64,000 bases of DNA. Source: Tetraselmis striata. Its lineage: Eukaryota > Chlorophyta > Chlorodendrophyceae > Chlorodendrales > Chlorodendraceae. The position numbers were made by a program, and so were the translations under genes. The stretch covers positions 1-64,000 of the forward strand of contig VCJN01000810.1 of assembly GCA_006384855.1 (NCBI GenBank), in the 5' to 3' direction. The notes below the pieces were generated by a model. That model was not told the origin of the DNA, did not search any database, and saw nothing but the letters and a program-made list of their open reading frames with translations. Of this stretch, positions 1 to 64,000 are shown one piece after another; the first letter of the stretch is position 1; every line of letters starts with the position of its first letter.

Positions 1-1872
1 AGCTGCCGGTACGGCTGCATGTATACATTCAGATGAGCCGAGTGGCGGGCACAAGTCGGGGGACGGTGGTGAGACACCGAGACGGCCATGCGGTTAGACA
101 TGGGGTCCCTGTTTGCGGTCCCACTTTGCGTACCACCTAGGACCACCTAGGATGCTATGGCACCATGATGTCGCCGCCACCTCGTATACCTCGCCAGTAA
201 AAGATACACTTGTCCACGGAATCCGGCTATCAAAAGAAGCAGCCAAACACCTCGCCCCATGTCCAATCTTGCGAAAGGGAGCAGCTGTACACTTCGCCAC
301 GAAATACTACACTTTGCCACAAACTTCACAAAGGGCATGGTTGTAGATGTCCTTGTGCCCTGTCTAGGGCTGTGACTAGGGCATAAAACCCTATCCAATC
401 TGATGCCTTATCCGAGTCCGCCACCAGGGTATGAAACCCTAGATTTAAACCTAATTTAACAGCTAGGTCTTGAGCTGTCTTGGTCGTCCTGCCGATATGG
501 CAGACGCCACAGCATATCCCCTCCATACATACTGTCAGTAAAACAGTATGGCGAAACTTGAGTGCCATCGCGATGACAAGGCAACTGCGAATAAAATGCA
601 GAGGCACCGTAGCGAAACTACCGCGATGGTTCCTAGAGGTTGCACGCAGCCCCATTGGAATTGAAATTTCCTACAACTCTGTTACCCGGTGTTCCATGCC
701 AGCTGTCTTACGGGCCGACTACAGCGTAAACCCGCATAGGGCCGGCTGTGTCCGTAGCATGCAGTCCTCTGAAGGCCATATCTCCGTATCTACGAGTCCT
801 CCACACGAGAGCACACCGGTGAAAAAGAGCAGGTCCCTATAACAACAACTCGGGCTGAGTGGCGGAGAGCAACAAGTCGGATTTCAATTTGAATACGAGC
901 AACTGAGGTGTGTCGTCCTCGCCCCCCTCTCTCTTCAATCCCCCAGCATTGGCACCGCGGAGCACTTCCACCGCCGCGCACTACCAACCACGGGCTCCAG
1001 GCTACTGCGAGGTGGTTTCTCCTCTTGCAACAGCTTCGGCCGGCTGCTCAGGCACGCGTCTAGCTAGGGCGGCGCCGTGTTGCCGTCCGTTCCTACCGCT
1101 GGGGTTTGTCCCGTAGAGGAAGTACAGGCGGACGGAGGCAACCGAGGCAGCCCGCCCTCTCCGGTTCCCCGTGCGGGGTAATCCGTGAGCCGGTGGGGCG
1201 CTTTCCCGGGCCCATAGCCGGAGCGGCGCTTGTGGCGGCGGTGGGTGGGTGGGTGAATAGGCGGGCTCGCCTCTTGTTGGCGTGCCTCTGGGTCTCGTGC
1301 TTTATTCTGTTAGGTTATTTCCAAATAGAAGTACGGGCGCCGACACAGTATTGAGAAGGCTGCGAATAAGGCCCCGCGTGGCTGCCAGAGCGGGTTGAAA
1401 TGTAGACGAAACACTCGTATCAATTTATTTTTCCGCTGGTTAATAGCACATGTTGCTCGCTCAATGCCGTAGTGTAGACATGTCACGTGCCGGATGATGT
1501 GGAGGGCCTTTCAGGAAGCTCAGGACGCTGCTAGTGGTACAACCAACAGTACTTGTTCAGGTTGTAAATGATACCTTGTACAATTTCAAAAGTAAGAGAG
1601 TCCAATCCCTCCCCCCCCCCCCCCCCCGCCCCCCCCCCTCTTGTTTAGGGAAGGCAATGCAATTGGCATTGGAAAGCGGCGAGTCGTGGAGAGTGGATGC
1701 GATGTCCAGTTATTGCGCGGTGGCCATTGAGGCCACTGGGGATGCAGAGCGGCTGTGTAATGGGGGACTATATCTACCAATCTCAACCCTCCGTTTGAGC
1801 CGGTCATGGTAAGGCCAATGGACGGCACTCTCCTCAGCTCTTTGGATGTTGGTTGACAAGGCCGCTCCGCCA
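1..1872. other. Gene-poor left flank
   Basis: No convincing gene was seen. Open frames here are short, overlap on both strands and match no family I know. The stretch holds a C-rich homopolymer (about 1609-1640) just beyond the 3' end of the filamin-repeat gene and one copy of a dispersed repeat (about 1306-1415). Confidence 0.6.
1306..1415 (+). repeat. Dispersed repeat family A, copy 1
   Basis: This stretch matches 4627-4722 in the same orientation. Shared blocks include TCTGTTAGGTT, ATAGAAGTACGGGCGC, CTGCGAATAAGGCC and AAATGTAGACG, in the same order and with similar spacing. There is no coding potential. The second copy lies between two exons of the filamin-repeat gene. Confidence 0.75.
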
Positions 1873-4800
1873 TCACAGCCTGCCCGCCTCGTCCAGAAGC
1901 GCCGAGAGGTGGTCCACAAAGGAGCCGCCCGGAGGGGCGAGCCCCACGCCCAGCCGCTGCTGCTCCTTGGGCGGCGACCCCACCTGCTCCGACACGCGCG
2001 GGAGCGGCCGCGTGCCTTCCCCCTCCCCCTCCCCCTCCTCCTCGGGCGCCGCCCCCGCGTGCCGCCGCCGGAGCTCCGCGCCGTCGGCCGACTCCCCGAA
2101 CGCGTGCTTCAGGTTGTCGATGCGCAGGTGCATGAGCGCCGACTGCTTGCGCATCTCGTAGCGGCTCAGCTGCTGCAGCTCCGCGATGCGCGCCGCGGCG
2201 GTCGTGACGGTGGGGTTCAGCCCCACCTGCTTGATCAGGCTGCTGGTGCTGGCGTCCCACACCGAGGCTGCGACCACCCCGGACCAGGGGAGGGGGAGGG
2301 GCCAAACAAACCGACAGTCTCTTAGCTACGTCAGACAGCCGCATGATCGGCGCTCAATGCCGCTAGCGATGGCACATATCCACGCAGTCGTAAGTACCCG
2401 TAACATATCAAGGATTGGTTGCTAGCGTTCCAATGCGCCCTAAAACCGTGCTTAATATATAGACGGCGCGATTTGCCATTTTTCGCTCGGATTAATAATA
2501 CGGCTAGAAAAACAGAGCCAAAATCGGAGCTCGCGGTACGGTACTTTGTCGCTCGGTTTCTGGCGCCCAGTGCCCTCGTGAACGACCTGCATATACGATG
2601 ACAAAGCCTTCCGAGCAACCTGCCTGGCTGGACAACCCGGAATTTCTGGTCATGTGATTCAATACCGGTGACGGATTAGATAGATGGGATTGTTCTATGA
2701 GTATATACCCGGATAATCAGAATGAGGATATCGTCATCCCAGTGATGCCCGGAGATTCCGCAGTTATGCCACCCATCGCCCACGATTACGCGTCAGCATT
2801 CGAGCAGACGTGAACTTATGAACTTACGTGCTGACATGAAGTTGTAGGTAGCTAGGGGTAGGGCACCACCGCCTCCCAGTCTGGTAACCAGCTGGAGTAG
2901 CCCTACAAACAATATACTCAGTGCTTTCCGGAATCGATTCACAATACGACTAGTCAGTAGAGGTATCTGTCAGTTTTCTTTCAATAAAATAAATCCAATT
3001 TATCAACACATTTTCTATTCTATTCTGTGTAAAATTGCCGAACTCCCATCATAATATACTGTTTTCTCTCTCTATAGATGGTTCGAGTTGGTATTGTCAA
3101 TTGATTGTGGATTACTTCTCGTACATTATTTACGTTGGGTCGTTAATATTAAGATCGACAGACGATTATAGAACGAATTAGCGACTACCAATTATCACAG
3201 TAGTTACGCGGAAATCCTCACTTTTACGCGTTTTCAATGCATTTTTCACACGTGTTGTACCGGCGGTGACACGGATGAATGCGCTAGAAGGGTGGCAAAA
3301 CACCGTGGCTCATCGACGTGGAAAACAGGATTGCCACTACCTACGTGCCACTATCTTTACATGATGTGTATATCGGAACCATATACTCTACTCACTGACA
3401 ATGCCTACTGCTAGGCTGGGGTGGGCGATGGATGGAGCCTAGAGTTACTTTTGTAGAATTTGAACTACGCACCGATTTATCCGTAGGGTTTGACATTTTG
3501 ACAGCGGGACCTTATGTTTTAATCACGGCCTTTCGACCTGTCATGTAGGGTTTTTGATAAATTAGGGTTTCGAGCTTTTCGATACTCCGTTTTGCTTGTT
3601 TAGAGGTTTTGGAGGCAAAAAGTAAGAAAAACAACCTCCGATAGGCATGATGAACTCGATGTGCGCTTTCACCCCCTTACCTGAGGTCCGCCGGAATGTG
3701 GTGGGGCTTAGCCAATCGGTGTGCGGTTTGGGGTCTTGACAGCCTCATGGGCTGTAACATGGTGATGTGAAGAAATGATCTAAACTACTTCATGACCACC
3801 AAGGAAAGAGATTGTGGTTTTGGGGCGGTTAAAGCCCAAAGTTCTCGGAAAATCATGCGCAAATGCCCCGAAGTACGGATAAAACTGTAAAAAAATGCGA
3901 AGTAGTGTCGGCAAGGTTTTGTCCGGAGAACCTCCAATTATCGTATCCCTCGCCCAGCCCTGTAGCAGCAGCCTAGCAGGTCCCCGTGGTTACGCGCACA
4001 AGCAGCCCCGTACAGATACCCCTCAGCCCGGCAGGGCATGCACCAAACCCTAAAGCTGTTGATGCGTGGTGGCCCCAACAACATGATCAGCTGTGGGTTG
4101 TGCCGCCTGAGGAGCCGCTGGCTCACCCATGTTTGTGCGCACCTAGGGACAGGCAAGCAACTCTGAAAGCAGGAGACCATCCCTGCAGGCTATGTTCCCC
4201 ATCAGCAGGCGGCTCAAGCAACGGGCGCACATTTAATGGAGGAGACGTCCACGCTGGCGATGTGGCCGCTGGTGGTGGGGTCGCCCAGCTGGCGGTTGTA
4301 CACGCGCACCCCCTGCGTGCGCTGCATGCTCGCAAACACGAGCGCCTGCTCCGCGAAGCAATCCAGCTCCGCGCCGCCCTGCCCGGAGAACGCGCCCAGC
4401 ACGTGCTCCTCGTGCGCCTGGGCGCGCCGGCGGAGGTTAATGCTCAGCCAAGCCATTTTGAGAGCGAGTGGGGCGCTCAACGCGGTGGAATGCGGAAACA
4501 ATGCAGTAATTATTCGTTTATATACACATAGCAGAATGCCGTGCATACACCGTGCCATTTAAGAGTATTTGCGGGTCCGAAAAGAGTGTTTTTGGTGCAT
4601 CATCAAATTCCGTGATCATTTCGTGATATACTCTGTTAGGTTTCCGGATAGAAGTACGGGCGCTGACACGGTACGACGAACGCTGCGAATAAGGCCTGAG
4701 AGCGAGGAAAAATGTAGACGCGACGATGATTATAATATTCGCGAACTACAGTTATTATGTATTGCTTACAAGCCCAATATACGGCTTATCATAAATAAGA

Positions 4801-7800
4801 GTTCTTCGGAGCATCGGCACCAGTGTTTTTGTACTCGTAGTGTATTTAGTGTGTGTAGTGTTTGGGCAGTGTTTCCTTGCTCGTGAGCAAGAACAACTGT
4901 AAATTGTATACCAACAGCGTAATTGCGTGGCTGCTACGGTAATGTGGAATAAAACGCAGGCTGGTGGAGGACCTGGGGGGCATGCAGGGGATCACCTGGA
5001 TGCGGTAGGGGCTGCCCAGGATGTGCTTGCCGCGAAGGACCACCTCAAGCATGAAGAGCCCGGCACGCGGGGGCGTGAACTTGATGACGTAGGAGGACTC
5101 CCCCTCCACAGCCCGCGGCGAGTCCGGCCCCTCCTCCACCCCGATGGAGGACCTGCCCTGGATCGCCTCCGTCGTCACGGCGAGGTCCGAGGTCTTGGCG
5201 ACCGTGCAGACGGTCTTCACAAACTCGTCGGCGTCCGCGCTGTTGAGCGTGGCCACTAGGCCGAGGTAGCCCTTGGAGCCCTTGGTCAGCGCCTGCTTCG
5301 AGTCCCCCGCTTTGCTGCTGTCGGAGCCAAGGTCGCTGGAGCCGTCGCTGCCGATGCTGGAGTCACCGTCGCTGCCGCTCTGCAGGCACAAACCCGACGG
5401 GGATACACGGGGTGCAAAGTCACGGCACCCGTCCCGATTAGATGCTGCGTGAGGCAGACATGCCAACACATGACGGACCCGTGTAATGGTGTAAACAATG
5501 GAATACACTACCGTGGATATATGAATATAAATACAAACATTAATTATGGCGGAGTGGTTTCGATCAATAAAAAGCGGAGGAGGAGGCGATTCCGAACAGG
5601 CAATCGACGCCATAGTTTTCTTTTGCGGAGGCGTCGCAGTATTACACGCCGACGCACCTCACTGCCCCGCCCCGGTCGAGCCTTGCCCCCCTGCTCCGCC
5701 TCCAGCTGCTCCACCTCCGCCACCAGCGCCTGCATGCCCAGCGCCGGCTGGCGCACGCGCGCGCGCCCCTTTTGCCATGACGACACCGTGCCGTGCAGGT
5801 CCTGCCCGAGGCGCAGCAGCTCTGCAGGTGGCTCGTAGTCCAGCGGCGTGCAATTGCCGTAGCGGTCATGGACCACCATGTGCACCTGCCGGCAGCCGCA
5901 CGAAGTTGAATATGCTCAACGCCGCACAAGCAATGATGCTTCCTACGATCGTGTCGGCCCCGTTTAACCGGGGAGGATGTTCGAACCTGGTCCATCGGCC
6001 AATGTACGTAGATGATAGAAGGATGATGTCGACTTGGAGGGCTGTGCATGTCGAGATACGGAGGCGGGTGTCGAGTCGAATCGAGCGACGGCACCGGGAC
6101 AGTGGATGAAAGTCGAGACAAAAGACTCCTGGTTTGACAGTGAGACCCCCCCCCCTCCCCCCGCTCGCGCGGTCGAAAGTTGGCACGCCACATGTCGACT
6201 CTTGACTCTACCGCTCAAGAGCGCCGCTACAGGACTCCCCTGATGTTCCACCGAGCAGCGCTGACCCTTTCGATCCGCCCCTCTCCCTATCCTCACACCT
6301 CACCCCTCCGCAGCCACCTCCTCCAAGTTGTCCAAAAATGGCAGTGGAAGCAGTCGGATTTCGTCACGCGATAAATCGGTGTCGAGCAAAGAGCCGAGCC
6401 AAGTCGGGTGGAAGAAGGGAGGAAGTTGAGTTATCCGGCGATCCGCAAAGAAGGAGTGCGGGTCAGGGTGGAAGGCAGTGCAAAGGCGTCCCACCTTTGC
6501 TGACACATTGGCCGCGGGGCTGCTGAGGCCAGGGCCCGTAGCGATGCATCGATTCGCGTGCGACACATCCTGCGGAGCAAATGTGAGCGGGTGTCGGTCG
6601 CGCTGGCGGGTCCGACAGTGCGGTGAGTAGGCCGGGCTGAGTCGGCGGATGTATATCCGAGGGGGGGGGGTGGGGGGGGGGGGGGGGGGGCACCTGCACG
6701 ACATCCAGCTTTCCCTCGTACACGAGAGTCTTGGAGATGGGGTCGCTTACATAGTTGATGAGCAGTAGGTACTGCCCTGCGACCTTGGTCCGGAAGAATA
6801 TCTGCACGTTTTTGCATAGTCGTTGCAGCACGGTAGACGGGCGGACGCCGGCGGCGCGGCATAGCAGTTCATACAGCGGACCAACGACATTTAGTCGGCA
6901 GGGAATATTTACCAGGTTCACAATCTCATATGAATGGCAACGACACAACACTCGGCGCCAGTACCTCATACGAGCCGTCCCTGATGTCTACCGCCTTCAG
7001 CTTGAGCGCGCCGATCGGGAGCTCCTGGTTCAATCCCGGCGCCGGCGACAGCAGCTGCAGCGTCGCGCCAAAGGAGTCGCCACCCGAGCGGCGCTCGTTC
7101 CCGAAGCGGTCGCGCGTCTTGATGGACAGCTGCCCCACGTAGCCAGCAACCGCGCGGCGAAGCCAGAGCCCCGATACCTGGCAGTCACAGCAGCGCCGGA
7201 TACCGCGCGTGAATTCCAGACTCAGACCGCTCCGGCATCCCCTCGTTGGACTTCTATATTGTGGTATATATATTATACTTCGCGTGTAATGCGTGCGAAG
7301 GCTTGTCGCTTGTGTTGTACGCTCTGGTGGTGACTCGACTTTGACGGTATCGCATCGATCACGCCATCAACATCCTAGCCGAACATGTCCGGGGCATTGT
7401 CGATGTCCTGGTCGACCATATCCATAGATAATAATAGATACTCAACATCTCGTTCGACGGCGATAAAATTCCTCGACTTTATTCAATAACGGCGTATTTA
7501 ATCTGGGGATATAGAGAGCACGGCGGCCGGAAGGGGGGCGCGCACCTTGCACTTGCCGGGATCGGTCGCAGTGGGCACAAACACCACACGTCGCTCGAGC
7601 TCCTCCACAACTTTGCCGTTTAATCGGATTTCCATGACGTAGCTGCCCGCCTCCTTCGCCGAGTACCGCACTTCATGTTGCCCTGCGCCTCGATCCGTCA
7701 TGCTCGCCTCCAGCAGCGTGTCTTCCTCTTGATCCGCCGGCACATACTCCTGAATCGACCGAATTAAAAGCATATAGTCAGTGGCACCGGATCAGCCAGC

Positions 7801-10800
7801 TTGGCGAGTAGATGCGGCCACGTGCTGCATGGCGGCAATGGGATAAACATGCTTCTCTCGCAAGGTACCGGACCTTGTAGATGTCCACCTCGAAACGGTA
7901 CTTCCCGGCTTCGTCGGACACCATGTTTCGGAAACGGTCGCACAGTTGCATGTAAAACACGGCGGGCGCGCCGACCTCCGCTTGCCGTAGCCCTGGCCCA
8001 TACAGCAGGGTGGACGGGCCTGGCATGCACATAGTAGATCGCCGAGCTAACAGTTAGCTGAGGCAGAGTACTACCCCCTCGCCCCCCTCTGAGCCCCTTC
8101 CCGGTTGCTCAAATCCGCTGCACATCTTCATAGTTCTAGTGACAGCAACGGCTGCCAAAGCAGAAAATGTCGGCAATTGCACATGATGAGTTTGTGGGAT
8201 TGCTGCACAGCTCACCGTGAAGGTCGCCGGGGTGTACGTGCACCAGCGTGCGGCTCTCGGAGTAGGAGATGGGAATGCCGTTGCGAGATATTCGCATCAA
8301 GTAGACACCCGCGACCTCCGGCGTGTAGGCGACCGTGTAGCTCCCGTCGTCGTTGTCAGTCACGGAAGCTTTTATAGTAACGTCATTTTCGTCGTCGTCG
8401 CAGTTGGAATCCTGTTGGGAGCCCCGGTGCACACAGCCGTCAACCACGTTCACGACTCGACGGTCTCAGAATACTAATACTTGCCATGCCTCAATAGGCC
8501 ATCGCGTGCCGAATCGTTACGTCTATCTGATGAATTTTGGCAATCCTCACCTCCTGTCGGCGGTCTGACGGCGTGAGGGGGTTCTGTTTCGGCATTCGCA
8601 CTGACATGGCGCGGCCTGGCCCAGCCTTGGCGGTTGCGTTTGCCTTGCGCGGACTGCCCGTCTGCTTTGCCGGCGGAATCCGCATGGACTTGTGCCGCCC
8701 GAGCGCCTCGGTCTTGCTATTTCGCTTGCGCTCGCCCTGCTCGGCCTCTTTCGCCAGAATTGCTTGCCGGCTTGCGCCAGGCAGCATCGCCAGGAGCAGC
8801 GCAAAGCGCTCCCCGCCCTTCGCCTATAAGTAGTTGAGCGGCACCGAGTGATTGAGTGAGAAGCCTGTGCGACGAGATCGTCGGGCTAGAGCCCTTCACT
8901 TGAGCTTTTTTACGCGGGCGCAGGCAGCTTTAGTTAGGGAGTGTCATGACGCACTTTTCGCGTATTGCTGCTCGACTCCAGGGACCAGAACGTGAAGGAT
9001 TGTCGCTGGCCAGCGACCGCAACCTTGAACGCCTCGCCTGGGATTGTTACGCCTTTTGCCATTGTGCTGGCGGTGCCAACATGCAGCTGTGTAATTGCAA
9101 GGCAATGCCGGAAAAAGAAGGGCGGAATCAGATCGGCACCCAGGACACGAAGACGTCCGCAGAGAGGGCCATCAGGCGTGATGGCCCGCATCCCTGGGGG
9201 GAGGGGGGGGAGGGGATCGGAGTCGGACATTCGCAGTGCAGCGGCAGCGTACCGTGATGGGGGCATCGGTAATCGGGCGATCCATCTGTGTATGCGCATG
9301 CTGGTGCTTGTAGGTGAGGTTGATGCGATGCAACCCGGGCTCCTGCCAAGAATAGGGGGTGGGACCGTGGGGAGAGCGGGGAGGGGGGTCCGGATGAGTC
9401 TTGATGAGCCGCATGCGGACATCCAGGGTGAGCGCAGTTGGTGGTGCGGTCACCTTAGGCAGGATGGTGACCAGGTAGCGGCCGCTGTCATCATCTGTGA
9501 CGGTCACCTCGGGGGGGAGCACGCTGCTGTTGCCGATGCTGCTGCCCATGCCGGTGTCGGCCAGGATGCTGCTCGTCAGCGCGCTGGGCCCCTTGGCCCC
9601 TTCCACTGCACGCACCGGCATGCCGCTAGCCTCCAAGCCATGCCCGCCATGGCCCAGCCGGTTGCCAAACTTGTCACGGACCTCGACGGTCACGGTGGCG
9701 CAGACGCCCACCAGGGAATCCTGTGGCGACAGAGTACATCGACTAAGAATCAATGTAGAATCCCTTAAACTGCTCTTAAATGATAGAATAACAGTTCAGG
9801 TTTGATTTGAATCGACTTCAACGAAAAGAAAAACGATGGTTTATAATTAAAGGCATTGATTTATATTATACTTATATATACTGTATTATTATTATATATA
9901 AGACCTTCCCAAGACATGTTGCAGCGGACCCAGCGAGGGACCTGAGGCCCTGAGATGATAGTAGCAGCGGTGACTACGGCAGCGCCAGCGGTGGAGTGCA
10001 GACGGGGCGTGCCTCGAAGCCCGACGTCGTCACCGCGCATTGCGACGGCTCCATTTCGCCCGGGTAAAAGTAGGTGAAGAACCGCGCGGAGTCCCTGATG
10101 GGCGTGCCCCTGACGAGCACCTGCAGGCGCGCAGGCAGTGCCGTCAGACGAGGCCTGCATCACTGGCCGTACCTCCGTATCCGCCGCCCGCAGGGCCAGC
10201 CGGGCATGCTTACCTGGCACACGTATCTGCCGGCCACCCGGACACGGTACCGGAACACAACCGTCCCGTCGTCCTGCGGCTCCACCTCCTGCTCCACGCT
10301 GTCATTCGCATCGATGTCGGAGTGCAGATCCAGGCTCTCCACAGAGTGGCTGGCCACCTGCGCACGGGGCCACCGGCGCTGCTCATTCCCCATCACCACC
10401 CCGCGCTCGCAGCTGAGCTGCCTCTCAGAGGCGCCGCCTGACTGCCTCTCCGCCCTGGTGCCCCGGCGCGTATCACGAGCGCAGACAATGATTGGGCAAT
10501 GCCAGGGCAACGTATACACTGTGCGCCAATCCTATGCGTGCAGTCGAATGATCATCAGATGATGCAGAAATTGCGTCTGGATGTATCCTGGTCGGACTAC
10601 AACTACCACGCTGCCCCGGGAACGCACCGCCGATCCTTCCGCACAGCAAAACACATGGCACACGCGATGGCGGATCCCGTCATCACGATCATGATGGCTG
10701 CAAGTGACTCTGTTTGCGGCGTCAGCATCGTCGCTCTGGGCGAGGCGCTGCACGGCGCGGCATGGGTGGGGAATGGGCGGGCACCTTGAGGGTGGCGGAG

Positions 10801-13800
10801 TCCAGGACCCGCTCGTCGCTGCAGTTGCCAAAGAGGTCCACCCCCTGCATGCTGAACTCCACCCACTCCCCGGCCACCGAGGTGGCAGACACGCCCATGT
10901 TGCCCGCGGCTGTCTCGCTGCAGATGAAGCATGCCGTGGGGTCCAGCCGACCTGCCGGGGCACGGGGAGGAGAGGGAAGGGGGGGGGGGGGGGGGGGGCG
11001 ATCGACTCCAGCGCGCCATGCAGCGGCGGACCCCCCTCCCCGCAGTTCACAACAGCTCATTGCGGGGCGATGCAAAGCTCCGACCTGCGCCGACCTCCAC
11101 CATGTCGTTGATGTGCGCCAGAGGCTGCCATTCACCACCCACCTTGAGCTTTCCTTGCAGGAAATAGCGCCCCGCTGCCTGCACACACCCAACATGGCGG
11201 TCGTGGTATGAGCATTACTGCGGCCAATCGACTGCACCGGCATCCTTCCGCCTGCGTGCGACTGCCCACCATCCGCACCGCAGTGTTTGTACACCCCCAA
11301 CGGGAGTCGCATCGAAGTGCGCCAAAGTCCACGAGCAATGCGTCCATACATAGGAACCCACGAGGGCTGTGTCACTAGGTGGCACAAGCTCCCGATAGTT
11401 AGTAATATTCTCCAGGCGGTCGATGAAGCTGTAAATGAGCCGCGTAATGCCCTTTGAACTCGTGGCTTGGCTGACCCGCAGGCGAAACACCCCTCCATGA
11501 CATGTAATCCCCCCCCCCCCCCCCCCCCCCCCCCCCGCCGCGCCGGCTCAGAGAGAAAGAGCGAGGAAGCTTACGTCGGGATGTAGGTGGTTGATGACCA
11601 TCACCGCATTCCAATTGGGTAAGCAGCTAAAGCCCTATGTGGCGTGTGTACACAACTATTATGCGGTGACAGGATTAATTCCGGTCCACGTCTATAATGC
11701 GGCGACTCTACGCCTAGCACATGCAAAGCGCGCCAATCGTTTACGTGCATAACCTGTTGGCCGGGTCCAAGTGAGGCTGAAACATCGCGAGCTCATAGGG
11801 AGTTCCAATGACTGCTGACCTCATCCAGTATGAAGACATGCGGGATCACGCGCCTGTTACCCTTCTCCTCCCTCCCCCCCGCCCCCCTACCCCCCATCCG
11901 CGACAACTTCCAACACATCCATCCAACAGGGTTATCGCGGAGAAAAGCAGGGTGGTGTGATGGCAACACCGGGGCCGCACATTTGGCCGAAACTCAAAGT
12001 CGTACGTCCCCTTCCTGTGGCTGGTTAGCCGCCCGTGGAGCGTCCCGCCGCCGCTTTGCGCATGCAGGAGCGCCAGCCTGAGCTCGCAGCGGCCGGCGCT
12101 GTTGAGGTTCCCAAACTCGTCGTAGCAGCACACGCCCACGTGCCCCGGCTCCCCTGCCCGCATGCGAAACTTTCGGCTGCCCGGCAGCAGGGGGCACAGG
12201 ACGGGGCGCGTGCGCTCCAGGCATGGCTCGCCTAGCGCGACATCCACCGCGAGGGCGACTGTCAGATCGCCACACGGCGCATGTGCCGGGACACATTGCC
12301 TTAAAGGGAAATCGCCACCCTCATTGACAATCCAAAGCCACAGCATCGCAAGCATGCCATGAGCCATTGCAATGGGCACTCACCGCCGTGGATCTGCAGG
12401 TAGTACGGCGAGTCGCCGATTGGCGTCCGCCCCAGCGAGATGCCCACCTTGTACATGCCCGCCCTGGTGATCTGTGCCCGCAGCCATCCGAGTTCAACCA
12501 TCGTCATCGTGAGCAGGGCAGCAAAGGCAGCTGAAATCAGCACTGCCTCAACCCGTACGGCAGGCGCTTGTCAATTATCAGGCCATCAGGGCATCGGCCT
12601 TGTCATCAAGCAGTGTGCATGTCATGGTGCAGGGGGTGGGGGGGGGGGGAGGGGGGTGGCAGATGCCGAGTCCCGGTTGTAATGATGTGCGTTAAGCGCG
12701 GGCGGAGCACACCATGTAGTTGGCAGGCAGGCGGCCGTCGTGAAACTCTCCGATGCTGGCATGGTGGCACTTGGCTGGGCCCGTGATGTCCATGGAGAAT
12801 TGCTCAGGGCAGTGGTTGCGCAGGTAGCCCAGCTGATCCCTCGCCTGTCGACAGCAGGGACGGAACCAACGGAGGCGGATAATGGTGTCACTGTGAGGTG
12901 GGCAAAGTTCAGGCAAGGCCAAGGTGACATAGAGGTTGGGAAGCCGTGTGAGAACGGTGGTGAGGAAGAGGAAGGGGAAGGCCGGGGAGGGGGGGGGGGG
13001 GGGGGGGGGGGGGCTTACCAGGATTTCGAAGGTGCCCTTGATGCCGGCTACGCCGGAGCGCAGCGCCGCCCCTTTGGCAACGCAGTTTGCGGCGGAGGTG
13101 ACTGGCTTGCTGACCTGTATCTATATAGGCACGGAGCGGCGCGATGGCACATCGTCAGCATAGCGGGACGATTCCGAGGCAGTGGGACATGTGGCAGCGT
13201 GACGGTGTGAATGCGCGTGATTGGATGCGGCCGACCTGCCGTACGGCACAATGATAGGAAAGACTGTGCTGTTGGTGCTGTCACTGTTGCGGCGGAGTGG
13301 AATGACTACCAGCACCAAGCAGGTGTAACAACATGTAATCTGTGAACTTGGAAAGAGGGACCCCCCCCCCCCCCCCCCTGTTCATGTATGCCGGCAAATG
13401 GCGTGCGCATTTGGCTCTGATGAGGACTCACCGACAGGGGCTCCGCGCGACGATGCATCCTGCGGCCGCGGCAGGTCACCTGGAAGCTGTACAGCCCCGC
13501 CATCCGCGCGGAGTATTCCACTCGGAACACGCCAGGAGTGCCGAGCGCATGGATCTCAAAGTCCAGCGGCATCGGGCCGCTGACGTGGCTCATCACAAAG
13601 TCCGCGTCCTCCACTGGGCTGCTCAGGTTGACCACACAGGCAGCAGCAGCGGTGTACAGATTCAGCATGTGGTGATGGGCACTTACGGTGCTCTCAGAGC
13701 GGTGGGTGGGCGCAGGGAGCCCCATGTGGGGTGCACTGAGTGTTTTGGGTGGTGCCACAACATAAGACGCTGGCGTGATGCAGCGAGGCAGAGGAGCGCA

Positions 13801-14582
13801 CCTTTCCAGCTTGTCCTGGTTGACGATCCTGAGGTGCATCCGCGCCCGCATGTGGACGATTCCTTCTTTCTGGTGCATTCCGTCCACAAGGATGAATATC
13901 GGCGGCGTGGGCAGCTTCCGCAATGGCTTCAGCTTCTTGCCTGCTGTGCTGGGGGAGGCGGCCTGCACATTGGCGCGGGCAGTGCGGCAGATCACGGTGG
14001 TTGCGTGGAATGCTGTTTCCTGTGCGACACGTGCCAGCCGGATCAGCTCCCGCACCTGCTTCGGCACGGTGTCTACAGTTCGGCTCACCTTTGGCGACTT
14101 TCTCCTAGAGTGGCCCTTGTAGCTGGCGCTCGAGGGCGGCCGGCCGGGGGACTCACTCGCTCTAGATGCACTGGACATGAGCCTGATCGACGGAGGCCGC
14201 TGCTGCTGCGGTGGACGCGGTACTGGTAGTGCAGTGGCAACCTCATCCCATGGCGACAAGCCATCCGCTGCATGCGCACAGCTCCATCAGTTTATTGCCA
14301 TCACACTGCGCGCCAGTCTCCCTCCCCCCTTCAACCCCCCCTCCTCCCCCGGCTGAAGCTTGCGCCCCTCGGAGTTCTGTGCCCAGAATCTACAGGGAGA
14401 GAGAGAGGAGGGGGGAGAGATCGTTGGAACGTGGCAGTCGCACCTGCAGCCGTCATCGCATCAGCTTCCGATGGCTCCACCATGTCGGACTGATGAGCTG
14501 TGTATTGACTAGCAAAACCACCGGATGCCGCAGCGGGCGCCCCGGCTGCACCCCACCAGCTTTCCGGTTGCCATGCGCTCAT
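1873..14582 (-). CDS. Multi-exon filamin/ABP280-repeat protein
   Basis: Probable cytoskeletal or surface scaffold built from filamin-type Ig repeats. About 1,600 aa in about 26 exons. Well-supported exons, 5' to 3': 14582-14444, 14267-13802, 13618-13432, 13114-13019, 12844-12713, 12471-12384, 12258-11970, 11178-11095, 10951-10785, 10357-10214, 10120-10034, 9720-9454, 9342-9253, 9086-8955, 8817-8551, 8411-8216, 8019-7874, 7749-7546, 7177-6965, 6801-6694, 5885-5658, 5379-4996 and 2267-1873. Repeat signatures recur: 'DKFGN', 'DRFGN', 'DRYGN' or 'DEFGN' opening a repeat, and 'GSYTVAYTPEVAGVYLM', 'AGSYVMEIRLNGK' or 'AGLFMLEVVLRGKHILGSPY' closing one. Nearly all joins keep phase. Unsettled parts are the 11.3-11.6 kb exons, the phase of the join into the exon at 10951, and the last junction (an exon near 4400-4215 is likely). 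The N-terminus is Ser/Pro-rich. No actin-binding CH domains are visible, unlike animal filamins. The C-terminal exon is helical and Glu-rich. The start ATG at 14582 is the best candidate but is unproven. Confidence 0.8.
2917..3051 (-). repeat. Degenerate copy of a coding repeat (see 58623-58919)
   Basis: This lies in the roughly 2 kb non-coding interval before the last exon of the filamin-repeat gene. It shares the blocks TGCTTTCCG, ATCGATTCACAATACG, ATCTGTCAGTTTTCTTTC and TGCCGAACT with 58673-58800. Read on minus it gives a broken version of the same peptide (a VRQ... then KKTD... then ES.EYI pattern with stops). Confidence 0.7.
4627..4722 (+). repeat. Dispersed repeat family A, copy 2
   Basis: This is the second copy of the repeat at 1306-1415, in the same orientation. 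It lies within the filamin-repeat gene between coding blocks, so it is intronic. Confidence 0.7.
6661..6690. repeat. G-rich homopolymer at a 5' splice site
   Basis: Ten G, one T, then nineteen G. On the sense (minus) strand this is a C-run that begins directly after the donor of the filamin exon ending at 6694, giving a donor that reads GTGCCCCC. Confidence 0.9.
11509..11536. repeat. 28-nt C homopolymer
   Basis: Uninterrupted run of about 28 C inside a non-coding interval of the filamin-repeat gene (G-run on the sense strand), next to a probable exon that begins near 11500. Confidence 0.9.
12989..13013. repeat. 25-nt G homopolymer next to a donor site
   Basis: About 25 uninterrupted G. On the sense strand it is a C-run directly downstream of the donor GTAAG of the filamin exon 13114-13019. 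Confidence 0.9.
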
Positions 14583-15682
14583 AACCCTTGCCCTGCCTCC
14601 TGAACAAGTAACGCACCAGCAAGCCCTGTTCTCACATCCTGAAGATGGCACAGTAGTAGCTAGAGTCAGCCTGCCAGCCGACGTATAAACATACGCTGCG
14701 CTTCACCCTGCTCGGTGCTGGTTGCGACCATCCCCATGACGCTGCAGTAGGGGGGGGGGCGGGGGTCTGCAGGTCCTGGCAATATGGCTGCGCCGTAGCA
14801 ACTAATCATGATAGTCAGCTGGAGACATCAGCTACTTGCCTGTTGCAGGCTCTCGCAAGCACCAGCGGCGGCCAGGCTGTACCGCAAAGGATGGGTGCGA
14901 CGAGGCTGCCGCCAACCTCTGACGCTTTAAGGACTGAAGCCGCGACAAGTTAGCGCAGCCAGAGCAACGGTCCGGATAGTCACCGTCCCCCCCTGCGACT
15001 GAAGGATATATGTCAGGCAGTCTGAGGAGCCCAGCGAGGGTGACTTGTACATATTTCCCCAGGCGTGCTCTACACTCGGCCGCGCTAAAACAAGTCGTTG
15101 TCTTCCGACTTCCGGCATGGCAACCACATCACATGACAACGCCGCGACCGTACATGTGCGGCTGCTACGAATACGGGTTTAGGGTTTACATTACAAATTG
15201 ATTATCGGGCATGCTGCTAGCTCATGTAATTATATTATCGGGCATATCAGTTTGTAATGCAAGGATTGTCATGGGTCTACTTCTCATACAGCATCGTCAC
15301 CGTATCCCAGGAAACTGCTCTGCGGGTTACGATGACAAATGAATGACTCCAGCTGCGCGCCGGCACCGTAGGTCCCGGCACCAGTTGCGACTGAAATACA
15401 AGTGCAGGTAATGCGGGTAATTATTAGTTAATGTGCGGTAGGCGGGGCCTTTTAAAGTAGTTATTTTGACGTTTTAAAGCACTAATGGTACGATTAGACG
15501 CGCGCAATGAGATACCATGTTCCGACCGCCTCAGCATTTAATTTGTGAACAACAGGATACTGCTATTTTGATGGCAGTGTTTTAGACGGTGATCCAACAG
15601 TGTTGGAAATTCCGTCACTAACCTTCAATTAGTCTTGCGAAATGCTTCGGCAATTTGCTTGATGACTATAACGGAGCGTCGC

Positions 15683-15783
15683 CTACCCCGGGCTTTCCGT
15701 AACTGGATTGCTGCCTAGACGGCCGTCGTAGAGACGCTGCAAGGGTTTCACTGGTGCCAGTCCTGTCCCGGGGGCGAAAAAAA
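15683..15783 (+). repeat. Short interspersed repeat family B, copy 1
   Basis: About 100 nt, opening with GTCGCCTACCCCGGGCTTTC and closing with CAGTCCTGTCCCGGGGGCG followed by an A-run. Other copies: 36785-36872, 37196-37342, 37668-37735 (reverse) and 48165-48297 (reverse), plus 3' end fragments near 37066 and 32423. The fixed 3' end with an A-rich tail resembles a SINE. I could not find convincing pol III A and B boxes. Confidence 0.75.
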
Positions 15784-16234
15784 CATCAGGATACTGCTAT
15801 TAACACATTAAATGGGACAGATGCGCAAATATAATGTCACCCTACCTGTAGTCGCACATAAACAATTTATCATGCCGGGTGTGGACTTAGCACCTATACT
15901 AAAATCAGACTTTGTTATTAAGAAGCCTTCACTAAAATCAGACTTTTCCCGCCCGCCCTTCCGGGACAGAACAAAAACCAGACGACGACTATAATTTCGC
16001 TAAATAAATAGTAGGATTATCGGTTATCGACTTATCTCGGGGAGAGAGTCGATATGTCTTTAAATACCTAGATATCGCCGGGCGGAGAACGTGTATTTAG
16101 CGACTGTATGTTATTTGGCCGGGATATACCGGTAGTACTTACAGTAGTACTTACCGTGGGGGCCGAACGGTACAGCTGTACTACGGGTAATACGCAGCCC
16201 GCCAGCAGGAGCCCGCCCCCCACGCGGCATGTGA

Positions 16235-16270
16235 TGCGCTATGGATATGCGCTATGCGCTATGCGCTATC
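16235..16270 (+). repeat. Short tandem repeat (ATGCGCT)n
   Basis: Several near-perfect copies of a 7-nt unit ATGCGCT, upstream of the methyltransferase gene. Confidence 0.7.
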
Positions 16271-16909
16271 GAACTACTGTACAGTTGAAGCACCCGCCTG
16301 TTGCTTGGTAGGTGCGCGGGCTATAGGTATCCACTCAGTGCGGCCGGCACCTACCCGGCTACTGCGGAAAATAGACGCGGCGCAGAGCTTCGCAGGGGAC
16401 TCCTGATACGGTGTCTTGCACGTACCCGCTTCGTCTGGCGCGGTCACCGAGATAATTCGCGTGGTTTACATAAGCTGCGCGTGGTGTGGCGGAGGCCGTC
16501 GTGCCCGGGTAGCACTTTGCTGCGCAGCGGGTAAAGGCCCAGTAACAGTGATGCAGCGTACGTCGTGCGAGCACGCAATTCCACCTCGCCTTGTGCATGC
16601 ACCCAAAAACCTGGCTGCCGGACCGAGAATATCGCATCTAGAGCAGTTGGCTCGTACAAAATACCCTGCGCTCTGTCGTGGCTTGTCGGGACACTCGTCG
16701 GCCACGTCACGCCGCACCAAACGCGTTTCGCAACATGCACGGTGCTAGACGACAAACGGTGGTGCCTCATTTCCAATATGTATGGGGGGAGCCCTAGAAT
16801 ATTGCTCCCTCTCAGACACACTGAAAATGTTGGCTCTGTCATGCTGGGCAGGTGCGTGAGAAGGCTGGCAGAGAGTAAAGCCTGAAGGGCCATAGCAACG
16901 GTGGTTGCG

Positions 16910-18398
16910 ATGGAGCGCAAGGGCGGGAGGCCGCCCACAGGCAAGGCGAGCGGAGAGATTCAGGCATATGCTGGGAACTACTATCCCCGTGTACTGACCA
17001 TTGGCGGGGAGGAGGTGGTCATCGCGGAGGCATCCATCAATGGCAGCACCGGCACTGAGATGTGGCGAGTGGCGGAGCACCTTGTCAGGTACCAGCTTGC
17101 GCTGTTAGTCGCACAGTTGGCATCTGCTGGCTGTCCGAACCTGCCCCATCCTCATCCCTTCACGCCTGCATGCTATGTCAGGGTATTCGAGCATGAGCTT
17201 GAGCCAGGGATGCTGTATGGTAAGCGGGCGATCGAGCTCGGTTGTGGCTGCGGGGTCCTTGGCATCGCCATTGCCGTTCTCAGCCAAGGTGCGCCGGCTC
17301 ATGTGACGCACAGCCCGCTGTTTCCCGGGCAATTCAGCATCGCCGACTGTTGCGGGTCATGCGCAGAGATGCTGCCAACAAACGGGAGACGATTGCACCA
17401 GTGGTATTCTGATTGCGACCCGCACGGCCGCACACTGTCAGGCAAGGCGCACGTGATTCTCACCGATCATGATGTGCGGGCGCTGGAGATGGCGAAGCTC
17501 AACGTGGAGCTGAATAATCTCTCACACTGCGTACAGGTATCGTAGCCCGAACCTGACAGTTGACGGCCAGGCAGGTGCTGTGCAGATGGCTGCAGTGAAT
17601 ACTGGCACGTTTCAGCTGTCCCACGTTGGTGATCGCGCTGTACTTGGCCCACAGGTCCGACGGCTGGTGTGGGGCAGCAGCGTGGCCAGCCTGGTGCAGA
17701 ACGGCTGCTTTGACCTCATCCTTGGCAGTGACATCATCTACCATCCGCACTGTCTTCCAGAGGTGAGGCAGACTGGCCGCAACCGTTGCCCCCAGGAGCC
17801 TCCCTGTTGGCGAATGTCTTCCTGCGCTAGACCCGCATCCATGCTCTAACATTGATACTTATGTCACGGCCTTCAGCTGCACAAGACGATGTCTGAGCTC
17901 TCTGGGCCAGCCAGTACCATCCTGATGGCGCACGAGCACCGGCAGCCGGCACTTGAGCAGCGCTTCTACACCGACGCTGCCGCCAAGCATGGCTTCAAGT
18001 GTGACCGTATCAAGCGCCGCTACCTCGACCGGCGTGAAGATTCATCACTGATGTCAGTGTATCAGCTTAAAAAGGCTGCCAGCAGGCCGCAGAGTGCAGC
18101 CCCCTCCTACAATGGCTACCGTGTTGGTATGGCAGCCAGCCAGCGCCCCAGCACGGCAGCCAGCACGCGCCCCGGAACGGCAGCCAGCCAGCGTCCCATG
18201 TCGGCGATGCCAAAGATGGTACGCGAGGCGTCAAGCCGCCCTAGCACCGCCGCCTCGTACCGCCGCCCCTACAGCGCGCGTAGCAGTGGCTTCGATGTCC
18301 CTGCGCGGACGCGGAAGAACGCCAGTGAGGTGTACTCTGTTTCCTACCAGCAGCTCAACAAGTCGCTGGCGGCCATGTCCTCTAACTATGGCTACTAG
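16910..18398 (+). CDS. METTL21/Methyltransf_16-like protein lysine methyltransferase
   Basis: Probable SAM-dependent protein (lysine) methyltransferase of 336 aa. Exons: 16910-17088, 17182-17288, 17442-17536, 17655-17762 and 17877-18398. All four introns are GT-AG and all phases agree. Motif I reads ELGCGCGVLGIA (about residues 77-88). The acidic post-I strand is 'ILTDHD'. The DxxY motif typical of this family is DIIY (residues 153-156) in 'LILGSDIIYHP'. The last 100 or so residues are a Ser/Ala/Arg/Pro-rich tail with repeated 'RPSTAAS'/'RPGTAAS' units, which ordinary METTL21 proteins lack; it may be a basic, disordered targeting or microtubule-binding tail (inference). A GTG in frame 9 nt upstream exists, but the ATG at 16910 is preferred. 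The substrate cannot be predicted from sequence. The gene is convergent with the downstream Ap4A phosphorylase gene. Confidence 0.85.
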
Positions 18399-18936
18399 CC
18401 GTGCCTGGCGCAAGGCAGATCAAAGCCTCTGGCAGCCACTCCCACATAAGCGGTGTTGTATATTTAATCCCAATAAGCATTTTCATCACTCCTGCCGTAC
18501 TTGCATCGCACTGCATTGAAGCCCACCCTTCAGTGTGAGCCGGGTAACATTATTGCCTTCGGGTTGCATGTTGGCAAACGTTTCGCGGAACTTTGGCACT
18601 GCGTGCGTAACAGTCATATCCGACAGTGTGTAACCTTCGGAGATATCCACAGCTTTGGAAGGCGTGCACAGCGTACCAACATGCCCCCCATGTCCGGGGA
18701 GGATACCAGCCACGGAAAAAAAAACGCAGCTGCAGAGTGGGGAACAAAAGTGGGCCAGCATGTGCGGTCAATCTGAAAGAGCATGATGAGGTGCATTAAA
18801 TCTCAAAAATATGCGAATTCATGTCTCAAACTGCGCTGTCTCATCACCTGTAATGCTCCAACGGCAAAGACAACATGCCCACCAAGGGGCTTCTATGCAC
18901 GAGCCGCCCTCATGACAGCCTCCGCCCTCATGACGG
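18399..18936. other. Convergent intergenic region
   Basis: About 540 nt between the stops of the methyltransferase (plus) and the Ap4A phosphorylase (minus). It must hold both 3' UTRs and polyadenylation sites. No gene was seen. Confidence 0.6.
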
Positions 18937-20163
18937 TCACCACGGCTGCCCCACCTCCTCGAGGATGCTCATCCCTCCTCTCGCCTTCACAAAATCAACC
19001 TCCTGCTCACTGCGGCACAGAAACGTGCCCGCGAAGCCTAGCGCGTTTACAGCCAGCAGATCTGCCTTTTCTCTAGACCGCGGGAAGATGGCCATGAAGT
19101 CCTGAGAGAGGAGGGCGCAAAGGCCACGGCCCACGGAGGGTGTGAGAGCATATCATCAGCAGGAGCGGGCAGGTCACACCCCCCCATGGGCAGTCACACC
19201 CCAGTGCTTGAGGGGCAGTGGCATGTGCACTCAGAGTGTCAACGCACCTCGCATCCAAGCCAGTTGTACGACAAGGGCTCGTCCGCTGAGGCGCTGGTGG
19301 AGGCAGCGTCCAGCAGGCTGGCAAACGCGCTCGCCAGCTGGTCCGCGCTGGCACCGCTGGCGAGCTTGCAGCAGAACCCGCGGAAAGGCAGTGACCTGGT
19401 CTCGGCTACCTCAAAGGCCCGATTCGTGGCAACGTTGCTCAGGATGGCGGCTGCCGTTGTGGGGGCTGCGGGCTGGCCTTGCACAAAGGGGAGCGGAACA
19501 ATCTGCAGGATCCCAAGTGCGGCAAGTCAGTCCCTTGCCTGCTGGGCATCTACCAGCTTCACGCAGGTCACAAATTTGGGATGCATGTCCAGGGCAAGAA
19601 GCAGGCAAAACACAGTGAGGCTAAACTGCATACACACACATTACCTGGACATGCTTGTGCGGCTGGCTCCTGCCCGAATGCTCGCCGCAATTGAAGAAAC
19701 CCAGCCCTCCCTGCGGCATGCTGCGCAGCACTTTGAAAGTCGCATCGAGGTCGCATGCGTTCAAGGGGTCCGTCTGCGGCTGAAACTCCCGGGTGATCAC
19801 AATTGTATGGTGCTCCACCACGTTGAACTTGTTAAGCACCAGCGTGTGGGTGTCTGACAAGTGCCCCACGGTCAGCGCCTTCTCTGGCGGGTCAAACGGG
19901 TTGAATGGCTTGGCCGGGGACGCCGGGCCCGGTGCAGGCTCGGAGCTTGCGGCTGGCTTCTTCTTCAGTATTTCAGCCAGTCTGAGCACCCACGGCACTA
20001 CTGCCCCGCTGGAATCCTCTGTCAGCAGCGAGACTGTGCTGTCAATCTTCAATATGGCGCCAGAAGCATATGCTTCGGAGTAGACCGCGCATACTCCAGG
20101 CCATATGCTGTTTTGCTTTAAAATTGGCCCTGCATAGTTTGGATGCCAGGCTCTCAAAGGCAT
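18937..20163 (-). CDS. APA1: Ap4A phosphorylase / ATP adenylyltransferase (APA1/APA2 family)
   Basis: This enzyme family splits diadenosine tetraphosphate with phosphate into ATP and ADP. The model has three exons, 20163-19645, 19502-19248 and 19101-18937, all joined at phase 0 with GT-AG introns. It gives 312 aa, close to the roughly 320 aa of yeast Apa1/Apa2. Family blocks in order: 'NPFDPPEKALTVGHL', 'LNKFNVVEHHTIVITREF' (about residues 120-140), 'GLGFFNCGEHSGRSQPHKHVQ' with the histidine-triad-like HxHxQ (H169, H171, Q173) at the end of exon 1, then 'IVPLPF', 'SYNWL', 'FPRSRE' and 'VNALGFAG'. The start is the first in-frame ATG. A longer N-terminus, for instance a targeting peptide from an exon near 20.2-20.9 kb, cannot be excluded. 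Confidence 0.9.
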
Positions 20164-20931
20164 ATAAGTAATACGGTGAAGCACTGAGTGGGCACATCGC
20201 CCACAGGGGATATCACCACCTGGAGGCTGACGGAGCCTCCCCCCCCCCGGCTCTGAGCACAGTATCTCGAGGATACGCAGGACGTGGCACTATCAAATGT
20301 TGCTGAGACTGCACCTGCCAGTTTCAGAGCTTGCACGTCAACTTATCAAGCGATGCAAGGAGGTGTCTACCCGTACCTGATGCGTGGGTGTCAACGCAAT
20401 TTCGCTCCATTGCCTGGTTGCACAGCACGAAGCACCGATTCTCTTACTATAAACGCATCGACTGCCGGGGGAGTCAATAGCACCTTTGAAGGACTATGCG
20501 GGAGCATACCTTATCAACGTCTGAATCGGAGCGTGCACTACAAATGCTACTCGCAGTAGGACCTTGCAGTTTCTCAGCTGGCGTGCGCTTGCTAAGAAAA
20601 GGCGCGCCTTGTTTTCTGGCACCGGTGTGTACTCGCAGGCCCTCCGGAGCGCCAGCCCCTCCCCAGCCCCGGGAAGGCCTGAGTTGCCCCGCGCTCAAGA
20701 GGTGGGAACCAGTCAATTTCCACGCCATATGGTCGCTGATAGGCCACAGGTGTTCTTGGCGCAGGGCGTGAATGCCTGCGCGGCATAGAGCACCGGCAGG
20801 AGGGCAGAGCCAGTGACGGACGAACTGCGTGTTGGTCCGCCGTCTTTCCGGCCTTCAGTAGGAGAGCCCATCCGGCCCAGCCCATCGTCAATCGATTCTC
20901 GACGCTGTCATTCCTACCAGTACCGTATCCG

Positions 20932-20968
20932 AACCCTAAAAACCTAAAAAAACCCTAAAAACCTAAAC
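20932..20968 (+). repeat. Interstitial telomere-like motif
   Basis: Repeated CCCTAAAA and CCTAAA units, the complement of the TTTAGGG/TTTTAGGG telomere repeats of plants and green algae. Too short and degenerate to be a telomere. Confidence 0.5.
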
Positions 20969-21164
20969 ATCAGTACCGTATCCGAACCAGCACCGTAATC
21001 CCTATGAGTACCTGTACCTGTGTGAATTACGAAAAGGGCAGTTCCCCAGAATTAGAAAACCTCCCCGATCATAAATCTTGAATTCTAGATAATGTATCTG
21101 TATCTATATAGAGATTAGAAGGAATAAATACCTAATAATCATTCCTTGATGATGGTTGCTATGT

Positions 21165-21402
21165 GGGTGTGTATATATTAGTAAATTTCCCGGACATGCT
21201 TCATCGCGGCCAGACGGTCATAGATCTGATCAAATGCACTACAATTTTGAATTCTAAAGATACCTGGATTGGAAGGAAATACGGAATACTCCTTAATGAT
21301 AAATGAAATATATCATAAAAAAGTCTCTATATGTAAAATTCTCGGACACGGTTCATATCACGGTCAGATGGTCATATCTGATCATATGCATTATAATGCA
21401 GG
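21165..21402 (+). repeat. Degenerate direct duplication (~75 nt unit)
   Basis: The unit CCCGGACATGCTTCATCGCG, then GGTCATAGATCTGATC and ATGCACTACAATT, recurs about 155 nt downstream as CTCGGACACGGTTCATATCA, then GGTCATATCTGATC and ATGCATTATAAT. It is AT-rich and non-coding. Confidence 0.65.
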
Positions 21403-21922
21403 GCCATTCCAAAATAATTGTGACTCCCCGGAGAGGCAGTAGCAGGGGTAACCCCTGGTAGCAGTCACTATCGTTGTTGTTTGTGAGTGGGTGCTGGTGC
21501 CTGTCCTGCCCGGACGGCCCCGCCCTGTCGCTACAGCTAGTAAGGATTACCTGGTAAGGATTACCGGTGCCCTGCGTGCCCTCTTTCGATACTGCACTCT
21601 CGGGATATTGCCAAGGAAGTGAAGCGTCCTTGTCGCCGAGGAGTATCGCGGAGGTGTCGCTACCAGTACTGGTGTGAATCACTGGTGTCGCTGCTGGTAA
21701 TACTATACTCCCCCCTGCTACTACAGATATAAATATCTCCTTACGAGTTGTCGCGCTCAGCTCAGCCTGCTGATGGCGCTGCTTCCGCAACAAAAATACT
21801 GCAGCAAAAAATGCAGTAGCGACTAAACTGTCGCGGTTCAAATAGCATGATACAATATTGAATATTGTTGCTGCAAGAAGCAACATTTCGCCTCCCCTCC
21901 CCTTGGCCGCTATCCGCCATAC

Positions 21923-21946
21923 TATCTATCTATCTATCTATCTATA
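21923..21946 (+). repeat. (ATCT)n microsatellite
   Basis: Perfect short run of ATCT units in the SPO11 upstream region. Confidence 0.85.
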
Positions 21947-22656
21947 CATCAAGTTCATAGCAAGGCCGTGCCTACAGCATACAGAGTTAGAGTGCAAGTT
22001 CGGCCACCCGCCTTGGTATAGCAATGCCGCCCTTTCCGGCAAGACAGTACCCGTAGCTAGTAAGAGGACGTAAGGAGTTGTAACCCGGGCCATACCGTCG
22101 GAGATTAGGGGCCCGAGTGCCGGAAGTTGGCCGGCACCAGCATAGCCTGTTCTGTGCATCAGAGCCAGTACAGCAGCGCCAGCAGCAGCTGCTCGGCACA
22201 GTGGCTGAGAAAATCAACTCCCTTGCATGATAGCTCGAAAATTTACACACGCCGCGACCTCTACACAGCTGCAAGCGCGACAGTTTTTAAACATATACCG
22301 AAAGTGGAACCAGTCAGCTGAGCAGGAGGGAGATTCGTGGCGGGGCGGGAGCAAAAGTGCCCAGTCTCGTCATTACGCAGCACCAGCGGGTACGATTATG
22401 CGGGTGTTCGAGATCATCTAGAGAGATTTAACTCGGGAAGCTATGAACAATGTGCAGTGCCGATGCGGCGAAATGTTCTCAAACTGTCTGACGTCCCGTC
22501 GTGCCACTATTACTAGGGCTCCAATATGCGGCTGTGAGCTCGAGTCTGCTGTCAGTCTGACAGACAACACTGCTCGGACAGCAAACGCTATTACACCAGC
22601 TTTCTTCATTAGAGACCTACGCAGTGACCGCGAAATATCGAGCTTCTACTACAGGC

Positions 22657-25600
22657 ATGACACGCCCGCCGAGAGGTCGTCCACAAACATTGGGTCCCAG
22701 CTATGCTACCCAAGGCATTCGGCGGCACCCCTGGACAGAAGCCCAACGCGCGTCAACTGCAAGGCGTCTTCGGAGCGTGATGCAGCGCTTCAGGCTCGTC
22801 GCAGAAAGCGGTGCAGTGCCGCAGCTTGTTGTGGTGAGAGGCTCTTCCAGGAGTTCCAGGGAGCTTACACATGTCGTTTACACATCTTGTCAGTGCCAAC
22901 TTGTCGTAGGACTTGAGCGAAACTGTTGAGATCCTTTGATTGCAAATACTGTTGAACTCTCACTAGTGAAACCTCGCACATTAGTACATGATTCCCGAGG
23001 TCATTAGTCAAGCTTTGATGACGCTAAGACTGTCATACCATGCCACAGTGCTGTGATTGTATATGGTCCTTTACCAGGCAAAACACGACTATGGCTTGTG
23101 GACAATGCCTTACAAACTGAGTCCTACCCGCACGCCACTTTTTTTACCCCCTGAAACTGTAACAGAGAGGCAGGAATCTGAGCCCCATTCCCAGCACAAG
23201 AGGATGCAGAGGATCATTCACATACGTGAGAGGTGTGAGCCTTGCCTCCCCATGTGCCTTGTAAGTTTCCGACATGTTGATTTGAGTCTATGCCTGGAGC
23301 CTCTGCCTGATGCTAACTGTAAAAGCTAGCATGGAAAGTTCAATGACAAGAAGGCACATCGTCTACCGGTATACACACCACTGTAGCACACACTGATGGT
23401 TCATACTCAGAAAACTGTTACGATATGAGAGACATACCATGCGACACCATACAAATGATTCATGACAGTCTGCCTGATACGAGATTCACCAGAGCTGCTG
23501 AAACTCGAAAAGCTCAATCTTGCTGTTTTGGGGGCTTTTGGAAATTCCTTTCTGATATCTATTTGGGCACACACGCTTCGCATTTCCCGCCTCTGACTCC
23601 TTGCTACCCCCCCCCCCCCCCCCCTGCAGTTATGCTGGTCTTGCTGCTTGCGGAGATGTTGCTGAAAGAGGGGAAAACTGCTACGCAGCGAGACATATTT
23701 TACAGGTCCTATGTCCTTTCTCTGCAATGCTATATCCACATTCTGATGCATTTGCATATGCAAGAACAATGTGCATTTCTCTAACGCTACATGTTGCCTT
23801 TTGCAGGCTCAAAGGGCTCTTTCCGATATTCAAGAATGCCACGCAGGTCAACAACGCCATATGCTTGGCTGCAATTTTCATGCATACGCCACGCTACGGG
23901 TAAGCCTCAAACGCTGCATCTGTCGGACAAAGCCTCGGTTGCTATTTGCTGCACACTGACTGTGCTTCAACTGACCGATGTACTGTTGCCTGGGGGACTA
24001 CAATATCACTTTTCTGCAAACGCTATAGCCTTGGAATGACATGCAGGTAAGTTGCGCAGCACGCACAGGAAATGCATTTCACATTGAATCTGGAATTCTG
24101 GATTGCTTTTTCATTTCCCTCAAGTAATCAGCAAAGGCCTTCTACATCATATGCATGGCATCGCTGTCTACCAGACTTTTCCCATCAGATTGATTTGCTC
24201 GGTTACAACTAAAATTACTTGTACTGGAGTCTGAGCCCCATTTTCATCATACTTTTATGCAATCGTTGCGAACATTTGATTGGCAGCAGCTTCCTGTTTT
24301 CCTGTCGTTTTCTGGCATGACTCCCTTGGCTTGTTTCATTGCTCGTTTCTGGATACTTGGTTTCATTGCTGGGATGCTGGACTAATTGATTGAGTGATTG
24401 TGTCATTCCCGGATCGCATGCAGCTCTCGAGGCGCGTTTGCAGGATCCTTTCTGATTCAGGTACGGCAGTACAACTGTTGTCAGTAAAACGTGCAGTTGC
24501 TGATGCTCCTGACACGCATTGGATGGGGTGTGGCACCTGAGCACATGGCGTAACAGCAGTCGTTATGTTCAGGAGAACATGTCATCGGTCGGAATGCTTG
24601 ACGCCTCCCAGTGCACAACTGGTGGCGGCTTTCAGATCCCAGGTACCTGCTGCAGTAGTGATATCTCTTTTGAATGCATACATATGTATGTGCCATGATC
24701 AGCAAAGCTGTTAGAAAAGGTTTCAGAAAACAGTGAGACTCTTACGACTATGTACCGCTGCTAGTACACCTTCATTCTTGCGTGATTGCACCATGTAACT
24801 TCCCGTCAGATAAGAATACAAGTTTGCACAAGTTTCACGCGGCGCACAAGGTTCACTGGCAGTGCTCACTCGCACATTCATACTGCAGCAGTCAACGGAG
24901 TACTATAAGCTGACTGATGGCAATTGGTTCTACAACATGCAGTTACTGATTTGCGATGGACGGCTGACATCTACAACAGTCTTTCTTGTTTGATATTGTG
25001 TCGCCAAGTGTCCCATGCTGCTGCAACCCCAATGATGCGAATGCTGCCTGAGCTGCAGGGGATCCAAACGCGGTCTTGAGCTACGTCTTCATTGGCAGAT
25101 GTGAATGCGTGAGTGCTGTCCCAGCCTCGTTCATTTGCTGATAGTAACTGGGACAGAGACATCACTTGCCATGTTTCAATATAACGGGAACTGATCCGAT
25201 TTGCCATCCTCCAAAATCCTATCCTCTTTGCAGATGAAATTTTGAGGTCAATACACGTTTTCTTTCAATGAAACCATGGACACCTCCGCCCCCTTTTCAC
25301 TTTTTTCAGGGTCGACATACTGACTGCGCTCTCTATCCTACGCGCAGATTCTTATTATTGAGAAGGATGCTGTGTTTCAGAGGCTGGTGGAAGACAGAAT
25401 ATTCGACACGGTATGTTCTGCACCCGCGTACACTGTATTGCTAAAGCCTGTGTCTGTTGCCCAATGTGACCGATACCCTTCCTGGCGCCCACTGCATGGC
25501 CGCAGATCCCCTGCGCGCTGATAACAGGCAAGGGATTCCCAGATGTTTGCACAAGGATGTTCGCCAGCTGCCTCAGCAAAGCTATGCCCAATGCTCCAGT

Positions 25601-26421
25601 GCTGGGGATGGCTGACTGGTGAGTAGGCCTGCCCCGGTTGCTCCCACTTCCCCGCTAGACAGAAAGCTGAAGACGCTGGTAGACGATCCAGCATGCATTC
25701 ATCCGTTAAGCACAAGCACCCAGATATAACAAAAAGATGCCACGCATTGCTTACCTGTAGAAGATAGACAAAAGCGATGTTCAGAATTTCAGTAGTTTCT
25801 TATGTACTATGCACAGAAGGGCGTGGCGTCGTTGATCCGTACGATGCATTCCGTTGGATGCATACATGCCCTAATCTGTAAGCTGCAGCTTAACGCTGCT
25901 TTTGCACTCATGGCAGGAACCCGTCTGGAGTTTCTGTCCTATCCGTACTGAAGAATGGGTCAGACAACGGAGTCGATGAGGCCAAGGGCTACACACTCCC
26001 AGGGATTCACTGGTTCGCTGCAAAGTGGAATGCATTGCAAAACATGAGGCAAGCCCATTTCCAGCCGCTGTCTTCAAGAGACCGGAGGAGGATCGAGACT
26101 CTGAATTCCTCCGGCAAGGTGAGCTTCACCTGTCCTCGTGCTGGCTTCGTGTCTAAGCCGTTGACACCACGATGTTTGACCACCAATGGCATAGAGAGAG
26201 GATCAAGGCCCGCGGAATGACCGTCTGATTGCTGATGTCGATAGATCCCTGAAGACTGGAGCACGGAGCTTGAGATCATGCGGGCTGGAAACATCAAAGC
26301 TGAGATTGAGGCAATCACAAAGGCCACACATGCCCCCGCTGGCTTCACGAGCTTGGTGTCCGCAGAGCTGAGATGCTTTCTGGATCAACTGCAATCAGCG
26401 CAGCAGCTGCAGCAAAGCTAG
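22657..26421 (+). CDS. SPO11: SPO11 meiotic DNA double-strand-break transesterase (topoisomerase VI A-like)
   Basis: SPO11 starts meiotic recombination by making double-strand breaks through a tyrosyl-DNA link. Exons: 22657-22833, 23174-23225, 23630-23705, 23807-23899, 24029-24046 (18 nt), 24424-24460, 24573-24642, 25059-25108, 25348-25410, 25506-25618, 25917-26118 and 26245-26421. Every intron is GT-AG and every phase matches, giving 375 aa, a normal SPO11 length. The 5Y-CAP motif is 'TQRDIFYR' with catalytic Tyr101. The Toprim glutamate is Glu196 in 'ILIIEKDAVFQRL'. 'ITGKGFPD' precedes the second Toprim signature 'MADWNPSG' (Asp249, Asn251). The C-terminal 'KAEIEAI' block is present. Asn replaces the second Asp of the usual DxD; I believe plant SPO11-1 proteins share DWNP, but this should be confirmed. 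Exons 1 and 2 are the least certain, though the join 'RIIHILMLVLLLAEML' fits the family well. Confidence 0.95.
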
Positions 26422-27097
26422 GGTGAGATAATGTTTCCAGTGTCAGCGTCTACCCTGAGAGTGCGTTTATTTCCGCGCCTCCTAATAGACCTTCATAAGC
26501 ACAGACTCGCAGGACCTCGACTTTTACTACGTGTTACGAAATGCAGGATCTGACACTCTGTCCTGCGCCACGCACATCGTTGATTGGGACACAGTGCCTG
26601 CGCACAAGATGGAGCTTATGGTGCGAACTCCGCTACCCGGATCGGAGTGATACGCAAAGAATGCGTCAGGACCTAAACACTTCAGTACTCACAAGATGGC
26701 CCTGTTTCTGACAACCTCAGCCAGCCGCTCGGCCCTTGTCAACCACAGAACCCTCGATGTCTAGCAGTCATTCTTGGCGTCTGCAGGCACCATATTTGCA
26801 CCTGCCAAAAGCATCATCCTAGTATATTACCAAGCAGCAGATATTTATATGTAAGTTATGGAGCCTTGCCTAGGCATATTGCGGTCGGTGGAGCAGTCAA
26901 CTTAGCCTGCATATATTGCGCCCAGCTTTTAGTCCCAGATGGCAGTGGCTGATCCATATCTGACGCAGCTCAGGCTGCTGGATGAAATGAATGCGCATTG
27001 GATGCACACTGCGCATCAATAGGGCTGAGATCAGCCGATGAGCTATTACCCTCAAGTTTACATGTTACCTGCCTGATGAATGCACTCTGGCCTAACT
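26422..27097. other. Convergent intergenic region
   Basis: Lies between the SPO11 stop (plus) and the stop of the coiled-coil gene (minus). No gene or repeat was recognised. Confidence 0.6.
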
Positions 27098-30000
27098 CTA
27101 CTGACGCCTGCTTTCTGCGTGGTCCTTTGCCGCACTGTCAAGCATCTCGTTGAAGCTGGTTTGCCGGGAAGTGCCAACTCCCTCGGCCAGCGACCTGTAT
27201 CGGACTGGAGCTGCACTGTGCGACCTGGCTGACAAAATGTCCTCCATCTTCGGTGGCGTGCACGGCTGAGTGGTGCTGCACTCGTCGCGCGCGCCTGCCT
27301 GACTGTGCTGTGCCATCTGCAGATGGCTGGCACGCAAGCTGGCCATTACCGCCTCGCAGCGGGCCTGCATTCCAGGCGCAGCCAGGGAGCCAATGTCAGC
27401 AAGCTGTGGCCTTTACAGACTAATCATCAACCCCTTACCAACAGCAACCCAAGTGGTTGCGCACCATGGTGTCTTCGTGAGTAGTAGGGGAGATCGCGAG
27501 GGGATGCTCATGAGATACGCCATATCGCAGGTCCTCCGAAATCTCCAGGTTCCTCATTGAGTCATGCAGTTCCTGCTCCAGCTCCTCAATCTGCACCTCC
27601 AGGTGATGCACGCGCGTCTCGGAAGCCTTCTCCAGGCCGGACATCTGAGCCTTCATCATTGCAACCTCAAGCTGCGGAGGGAAACGACGACACATATCAT
27701 CACTCACTGAACTTCCATACACGTTTCCGGCATTGCAATCCCTTCAATCGTAGCAGCCGGCAATGCCAAGCTCTTGTTCATCCATGCCATGGTCAGTGAT
27801 CAGCGGGACAAAGCGCACGTGCACACATCCAAAGGGGAGTCCGTAGAGGGACAATCAGGCAGCGATGACTGACCTCCAGCTGCACGATGCGGTCCTGCGA
27901 CGCGTGGCTGCGGCCTGTGCGGCGATGCTGCTCTGCTGCCTCTAACGGCTGTGTGTTGGAGGCAGAGCTCTGTGTAGGGCGCACGCTTTTGGCCAGCAGC
28001 GCATGCAGGCGCTGCAGCTCCTGCTCCTGGGCTGCAATGATCTGCTGCATCTCTTGCTTCTGCTTCTGGAGGTCGTACATCTCGGACTTCCATTCACATG
28101 CCTGCCAAGCCAGATTTCAGCACGCAGGCGAGCAGCACAGGGCGCAGTATGTGCCATCGGTTGCCGGTGGATGGGAAGGAATGATGAGACAAACAGGAAA
28201 AAGATATGTTCGTTATCTCATGTTGCGGGCTCTCCCATTCCGTCCGCAGTTGACAGGGGCAACAGTGGCTTCCGCTTGAAAAAGAAATGCTCGCCCGCGA
28301 GTGGCGCGTGTCGCTTTCTGGCGAACAAAAAAAAAAAGCAAAAAAAGGGAGGCGAGATGGTGCCCGGACTGCGCAACTCGGTCAAGCACTGAGATCGCTC
28401 GATGAGCCCCATCAGCGCAAGAATCTGAGGTATGGGAGTCATTGGCAGAGTGACGTCCATCGCGAAGCACAGCTTGTCAATTGAAAAAGAAACAGAACAA
28501 AAAGCAACAGCAGAAGTGTGGCCAAATGAAAGAATTGAAGGAACATATTGGCCGAGCGCTGACGGTGAAGGCTGATTGCGTGTTTTAGGTCATAGCACTT
28601 CAGGTGTGGCGGCGTCCTGACCTTGTCGACAAACTCCAGAATGACCGCCTCTGTTTCCTTCTGTGTCCTCATCCGTGCGGGACGCCAGCTTGATCATGGC
28701 GCTCAGCTTGCGGGCCAACCGGCCAGTGTTGAGATCCATCAGACTGCCCGCGCTCATGGTCTCCCTCACCCACGCAGCGGTGGGAAAGCCGCCGTCATCA
28801 ATCTCGCCCTCCACCAGCTTCTCCAGCTTGTCAAACTCCTGGCGGTCGACGACACAATACAGGCACGGCAATTCGTCACATGCCCTTCAAGCAACAACAT
28901 GGCACGTCAGGCCTGGATTGTGGGAGCTCGCACCTCTTCCCCCAGGTCAGCCTTCAGCTCCTCCAGTGCCTCCTTCAGCTCAACCTTCGAAGCCTCATCT
29001 CGGACGGCATTGCGCTTGTACTGCTCCAATTCCGCCTCTGCGGCTGCCAGCTTCTCTTCCAAATGAAGGATCGGGAGCTGACTGCCTTCGTGCTCCTGGG
29101 CGAGCAGCTGTTGCTGCTTATCCTCTGCTGCATTGAGCTGGTTTCAAAGCCAGTACAACGCACATCCTGTCAGCCGAGATGAAAGAGTAGGGGCAATGTC
29201 CAACACGCCGCACGTTGACATTCATGAAAGTGTTCCGATTGCCGCCAACAGCTGGGGCATACCTGCTTACGCAACGCAGCATTCTCGGACAGCTGGTCGG
29301 ATAGCTCATTCCGTGTGAGCTCCGTCTCGTTCTGCCAGTGCCGGACCTCCTCCTCAAGGTCCATGACGTATGCCTGCGCCCATAAGAGCACGCCGTTAAC
29401 ACTTCCGCAAAGCTTCTGTCCTCCTCGTCCAGAATGTCCTCCTCGTCCAGCGAATAGAAACGGATGCAGGCCACTTGACAAATGCTCTGCTCCTCCCCCC
29501 CCCCCCCCCCCCACACACACAACACGCGCGCCCATCTCCGCTATTTTGATGCACTTGGTGCTCAATGCCACGCTGCAGGCCAAAGGATGGCACCTCATTC
29601 CGCTCCGGCCTCTCCGAGAAGCGAGGCAACCGGGACGAGGCCTTCTGCATTTCAGCCTGCAGCCTGAGGCTGGCCTGCAGCTCAGACTTCATTCCCGACA
29701 CCAGGCTCTTGAGGTCCTCATTCTCCTTCTCACAAGCCTCCAGCAGCAGCGACCTCCTGTGGATCCAGCGGCAATGGTTAGCGCCACTGCGTCCCTTGCT
29801 TGCCAATGGCAACTGAGGCATCCCACGGCATGCATGTCTCAACCGAGTGACGCAGCACCCACAATGTCGCCCACCTTTTGCTAACGATGCCGATGTCAGA
29901 CAGCCTTTGGTTCAGCTTCTTTGCAAGACTGGCGCCCTCCGCTTTCATCGTAGAGAGCAGGACCACCTTGTCTCCCTCCTCTAGCCCATGAATCTCACTC

Positions 30001-31400
30001 ACGGCAGCCTCCACCGCCTGCAGATTTGCGCATAGCCCCATCATCAGCCAGGATTCCCCACATCATGGGGCCTGTAGCCTCAGCTTATCGGCACGATGCC
30101 ACACGCTAAAGCAAACACTTCACAAAGGAAACCATGCTGTCTCGGATAACTTGTGCTGATGCCAGCATTCCAAGTTTGGCTCACCATCAGAAAGGTCTGG
30201 GTCTCCTTCAACTCCAAGCCATGCTCCGATGTCTGCCACAGAATGCGCACCACCACAGAATGTCTCACTCCAACGCGTGAGACATTGGACAACACGCGAT
30301 AATCGTGTTGCTCGGCTGGCAACGAATGGGCGGACCGGCGGAGAGTGTGGGGACCTGTACCTGCTTCAGGGAGCGGCTCAGCTCTGCCCGCAGATCGGCA
30401 TTGCTTTGCTGCAGCTCAGCGCTCTGCTGCGTCTTGTGCTCCAGCTTCTTTGTCAAGTTCTCTATCTTGTGCTCCAGCTGGAACGCGAGCCTGCGGGGGC
30501 GTGCAGGACACTTGCGTCAGCCACTCGAACAGCGCTGTTTCCATTCACATGAATGCCACTTGCAAGGCAGCGCCTACCTGTGCTTCTGATGCATATTCTG
30601 TGTCTCAACTTTCACCATATCTACTGGAGGCATAGGTGGCATGACCTCCTCGATCGCCAGTTGAAGGTCGCGCACCTTCTCCTGGTTATTGCGGGCACCG
30701 AGACAGTCAGCGCAAAATCATTTCCACATGCGGCACTGAAACAAACTCAACAATTTGGCCGGCTGGCACGCACCGTCAAGTGCTGGGTGAGCGATCCCAT
30801 TGCCTTGAGAGAGGGAGAGATGCTGCGCACAGACAGACAGACTCAAGGGTCAGCCGCAATGTTCTTCTTTCGGTCACAGGGTGATGCTTGCACTCCATCC
30901 ACAGTACACTATGTGCTCACTCGGAGGCTCAGCGAATGCCGCACCTCGATTGCTCAAGGACACGACGCAGACTGTCACATGTCTCGGCAACGGACTGGAT
31001 CTCGGCATCAGGGATGCTGTCGTCCTGTGTTTTCGTGCAAAGCTTGAGTCAAAAACAGGGACCCCCGAACATGTCTAGCAGTAATGTCATGGCATGGGCA
31101 GGGCAAAGAGCAGGAGGACGTGCCAATGCACCTTGCAGGCAGCAAATCTGCGGATCAAGTGCGACAGCGACCTGACATGCTGAAGGGCCTCCCTGGACTT
31201 CGTCCATGTGACTGGTAGACAGATGCTCAAACTTCTCTGACATCTCAGACGCTGTTGCTTGTATCTCAGACCACAGAGTGTTCCCTTCATGGGGGCAGAG
31301 TGGGTTGGTTTCCGCCTTGAACATGGTGAGCGGGTTCCTGCGATCGATGGGCGAGAATGTCACATTGATGAGCTTCAGTATGTCTTGATATGAGCAACGC
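27098..31400 (-). CDS. Coiled-coil protein of unknown function
   Basis: Intron-rich gene encoding a long coiled-coil protein of roughly 740 aa or more. Supported exons, 5' to 3': about 31390-31172, 31024-30945, about 30829-30774, 30681-30578, 30490-30361, 30232-30185, 30017-29875, 29756 to about 29574, 29374-29265, 29137-28934, 28838-28622, 28101-27874, 27671-27519 and 27364-27098 (TAG). Heptad-like segments include 'LTKKLEHKTQQSAELQQSNA', 'DLEEEVRHWQNETELTRNEL', 'LEEKLAAAEAELEQYKRNAV' and 'LEVQIEELEQELHDSMRNL'. I do not recognise the family; such proteins are often centrosomal or flagellar, but that is only a guess. An exon near 29470-29385 ('LDEEDILDEEDRSF') is probable. The 28838-28622 exon seems to change frame by one base partway (see findings). 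The true N-terminus, upstream of 31390, is not resolved. Confidence 0.8.
29495..29512. repeat. 18-nt C homopolymer in intron
   Basis: C18 within a non-coding interval of the coiled-coil gene (G18 on the sense strand), followed by (CA)n. Confidence 0.9.
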
Positions 31401-33019
31401 ACAGTCGACGGAATTGCAGATTTTTTTGTTTGCAGTTTAGGCAGTACTTCAGCTCGAAAAAACCCTCGAGATAGCGCCGTGACGGAGGCTGGAGATGCTC
31501 CGCTTGCGGCCGGAGGAATGTAGGGAAACTATCATCACGGGTCGGCACCGTCACTGGATCCTGACGCAGCGTTTATGTCAAAGAATCCAATTCGGTACTC
31601 GTATCAACTGTCTTACGAGCCGAGCTGCGCCGCAGCGGGGATCGTGCTACTTGAGCCTTCGCAGGACGTAGCCTAGGCGGCACGTGACGGGCGACCGGCA
31701 AAGCGACGCTGGCGTCGACAGTGCAGCGAGTAGGCCAATACAACACACTCGCTGCACACAGCATAGACATATCGGTAGACCTGTCTTATAGTGAGTGAAG
31801 GACAGGGAAGGCGCGCTGTGCTACATGCACAGCAAAGTCGAACTTCGTCGCTGATACCGCGCATGTAGAGCTTCGGCTTACAACCCGACACCACGCAACA
31901 AGCCACCAGGTTTGCCGTAGTCGGCCCCTGGCTCAGGTACACCATTCGACGCAACGAAAACGAATGGCTAGGTTCGCCTGCCGACGCCGAAGCAGTGCAG
32001 CTGGGACTCAGAATGCGTTCGCCCAGCGCCTGCTCCAGAAGGGCTTCATACCGGTTGAGGGGACGTGCACCCGGCGGCCGGTTACCGCACCGGTAGCCTT
32101 GACTCGTCTTGATCGGCCCTCCTTCCACAGGCTGATAGTGCAAGACGCAGAGACTAGCTAGTCACAGGAGATTGTGTCCTGAACGTTGTCTAGCTAGGTC
32201 GGGCGTCTGGCTGGCTTATGGAAACTGGGCGGTGGGGAATGATCATCAGTTAGCTGAGTATGTGTGGCCGTCGGTAGTGGGCATGCGTCACTCCGCGTAC
32301 CGTACGTCGCAACCTTCCATATCGACGATTCGGCGCAAGCAGCAACAGACACACGACGCGGGCCGGCGGCGGGGGCAGCATTATTGACAGCGACGACGAG
32401 TACTTAATGTATATGAGGTTTCTTCCCGCCCCCGGGACAGGGCTCAATACGAGATACGAGATACCAGAGAATTATAGGTTTCAGGCTTATGTCTCTCTTT
32501 TGCTGGCAACCTTTCATAGTTGCTGTTAGTTCTGTTGTAGTGCGCTTTTGTGAAAGCCCTGATGTAATATTATTAAGAGAATTATATGGTCGCTATTGCA
32601 CTACGGTGCGCTCGTTTCGCGACTTATTTCTGCGAGCAGTACACGAATTTGTTGCTTATCAGTACTTTAGAGAGGAGCTGCACTTCGATGCTGTTGTATA
32701 TATACGTATACGGGCACTTTTCAATTTATTAATCTAGCACGCAAACACGTCCATGCTTGATTAGCGACTAATATGTATCGTCTCCGCGCGCTGTAAGGCA
32801 GGTCCGATTTTCTGTTATGTTTTAGTACTCTACTTTCCGGAGAAACAGAGGGGGGGAGGGGGGGGGGGGGGGAGGGGGGGGGGTTCACTTTGTAAGTGGT
32901 CTCAACTTTATGTTCACGTACTTACGCAGTACTTGGCGGCTGGGAGCGGTGCATGAGCGGCTGGGGGCTCAACCCCGCACCGCCGTCGTGAATATACTTT
33001 GTTGGTTACGTGGATAGCG

Positions 33020-33043
33020 TTCTCTAGACGCACGTCTAGAGAA
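33020..33043. repeat. Perfect inverted repeat (11-bp arms)
   Basis: TTCTCTAGACG, two bases, then CGTCTAGAGAA. Function unknown; it could be a hairpin or a recombination remnant. Confidence 0.85.
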
Positions 33044-33476
33044 TGCACGGAAAGTCTTCAATATCAAGGCCAGCCAGGCAGACAGCAGCTTAGCAACATC
33101 ATAGCACTACATGCATGGAGGGGTGGATTGGCCACCGGATGGTTGGTTTTTCATGATGCTAATTGTAATATGGTGATGGTTCCAAAAAGTGCCCCACCCC
33201 TTGTCCATTTCATGCTTGCACGTGGCAAGGGAACACCCTTCTGCACACAGCCATGCATTGAAACCAGAAAAAAAGTCATGTTGGTGGTAGTTATTATGCA
33301 ACTTTGGGCATGTTCTACTGAGTACTGTGAGATCAACATAAATAAAGTAGAGAGGGGAGGGGGGGGGACAGAGGGGGGGTTCTAAAACATAAAATTAAAT
33401 CTGACTTGCCTAATAAGTGCCGCCACGTCCCGCAGTTTTATATGGAATGCGACTTCGAGTAGCTACTAAAAGTAAA

Positions 33477-33556
33477 AGTAAATTTCGCCCCGGGACATCG
33501 GCCGAAGCCGCCCCAGTAGCACTTGACCTCTTGCACCAACTGCAGTCGTAGCTAGG
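33477..33556 (-). repeat. Dispersed repeat family C, copy 1 (inverted mate at 41400-41482)
   Basis: About 75 nt containing TTCGCCCCGGGACATCGGCC, ACTTGACCTCTTGC and CCAACTGCAGTCGTA. It matches the reverse complement of 41400-41482 with only a few differences and a small indel. Confidence 0.8.
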
Positions 33557-34292
33557 TCCGGCATATCTCGTAGATCATTGCCTCATTCGAACCCTAAGGG
33601 CTAAGGCATCATATTAGGGCTCAACCTGGTAGCGACTAAACCCAGGACACGCCGGGACGATATTGCCGAAAGCTACTACTACAGCTGCTGCGCTGATATA
33701 CTGTGATGTATGTACTGCAAGCTAATTTCTATTTATGTACACGAGTACGGGTAGTGTACTCCTATGCCGCATACGACGATTACCTGTACCTCGTACAGGT
33801 GTACGACCGGTGTGAACTAAAAAAAGGCCAGTAACAAATCCTCGTATGTACAGCATGTCGTGCTGTTAGGGCTTTGAACCGGTAGCGACCATAGAATTCG
33901 GTAGGTCGCTAAAAAAATAATAGCCGCGCGATATATGATGATGCTCCAGAGGTGCGCCAGTAGCGCCACCATTCCCAGTTGATAGTCACTACTTAGTAAC
34001 AACTCCGTCTGTGTGCAATATTCGAAATTAAAAGTGACCGGCCCGCCGGACGCCTCATGCGGAGATATGGATGCAATGATATCGGATCAGTACAAACATA
34101 GATAGAACTTAATTAATATACCGGCACTTTGCCTGACGAGTATTTTTGAGCAATGCTGACGGCTAGCTTGAATTGATGTGAGTATATATTTGAAGTTCGG
34201 ATACATGTAAGTTGGAAACTAAGTTGGTATGTGCCTTTGTGGGTTGGTTCTTACTGGAAGCCTGCAACCAGCGATAGCTATTGGTAGCATTT

Positions 34293-34436
34293 GGTCAAGC
34301 GGAGGAGGAAGGGCAAAGGCGATCCCGCGGCATCCGCCAAGCGGAAGACGAAAAAGCTCGAGGATGCAACCGCTCGGCGACCGGCACCGCCTGCACCCGC
34401 AGCCAACAAAGCAACCAGCGCCGGCTAGACGCCAGC
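34293..34436 (+). pseudogene. Coding-like GC island, possible ORF1 or nuclear-protein fragment
   Basis: A short GC-rich stretch in AT-rich surroundings. One frame reads as a basic, Ala/Pro-rich peptide with a nuclear-localisation-like start ('RRRKGKGDPA', 'AKRKTKKLEDA', 'PAPPAPAANKATSAG', then stop). A neighbouring frame continues 'ASDSDNES'. It resembles the N-terminus of a transposon ORF1 or a relic exon. No homolog can be named. Confidence 0.35.
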
Positions 34437-34914
34437 GACTCCGACAACGAATCGCTCAATCATTAAATCAGTTTGGCGTTGCTAGAAAAAACGATGAACT
34501 CACGGCCGAAAATTGTACACGACACGCAATAAGGCCGCGCCTACAATAAAGTACATAACATCGACTTCGGAAAACGGGCACTTGACGCAAATCACGCATA
34601 TCACATGAACAAGCGGAGAAATGCACACCACATGACTGAAGAAGCATAACGGATCAACACCATTAAATAACATCATGGGAGGGGCAACATGCTAATTAAA
34701 AGAGATGTAATGTGAGGGGTGGTTTGCACAATAGAAAACCACCTCTCACAAGCACCCATCCGCGCCTGATTCGCACATACACGTGCGGGTAGCGCCTTCT
34801 CACTCAGATACGACTGCAGCTCACACAACAAGTGCGCGTATTGCCTTTGTCGTAACCTTGAAGTACAATAACATCCCACGCCGCATGCACACGGTATGCA
34901 ACGCCAGCACCGCC

Positions 34915-35015
34915 ATATGGCCACATCCGCGCACGCACACACTCGCGGGCACACACACCCGCAAACGCACACAGACACATACACAGAAACACACACGCGC
35001 GCGCGCAAACAATCA
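34915..35015 (+). repeat. CA-rich simple sequence
   Basis: Imperfect ACACACGC-type low-complexity DNA with a (CG)n core (CACACGCGCGCGCGC). Confidence 0.75.
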
Positions 35016-36784
35016 CCCACCCTGCCCACCGACACATGTACAGACGCCCACTAACTTGTCGCCTCACCATGTAGTACATGCCTAGCACTCACTCTTTTGT
35101 TGTCGCGGTACGGAGTACTCGTTGGAGTAGCCACATCGTAAAGGCACACATCGGCACGAAACGATCTTATTACCTGATACTTCGAATGTATTAAATTGTG
35201 CATTTCTTTCATTTCACCCTTAATGAATGCTTATATGCGTTTTGAACTGTCAAATGAAACGAATTGTATAGTCATCAAGAACTAACTCCTCTCACCAGCC
35301 ACTATAACTCCCTATTCCTAGATCTCCCTGAACCCACGCATGCCTCTCCATCAAAGCCTCCTCATGCACCCTGACATGGACACATGCCGCACGCGAGAAG
35401 TCCGCGCGCGGCGGCTTTATTGGCATGGCCATCGCGCCATCCCCGCCGTTGCTACGAATTCCGTTTCGTTGGGCGGACTGTGCTCGGCGCCCGCCCGCGG
35501 TCGCCGCAGCAGCCGCAGCTGTAACAAGCCCCCCTTCCCCCCGTCGCCCCGCTCCACGCGCCCCGCTGCTATGCGCCCCAATAGCCGCATGTAACGCAAA
35601 TAATTTTCCGTGATATTCTAGCCATGTAACAATTCACCAACTCATCCGGATATTGACATATTGCGCGCACTACATCGCTCAACGTTCTCCATCGCATTTT
35701 AGCTAATCACTCAATCATATTCAATTACTGGGAGACTGATGAAGACAAGGCACTTCCATCTAGGAGCTTGCAGCACTAGCACTATACCGGCCGCGTGTTA
35801 CCCGGACTCACAATGCGAATGCACCCACCCCTTACGGACCCAAGAAACCCGGTCATTCGTGATCACCATGACATGTGCCGCATTAGTAGAATATATTCGC
35901 GACATCCGGCCCGCCATTCTAAACCGATCTGGTCCCGACACGCAGGGGACAATACATAGCTAAGCACCGCATAGCATGAGATATTTCGAGTAGAATAGCA
36001 ACACTCATACCGCGCTCGAGGGCATAGCCGCCCCCAGCGATCATCCGTTACCTAGTTGAGCGGTGTAATTATACAATACTGAGCATCACATAGCTATTCC
36101 GATTAGATATCTTTCCCCATCGCACCTCGGTAGGTGCAAGCGCGGGACGCCTCTAGCTGCCTAAGTTTTCATGCTGATCTATGTATGGGATGAGACCGAA
36201 TTATAGGAAGGGACAAGAGGGGGGCGTTGCTGTCGTTCATATAGCGCCCCACTGGAAGGGGGCGAGCTAGGGCTTGGACACACAAGAGGATGGCCGATGG
36301 CAGCTTGAGTTTTGATAACATGAGCAACTCGGACTAAGCGAGTGGTTGCAACATACGTTGTAATCAATTTCAATTTCAACACGATACACATGTTAACACC
36401 ATTCATTTTTCATGCGGAGATGATGGTTACGAGCAAAGGGAATCGGCTGGCGGGAATTCGAGTATGGAAGGCTGCTACGCATATATGTAGATATGTTTAC
36501 TTCATACGAGTTCTGATGGGACATCGGACTGTGTCGGTTGTTATCGACGATAGTCAAAACAGTATATCGATGAGTACGCTAGCGAGGGAGGTTCCTTAGT
36601 TAGCGCGTCTTTAATAAAAAATACATAAAACGGTATTGCGGAACGATATTGGGACTATGCGGTGTCCGGATAAGTTGATTCTGAGATAATAAAATTGAAC
36701 AATATGGGCACCGGTAGTACTGGTCCCGAGAAATAATATGAGTAAACAAGGACCATATATACCTGTACCTTACCGTATATACAA

Positions 36785-36872
36785 ACCGTCGCCTACCCAG
36801 GGCTTTCCGTGACTAAACGGCCGTCGTAGAGGGTTTCACTGTCAGTCCTGTCCCGGGGGCGGGGGAAAAGGA
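36785..36872 (+). repeat. Short interspersed repeat family B, copy 2
   Basis: Opens GTCGCCTACCCAGGGCTTTC and closes CAGTCCTGTCCCGGGGGCG plus GGGGAAAA. It is shorter inside than copy 1: the ACTGGATTGCTGCC block is missing. Confidence 0.8.
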
Positions 36873-37195
36873 CCATATGTAAATAAATATATAAAGACAA
36901 CGCGAGCGAAAATAACTATCCGTGTGGTTGAATTCCGGCTGACTGTAAATAATTAACCAGCCATTCTAAAATATGCTGTAATGGGTATGTAAGGATTAGG
37001 TCCGAAGTTTGCGCCCGGTATGGGGATACAGCACTCATTATTGGCGATTACCTGCTACTAGCGACCTGTCCCGGGGGCGGAAAAAAAACTAGCGATATGT
37101 CACTGGCCTTTAATTATTCTAGCGGAATGTCGGCAATTTGCTTGATATGCCCCTACATATGCCCCGGCAATGATGATGTGTACCCCTTGATAACG

Positions 37196-37342
37196 GATCG
37201 TCGCCTACCCAGGGCTTTCCGGAAGTGGATCGCTGCCTAAATAACAGCCGTAAGGATTAATCCTTAATCCTTAGTCGTAATTTGAATAAACTCCGAGGAT
37301 TTCACTGTTGCAAGTCCTGTCCCGGAGGCGGGAAAACAAACT
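37196..37342 (+). repeat. Short interspersed repeat family B, copy 3
   Basis: Same ends as copy 1, with an internal insertion around AGGATTAATCCTTAATCCTT and a final GGCGGGAAAACAAAC. Confidence 0.8.
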
Positions 37343-37667
37343 AGCGACCAGTCGTTCAGCCCATATAGCGACCATAATCAGATGGAGCACATGTAGTACT
37401 GGCACATTGATGCATTAAAACCCTGCTTTCTTGGCCGCCTCGCGACATTTAACGATGCGCAGCACAAGCGTGACAAAATGTTACACTTTAACCCGTACGC
37501 ATTCCAACGAACTAATTACGAGCATTCGTACGAGTACCCGTACGTCGTATAAGTACGGCGGGTACCCGTGCTCCCCGAAAATATCAGATAATCCTCGTAC
37601 CTGTAGTTCTATCATGAGTACCCGGGGTATTCGCAGTGTATCTATACTACGACGATGTAAACATTTT

Positions 37668-37735
37668 TCCCCGCCCCAGGGACAGGACTGGCACCAGGGA
37701 AACCCTTACAGCGTCTCTACGACGGCCGTTTACGA
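37668..37735 (-). repeat. Short interspersed repeat family B, copy 4 (reverse)
   Basis: Reverse-orientation copy beginning TTTTTCCCCGCCCCAGGGAC and ending at the ACGACGGCCGT block; the 5' third is absent. Confidence 0.8.
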
Positions 37736-38395
37736 TGTAAACATACATATTACGTACATTGGTATATATATTATGCTGCTCCTGCCGCCGCCGCCCGTTC
37801 CTGCTGCCTGCTCCTGCCTAAACCCTGTCCCGTATTGTACTCGTACACCTGGACGCCCTCGACCGAAGGGTGACTGGTCTTCTCTACTGCTGGGTCCCAG
37901 TTGGATGATCCGTTTGGGACATTAAAACCCTAAAACCCGTCTTGCGGCTGGTTCCCTCTTAAGCTGTTGCATGATAAGGTGATTATTGTGTTTTCATACT
38001 GTTACTTCTAGCTCATGTTATCATCATGATGCTGACGGACAACAAAGCAGCAGCGGAAAATACTTAACGTTCAGTCGGAGTAGCTTGTGCTGGCCAGTTG
38101 TCAGTGAAGCGAGCTAATCACTCTATCACTCTACACATTCATACACTATGTTCACGGCATATACCACTTCAAGGTAGCAACTACCAAGTCCCATCGATGG
38201 CCATGGCACGCCACCAATAGATGTACAAGCAAACATCAGCAGAAACCGATGCAGTTTGTGGTCCAATGCAAAGCGGATGCCACCTTGCGCGATCGGTGGC
38301 CACGACACCTCAGACCAAAGCTGACTGCCCTGGTTACAATGTCCAGAATATCATGTCCAGAATGCGAAGATGGGAATGAGCGCGGTGCGCCAGTG

Positions 38396-40110
38396 CTACG
38401 CACCCTCCCCCTTGCCGGCTGCCCTCACTCTTTGGTCTTGAAACATCGCGCCGCCTCCGCCCAAGCTGCTCAGCAGAGCTTTGGTCTGCTCCGGGGTCAA
38501 GTTCATGCCATCCGGGAACACGCCACGGAGATCTGGGCCCGCTGGCATGTGGCGAGCTCGCTCCGCCTCCGCGAGCATCGCACGCAGGTTTGGGTCATGC
38601 AGCAGTTCGCCGTTGGCTTCAAGGCCCTGCAGGAAGCCTGGTGGCAGCCCGGGCGGCATCGCAAAGCCTGGCGGCAGATGCTGCAGCCCAAGGCCAAAGT
38701 AGGGAGCCGGTCCCTGAGGAGGCATTCCACCGCCACCGGGCGGGCCACCGGGGAATGGGGGCATCCCGGGCATCCCGCGCCCGGAGGCGGCCCAGAAGGG
38801 GAGGGCCCCCGGGTGCTGCATGTGCTGCTGTGCGAAGGCCAGCTGCTGCGACAGCTGAGCGTACTGCTGCTGCAGTTGCTCGATGTCAGAGAGCCGGGGC
38901 GCGTGATGAGCCATACCAGCGTGGAACCCGCTCGAGGCCTGTGCCATCGCCCGCGCCGCGTCCTGCCCCGGGTTCAAGCCGGGCCCCGCTGCGGGCGCGG
39001 GCCGCGTGTCTGCAGGCCTGGTGTCCAGCGACTCCTTGGCTTGTAAAAACGCCGCCGTGTCCAGCCTACCGCCCTTTGCAGGCGGAGGCGACGGGGCCGG
39101 CTTGGCCGGGCCGCCGTGCTTGAGCGAGTTTGCGTGGGTCTCGATGAAGTGGGCGATGTAGACATGCGACGCGCACCGCTTCCGTGGCCGGAAGGGCGCA
39201 GGCGGCTCGTCCTTAACAGGGCGGATGCTTGGAGCTCCGGCAGCATCGGAGGCAAGCCCGTGGGGCACGCCAGGAGGCACGGGGCCAGAGCACACGGCAG
39301 GCGCGGCAGGCGGAGCAGGTGAAGGCGCTGCGGCCGGCGTTGCTGCCGGCGGCTTGGCCGGCCGCCCCGCCTTGGGCCCTGTCTGGCGGGCCTCCGCGTC
39401 TTCTGTCTTTTTAGGAGGCTTCGCTTTAGGAGGCGCCTGCAGCTTGTCGTGCGGAGGCTTGCTCGCATGGTTGTCGGGGAGAGCCTTGAGGGGGGTGGCA
39501 TCCACGTCCTTGCTGGGCTCTTGCTTCACTGGCGGCTTAATGGGCGGAACGCTTCGATCCGCGTCCTTGGCGGAGGGGGCCTTGCTCGGTTTGCGCTCCT
39601 TCTCGCTCGCACCCTCCCGCGCCACGCGCTTCGCATCGGCGCCCATGCCGGTGGGCTTGGCGCCGCCCTTGGGCGCGCCTGCCGCACGCCCCGTATCCGA
39701 AGTCCTGTGCCCCTGCTTATTCCCTTGGCTCCGGGGCCGCTTCTTATCAGTCACCGACTTGGGACGCTCCGCCGGCATCTCTGCCGGCACCTCCGCCGGC
39801 ACCTCCGCCGGCACCTCTTCCTCCTCCTGCTCAGCCATGAGCGCTGCCATGGTGGACAGGTTGAAGAGCGCCTCTGCGACGTCATGCTCGTCCTGCACCG
39901 CAGAGCAAAAGGTCAGCGGCTCTGCCCTCTGGGAGTGTACAGCAGCCGCACAGAGCAACTCCCACAGCTGCTGCTCTCACCAGCGACTCCTTGTCGCTGT
40001 CTTGTGTCGGGCTCCGGGCCGAGGGAGACTCCGGGAAGCGGTGGCGGTCGTTCCAATTGGCGGGCCGCCGCCGCGCAGACTCCTTGTGAAGGGCTGCCGT
40101 TGCGGCAGGG
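38396..40110 (-). CDS. Pro/Ala-rich protein with a TIME FOR COFFEE-like motif
   Basis: One large exon (39892-38396, 498 codons plus TAG) is preceded by an exon ending at 39981 ('SPTQDSDKESL'). They join at phase 0 to give 'DKESLDEHDVAEALFNLS'. The protein is low-complexity: four VPAE/MPAE-type repeats, a Lys/Pro/Ala-rich middle, then Gln-rich 'QLQQQYAQLSQQLAFAQQ' and Gly/Pro/Met-rich segments. One conserved-looking block, 'RKRCASHVYIAHFIETH', resembles the KRC-H-YIA block I associate with plant TIME FOR COFFEE clock regulators, and 'AEALFNLS' also fits that family. On that weak basis it may be a nuclear regulator. The 5' exon start (about 40070-40110) and any further upstream exons are unresolved. 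The long plus-strand frame across this locus is an antisense shadow. Confidence 0.7.
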
Positions 40111-40315
40111 GACAAACATCCGGTGAGTGGGCTGTCACAGCAGTAGAATGCTGCGCTGAGCAAACACCGCCTGCCAACAAAAAATCGCAACTGTGGCGGC
40201 ATAATGTACGGGTGCCGACCCGGCTAAAAGAGCAAAACAATAAAGCGGGCGCGATGTCCTCATTGGTCCAATTTCAGACGAATACATTCCGATGTGATTA
40301 CGAGAATGAATGAAT

Positions 40316-40363
40316 AACCCATTTTTGCTTTGAGCACCCCATTGCTCAAAGCAAAAATGGGTT
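40316..40363. repeat. Perfect 21-bp inverted repeat hairpin
   Basis: Left arm 40316-40336 (AACCCATTTTTGCTTTGAGC plus A), 6-nt loop CCCCAT, right arm 40343-40363 an exact reverse complement. It lies just upstream of the TIC-like gene. It could form a stable hairpin or be the remains of a small transposon. Confidence 0.95.
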
Positions 40364-41399
40364 TGTGCACTCGGGTCGGCACCCAAACGTCATGTGTAAA
40401 GGCAGTCCGTGATATGTTGTTAGTGCGGGCCACGTAAGGGGCCCCGTGCACAAGTACTGCTAGCGGCTGGCGCCCATACTGGATCCTCATCAGCCAGCAC
40501 CGCCAAAATGTAGGTGGTTCTGCAGGATCCTGCAACGATGTTACGGCTCGAGGGCCAGCTGGGCCGCCATCGGGGCGACGCGAGGATACGAGTAAAGGGG
40601 ACTGTCCCGAGCGGTACGCTGTCGGACGGTCGTCTAAAGGTCTTGATTCCAGTTTGGGCGCCAGCCGCTATCAGAACCCATGCACAAGGACCCGTACGTA
40701 CGCGGCTCCCACAAACAATAGATCAGACTGACAGGGGAGGGGGGGGGGGGGGGGGGGTCCCGCGGCCTTCATGGTCCTCTGCACCCGTACCTGTGCGTCG
40801 CCGCCGAGGCACGACCGGCAGCCAGGAGTCCTCCCCTGCGGGACGCTGAGGGGCACACAGGGCAGCAAGACAAGTTAGAAAACTGCACAATCGCCAGCGC
40901 TCACTTGATCGGCACCTCGGATTGCGTGACGCACCAGCGCCCGCCGGCTTCCGCAAGCAGGCAGACGTGAAAGAGGACTATATAAGATTTTGAAGCAACT
41001 AAAAATTTGTCACGTGAAACTTGCACCAAGCTAATAACTACTGCTCAGAATACGTATCATCATCATTTCCAGTTTACTTATTAGCAAGTTACTTATACTC
41101 AGTACCAAGGCAAGGGGTTGTTAGCACTCTTCAGACTGCAGGCTGCAGAGCTCACTTCCGAGTACGTGGTGTGAGCAGGAGGAGTAAGGTAGGGAGTACT
41201 CTCTACTGGTACCCGTAATACCGACTACTGTTATGTACCGCGGGCACGTCATCAGCGTGAAGTGTTTGTACGAGACAGTCTGACGTAGTACCTACCAGGG
41301 CCCATGCCTGGGGTCATGCCTGGCGTGTCCTGGGTTTACCCGGTTGATGCATTAGCCCTTCGGGATTCGAATGAGGCAATGGTCTACGAGTTATGGCTC

Positions 41400-41482
41400 C
41401 GGGTCCAGACCTACGACTGCAGTTGGCGCAAGAGGTCAAGTGCTGGGGCGGCTTGGGCCGATGTCCCGGGGCGAACTTTACT
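41400..41482 (+). repeat. Dispersed repeat family C, copy 2
   Basis: Mate of 33477-33556 in opposite orientation. Blocks TACGACTGCAGTTGG, CAAGAGGTCAAGTGCTGG and CCGATGTCCCGGGGCGAA are shared. Confidence 0.8.
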
Positions 41483-42995
41483 TATAGCACCCGGATCAGA
41501 ACTGGCGTCGTATGCGGACAATAATAATATACGAAAACCGTACTCGTACCGGTACGGGTACGATACTAGTAGTACTACTCGTGGCGGCGCGCGCGTTCGT
41601 CGTCATCGTAGTAGCCGTAGCCGTAGCAGTAGCAGGACCTATATGTGCGATTGCACATTATTTTGTGCGCTCATCATCATATGTCCCTAGGGATACGGAT
41701 ATTAAATTATATATCTATCAGCAGCAGCAACTCGATGCACGAGTGCACGGTAGCAGGACAGGTAATCCTTACTCGCTGCTGCTTGGGCGTCGTTCGATCT
41801 TCGACCGGCGGGTTGGGACGAAGGGGACACAAGAAGGGGCAAACCTTCACACTGGAGAGGTGCTTCTTTCGAGGCGGTACTCCAGACTCTGTCTTCAACT
41901 GAATCGGCGGCTCCCCGTGTTCCTCGCTGCTAGATGACATAGTGAAGAGAGCTCGCGCAGCGGGCAGGGTGCAGTAAACCCAGCGAACGCTTGCGGGTGT
42001 GGTGGCGCGCTTTGCTCAAAGTTTTAAATGTTGGTCGCCGGTTAACACTCGCGGGCGAGGAGGTCCTGCAAAACAGCGCCCACAGGATGGCAAACTCAGG
42101 AAGAGAAAGCAGCAGCACCTCACATGGCTTGCCCTCAGAGCCGATAATTCTGAGACGGCAGAAAGACCCCATTAGCGGCGCACCGAAGGCAACAAACCGC
42201 CGCGGGCGACCCGGGCGGAATGGTGCCCTGTCACCATAGCCGAGGCGGAGGCCGTACAGCAACACGTCCATTCGTACATCATGCAGTTGCGCTACCAATA
42301 TCCTCGTCATCCTGTACCAGTTAAAATATATTGCGATTAAATAGAGACTTGTCCCAGGGACGGCGGTACCCTGTAGCGACCAGTCGCTGTATAAGTCGCT
42401 GGATTTCTGTGTGGATTTCTTGAACGTTGGGTAACATAGGATTTACATAGGATCCTAATAAATATCAGCACCAGCTACAACGCAAAACTGATGCTGAATG
42501 CTGAATATTCGCAAATATATTTATTCACATCATGTTCCGACCGGCACAGGATTGCTGAGCACCGGTAAGAATTTCCCCGTCGGCGGGCGAAATAATATCC
42601 GTATAACTGTATTCGCGACAGTACTTCTGCCGGTATAGTTGTACCATTCATCCTTAGCGATATTCTCGCTGCGCGCGGCGGCGACATGATCTGGAGATAA
42701 TTGCGATACAGGTACAGTACGCGTGGCGACGCCCACGGGCCGCTGGTCAGCACGTGGGATTTCCGTGGCGGGTGAACATTTAAGAGTTTTAGCAAGCCCC
42801 GTAAGAAAAGCGCAACGCGACGCCATGCTTTGCGCGGCAGCAGCACGGGGGAGCCGGGCGGCAGGACAGGATCTGGTGGCCGTAACGAGAAGGGAACGAA
42901 GGGCCTACTGCTGACCAAACGCAGAAGGGGTTGACAATGTGCTACTGGCATGTCAGGGATTGCAGGCGGGAGTGGCAACCGGCCGAGGTCGCCGC

Positions 42996-43024
<29 letters not shown>
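42996..43024. repeat. 29-nt G homopolymer
   Basis: The longest uninterrupted G-run in the window, in intergenic DNA. Confidence 0.9.
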
Positions 43025-43026
<2 letters not shown>

Positions 43027-45321
43027 TACGATAGATACGAGTACGAGAAGCGGCCGGTTCGTCTTGGTGCCAGCTAGGCGCAGGTTCGCTGCTCGCTCAT
43101 CCACCCATCGACCGGGTTGGGGAGGACCGGAGCGGCGCTGCGCCGGGGACAGCAATCCCCGAAGCTGCGGCCGTGATGCACTGCCTGAATACCACACTGA
43201 AATATGCCGCGCGGGCTGTGCTTGCCCGCTGAAAGCCAGCCGAGTAGCGGGATGCGACGAAAGTGCGCGCGCGTGCTGGGTACAACATCGCTCAGGCGGT
43301 ACTGGCACCTGTGACGGCCCTGAAATAAACAAACCCGCGGTACCTTCCCGTAAGCTGGCGGCTTCGCGGTCTCGACCCAACAGTGAGTCAAGAAAGGGGA
43401 TTACCCGTCGCAGATGAAGCGGCTTTTGGAGTTGGGGCAGCTGAACGCTGAGCTCCTCCTTTGACAGGTCACACCTGGAGTGGACGACGCGGCGTGTTTG
43501 TACCGTGGTGGTGATGGGTTTGGTTATATTACGCGGGGAAGCGTCGGAGGGAGGTAAAGTACTACTGCCGTGCCGTGGTGGTCGGACATCGGAGTCTGCG
43601 CGCTGCTGTTGGCCGCCCCCCCGCCCCCCAACCCCCGCTGCGCCAGCCGGGCCTGTGCTGGATACGCGGGCGGGCGCGGGACGCGCGCGGCGACTACCGG
43701 GCACCCGTACTCGTACATGTACCTCGTAGTACAGGTGATAGATTTGGTTACACTACTACGGGCGCGCGGGTAGATGAGCCGGCTTGAGGTAAAGTACTAC
43801 GGGTCGCACCGCGGCCGGTACGAGTGTATGAGACGACGATGCGCGATGTAATGCCGCGCGCGAGGAGTTTAAAGGTGGCAATGCGATTACTCGTAAACGG
43901 TAGTCCTTGAAGTATTGCTGCTGGTTGTCGCTATGTCCGTATTAGTAAAGATAAATTATTCATCCCTCTGTTCTTCTTTGCTTGATCACGCGGATATTGG
44001 AGCGACGGACGAGCGAGGTCACGGTGCACACCCGCGAAGGGTCGTCGATCACTAGCCTAAACTGTGTTAGCGTGCTGTTTCCGCGACACGCAGTGGGTGG
44101 GCGCGTCAAGCAGTCGGGGTGGCATCGCGGGATGGGGCGGTAACGCGGTCACCCTCTCGTGATGTGTCGAACGCTCGCGGTGACATACGACGCGGCGAAG
44201 ACTTCTAACGTACCATTTTGTATCCCGTGGCATTACAGGCCGCGACGGCAACGGTTACATTTTATTGCCATACATAGAACGACCCTTAATAGGCATGACT
44301 ACGGCACCGGAAGTAGTGAGCCCGTTGTTATCCGCCCTGTCCCTGAATTGCCTACAACCGACAGGTTCCACCAGAATCCGAAAGGGCTTAATTCGAAAGC
44401 CAGCAAATCACCGCCGTAATCGACAGTCCAGCGCAGCATATTCAATGTGTACGGCAAACCGCCGGATAATCGGTCCGCCTGGGTGGCGGTTATTTTCTAT
44501 AATCCCTTATCCAGCCGGTGGCAGCAAATCGGATGGTCGGCACCATTTAAAGCGGGTGAAGCCCGCTTCAGGCCCGCATCGTCGCCGCCGAAGGCGGCCG
44601 CCCCCCCGCTCCCCCCCCCCCTCCGAAGGGGAGGGAGCGGGCTGGAGCTGGGGGAAGGGGACCTCCCAAACCCCTCCCCAAGGATTTTTATTTTGGACAT
44701 GCCATGTAAAGAACGTTATTTCCGGTTGAAAATTCGTGCTTGGGTCCAACAGCTCGGCAGCCTCGATTAAAGTATGTGTTGCATTAAGCGCTACTGTGAA
44801 TAGCCATGTTGCGTCCGACAAACATGCCATTTGTATTAAACATTGTTTAAAACGTCTTTTTCTCAAAATATTTAATACTTTTAAAACATTGCCCCTCTAA
44901 GACACAGGGACAGCTAGGCTGCCGGGGGAGCCGCCAACATCATAGCAACATTGCTTGTCCCCTCCACTGCAGCATTCTCTTGAGTAGTGGCGGTGTGGGC
45001 ACTAATTTTACCAGTTTGACTCACAACCTCATCACTGAGAATAAGGTCATCAACCTCATCCGCAGGAAGGTCATCGTCGGCTATAACCAACTAACTAGTG
45101 CATGAATCAACATGCTCAGGCGCAACTCGATCGCCGCCATCTGCGTCGACAATGGCCCACTCCCAGGTGTGGCGGAGGTGCCATTCCTCGCCCTAGTCTG
45201 GACACGGTCCGCCAAGGCGTCGTTCAAGCGCATGGTAGTCACTCGTCAGTTTGTAGTTGACGCGCCGCTTGCTGACCAGACTGTCTGCACGCTCATGATC
45301 CATGCGATTGCGCTTCAACTA

Positions 45322-45327
<6 letters not shown>

Positions 45328-45369
<42 letters not shown>

Positions 45370-45387
45370 GCCCCCCCCCCCCCCCCG
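45328..45387 (+). repeat. (CT)n microsatellite plus C-run
   Basis: About 40 nt of CT repeat with one TTT interruption, followed by a run of about 16 C. Confidence 0.9.
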
Positions 45388-46142
45388 GCCGCCCACCGCC
45401 AATTCACATTATTAAAAGGAGCGACGGACCTGGACCTGGACGGGAGGATATGACAGTTATTTAATGCACGTGGCGTATAACGATGGGGCCACGCAGCTGA
45501 CAGGCCGCCAGACGGGAGGCGGGAGGCGCGAGGCGGGAGGTGGTAGCCTGGTCGGCGGCGCCGGGGAGGGGGGGGGGTGTCGCAGAATGATTGGCCGCGG
45601 CGATATGTTGGCGCGACTACATGTACTCGTAGCTATTTCCTGCCGCCGGGCGCCGGTGCGCGGCGCTGCACCGCCACCGCACCCCGCGCGCCGGTGTATA
45701 CTATGTTGTGTATGTATATAGTAGTGGTCGTCCGCTGCCCGCAGTGACATGTACGGTCACGGGATGTTTAAAACGTTGTTTAAAACGTCTTTTTTGGTCA
45801 TATTGGTAATATAGAGGTTTGATTACACCGGGCTATTCTGTTACCGGTATTGGTAACGTTAAGATTCTACAGTAGTTTGAATGCTAGCGACCAGTACCTG
45901 TACTCGCAGTACGCGTACCGCTTGGACTTCCCGATGTCCAGCGGCGCTAGCGACAGCATGCGATAGCCCTGCTACATGACGCACCCGCACCACGAGGGGA
46001 GTCCACCTTTTGCCTTTGCGCCAGCTGACCAGCTAGCGCAACGGCGTCGCACCTCTCGTAGGTAGTGTGCAAGGTGTGAATATCTCTACGAGTGGACGGT
46101 CTCGACGACTAGTCTTCCACCACGACACTTGCGCACGCTACG

Positions 46143-46947
46143 ATGGCAGGCGGCAAGAAGGCGGCAGACCCTACGAAGGCAACGCCAGCCAACAGTTTGG
46201 CCGAAACGCCCGCGGAGCCGACAGAGACGACACGGGACACGACAACGCTTGCGTTACTGCAAGCGCTGGCGTTGAAGGTAGGCGCTTTATCGACCCGCTT
46301 GGACGAACATGACAACAACAAGCACAAGGAGCAGCGCGACATTCCCTCGGACGACGACGAAGTCGGCGAGGGTGGCAAGGAGCCGGAGCACGACGCCCGG
46401 ACAGCCGCTGCTACGGGGGGCGCGCGCGACGCCGCGGCCGTGTTCATCGACCCTCGGGATTGGGAAGACCTCTTGCCCCGGGCGTACCAAGACTGCCCCC
46501 CCCCCCCCGTCGGGCGCCACACGCCCGAGCCTCTGGCGGCCCCGTAACGACGAGGCCGACCGCTATCTCACTGAGGCCAACAAGACTGCGTCGCGCGACG
46601 AGTACCGCCACATGCTGTGCTATGGCGTCTACCGCGCCGCCGCTAACGCGGCGGCTAAAACAGCTCTGGCTACGCTTCGCGCGCCCGATACCCCCACCCA
46701 AGACCGCGTCGACGCCCTCGACCTACTCGACGCCGCGCATCGCACGCTTGAAGCAGTGGGCGACGCGGATGAGGCCAGGCTCACCTACCTTCGACGCTTC
46801 AAGGCCAAGAAGGCCCTCACCCCCGAGGAGCAAGTCGCCGAGCGACTCGTCTACTCTCGAGTCTTCGACACCGCCGAGCATGAACGCTCCGCCAACGTCG
46901 TCGACGGCCTCCTGGCAGCGCAACACGTGTTTAAAACACATGTTTAA
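46143..46947 (+). pseudogene. Diverged gag-like ORF1 of a tyrosine-recombinase element
   Basis: The reading begins at ATG 46143 ('MAGGKKAADPTKATPANS') and runs to a C-run at 46496-46508. There the open frame shifts by one and continues 'DEADRYLTEANKTASRDEYR' to a TAA near 46947, about 268 aa overall. The second half has the same layout as ORF1 of the element copies at 50-52 kb and 61-63 kb: a helical Ala-rich segment, 'HRTLEAVGDADEARLTYLRRF' against 'QRLEAIVHSMEPIDDGHRFR' and 'QAYLRKH'. I read it as a relic of a related element. No recombinase ORF follows it; the next bases are AT-rich. Confidence 0.6.
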
Positions 46948-47439
46948 AATTGTTCCGACTGCCATTGTGTGCAGCATATTGGTGAATAACAATGTGAGTA
47001 TTCAATAAAGTAGCAATCATCTGCCACGACAATTCAACTTTCTTCTTCTCGATTTTGCCCCATCATTATTATGTATTGTTTAAATTTGATAATCCGGTGT
47101 AATAGTAATATTACTTGATTAGTTTTTGTTGCTGCCGCAAATGATCGATAATGTGCTTGCCCCCGATGTCCATCGCCAAAGCCTCTCGATAATCGGTCAC
47201 ACCGCGTTGGGCGGCTTCTCAATGATCGGCGCGTTTGCATAATCGGCTTGGTGGGTTGTCGTCAGCAAGTCGTCAGTAATCGGCTGGTGGGAGGGGCCGC
47301 AGCAAAAGGTAATAATTTCGGCTGATTTGCAGAAAATAGATTAATAACGCGGTGCAAAATGGGTTAGTTCCAATTCCACAGAACCGGCGGGAAATGCAAT
47401 TACTGTACACACTACCGGTACCTCAGCATAACCAATAAA

Positions 47440-47745
47440 TTTCAAGGGAGGTAGCCAGGGATGATTAGCCAGAAAGTGCGCAGGCTTAGTTACACGAGAA
47501 GGGCGGGTACTTGCGGCAAAGAGCCACAAAGAGGGAGGGAGGGCGGGTTGTACAGGCAGGAGGCGAGCACAAAACTAAGAGAGTGGTCCAATCTAGCGGA
47601 CGATGATGGTTTTATAAGATTTGATGGGTACGGGATGACCGCCGTTCTCGCCGTAGTAGGCGGCACGCATAGTGCCGTACATCGGCTCTTGGTATAAAGC
47701 AACAGTGTTTTTGCACCCGTACTGGTGTCAGCACCTGCATACCCG
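47440..47745 (-). repeat. Solo LTR-like repeat of the tyrosine-recombinase element
   Basis: About 300 nt, closely matching 48373-48770 in the same orientation: GGGAGGTAGCCAGGGA, TAAGAGAGTGGTCCA, CTAGCGGACGATGATGG, GGCGGCACGCATAGTGCC, GTGTTTTTGCACCC and GCATACCC in order. Read on minus it carries a TTATAAAA box (47617-47610). No ORF1 or recombinase lies next to it, so it looks like a solo repeat left by recombination or by an older insertion. Confidence 0.8.
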
Positions 47746-48164
47746 CCCTAAGGGAAGTGCCTCCTTGTCCCCTTCTCCACCCACTCCCTGCCCCCCCCCC
47801 CCCCCCCCCTATACTGTGCGAGGGGTTCAACTCCTTGCTTCAGGCTAATCTCGAAAGACGCCAGTCCGCAACAACGATGTCGCCAAGCAGATCGTCAGTC
47901 CGCGCCTGATTATGAGGTGACGCGTCATACCGAGCATGTCGATGGTCCATAGTAGCAGGTTCTCGGAGCAAGTCCTCCATTCATATACCTATACATGTAG
48001 TCGCCTGTCGCTACGGTTGATCGTACGGGTGCCGACGCACTCGACATTTGTCATACTAAGAACGTGCCATCCATGCTCTGTAGAATCTATGATAGACGAA
48101 AATACCGATTCATCGCGGATGTAAGGACAATGTGCCGGCATCAGTTGCCGACCTCTTTTCTACG

Positions 48165-48297
48165 GTTTTGTTCTCGCCCCCGGGACAGGACTGGCGACAG
48201 TGAAACCCTTATCGCTTGCAGCGTCTCTACCTATGACGGCCGTTCGGGCATCGATCCAACTACGGAATGAAGCCATGGGGTAGGCGACTCTCCGTCA
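48165..48297 (-). repeat. Short interspersed repeat family B, copy 5 (reverse)
   Basis: Full-length reverse copy from TTTGTTCTCGCCCCCGGGAC to GGGGTAGGCGAC, next to the LTR-like repeat of element copy A. Confidence 0.8.
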
Positions 48298-48372
48298 ACA
48301 AGCAAATTGCCGGAGCATTCTGCAAGACTAATTAATACAGGCCAGTGATGGAATTCCCGGCACTGTTGGATT

Positions 48373-48770
48373 GTTTCAAAGGGAGGTAGCCAGGGAAGAT
48401 TGGCCAAAAAGTGCGCATGCTTAGTTACACAGAATGAAAGGGCGGGGTACTTGCAGCAAAGAGCCACAAGGCGGGAGGGAGGTTGGATTTGTGCGGGCAT
48501 GCATGAGGCGAGCACAAAACTAAGAGAGTTGTCCAGTCTAGCGGACGATGATGGTTTTATAAGATTTGATGGGTACGTAATGACCGCCGTTCTCGCCGTA
48601 GTAGGCGGCACGCATAGTGCCGTACATCGGCTCTCAGTATAAGCACTAGTGCGTGCCAAAGCACCCGTGCTAAAGCAGCAGTGTTTTTGTAGCCGTACTG
48701 GTAACGGCACCCGCATACCCTAAGGGCAAGGGGACAAAAGAAACCCCAAGAACACAGTTCTAAACATTTC
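48373..48770 (-). repeat. 3' LTR-like repeat of element copy A
   Basis: Matches the solo repeat 47440-47745 over most of its length and the 5' repeat 51990-52265 over its TATA-proximal part. It contains TTATAAAA on minus (48562-48555). Its opening motif GGGAGGTAGCCAGGGAAGAT reappears, slightly changed, at about 48773-48800 between the repeat and the recombinase stop. Confidence 0.8.
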
Positions 48771-48833
48771 ATAGGGAGGTAGGCAGAGAAGATTAGCCAC
48801 CTCTGTCGTCTGTCCTGTGTCTTCAGTCCTCTG

Positions 48834-50420
48834 TCAAGACTGCGGATGGGGCGGGGTGGCTCCCGACGGGGCGAGGGTGCTGTCGAGAAGGCTGCGAAAA
48901 ACCATAGGGAGAGAGAGCCAGCCGAACAGAGGCGCGGCGGCGCGGGTAGGAAGCGTCGTCGGGTCGACGTAGTCGTTGAGTACTGCAGAATCGAGGGTCC
49001 AACCGCCCCAGTGGCGGATTTTATTCAGAGGCACGCCCGCCGCTGCATTTGCGCGAGACGCCCCGCCCGCAACGAATGCGAGGTCCACACGAATCCTTCG
49101 GTGGGGGGGGGGGGGGGGGGAGCGCGGGGGGATCGATTGATGTGGGCGACGGCCTGCGTGAGCCAGTCGCCGAGGGTGGAGGCGTTCCATGCGGGGCGAT
49201 GTAGTCATGTCGCTATGGAGCGCCCATAATCGGCCCGGTTGCTTGGCGGAGGGGGTTGCCCGGAACGCTGCGTCGCGGTAAGCGATGAAGCGGCGGAGAA
49301 GGGCTGTCCACGCGGGCACGGTAGTGGCAGGGATTGGGATTAGGGGCTTGAACCCGTTTCGACGCTTGCGATGTCCCCCTTCTCGCGGCTGACGTAGAGG
49401 GTGATGCTATGGGGGTCCACGGCCATGTCGCGGAGTCGGTAGGAGACGATGGACTCGCCACGGGAGTAAAACATAAATGTTGAGCATACCACGGCGCCCT
49501 CGCGGAGGATGGTGCGGTTGCCATGGGTGGTCATGGGAATAAGGTTAGCAAGGTTGTCAAGGATGTTGGTGATGACGTCACAGGGAAGGGGGGCACGGCG
49601 CAGCTCCTCGCTAGTCTTGAGCTGACGGATTTGAAGTGCCCGCTTCATGTCGCTGATGGCTGGGCGGCGGGTGTCCGGGGCGTCATCCCGACCGGTGTGA
49701 CGCAGGAAGGCGATCATGGCTGAGAGGAAGGGTAGTAGAGAGCCGGCATCGATAGTGCAGCGCTCTGCGATCCATGCGGGGTAGCAGACGTAGGTAGCCT
49801 CGGTGCAGTCCGGGGGGGGGGGGGGGGGGGGGTGCCTTCCTCGTCCAAGCAAAACTCGGCAAAGAGACGAATCTTGCCATCGTAGTTGGAGTAGCTGCTG
49901 ACTGTGAGCGAGGTAGTCAGCAGATCGAGCACCTTGGCTCCCCAGCCGTATGTGCCGTGGAGAGTCTCGATGCTACCTCGCATGATCTCGCTCCAGGGAG
50001 CCTTTGCTGCGGCGTCGGCGATGATGAAGTAGGTAGTTGTCTTCGTGGTGCGGCGGACACGCCGGAACGCACCATACGCCGCGGCCGGGTCTGAGGGTGG
50101 CGCTCGCCGAATCAGCGGCTGGGGTTGGCCGAATCAGGGGCGGCGCGAAGATGATGCCATGACGGTAAGGTACTGTAGCTGCTTACCTCGTGGCGAGCAT
50201 CGCGTGAGTACCGGGCTCGTCTAGCCGCATGCGAGAGGCCGCCGCGCTGACGGCGGTTGAAGAGGGTTAGCGTGGCAGGTCGGGGAGGCCGCGCCAAAAG
50301 GAGGGAGTCGGTGTAGACTCGTGATGTAGATGTTAAGGACAGGTTAGCGCCAAAGGGGTTGACCATGGAGAGGGTAAGGGAAGGGTGACGGGTAGCAAAG
50401 GAGGGTCAGTGGTGAGAGAG
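48834..50420 (-). pseudogene. Tyrosine recombinase (phage-integrase fold), copy A, frameshifted
   Basis: DNA strand-exchange enzyme of the mobile element. N-terminal core-binding segment: 'MRGSIETLHG', 'VLDLLTTSLTVSSYSNYDGK' and 'IRLFAEFCLDEEG' (49983-49835). Catalytic part: Arg I in 'FMFYSRGESIVSYRLRDM' (near 49465), the beta-hairpin Lys in 'YVSREKGD' (near 49380), the box HSLR in 'TSHSLRAG' (near 49055), then 'GGASRANAAAGVPLNKIRHW' and the nucleophile Tyr in 'AVLNDYVDP'. The frame is broken by a G21 tract (49812-49832), a G18 tract (49103-49120) and a small indel just after HSLRAG. The reading before 'MRGS' continues upstream as 'RRAPPSDPAAAYGAFRRVRR', which suggests a longer N-terminus. 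Confidence 0.85.
49812..49832. repeat. 21-nt G homopolymer disrupting the recombinase
   Basis: C21 on the sense strand. At the same place copy B has CATCTCCCCTTGGA (near 63592-63605). Confidence 0.9.
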
Positions 50421-50429
50421 TCCCGCTGA

Positions 50430-51916
50430 TGCCGACGACTCCGGTGCAACGTTACTTGGAAAGGGCGCGTCCGGAGGCGTGCCCTCGAAACGCGGGGGGG
50501 GGGGGGGGGGGGGGGGTCGGCACGGCGGAGCACCCCATCATTTCGGCCTTGTCGACTGAAAGGGGCCCAATCTTTGCCTTGCTCCTGCTAGAGTCCTTGG
50601 TGGCGTACTTAATTGCAGAGGCGGCTCGTGGCGCCACCGCTTCGCGCACCGGGCGCGTAGTCTTGAAGTTTTCGCGGCTGCCGCCGCCACCGTCCCGGTC
50701 GCGGTCGTTGCGCCAGAGGGCGCCGCCGAAGCGCTTGCGGGCGGTAATTTTCGCGGCGCTCGCGATGTTGGCGTCGTAGACGCGATCCTTATTGTAGAGC
50801 TCCAGTAGCTCGGAGAACTAAGGCGACCAGAGGTTCTTGATACCAGGGCGGAAGTAACGCTCCCGTACGACGTCGAGCGCGAAAGTGTCGCCGTCGTGCA
50901 TGCGACAGTATCAACAGAAGAGAGACTCAAAGACAAACAAAGGTGGTATGTAGTGTTGGTGGTGCAAAGGCGAGAGGCTTCAGTGTTTTGACGATACAAA
51001 GATATTGGGTTATCACAACGCTTCCCACATTGCAGCATTATACAGTACATATACCCGTAGTCACAGGTACACATTGTACTAAGCTAGTACTCACATGACA
51101 TTGTACTAACTCGTAGTATATCGTACTCGTATAATTGTCACATGCATCTGTGTGTCCCGGTACTTGTGGAGGTACGCCAGACGGAACCGATGGCCGTCGT
51201 CGATGGCCTCCATGTTGTAGATGATAGCCTCGAGCCGCTGCCCGAAGGCCGGAGTAATTCCCTCGGTGACGCATGCCGTCGCTAGCAGCTTACGCAACTC
51301 GGTGGTCGAGCCAGCGATGAAAGCCCGTTAGTTGCACGCGGCGTGGTTTTTTTTTTTTGCTGCCGGCTGGAGTCACGCGAGTATTACCAAGCATGTACTC
51401 GAGCACACGGTCGAGGGCGATGCTAAGGAAGAGCCCGGGGCGTCGCAGATTGTCGGGAGGCATCCCGTTCTCGAAACCTGGCTGAGCCGTAGCGATGGCT
51501 GGTTTCCAATTAAGGTAGTGTGGCTTCCTCGAAGGAGCGAAGGGCGCACAGACGTTCCGGTCCATACCACCGGCGCGGGACTCGTTCCCGCCCGGAATGG
51601 CGTCCTCTTCACCGGCGCCGTTGAGTCTTCACCGCGCGGCTGCCGGCGGCATAGGAGTCTCTTGGGTGGTGAAGAACGTGGAGAGCTGCTCTTGGATGAA
51701 TTGCTACAATCTTATATCTTCCGCCTTACGATGCGCCACCTCGATGGGGTCAAGGTCAGTAACTGTGGTTCCGACGCCCTCGACAGCCGACGCCTTGCCG
51801 GCGTCGACCATCTTGGGGGCGGTAGGTGAGCCGCGGCATGTCATCGCAAAGGGGTCGTCGGGAAGAGAGACTCGTGGTGAAGAAAGAAAGGAAGAGCCTC
51901 GGCTTGAGCTGGTCAT
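50430..51916 (-). pseudogene. Gag-like ORF1 of element copy A, broken
   Basis: It starts at ATG 51916 ('MTSSSRGSSFLSS', then 'PKMVDAGKASAVEGVGTTVT' and 'DLDPIEVAHRKAEDIRL'). Blocks shared with copy B follow in shifting frames: 'FENGMPPDNLRRPGLF', 'ALDRVLEYMLGN', 'KLLATACVTEGITPAFGQRL' and 'ANIASAAK'. It is interrupted by stops, a T-run (51350-51358) and a G23 tract (50494-50516). It has no known domain. By position it is analogous to the gag-like ORF1 of DIRS-type elements (inference). Confidence 0.7.
50494..50516. repeat. 23-nt G homopolymer in ORF1
   Basis: On the sense strand a C23 run. The same site in copy B (near 62938-62953) reads CCCCCGGCAGGTGCG. Confidence 0.9.
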
Positions 51917-51989
51917 GTTATAACAACGCGAGCGGAGGGTGGAAGGTTTAGTTCCGTTTCCGAAGGCCTGAGCACTTTGCATGGTACGA

Positions 51990-52265
51990 AACCGCGGGTT
52001 AGTGTTGTGCAGGCATGATGCCATCACAAAACTAAGAGAGTGGTCCAGTCTAGCGGACGATGGTGGCTTTATACGATTTGATGGGTACGGGGCGGCTGAC
52101 CGCCGTTTTCGCCGTGGGCGGCATGCAAGGTGCCGTACACTGGCTTGTCAGTGCTTAAGGCACTAGTGTCAAAGCACCAGTGCTAGAGCACAGTACTGGT
52201 GTCGGCCCCCGCATACCCTAGGTGCAGGGAGGGAAAAGGAAACCCCAAGGACACAGCTCTAAACA
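51990..52265 (-). repeat. 5' LTR-like repeat of element copy A
   Basis: Shared with 61515-61815 (opposite strand) and 48373-48770: CTTGGGGTTTCC, AGGGTATGCGGG, TGTACGGCAC, CATCGTCCGCTAGACTGGAC and TTAGTTTTGTG on minus. Its TATA-like box has decayed (TATAAAG). It lies about 75 nt upstream of the ORF1 start codon. Confidence 0.8.
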
Positions 52266-52783
52266 TAATCCTCACGCTCGTGCTCGCAGCTCTGGAGGTA
52301 CCCTTACCCGGCAGTCGCTATATATATCTGACGATATAACATAATAAGGATTACCCTGTATCTCCATACACAATCCGCGAGTTTCAGCTCGGCGCCAACG
52401 GCCGTGTTTCAACGTCCACTACTAATGGCCACGCTACCGCGTACAGGGTATCGCCGCCAGCAGCACTGCAGCCAGTCCAACCGATGATACCGCCCCCAAT
52501 CAATGGAGATAGGTACCCGCAGCGTCTAATCCTTGCCCTGTATGGAGTCTCACACCGGGGTTGATGCTGAGGGCGGCGCAGCAATGTATCACTCTCTGGG
52601 ACAACTGCACTCATGAACCTAACCATGTACTCGTGACTGAGAGGATTAGCTGCTACTCCAAGTACCGCCCAGGCTACTTGTGAGGTAGCTGACTGGCGGT
52701 GAGGTGCTGGAACTCCGCCCCCGCAAAACGTTGCACAAGCAGTGCCAACTTTCAGGCTGGGGACTGTTGGCCCTCATCGTGGT
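52266..52783. other. Upstream region of the TRM11-ankyrin gene
   Basis: About 520 nt between the 5' repeat of element copy A and the TRM11-ankyrin start codon. It must contain the gene's promoter. A TATATATATC stretch near 52318-52328 is a possible TATA element. No coding exon was seen. Confidence 0.5.
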
Positions 52784-55700
52784 ATGTCGGCGTGGTGCCT
52801 CTGCGTGTGGCGCTCCGGGCGGGGCGCGAAGGAGCTGGCGGACGCCTCCCTCCCCGAGCTTCTTGCCAGCGGTGGTAGCGTCTGCGGACAGCCTGCGGTG
52901 GACTGGGCCGCCGCGACTGTGGCAACCCCACTGCTCCGCACGACCGATCCCAGGCTATGCTGGGTCAGCTTCCCGAGCCACAAGGTGCGTGCGGCGAGTG
53001 CCGCCGAGCGATCGCACCCGCGGTCGGCGGACGCCTTAGGCCGTTATGTCTCGGCCTCTTCTGACCTCTGCCCGTGCTCCGACAGCCTGTCAGCCTGGCG
53101 AGTTGCTGCTCGTGAATACCCACATACTGCGCCTGAAATGGATTATATCGACGCGGCAGGAGCAGCCGATCAGGACCTCGACATGTTGCTATTGTAGGCT
53201 GCAATCGCGAATAGGCGCAAGTACTCGTTTGTATATTCCCATATGTGACGAGACCCAGTGTGATATGCTGACACGCTGGCAACCCTTAACATGTATCTCC
53301 TAGCAGCATCGAGATAGAAGATAGGAGATAGGCAGTCCATTCTATTCAATATCATCACTATTTCTTTAGTTGTGGTTGCGCCTTTCGTTCATCTTCTCTT
53401 CTGCTGCTGCTGCTGCTCAATTGCAGTTGCAGGATCGTACCGGTAGTAATAGACGAACCATTACGTCCATTGTAACGAGCCACACTTGCGGCGAACCCCG
53501 GGCGAACCATTTTCTACTAATCTCCTGACGCTGTTTATCTTTCAGTATTCACCCCAATCCAACCCTGCCGTGTCCGCCGGTCGTGCTGGCCCGCCAATGA
53601 GCGCTGGCGCCCGCGGTTGCAGATCGTCACGCAAGCTGCGGAGCGATGTGCGCTTCTGCACGCCGCGATTCAGGTAGGAGGGCGCCGTCTCCGCGCCTGT
53701 TCCCCGCGCTTACATACCCACGCCGCAGGACTGCCGCTGTCTGCCGGTCTCCGCTGTGCGTACAAATGTTTCCCTATGCTGGCGCCAGACTGTAGGACGA
53801 CTACCCCGGCGACTGCATGCCCTTTTTTCCCGGGATATACTGATGGTCCAAGCCGTGAGCGATCCTAAGACAAGGTTGCATATGGTGGCTGACGTATGCA
53901 GCACGTTCATACGAGTGCCTCCGGGAGGGGCGCATCTCACGTGATTCCACTCGGGCGATGGGTGGACATCCCGCGTATCGCTCTTCTGGCTGTTCCTGAC
54001 GGCGCCCCGGCCACGCACCAAACGGGCAGGTGTGGGCCACCGCCGACAGCATCCAGGACGCCGCTGACGTCGCGACTAGCCGCGTGTCTGAATGGGACCG
54101 GGTCAGCGGGCTTCCTCCGCTGGCCACGTGGGACATCGAAGGCTTTGCTATTTCGGTTTGCCGGCAGTCTGGAGCGGCAGAGGGGAAGAGGCAGCAGCGA
54201 GACACCAAACGGCAGGCCCCCGTCACCGCCACTGCCATCCCCCCCCTCCGCCTCGTAGGCATTGCCGCCGGGGTCGCTGAGTCCGCAAAGCCCCGATCCA
54301 CCCCGCAGGCAAGTTGACGCCTTCCGGCGCGCTGGCGTGGGAACCCATCCCGCAGCAGGCAGCCCGACGCTCGCGGTGGTTGCGCTGTGGGACGGCGCAG
54401 CGCAGGTGGGCGCCTGGATGGGGCCGGTGCTAGGCTGGGGCTGCGCCGTCAAGCGCAAGTGGGGCCACGAGTTCGCAACGCCCACGAGCATGGGGCCGAC
54501 AGAGGCGGTGCTGACCGCTGGCCTCGCCGGCGCCGCGCCCGGCAAGCTCACGCTCGACCCCTGCTGCGGCGGCGGGGCGCTGCTGGCGGGCGCCGCCTGC
54601 CTGGGGGCGGACACGCTTTGCGGCAGCGACGTGGATGCCTCCGGCTTCCAGGTGAGCTGCGCCCCTCCCTTCCTGCCTGCGCGCGGCGTCCCTCGCCCCT
54701 GGCGGTGAGTCCATCTCTTATGCGCGGAGGCTGACGTGTGTGCCGCTTCAGCTCCGCAGATGGGGCCATGCCGCGAGCGGCATGACACCAGGTCCGCCCA
54801 GCCCTGGCCGGGCCTTCCCCACCAACATACCCAATCCTGACCCATTGATAGAATCCCGGCAAGACGGATGCGCCAAGTGCCCGCTGTGGAACATGCCAGA
54901 GGGCAGCACCAAGTACAACGACTTCGAGAAAATCGACGATGCATTCGTCTGGGAATGCCGCCCCATGCGCCCCTTCAGCGTGTTCTCAGTGAGAACCAGC
55001 GCCAAGTGGGGGAAGGGGGGGTATACTAGAATACTTGAACGCAATTGGTTGCCCGATGGCGAGCGCTAGCATCCCTGTACCTGTAGACAATAGCCTGAAG
55101 CACGACATATGTCATCAGGCTATCTGCCAGCTTTTCCGGGCAGTGGCTCCGGTATCTGAAACGAGGCAGCAGCCATCTGAGCCAGCCTCACCCGCCGCCC
55201 CTTGACCGGCGACAGGCGGGACAGGCACGCAAGAGCCGGGGCTGGTGATCACGAGCGCGTTCCATCCCGCGTGGAGGTAAGGTCACCCACCATCAACCTT
55301 GCGCACCAGCCCCCGCCCCGGCGCCAGCACCAGCCCCAGCACTAGGCACCCACTGTATCTAAGAAAGTGCAAGCGACAACTCAAAGTGACCCCTTGATAT
55401 GTGTCCCTGTTGACGCTCATCGCATGTCAGTCATCAATCACCCCCCCTCCCCTACCCCGCTATCCCTGACTCAAAACACTGCTTCTGTGCTGCATGAAAA
55501 TGCCCCATGCCGGCGCCTTACGACCTCCTTGAATATATACTTGCAATCAGGGGGGAGGGGGGCGTGAGCTTGTGGACCGTCGATGTCGCGCTGACGTTCG
55601 AACTCCTACCGACCCGCAGGTCCGGCACATTCGACATCATCGTATGCGATCCGCCCTACGGGGTGCGGGCCGCCATCGTGGGCGGCTCCCCGCAGGAGGG

Positions 55701-58700
55701 CGACGCAGCACAGGTGCGGCGACAGCTGCGCTCGCTGCCAGCTGCACCGATCCGTCTGCTACCGCGAGCATCAGTATACCGCGCCATTTAACTGGATCCG
55801 CTAGTAGTCGGAGTAAGTTGGAGTATCTGTGCAATTTTCGTGGTGTATGCTGATAGTTTCCTAGATGGGTATACTTTTCATCTCTTGGCGGTTTTGTTAT
55901 TTCATTTTTTGGGGGGGAAGAGGGGGGGGGGGGGTAGTGATCGGCATGGCTCTTGTACGGGTGCGGACACGGGTCATAAGAACACTTCGAATTCGACCCT
56001 GCGCCTGCCAGAGGTCAAGTCTAGACGAAGCTGTATCGGAATTACAGGGAATGTTCTGATAGGTTGCATGCAAGCGCAATTTGAGCCTTACATTGAGAGT
56101 TCCTATAGGTGCGTCGGCACCCATATGCTGTATCATACATAAATACATACTATATATGTGTTATTGGGGGATACCGTGCAATTCAATACGGCTTGCGGGG
56201 CCAAAAGCTTATGAGTTGTGTTGCACCTTTGCGTCGGAATATTCGTGATGTATTCCTGGTGTATACTGACTAATTTCTCCGTTTTAGAAGTTTTTCCTCT
56301 TCGTGAAGGGAGGGGGTGTCAAAAACGTTTATCTGCGGACCGTTTGCGTTTGTTCGATTGGAACGCCGTGTTTATTGCTTTGGACCGCAAAGAGGGAGGA
56401 GGTCTATCAAGCTTAAAGTAAATTAGAACCCACCGCGAAAGTTGCACGTTTGGTTAATATCCGAATATGCGCTGTACAATGCACCTGGGTTTGCGGGTTA
56501 TTATAGAATGATATAAATTGTTTTGCAGCAACGAGTCGGAAGACCTGTGTGGTATTCGTGGTGTCTTCTGAGAAATTTCAAGATAAATGATACAGTTTCT
56601 CCTCTCGTCGCGCCAGAAGGGGGGGGAGGGGGGGCTTCAAAAACGATAATACACCACGGACCCACAGTGTGGTTCCGATAACAACAAAACAGCTCATCGT
56701 TATTGTTTGTTGGGCCTGCAAACTCCGTTCAGTGCTTGTGTATCAGTTGAAGCAGAACTCCGATTTCAAAGAGCACACTCAAAGCTCGATTGGTTGACCT
56801 CACATGCGCGGCTGCCTTGCTCCGTGTGCCAGGCGGGCGCTCCCGCGGCGCCGCCCCGAGGCGACTTCCAGGCAGAGGTACTGGTGAAGCTGCTCCGCGC
56901 CGCCGCGGCGCTGCTGACGCCCGGCGGCCGGCTGGTGAGCTGGATGCCGCTGGACGGCGCGCGGCCGGTCCGGTGCCCGGCGACGGAAGGGGCGCGCTGC
57001 GGCGCGTGCACGGAGTGCCGCGTGCGGTCCGCCGCGGCGGGGACCGGCCTGGCACTGTGCTGCCTCGTCCGGGAGGCGAGGGCGAGCGGCCTGCAGCGCG
57101 CCCTGGCGGTGTTCCAGATGGCAGGCGGCGGCGGCGGCGGCGGCGCGGGGCGGCATGCGGAAGAGACCCGGCCGATGGCCTTCGCCCCTGTCTGCGTCGC
57201 CGACGAAGGGGGTGGCTCCGCGCAGCTGGGCCCCGCGCCGGCGCTGTCCTGCCAGCCGCCAGGCCGCAGCCCCCTCGCGCTGCCGGGCAGCCTGCCGAGC
57301 CGGCTGCATGCCTCCGCGGCGCACCACCGGCGCGAGAGCTACGCGGCCAGCAAGAGCGCCGCCAGCGGCTCGGCGCTGGACGTGTGGCGCGCGGCGTGGG
57401 TGGGCGACACCGCGGCGGTGGAGGGCTACCTGGCCGCGGGCGGGGCGGCGGACCAGCGCGACGCTAGGTGCGCCCACGCACGCACGCACCCCCCCCCCCC
57501 CCCCCCCCCCGCAGGACCATATAATATGCAGGCAATGTCGTGTCGCCCGGTCACTTCCACTTTGAGGGAGAAAGGGGGGGGGGGGGGGGGGGGGGGCGTA
57601 AACAGCCCTTAACAACCGGCTACCGCAATATTTTGCTGGGACGGCTGTCAACTGTTGTTTTCAGACTCCCTTCACAGAGGTCGCCATGCAGCAGTTTCTC
57701 GTTTGCAACGTAACATGCCTCACACCTGCAGATAGAGTAGTTTCTTGTTTGAAATGAGGGCCTCACTTCCCGGTGTATCCCTGGCTGGCCACTCACCCTG
57801 CAACCGCACTCCGTGCATCGGCCTCGCGGTGGCGGCGTATTCCCGCTGCAGGGGGCAGACGCCGCTGCAGCACGCCTGCGGCTACGGGCGCCTGCCGGTG
57901 TGCCGGGCTCTCCTGGCGGCGGGCGCGGATGCATCCGCTGCGGAGGACCCCAAGGCGATGACGCCACTCCACCGGGCCGCCACCTGGGGGCACCACGCCA
58001 TCGTGCAGGTAGCTTGCATTCTCTCAGGGTACGAAGTTTTTGTATTTCTATTCCATTCCATTCCGTTCTATTCTATTCTATTCTATTCTATTCTATTCCA
58101 TTCCATTCCATTCCATTCCATTCTATTATACTCTATTCTATTCCATTCTATTTTATTCTATCCTATTCCATTCCATTATATTATATTATATTCCATTCCA
58201 TTCTATTCTATTCTATTATACTCTATTCCATTTTATTCTATCGTATTCTACATTCTGCTCTTCTTCTCTCTTATTCTCTCTACCGCTAAAGTTCCATCGC
58301 TACAGTCTGCTTGGACACGTTAGTAAGGATTATGTGATCATTCTCGTGTCTACACGATGTGATTATAGGGCATTACGTTTTAATCATTTCCACATAAAGG
58401 ATATGGAAAGATAAGGATAACTATAAGAATAAGGATAGTGGCGCTATGTAATACCGACTATTATTTATATATACGCATTGAATACGCGTTTACTGACAGT
58501 ATTATACAAGGATTATAATATCCTGATGTAATATTATACATGGCCTAATAACGCGTAATCGGACTCGTAAACATAGTCTTATCGCTGCGCTTTGGCCCGC
58601 ATTCCTGTATCGCTATCTAATTTCAAACAATGCTCATGTACGTTTTCTTCACAAATCGGAAATACAAAATGTACTCAATGCTTTCCGAAATCGATTCACA

Positions 58701-61292
58701 ATACGTCCATGCATCTGTCAGTTTTCTTTCGAAATCATCCAAACTATCAGCACGTTTTTCTATTTCTATTATATAATATTCTAACTGCCGAACTTCCATA
58801 CGAATAGATTGCCGAGTTAGCCACCTTTCATCACGGGTCGTGCAAGAGATTTGCATTCTTACAGTCCGGGCTCGTAAAGTTTGTAGATGACATGGGGCAG
58901 CCACAATAGGGCGCATCACTGTACCCCAGCGACCCCTTCCCCTACTCTTGAGTGTGATTTGAGCTAGCTAGAAGTCATCGCCACATCTTCGTGTCAGTTT
59001 CATGTTTACCTCAGCTTGTTTTGATGTGGCTTTTGCGGCTCATACGGCGCTTATACAGCTCGAATTCATACGGCTCTTTACGTTACCATACGGCCCGGCG
59101 CCCACCTCCCGCCGTGCAACTTCTTGCACCCGGGAGGATGTCCACCGTTTCTACGACCCGGCCGACGAGCTGCTCGCCCGCCTCAGAGGGCTTCCCAGAC
59201 ACTGTCGCAATGTGTGCGTCATCCGTTACCAAACACCTGACACTACTGCCGCGCGTGTATTCACCCCATTGCGGAAGCTGCTGCTCGACGGCGGCGCGGA
59301 CCCGCTGCTGCGCGACAGAGGCGGCCGGGCGTCGGTGCACTTGGCGGCCTACCACGGCCACACCGCCGCGCTCCGGGCCTTGCTTGCGCGCACGGATGGC
59401 GATGGCATCGACGCCGAGGATGGCGACGGCTTCACCGCCCTTCACCTCTCCGCCCGGTGACGCCGCCTTCTCCCCACTGCTACCTGCCCGACCAGGCCAT
59501 AGCAACAATGAATAGACATCAGGGTCTAGCCAGCCAAGACCATGGTTGAGCAAAGCGCCCAAATATTTACCCGCTTCCACTGGTTAACCCTGCCGCCGCT
59601 ATAAGCAGACAGTCGCTAACCCCCCCCCCCCCCCCCCCAGCGCCACTGCAACAAAGCATGCCACTTACGGTGCTGTATCAGTCTTATAATGGTATTACAA
59701 GGTGCCCAGCCGTCTGTGGTTGCCGTCAATGTTGTCGTGGCGCGTGTCCGCGGAGTCCAAGTACGTGACGATGACGTCGACTTCTGGCTTGTGGGAACTT
59801 GTATCCGCCAACCTCGGCTTCTCCCCGGCTTCGAGTTCCGCACATTGATCCTTGAAGTGGGCCATCGTCCGGGTTATTCTGTATGTCAAAATGTACTGGA
59901 TCCATTGAACTTTTCTATTTACGTTCATACTACCAGGGGCTATGTACGGGTTCCGCGAGTATATTAAGCTAAAAGCAGACGTTTATATTGTTGAAGAATA
60001 TAAGTCTGCCGAGTGTACGCGAGCGTGGCAGCGGATCGGGGCACCCTCTCACCCCGAGGCACGCGGTGCACCGCCCGAGCTCGTCAGGAGGCATCGCCGC
60101 GGCCTTGTACCGCACTTGACGGGTGGCCGTCTGAAGCAGCTGGTCAAGTTCATTCCCAGCGATATACGGTACCATTTAATTGGGTTCGCGGGTCAAAAGA
60201 ATTTTTTTTGCGGCAACGAGTCGAAATTGTATTCGTTGTTTGTTCTGATTCATTTTAGGATGAAGATAGAATTTCCCTCAGTAGAGGGGAAGGGGGGTCA
60301 AAAAGATGCTGTACCTCGAACCCAAAGCGTGCTTATTACGGTGTGCTTCCAGGTTGGCATGCAGCCCTCTGGCAGGGTGACGACAGGGAAGAGGGACAAT
60401 GAGTTGCTGAAGCCGGGCGATAGATGGCGGCGCGCGCCGTGCTAATGCCCGGCCGCCCATGGCGTGCAGGTGGGGGGAGGCCGACAGCGTGGCCATGCTG
60501 CTGGAGGCCGGCGCGCAGCCGATGCGGCCGGGCGGCACCCAGCGCCACACCGCCGCCCACCTCGCAGCCCGATGGGTGCGCCCCGCCCACCGAGTGCTGT
60601 ATATGCTTGTTGCACGCCCCCATCTCATAGTGTATCACGTCGGGAGGCTGTCATGGTGGTGTACAGTGAACCCTAAAGCCACGCAGACCCGTCGCGGGGT
60701 ATAATTTCTGGTACTTTCCTGACATTCTCGAGCAAATTCATCGAAACTCCTTAGAAATCCGGAATTTGATTTCTGGATTTTACGGTACAGCCCTGAATCC
60801 AAAGTGGAATCCACTGCGTTCTCTTTTTGTCATCCTGCAGGTTTTAGTGTCTAGCAGATTAATGCGATACTTCCTTAAACTCTTATGAGACGATGCGGAA
60901 TTCTTTGGAATTCCACATATATATTTCTGGATTTTGGAATTCAGTCCTGAATTCAAATGGATTTCAGGATCCTTGTCCTGTGTCTTCCTGCATGCCTTGT
61001 TGAAAATTTGTGAGACAATCTCTGGAATCCAAAATGATAAGAGAATTTTCTTTCTGCTGAGATCAGACATAAATCCACATGAACTTTGCTCCCTGGGGCC
61101 TGGGCTTACTCCCAAGAATATACATGCGCGCAGGGGCATGTTCAGGTGCTGCGAGTGTTGCTGCGCCACGCGCCCGGCCTGGCGGGTGTGGGATGCTCGC
61201 TCGGGGCCACACCGCTGGCTATTGCACAGGAGTGGGGCAGGCATCCGTGCGTGGAGTACCTACAGCAGAGCCTGAGCTTGAGGAATCAATGA
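52784..61292 (+). CDS. TRM11: TRM11-type tRNA guanosine-N2 methyltransferase fused to ankyrin repeats
   Basis: Trm11 makes N2-methylguanosine at position 10 of tRNAs. Supported exons: 52784-52984, 53623-53673, 54030 to about 54300, 54309-54651, 55551-55713, 56833-57467, 57852-58008, 59278-59456, 60470-60575 and 61134-61292. N-terminus: 'MSAWCLCVWRSGRGAKELAD', 'LCWVSFPSHK' and 'AAERCALLHAAIQ', as in Trm11. SAM motif I: 'LTLDPCCGGGALLAGAACLG', then 'GSDVD'. Catalytic motif: 'FDIIVCDPPYGVRA' (DPPY). 'LLTPGGRLVSWMP' follows in exon 56833-57467, which runs on in the same frame into the first ankyrin unit ('ALDVWRAAWVGDTAAVEGYL'). All later joins keep phase and rebuild clean ankyrin units ('GHHAIVQLLLDGGADPLL', 'LHLSARWGEADSVAMLLEAG', 'HLAARWGHVQVLRVLLRH'), about seven in all. 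The 3' side of exon 3 and the part between 54652 and 55550 are unresolved; a 54752-54990 exon ending in a good GTGAGA donor is possible. Length is about 750 aa, against about 430-460 aa for ordinary Trm11. Confidence 0.85.
53403..53420 (+). repeat. (CTG)n microsatellite
   Basis: Five to six CTG units in an intron of the TRM11-ankyrin gene. Confidence 0.8.
55800..55935 (+). repeat. Intronic repeat family D, copy 1
   Basis: This and 56165-56335, 56490-56650 and 60160-60310 share a loose order: a GCGGG.CAAAAG or ACGAGTCG part, TATTCGTGGTGT, CTGA..ATTTC, then a G-rich GAAGGGGGAGGGGG ending in TCAAAAACGAT. Copies have diverged strongly. All lie in introns of the TRM11-ankyrin gene. Confidence 0.5.
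56165..56335 (+). repeat. Intronic repeat family D, copy 2
   Basis: Contains GTGATGTATTCCTGGTGTAT, CTGACTAATTTCTCC, AAGGGAGGGGGTGTCAAAAA. Confidence 0.5.
56490..56650 (+). repeat. Intronic repeat family D, copy 3
   Basis: Contains CAGCAACGAGTCGG, GGTATTCGTGGTGTCTTCTG, AGAAATTTCAAGA, GGGGGGCTTCAAAAACGATA. Confidence 0.5.
57489..57510. repeat. 22-nt C homopolymer in intron
   Basis: C22 on the sense strand, about 20 nt downstream of the donor of exon 56833-57467. A G23 run (57574-57596) follows in the same intron. Confidence 0.9.
58045..58250 (+). repeat. (TTCYA)n pentanucleotide satellite
   Basis: About 200 nt of imperfect CTATT/CCATT units (TTCTA and TTCCA) in the intron between ankyrin exons 57852-58008 and 59278-59456. 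Confidence 0.9.
58623..58919 (-). pseudogene. Intronic ORF fragment of a repeated unknown protein
   Basis: A 98-codon open frame on the strand opposite to the TRM11-ankyrin gene, inside its largest ankyrin intron. The peptide is charged and helical ('RMEVRQLEYYIIEIEKRADS', 'LDDFERKLTDAWTYCESISE', 'SIEYILYF'). A degenerate relative at 2917-3051 preserves the peptide pattern, so it is a dispersed coding repeat, probably a transposon-gene fragment. The family is not recognised. Confidence 0.5.
60160..60310 (+). repeat. Intronic repeat family D, copy 4
   Basis: Contains GCGGGTCAAAAGAATTTTTT, CGGCAACGAGTCG, TATTCGTTGTTTG, GGGGAAGGGGGGTCAAAAAG. Confidence 0.5.
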
Positions 61293-61514
61293 AGACACTC
61301 AAGCTGCGCAGTGGTGTCGCTGCGGGGTAGCTCTTACTACATACACCATAGGATGACAGAGTGGACATGACTGCGGCTTTGGAATGATGCTTAATACTCA
61401 GTCTTGGGCTTGTGACATATTGCGATATTACCACCACAATCTTGGGCTTGTGACATGCTGTGATACTGCGGAGCCACTGTACAATACCGTGTAGATAACC
61501 AACAATTTTGTTTA
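61293..61514. other. Spacer between the TRM11-ankyrin stop and element copy B
   Basis: About 220 nt holding the 3' UTR of the TRM11-ankyrin gene. A short duplication is present: CTTGGGCTTGTGACAT occurs twice (near 61403 and 61441). Confidence 0.6.
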
Positions 61515-61815
61515 AAGCTTTGTACTTGGGGTTTCCTTTTTCCTCCTGCCCAGAGGGTATGCGGGTGCCGACACTCGTACTTGTGCTTTAGCACGGTTGC
61601 AAAAACACTGGTGCTTAAGCACATGTGCTTTGGCACTCACTAGTGCACTAGTACCGACAGAAGATGTACGGCACTCTGCGTGCCGCCTACTACGGCGAGA
61701 ACGGCGGTTACCCAATACCCATCAAATCTTATAAACCCATCATCGTCCGCTAGACTGGACCGCTTTCTTAGTTTTGTGCTGGCCTCCTGCCCTCACAACA
61801 GAAATTCGCGGTTTC
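61515..61815 (+). repeat. 5' LTR-like repeat of element copy B
   Basis: Matches the reverse complement of 51990-52265 and of 48373-48770. It includes TGTACTTGGGGTTTCC, GGGTATGCGGGTGCCGACAC, a run of TAGTGCACTAGT-like palindromes, GTGCCGCCTACTACGGCGAG, TATAAAC (61730-61736) and CATCGTCCGCTAGACTGGAC. Confidence 0.8.
61730..61736 (+). promoter_or_regulatory. TATA-like box of element copy B
   Basis: CTTATAAAC here, CTTATAAAA in the repeats at 47.6 and 48.6 kb (minus) and CGTATAAAG in copy A's 5' repeat, always followed 11-15 nt later by CATCGTCCGCTAGAC or the same site with one change. The conserved position, about 140-150 nt before ORF1, suggests the element's promoter. Confidence 0.5.
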
Positions 61816-61878
61816 GTACGTGCTCATGCCTTCGGAAACGGTACTAAACCTTCCACCCTCCGCTCGCGCTGCTACCAC

Positions 61879-62988
61879 ATGACGAGCTCAAGCCGAGGCT
61901 CTTCCTTTCTTTCTTCTCCATGCGGCTCTCTCACCGACGACCCCTGGACGGGCCGTGGCTCATCTACCGCCTCCAAGATGGTCGACGTCGGCAAGGCGGC
62001 TGTTGCGGGCGTCGGAACAACAGTTACTGACCACGACCCCATCGAGGCGGCGCGTCGTAAGGCGCAAGATACAAGATTGAAGCAACTCATCTAGGAGCAG
62101 CTCTCCAAGTTCTTCACCACACAAGAGAATCCTATGTTGCCGGTGAAGAGGACGCCATTCAGGGCGGGAACGAGTCCCGCGCCCGTGGTATGGACCAGAA
62201 CGTCCGTGCGCCCTTCGCCCCTTCGAGCGAACCACACTACCTTAATCGGAAACTCGCCCTCGCTACAGCTCTGCCAAGTTTCGAGAACGGGAGGCCTCCC
62301 GACATTCTGCGACGCCCCGGGCTCTTCCCCATAGCCCTCGACCATGTGCTCGAGTATATGCTTAGTAACCCTCGCCTTCAACCGGCAGCAGAAGAATACT
62401 ACCACGCCGCGTGCAACGGGGCTTTCTTCGCTGGCTCGACCATCGAGCTGCGTAAGCTGCTGGCGGCGGCATGCGTCACCGAGGGAATTACCCATGCCTT
62501 CGGGCAACGGCTCGAGGCCATCGTCCACAGCATGGAGCCCATCGATGATGGCCATCGGTTCCGTCAGGCGTACCTCCGCAAGCATTGATGCACCACGGCG
62601 GCAGTTTCGCGCTCGACGATGTACGGGAGCGCTACTTCCGCCCTAGTACCGAGCGAGAACCTAGGGTGGCCCGATTCCTCCGAGCTACTGGAGCTCTACA
62701 TGGACGGCGTCTACAACGCCAACATCGCGAGTGCCGCGAAAACCACTGCCCGCCAGCGCTTCAGCGGCGCCCTCCGGCGCAATGACCGCGACCGGGACAG
62801 TGGCGGCGGCACCCGCGAACACTTTAAGACTACGCGCCCGGCGTCACGACCCATCATTGCAAAGGACGCCACCAAGGACTCTGGTTTGAGCCCCCTCCGG
62901 TCGACGCGGCCGAATGATGGGGTGCTCCGCCGTACCGACCCCCGGCAGGTGCGTTTCGAGGGCATGTCTCCGGGTGCGCCTTTTAGGT
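61879..62988 (+). pseudogene. Gag-like ORF1 of element copy B, broken
   Basis: From ATG 61879 ('MTSSSRGSSFLSSPCGSLTD') to a TAG near 62094. It then continues in other frames at 62190-62588 ('FENGRPPDILRRPGLFP', 'FAGSTIELRKLLAAACVTEG', 'DDGHRFRQAYLRKH') and 62619-62988 ('YMDGVYNANIASAAKTTARQ', 'RFSGALRRNDRDRD'). At least two frame changes and one stop separate these blocks, so the copy is probably inactive. No known domain was recognised. Confidence 0.7.
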
Positions 62989-62992
62989 AACG

Positions 62993-64000
62993 ATGCACTG
63001 GAGTCATCGGCATGAGCGGGACTCTCTCACCACTGACCCTCCTACGCGAGCCGACATCCTCCCTTCACCCTCGTCAGGATCAACCCCTATGGCGCTACCC
63101 TGTCCTTCAACATCTATATCACGAGTCTACACCGACTCCCTCTTTCTAGCGCGGCCTCCCCGACCTGCCATGCGAACCCTCTTCAACCGCCGTCATCGCG
63201 GCGGCCTCTCGCAGGCAGCTAGACGAGCCCGGTACGCACACAACGCTCGCTACGAGGTCAGCGGCTACAGTACCCTGCCGTCATGGCGTCAGCTTCGTGC
63301 CGCCCCTGATTCGGCCAACACCAACCGACGAGAGCCACCCTCAGACCCGGCCGTTGCGTACGATGCGTTCCGGCGTGTCCGCCGCACCGACACCTACCTA
63401 CTTTATCGCCGGCGCCGCAGCAAAGCCTCCCTACAGCAAGCTCATGCGAGGTAGCATCGAGACTCTCTACGGCACAGACGACTGGGGCGCCAATGTGCTC
63501 GATTTGCTGACTACCTCGCTCACGGCCAGCACCTACTCCAACTACGAAGGCAAGATTCGTCTCTTCGCCGAGTTTTGCATCGACGAGGAAGGCATCTCCC
63601 CTTGGACTGTCCCGAGGTTATCGGCGTCCGCTACCCCGCCTGGATATCGCGGAGCGTTGCACCATCAGTGCCGGCTCTCTGCAACCCTACCTCTCAGCCA
63701 TCAACACCTTCCTGCGTCAAACCGGTCGAGATGACGCCCCGGCCACCGGCCCAGCCATCAGCGACATGAAGCGGGCACTTCAAATCCGTCAGCTCAAGAC
63801 TAGCGAGGAGCTGCGACACGCCCCCCTTCCCTGTGACGTCATCACAAACATCCTTGACGACCTTGCTAACCTTATTCCCATGACCACCCAAGCCATGGCT
63901 ACGGAACCATCCTCCGCGAGGGCGCCGTGGTATGCTCAACATTTATGTTTTACTCCCGTGGCGAGTCCAGCGTCTCCTACCGACTCCGCGACATGGCCGT
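62993..64000 (+). pseudogene. Tyrosine recombinase, copy B, partial and frameshifted
   Basis: The reading starts near 62993 and gives 'SRVYTDSLFLARPPRPAMRT' and 'LFNRRHRGGLSQAARRARYA', the N-terminal part also seen in copy A. A frame change near 63390 leads to 'MRGSIETLYG', 'VLDLLTTSLTASTYSNYEGK' and 'IRLFAEFCIDEEG' (63447-63590). A second change leads to 'ISDMKRALQIRQLKTSEELR' and 'LPCDVITNILDDLANLIPMT'; more changes occur before the window end near the Arg I region. It lacks the C-runs that break copy A at 49812 and 50494. Confidence 0.8.

Follow-up and report, generated by a model that had tools for sequence, protein, structure and literature searches.

Decayed copies of a large tyrosine-recombinase element family with split direct repeats, and no reverse transcriptase in the copies examined, in the green alga Tetraselmis striata

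Our question was what kind of mobile element could carry a tyrosine recombinase (YR) between long direct repeats and show no reverse transcriptase (RT). Two such copies, A and B, lie in a window of 64,000 nucleotides (positions 1 to 64,000 of contig VCJN01000810.1), and a preliminary description made from the sequence had offered two readings of them, one as a recombinase element of a new class and the other as a non-autonomous, internally deleted derivative of DIRS or Ngaro. Searches were made in the window and, for the family, in the 224-Mb assembly of the same genome. Copies A and B are decayed members of a large family.

Copy A is read on the minus strand from a 5' end at position 52265, and its parts are collected in Table 1. 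The terminal direct repeats first taken as LTR-like are present at both ends (52265 to about 52004 against 48766 to about 48489, 76% identity over 280 aligned positions), but they are not two LTRs, being A1 at one end and B1-A2-spacer-B2 at the other. The reading frame of the ORF1 described as gag-like is also there, in broken form; it is probably Gag-like, to judge by its position only, and the ORF1 pieces of sister copies matched no Pfam or PHROG family. The recombinase gene had been called full, but its parts lie in three frames. An insertion of about 241 nt (positions 1124-1364 of the copy A query) is private to this copy and missing from the other copies compared. Copy B runs on the plus strand from 61509 past the end of the window to contig position 65019, and it is collinear with copy A, in agreement with the layout first reported for it.

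Table 1. Parts of copies A and B and of a neighbouring piece, in window positions
Feature	Positions	Strand	Remark
Copy A, A1 (5' repeat)	52004..52265	-	starts TGTTTAGAGCTGTG; subfamily X type
Copy A, ORF1, broken, MTSSSRGSS motif to end of ORF1 match	50542..51916	-	Gag-like by position only
Copy A, private insertion of about 241 nt within ORF1	50902..51142	-	no other listed match covers it
Copy A, YR reading frame, broken, three frames	48834..50366	-	
Copy A, SHSLR of YR	49067-49081	-	
Copy A, HWGGW of YR	48999-49013	-	
Copy A, NDYVDPT of YR	48957-48977	-	
Copy A, B1 repeat	48767..48799	-	adjoins A2 directly
Copy A, A2 repeat	48489..48766	-	subfamily Y type
Copy A, A2-B2 spacer	48407..48488	-	single-copy within element
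Copy A, B2 repeat (element 3' end)	48374..48406	-	terminates CTCCCTTTGAAA
Separate incomplete A2-B2 piece, 3' of copy A	47440..47744	-	
Copy B, A1 repeat	61509..61790	+	
Copy B, ORF1 frame, broken, MTSSSRGSS motif to end of ORF1 match	61879..62900	+	
Copy B, YR frame, broken	63125..64000	+	continues beyond window

The element query gave at least 91 matches in its own genome (40 of 1,616 candidates scored) and the 44-nt B1|A2 junction was found in 72 places, against none for its reversed control, so chance can be excluded. The A2-B2 repeat used as query gave at least 42 matches (40 of 666 candidates scored). Many copies carry A1, the ORFs and B1-A2-B2 in identical order, and the architecture of the family is A1-[ORF1-YR]-B1-A2-B2, with split direct repeats, in an element of about 3.6 kb. 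Among the 26 copies having A2, B1 matches B at 75% or better in 19, and a clear B1 is missing at the tested place in 7; B1 and B2 share an identity of 0.77, compared to 0.40 for a shifted control (20 copies). Uninterrupted paralogous sites, the empty-site check first proposed for this element, were found for two copies, and both insertions are precise. RTTW-like target sites are favoured. Fourteen copies with both of their ends were inspected by eye, and none showed a target duplication. An ordinary LTR element, or unrelated neighbouring insertions that mimic an element, had nothing in its favour beyond the direct repeats as they were initially described. Against these stand the one order repeated across many copies, with repeats kept in concert (see below), the B1-A2-spacer-B2 structure of the 3' end, the presence of a YR and the lack of a visible target duplication, and a Gypsy-like query run on 50 element loci touched just two, L012 and L028, and these at their outer ends only. 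Both can be set aside as highly improbable.

A profile of the family YR has its match to Cre in the HxxR...Y end of the protein (E 0.002). In the YR alignment the catalytic His is found in 23 of 26 rows, the Arg in 19 and the Tyr in 27 of 28, and the YR lies upstream of B1. PF00589 on the YR of a sister copy reached an E of 0.026, below the cut-off. Among the PHROGs the YR matched two families, one unknown (E 0.0026) and one of integrases (E 0.014). The Phage_integrase profile, with 7 matches in the genome and none at the listed family places, was too insensitive, and of 45 pattern matches in viral_contigs none was confirmed as a relative.

The absence of RT, RNase H and methylase reported for copy A was borne out, as tblastn of the window with same-genome queries gave none, and neither did Pfam on selected pieces. 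A DIRS/PAT-type RT query matched none of 50 element loci, and none of the 124 listed YR places lies within 10 kb of the 97 DIRS/PAT-type RT places. Longer members with an RT between ORF1 and YR had been named as a finding that would overturn the first reading; they were sought, and all copies examined are without one. Of eight longer ORF1-YR gaps three were read, those that follow C1675, the longest, in length. Their insertions are unrelated and sit at differing positions, and none of the three shows a frame that looks like RT. No RT-bearing element with these ends was present among the junctions examined, which included 16 of the 33 unlisted B1|A2 junctions. An RNase H-methylase query found a match in the 50 element loci only in a fused fragment, L075, which we considered as an RT element with the family ends and rejected. 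Its DNA matches 40 places; in 38 of them the match is confined to the RT-type part and goes no further than base 473, and only C996 and C1773 match it along its whole length; it is thus a one-off fusion and its duplicate. A genome search with RVT_1, in which 150 of 3,001 candidates were scored, gave at least 150 matches. Most were long ORFs of much the same score, judged Gypsy-like by reading only, and the search was uninformative on RT-bearing relatives. The RT-RNase H-methylase search did recover its positive control, L065, which has direct repeats of 121 bp and three frames: a Gag-like one, one of 1331 aa for RT-RNase H-methylase, and a YR-like one of 367 aa. This PAT/DIRS-like, RT-bearing YR element of the same genome is a possible candidate for a helper; its YR-like protein has no significant similarity to the family YR (blastp E 0.2). 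ORFs of RNase H-methylase type, about 700 aa long, were also found.

Another reading is that the family arose from an RT-bearing element simply by internal deletion and was amplified wholly in trans, ORF1 and YR being passive, unneeded relics of the parent. In its favour, the YR is open throughout in none of 30 long loci, the longest open stretch being 285 of 351 aa. ORF1 also gave no significant signal of selection when third positions were compared between shared and singleton changes (p 0.52 and 0.73), and some copies have lost still more: in 3 places ORF1 comes within about 300 nt of the junction. However, the ORF1-YR spacing is 938-1360 nt in 48 of the 56 listed elements with both genes and holds also for some whose YR is no more than about 47-53% identical to that of the query, which upholds the earlier view that no accidental deletion in one copy is involved. 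A stop-free YR piece of 319 aa occurs in both C893 (the query) and C632, the shared YR changes show a weak third-position bias relative to singletons (p 0.031 over all columns, 0.096 without CpG columns), and no RT-bearing parent with these ends turned up among the junctions examined. The shared-versus-singleton comparison is the cleaner one; pairwise comparisons gave a third-position excess of 1.2-1.4, and purifying selection on the ORFs is weakly indicated by substitution patterns. We regard a passive derivative of this kind as improbable.

The repeats themselves have a bearing on how the element replicated. Within a copy A1 and A2 share an identity of 0.872, against 0.842 between copies (19 copies, 0 of 20,000 permutations), and this also exceeds the A1-A1 (0.832) and A2-A2 (0.850) values; in subfamily Y alone (7 copies) the excess is not significant (1,455 of 20,000 permutations). 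A tree test rejected the A1s as a single clade (p-AU 7e-73), and A1s and A2s do not form separate clades in the repeat tree, of which 25 of 35 inner branches are without support. When 20 rows were read by eye, B1 and B2 agreed in all nine cleanly readable copies, with TTGAAA in four and TTTGAAA in five (L006 and L010, both among these copies, have common flanks). These comparisons show ends kept in concert, as expected of retro-type replication, and gene conversion could be an alternative way of equalising A1 and A2. Mosaic copies exist in the family, and a 26-site scan makes copy A a mosaic of two subfamilies, with an A1 of type X and an A2 of type Y; a scan by 200-nt windows gave no signal for this copy.

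A DNA-only recombinase transposon would do without an RNA step, the circle being excised via the B|A junctions and reinserted, with the split repeats as recombination-site repeats in what would be a Crypton-like element with Ngaro-like ends. The lack of RT in the copies examined fits this, as do the element's own YR with its HxxR...Y motif, the resemblance of the B1|A2 junction to the expected B2|A1 circle junction, and the uninterrupted paralogous sites with no visible target duplication. By itself, however, it leaves unexplained why A1 and A2 are more alike within than between copies and why B1 and B2 agree in every clean copy, and Cryptons are described without long direct repeats (PMC3212892). 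We consider a DNA-only transposon unlikely.

In the literature searched, apart from subscription journals and Repbase, we met no family that lacks RT but keeps ORF1, a YR and these repeats. TOC1 of the alga Chlamydomonas has split repeats and lacks RT, and it is not known to carry a YR gene. Ngaro elements are among the closest known systems, described with the same A1-[ORFs]-B1A2B2 split repeats, ORF1 first and YR last with HxxR and Tyr, as well as solo AB repeats (PMC8547959), and without a methylase (PMC4157794). The family is likewise without a methylase over 50 element loci (the L075 fusion being the sole exception), but no copy examined has the ORF2 of Ngaro with its RT and RNase H, and the element is about 3.6 kb compared to about 6 kb. 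PAT elements, recorded from algae (PMC4157794), share the split direct repeats, as does TOC, and the PAT/DIRS-like L065 resides in this genome; PAT has RT and methylase, whereas an RT-RNase H-methylase polyprotein of the PAT/DIRS1 type was found in none of the 50 element loci. VIPER/TATE elements are described (PMC6681497, PMC12278014) as having A1 at the 5' end and B1 A2 B2 at the 3' end, without target duplication. The family matches this layout and likewise shows no duplication, but in the copies examined it is without their RT/RNase H. SIRE, a truncated non-autonomous VIPER (PMC6681497, PMC12278014), retains the VIPER ends only, whereas the family retains ORF1 and YR. Cryptons have a YR and no RT, as the family does in the copies examined, and are proposed to move as DNA circles; they are described with only 4- or 6-bp direct repeats or none (PMC3212892), in contrast to long split repeats kept in concert. 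Its ends place the family with Ngaro, PAT and VIPER elements, apart from Cryptons and LTR elements, so that a wholly new class is not needed; the interpretation offered at first is supported in part.

We think it fairly probable that the copies are dead members of a large RT-less family of YR retroelements that keeps ORF1 and YR and obtains its RT in trans. The RNA would start inside A1 and end inside B2, and it would be copied by the RT of a putative helper, a YR retrotransposon in the same genome that has this enzyme. With the internal B1-A2 junction as template, the missing ends would be restored and the DNA closed into a circle, whose B2|A1 junction would resemble B1|A2. The element's own recombinase would then insert this circle at RTTW-like sites without target duplication, and the presumably Gag-like ORF1 would have its own part in the process.

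A more radical idea, to which we give a low chance, is that of a self-sufficient DNA-level transposon that forms circles via B|A junctions with no RT at all, an intermediate form between Crypton and Ngaro with split repeats and a Gag-like ORF. In a less radical version the family would be a satellite lineage of long standing, with its own ORF1 and recombinase and an RT always taken from another family. One proposal derives YR retroelements from the union of a Crypton-like element with an RT/RNase H of Gypsy type (PMC6681497, citing Poulter and Butler 2015). A large family with split repeats of retro type and its own YR, if it does lack RT, would mean either that the supply of RT in trans can last for a long time or that split repeats can work without RT, and either outcome would open the replication model of YR retroelements to direct testing.

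Against the 224.1-Mb assembly (2,903 contigs), the whole of copy A gave at least 91 matches (40 of 1,616 first-look candidates scored), the YR (tyrosine recombinase) piece at least 141 (125 of 4,436) and the ORF1 piece at least 162, of which 150 are listed (149 of 3,161); these family counts are lower bounds, and every list holds the best-scored candidates. From the 141 YR and 150 listed ORF1 matches we obtained 56 elements that carry both on one strand no more than 12 kb apart. The two starts are separated by 938-1360 nt in 48 of them (median of all 56, 1199 nt) and by 1588-2903 nt in the other eight. The extra DNA of three of these longer elements lies at differing positions and holds no RT-looking frame. 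The 44-nt junction of the first B repeat with the 3' A repeat (B1 and A2; three or fewer mismatches) occurs 72 times and its reversed control never. Within 1.5 kb upstream, a listed YR or the body of an element is present at 31 junctions, ORF1 alone at 8 and neither at 33; 16 of these 33 were read, and family YR precedes 14, while the near-identical L070 and L079 have non-coding repeats there. Copies on contigs C1988, C2857 and C540, in which a mere ~300 nt separates the ORF1 match from the junction, are apparently YR-deleted derivatives.

Among 50 element loci, the RT part of L065, a PAT/DIRS-like element of the same genome, had no match, its RNase H-methylase part matched L075 alone, and a Gypsy-like ORF matched L012 and L028 in their outer parts; the window had no match to any of the three queries. 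Proximity was checked in lists of best-scored candidates from which second fragments of a copy had been dropped: of 124 YR places, none has any of the 97 listed RT places of DIRS/PAT type within 10 kb, and one (C860, 6.5 kb downstream) has one of the 145 listed RNase H-methylase places that close.

Most of 20 element starts have TGTTTAG (L009 is an exception), and most of 20 3' ends, one of them from the separate A2-B2 piece, finish in CCTCCCTTTGAAA or CCTCCCTTGAAA. In 19 of the 26 copies with A2, the 32 nt immediately 5' of it are at least 75% identical to B. In the 20 copies with both B repeats readable, their mean identity is 0.77, and that of a shifted control 0.40; no B likeness was found in 20 5' flanks (best 0.44). 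The order A1-[ORFs]-B1A2B2 is given for Ngaro in PMC8547959, and for VIPER, compared there to Ngaro and PAT-like elements, in PMC6681497. Our family is like Ngaro, PAT and VIPER in end structure and its working, but those families carry an RT and none was found in the copies of ours that were examined; unlike Cryptons, it has long repeats. We file it as a putative RT-less variant of the YR retroelements, belonging to none of Ngaro, PAT, VIPER or Crypton.

The A repeats of a copy resemble each other more than those of different copies. In 22 copies A1-A2 identity is 0.875 within and 0.846 between copies (0 of 10,000 permutations), with A1-A1 at 0.839 and A2-A2 at 0.854. After removal of L010, L014 and L016, each one of a pair with the same flanks, the 19 remaining copies give 0.872 against 0.842 (0 of 20,000). 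The excess holds inside subfamily X (11 copies, 0 of 20,000) and is not significant inside subfamily Y (7 copies, 1,455 of 20,000). A1s and A2s are intermixed across both subfamilies in a tree of 38 A repeats; a single clade of A1s was rejected (lnL 139.8 worse, p-AU 7e-73), with 25 of the 35 inner branches of the tree open. Both repeats belong to the same subfamily in 18 of 19 copies, the sole exception being copy A. At the 26 sites separating X from Y, copy A has X at the seven scorable of the first nine, then Y at 14, and X at the final site; L024 reads Y-X-Y, and mixed sites also occur in L006/L010, L026, L027, L029 and L030. These mosaics fit template switching and also recombination between copies. 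Such a family could also move by a DNA-only route, which we consider unlikely. An RT supplied in trans is our best reading, since it would account for the A1 and A2 ends being kept in concert.

The single pointer to an RT partner is L075 (G000:C996:83100-83990), where a fragment of RNase H-methylase type, sharing 33% identity with its L065 counterpart over 132 aa, ends beside a family YR end and the B1|A2 junction. As a DNA query the locus found 40 places, full length on C996 and C1773 and, in the other 38, the RT-type part only, with no match extending beyond base 473. An RT-bearing subfamily was therefore rejected in favor of one fusion and its duplicate. The fusion may record template switching; nested insertion or deletion explains it equally well.

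The best single Pfam match of the family YR is PF00589 (E 0.026, below cut-off), and a six-sequence profile aligns with Cre across the final ~50 residues (E 0.002); a designed protein outranking Cre matched over 26 residues only and was judged spurious. In the alignment the HxxR His is kept in 23 of 26 rows and its Arg in 19; the GGW Trp is present in all 27 rows, and 27 of 28 have the Tyr. ORF1 had no match in Pfam or PHROGs and is Gag-like by position only. Away from the listed family places, a 410-aa frame at G000:C1804:118938-119390 has a strong Phage_integrase match (E 6e-32).

Coordinates of the elements in the window and of two related loci
Feature	Position	Strand	Remarks
Copy A, A1 (5' end)	52265-~52004	minus	
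Copy A, ORF1 then YR	between A1 and B1	minus	
Copy A, B1	48799-48767	minus	
Copy A, A2	48766-~48489	minus	
Copy A, spacer	between A2 and B2	minus	~82 nt
Copy A, B2	48406-48374	minus	
Copy B	starts 61509, exits window	plus	contig match ends 65019
L075 duplicate	G000:C1773:114688-115578		nearly identical fusion
L065	G000:C103:24700-31200		PAT/DIRS-like; open frames: Gag-like 449 aa, RT-RNase H-methylase 1331 aa, YR-like 367 aa; 121-bp direct repeats

In copy A, ORF1 contains a ~241-nt insertion peculiar to this copy, and YR is spread over three frames. The copies read are dead, judging by their reading frames, because YR is open throughout in none of 30 long loci (longest open stretch 285 aa of a 351-aa reference); end branches of the A-repeat tree have a median length of 0.065 changes per site. 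Dispersed repeats, also present inside L070/L079, lie at 48167-48371, directly abutting the 3' end of copy A, and at 15564-15789 and 41325-41483. Host gene pieces at 54262-55791 and 57745-58323 encode a UPF0020-type methyltransferase domain (below the Pfam cut-off), which we take to be TRM11-like, and ankyrin repeats; a tandem array of 10/15-bp units occupies 58001-58304.

The four bases before A1 are RTTW-like (of 17 sites, A/G at -4 in 15, T at -3 in 13, T at -2 in 11, T/A at -1 in 14; background T frequency 0.25), and no target duplication was visible by eye in 14 copies with both ends. Joined flanks of 11 sites were searched (40 of 3,424 candidates scored). Uninterrupted versions were found of the L020 site, on C2214 and C2845 (79% identity), and of the L009 site, in a dispersed repeat at 11 places (79-82%), as known from match coordinates, with none in letters among the fetched loci; the other nine sites returned their own halves or near-identical half copies only.

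A possible source of RT was reached through a genome search with the Dam methylase family (122 matches), which led to L065. Its 1331-aa frame matches Dam at E 1e-11 and, narrowly missing the curated cut-off, RVT_1 at E 1.8e-6; the 367-aa frame, whose sole Pfam match, a weak one (E 0.079), is to an integrase N-terminal domain, is read as a putative YR. Seven more places share its RT at 96-98% identity over at least 318 aa, which suggests recent activity of this element. A second RNase H-methylase type comprises many ORFs of ~700 aa (often 696 aa) with near-equal scores (e.g. C2875:20958-21338), and looks young from these. The genome thus had an appropriate RT to offer; no ends in common with the family were seen, and L065 is a possible helper.
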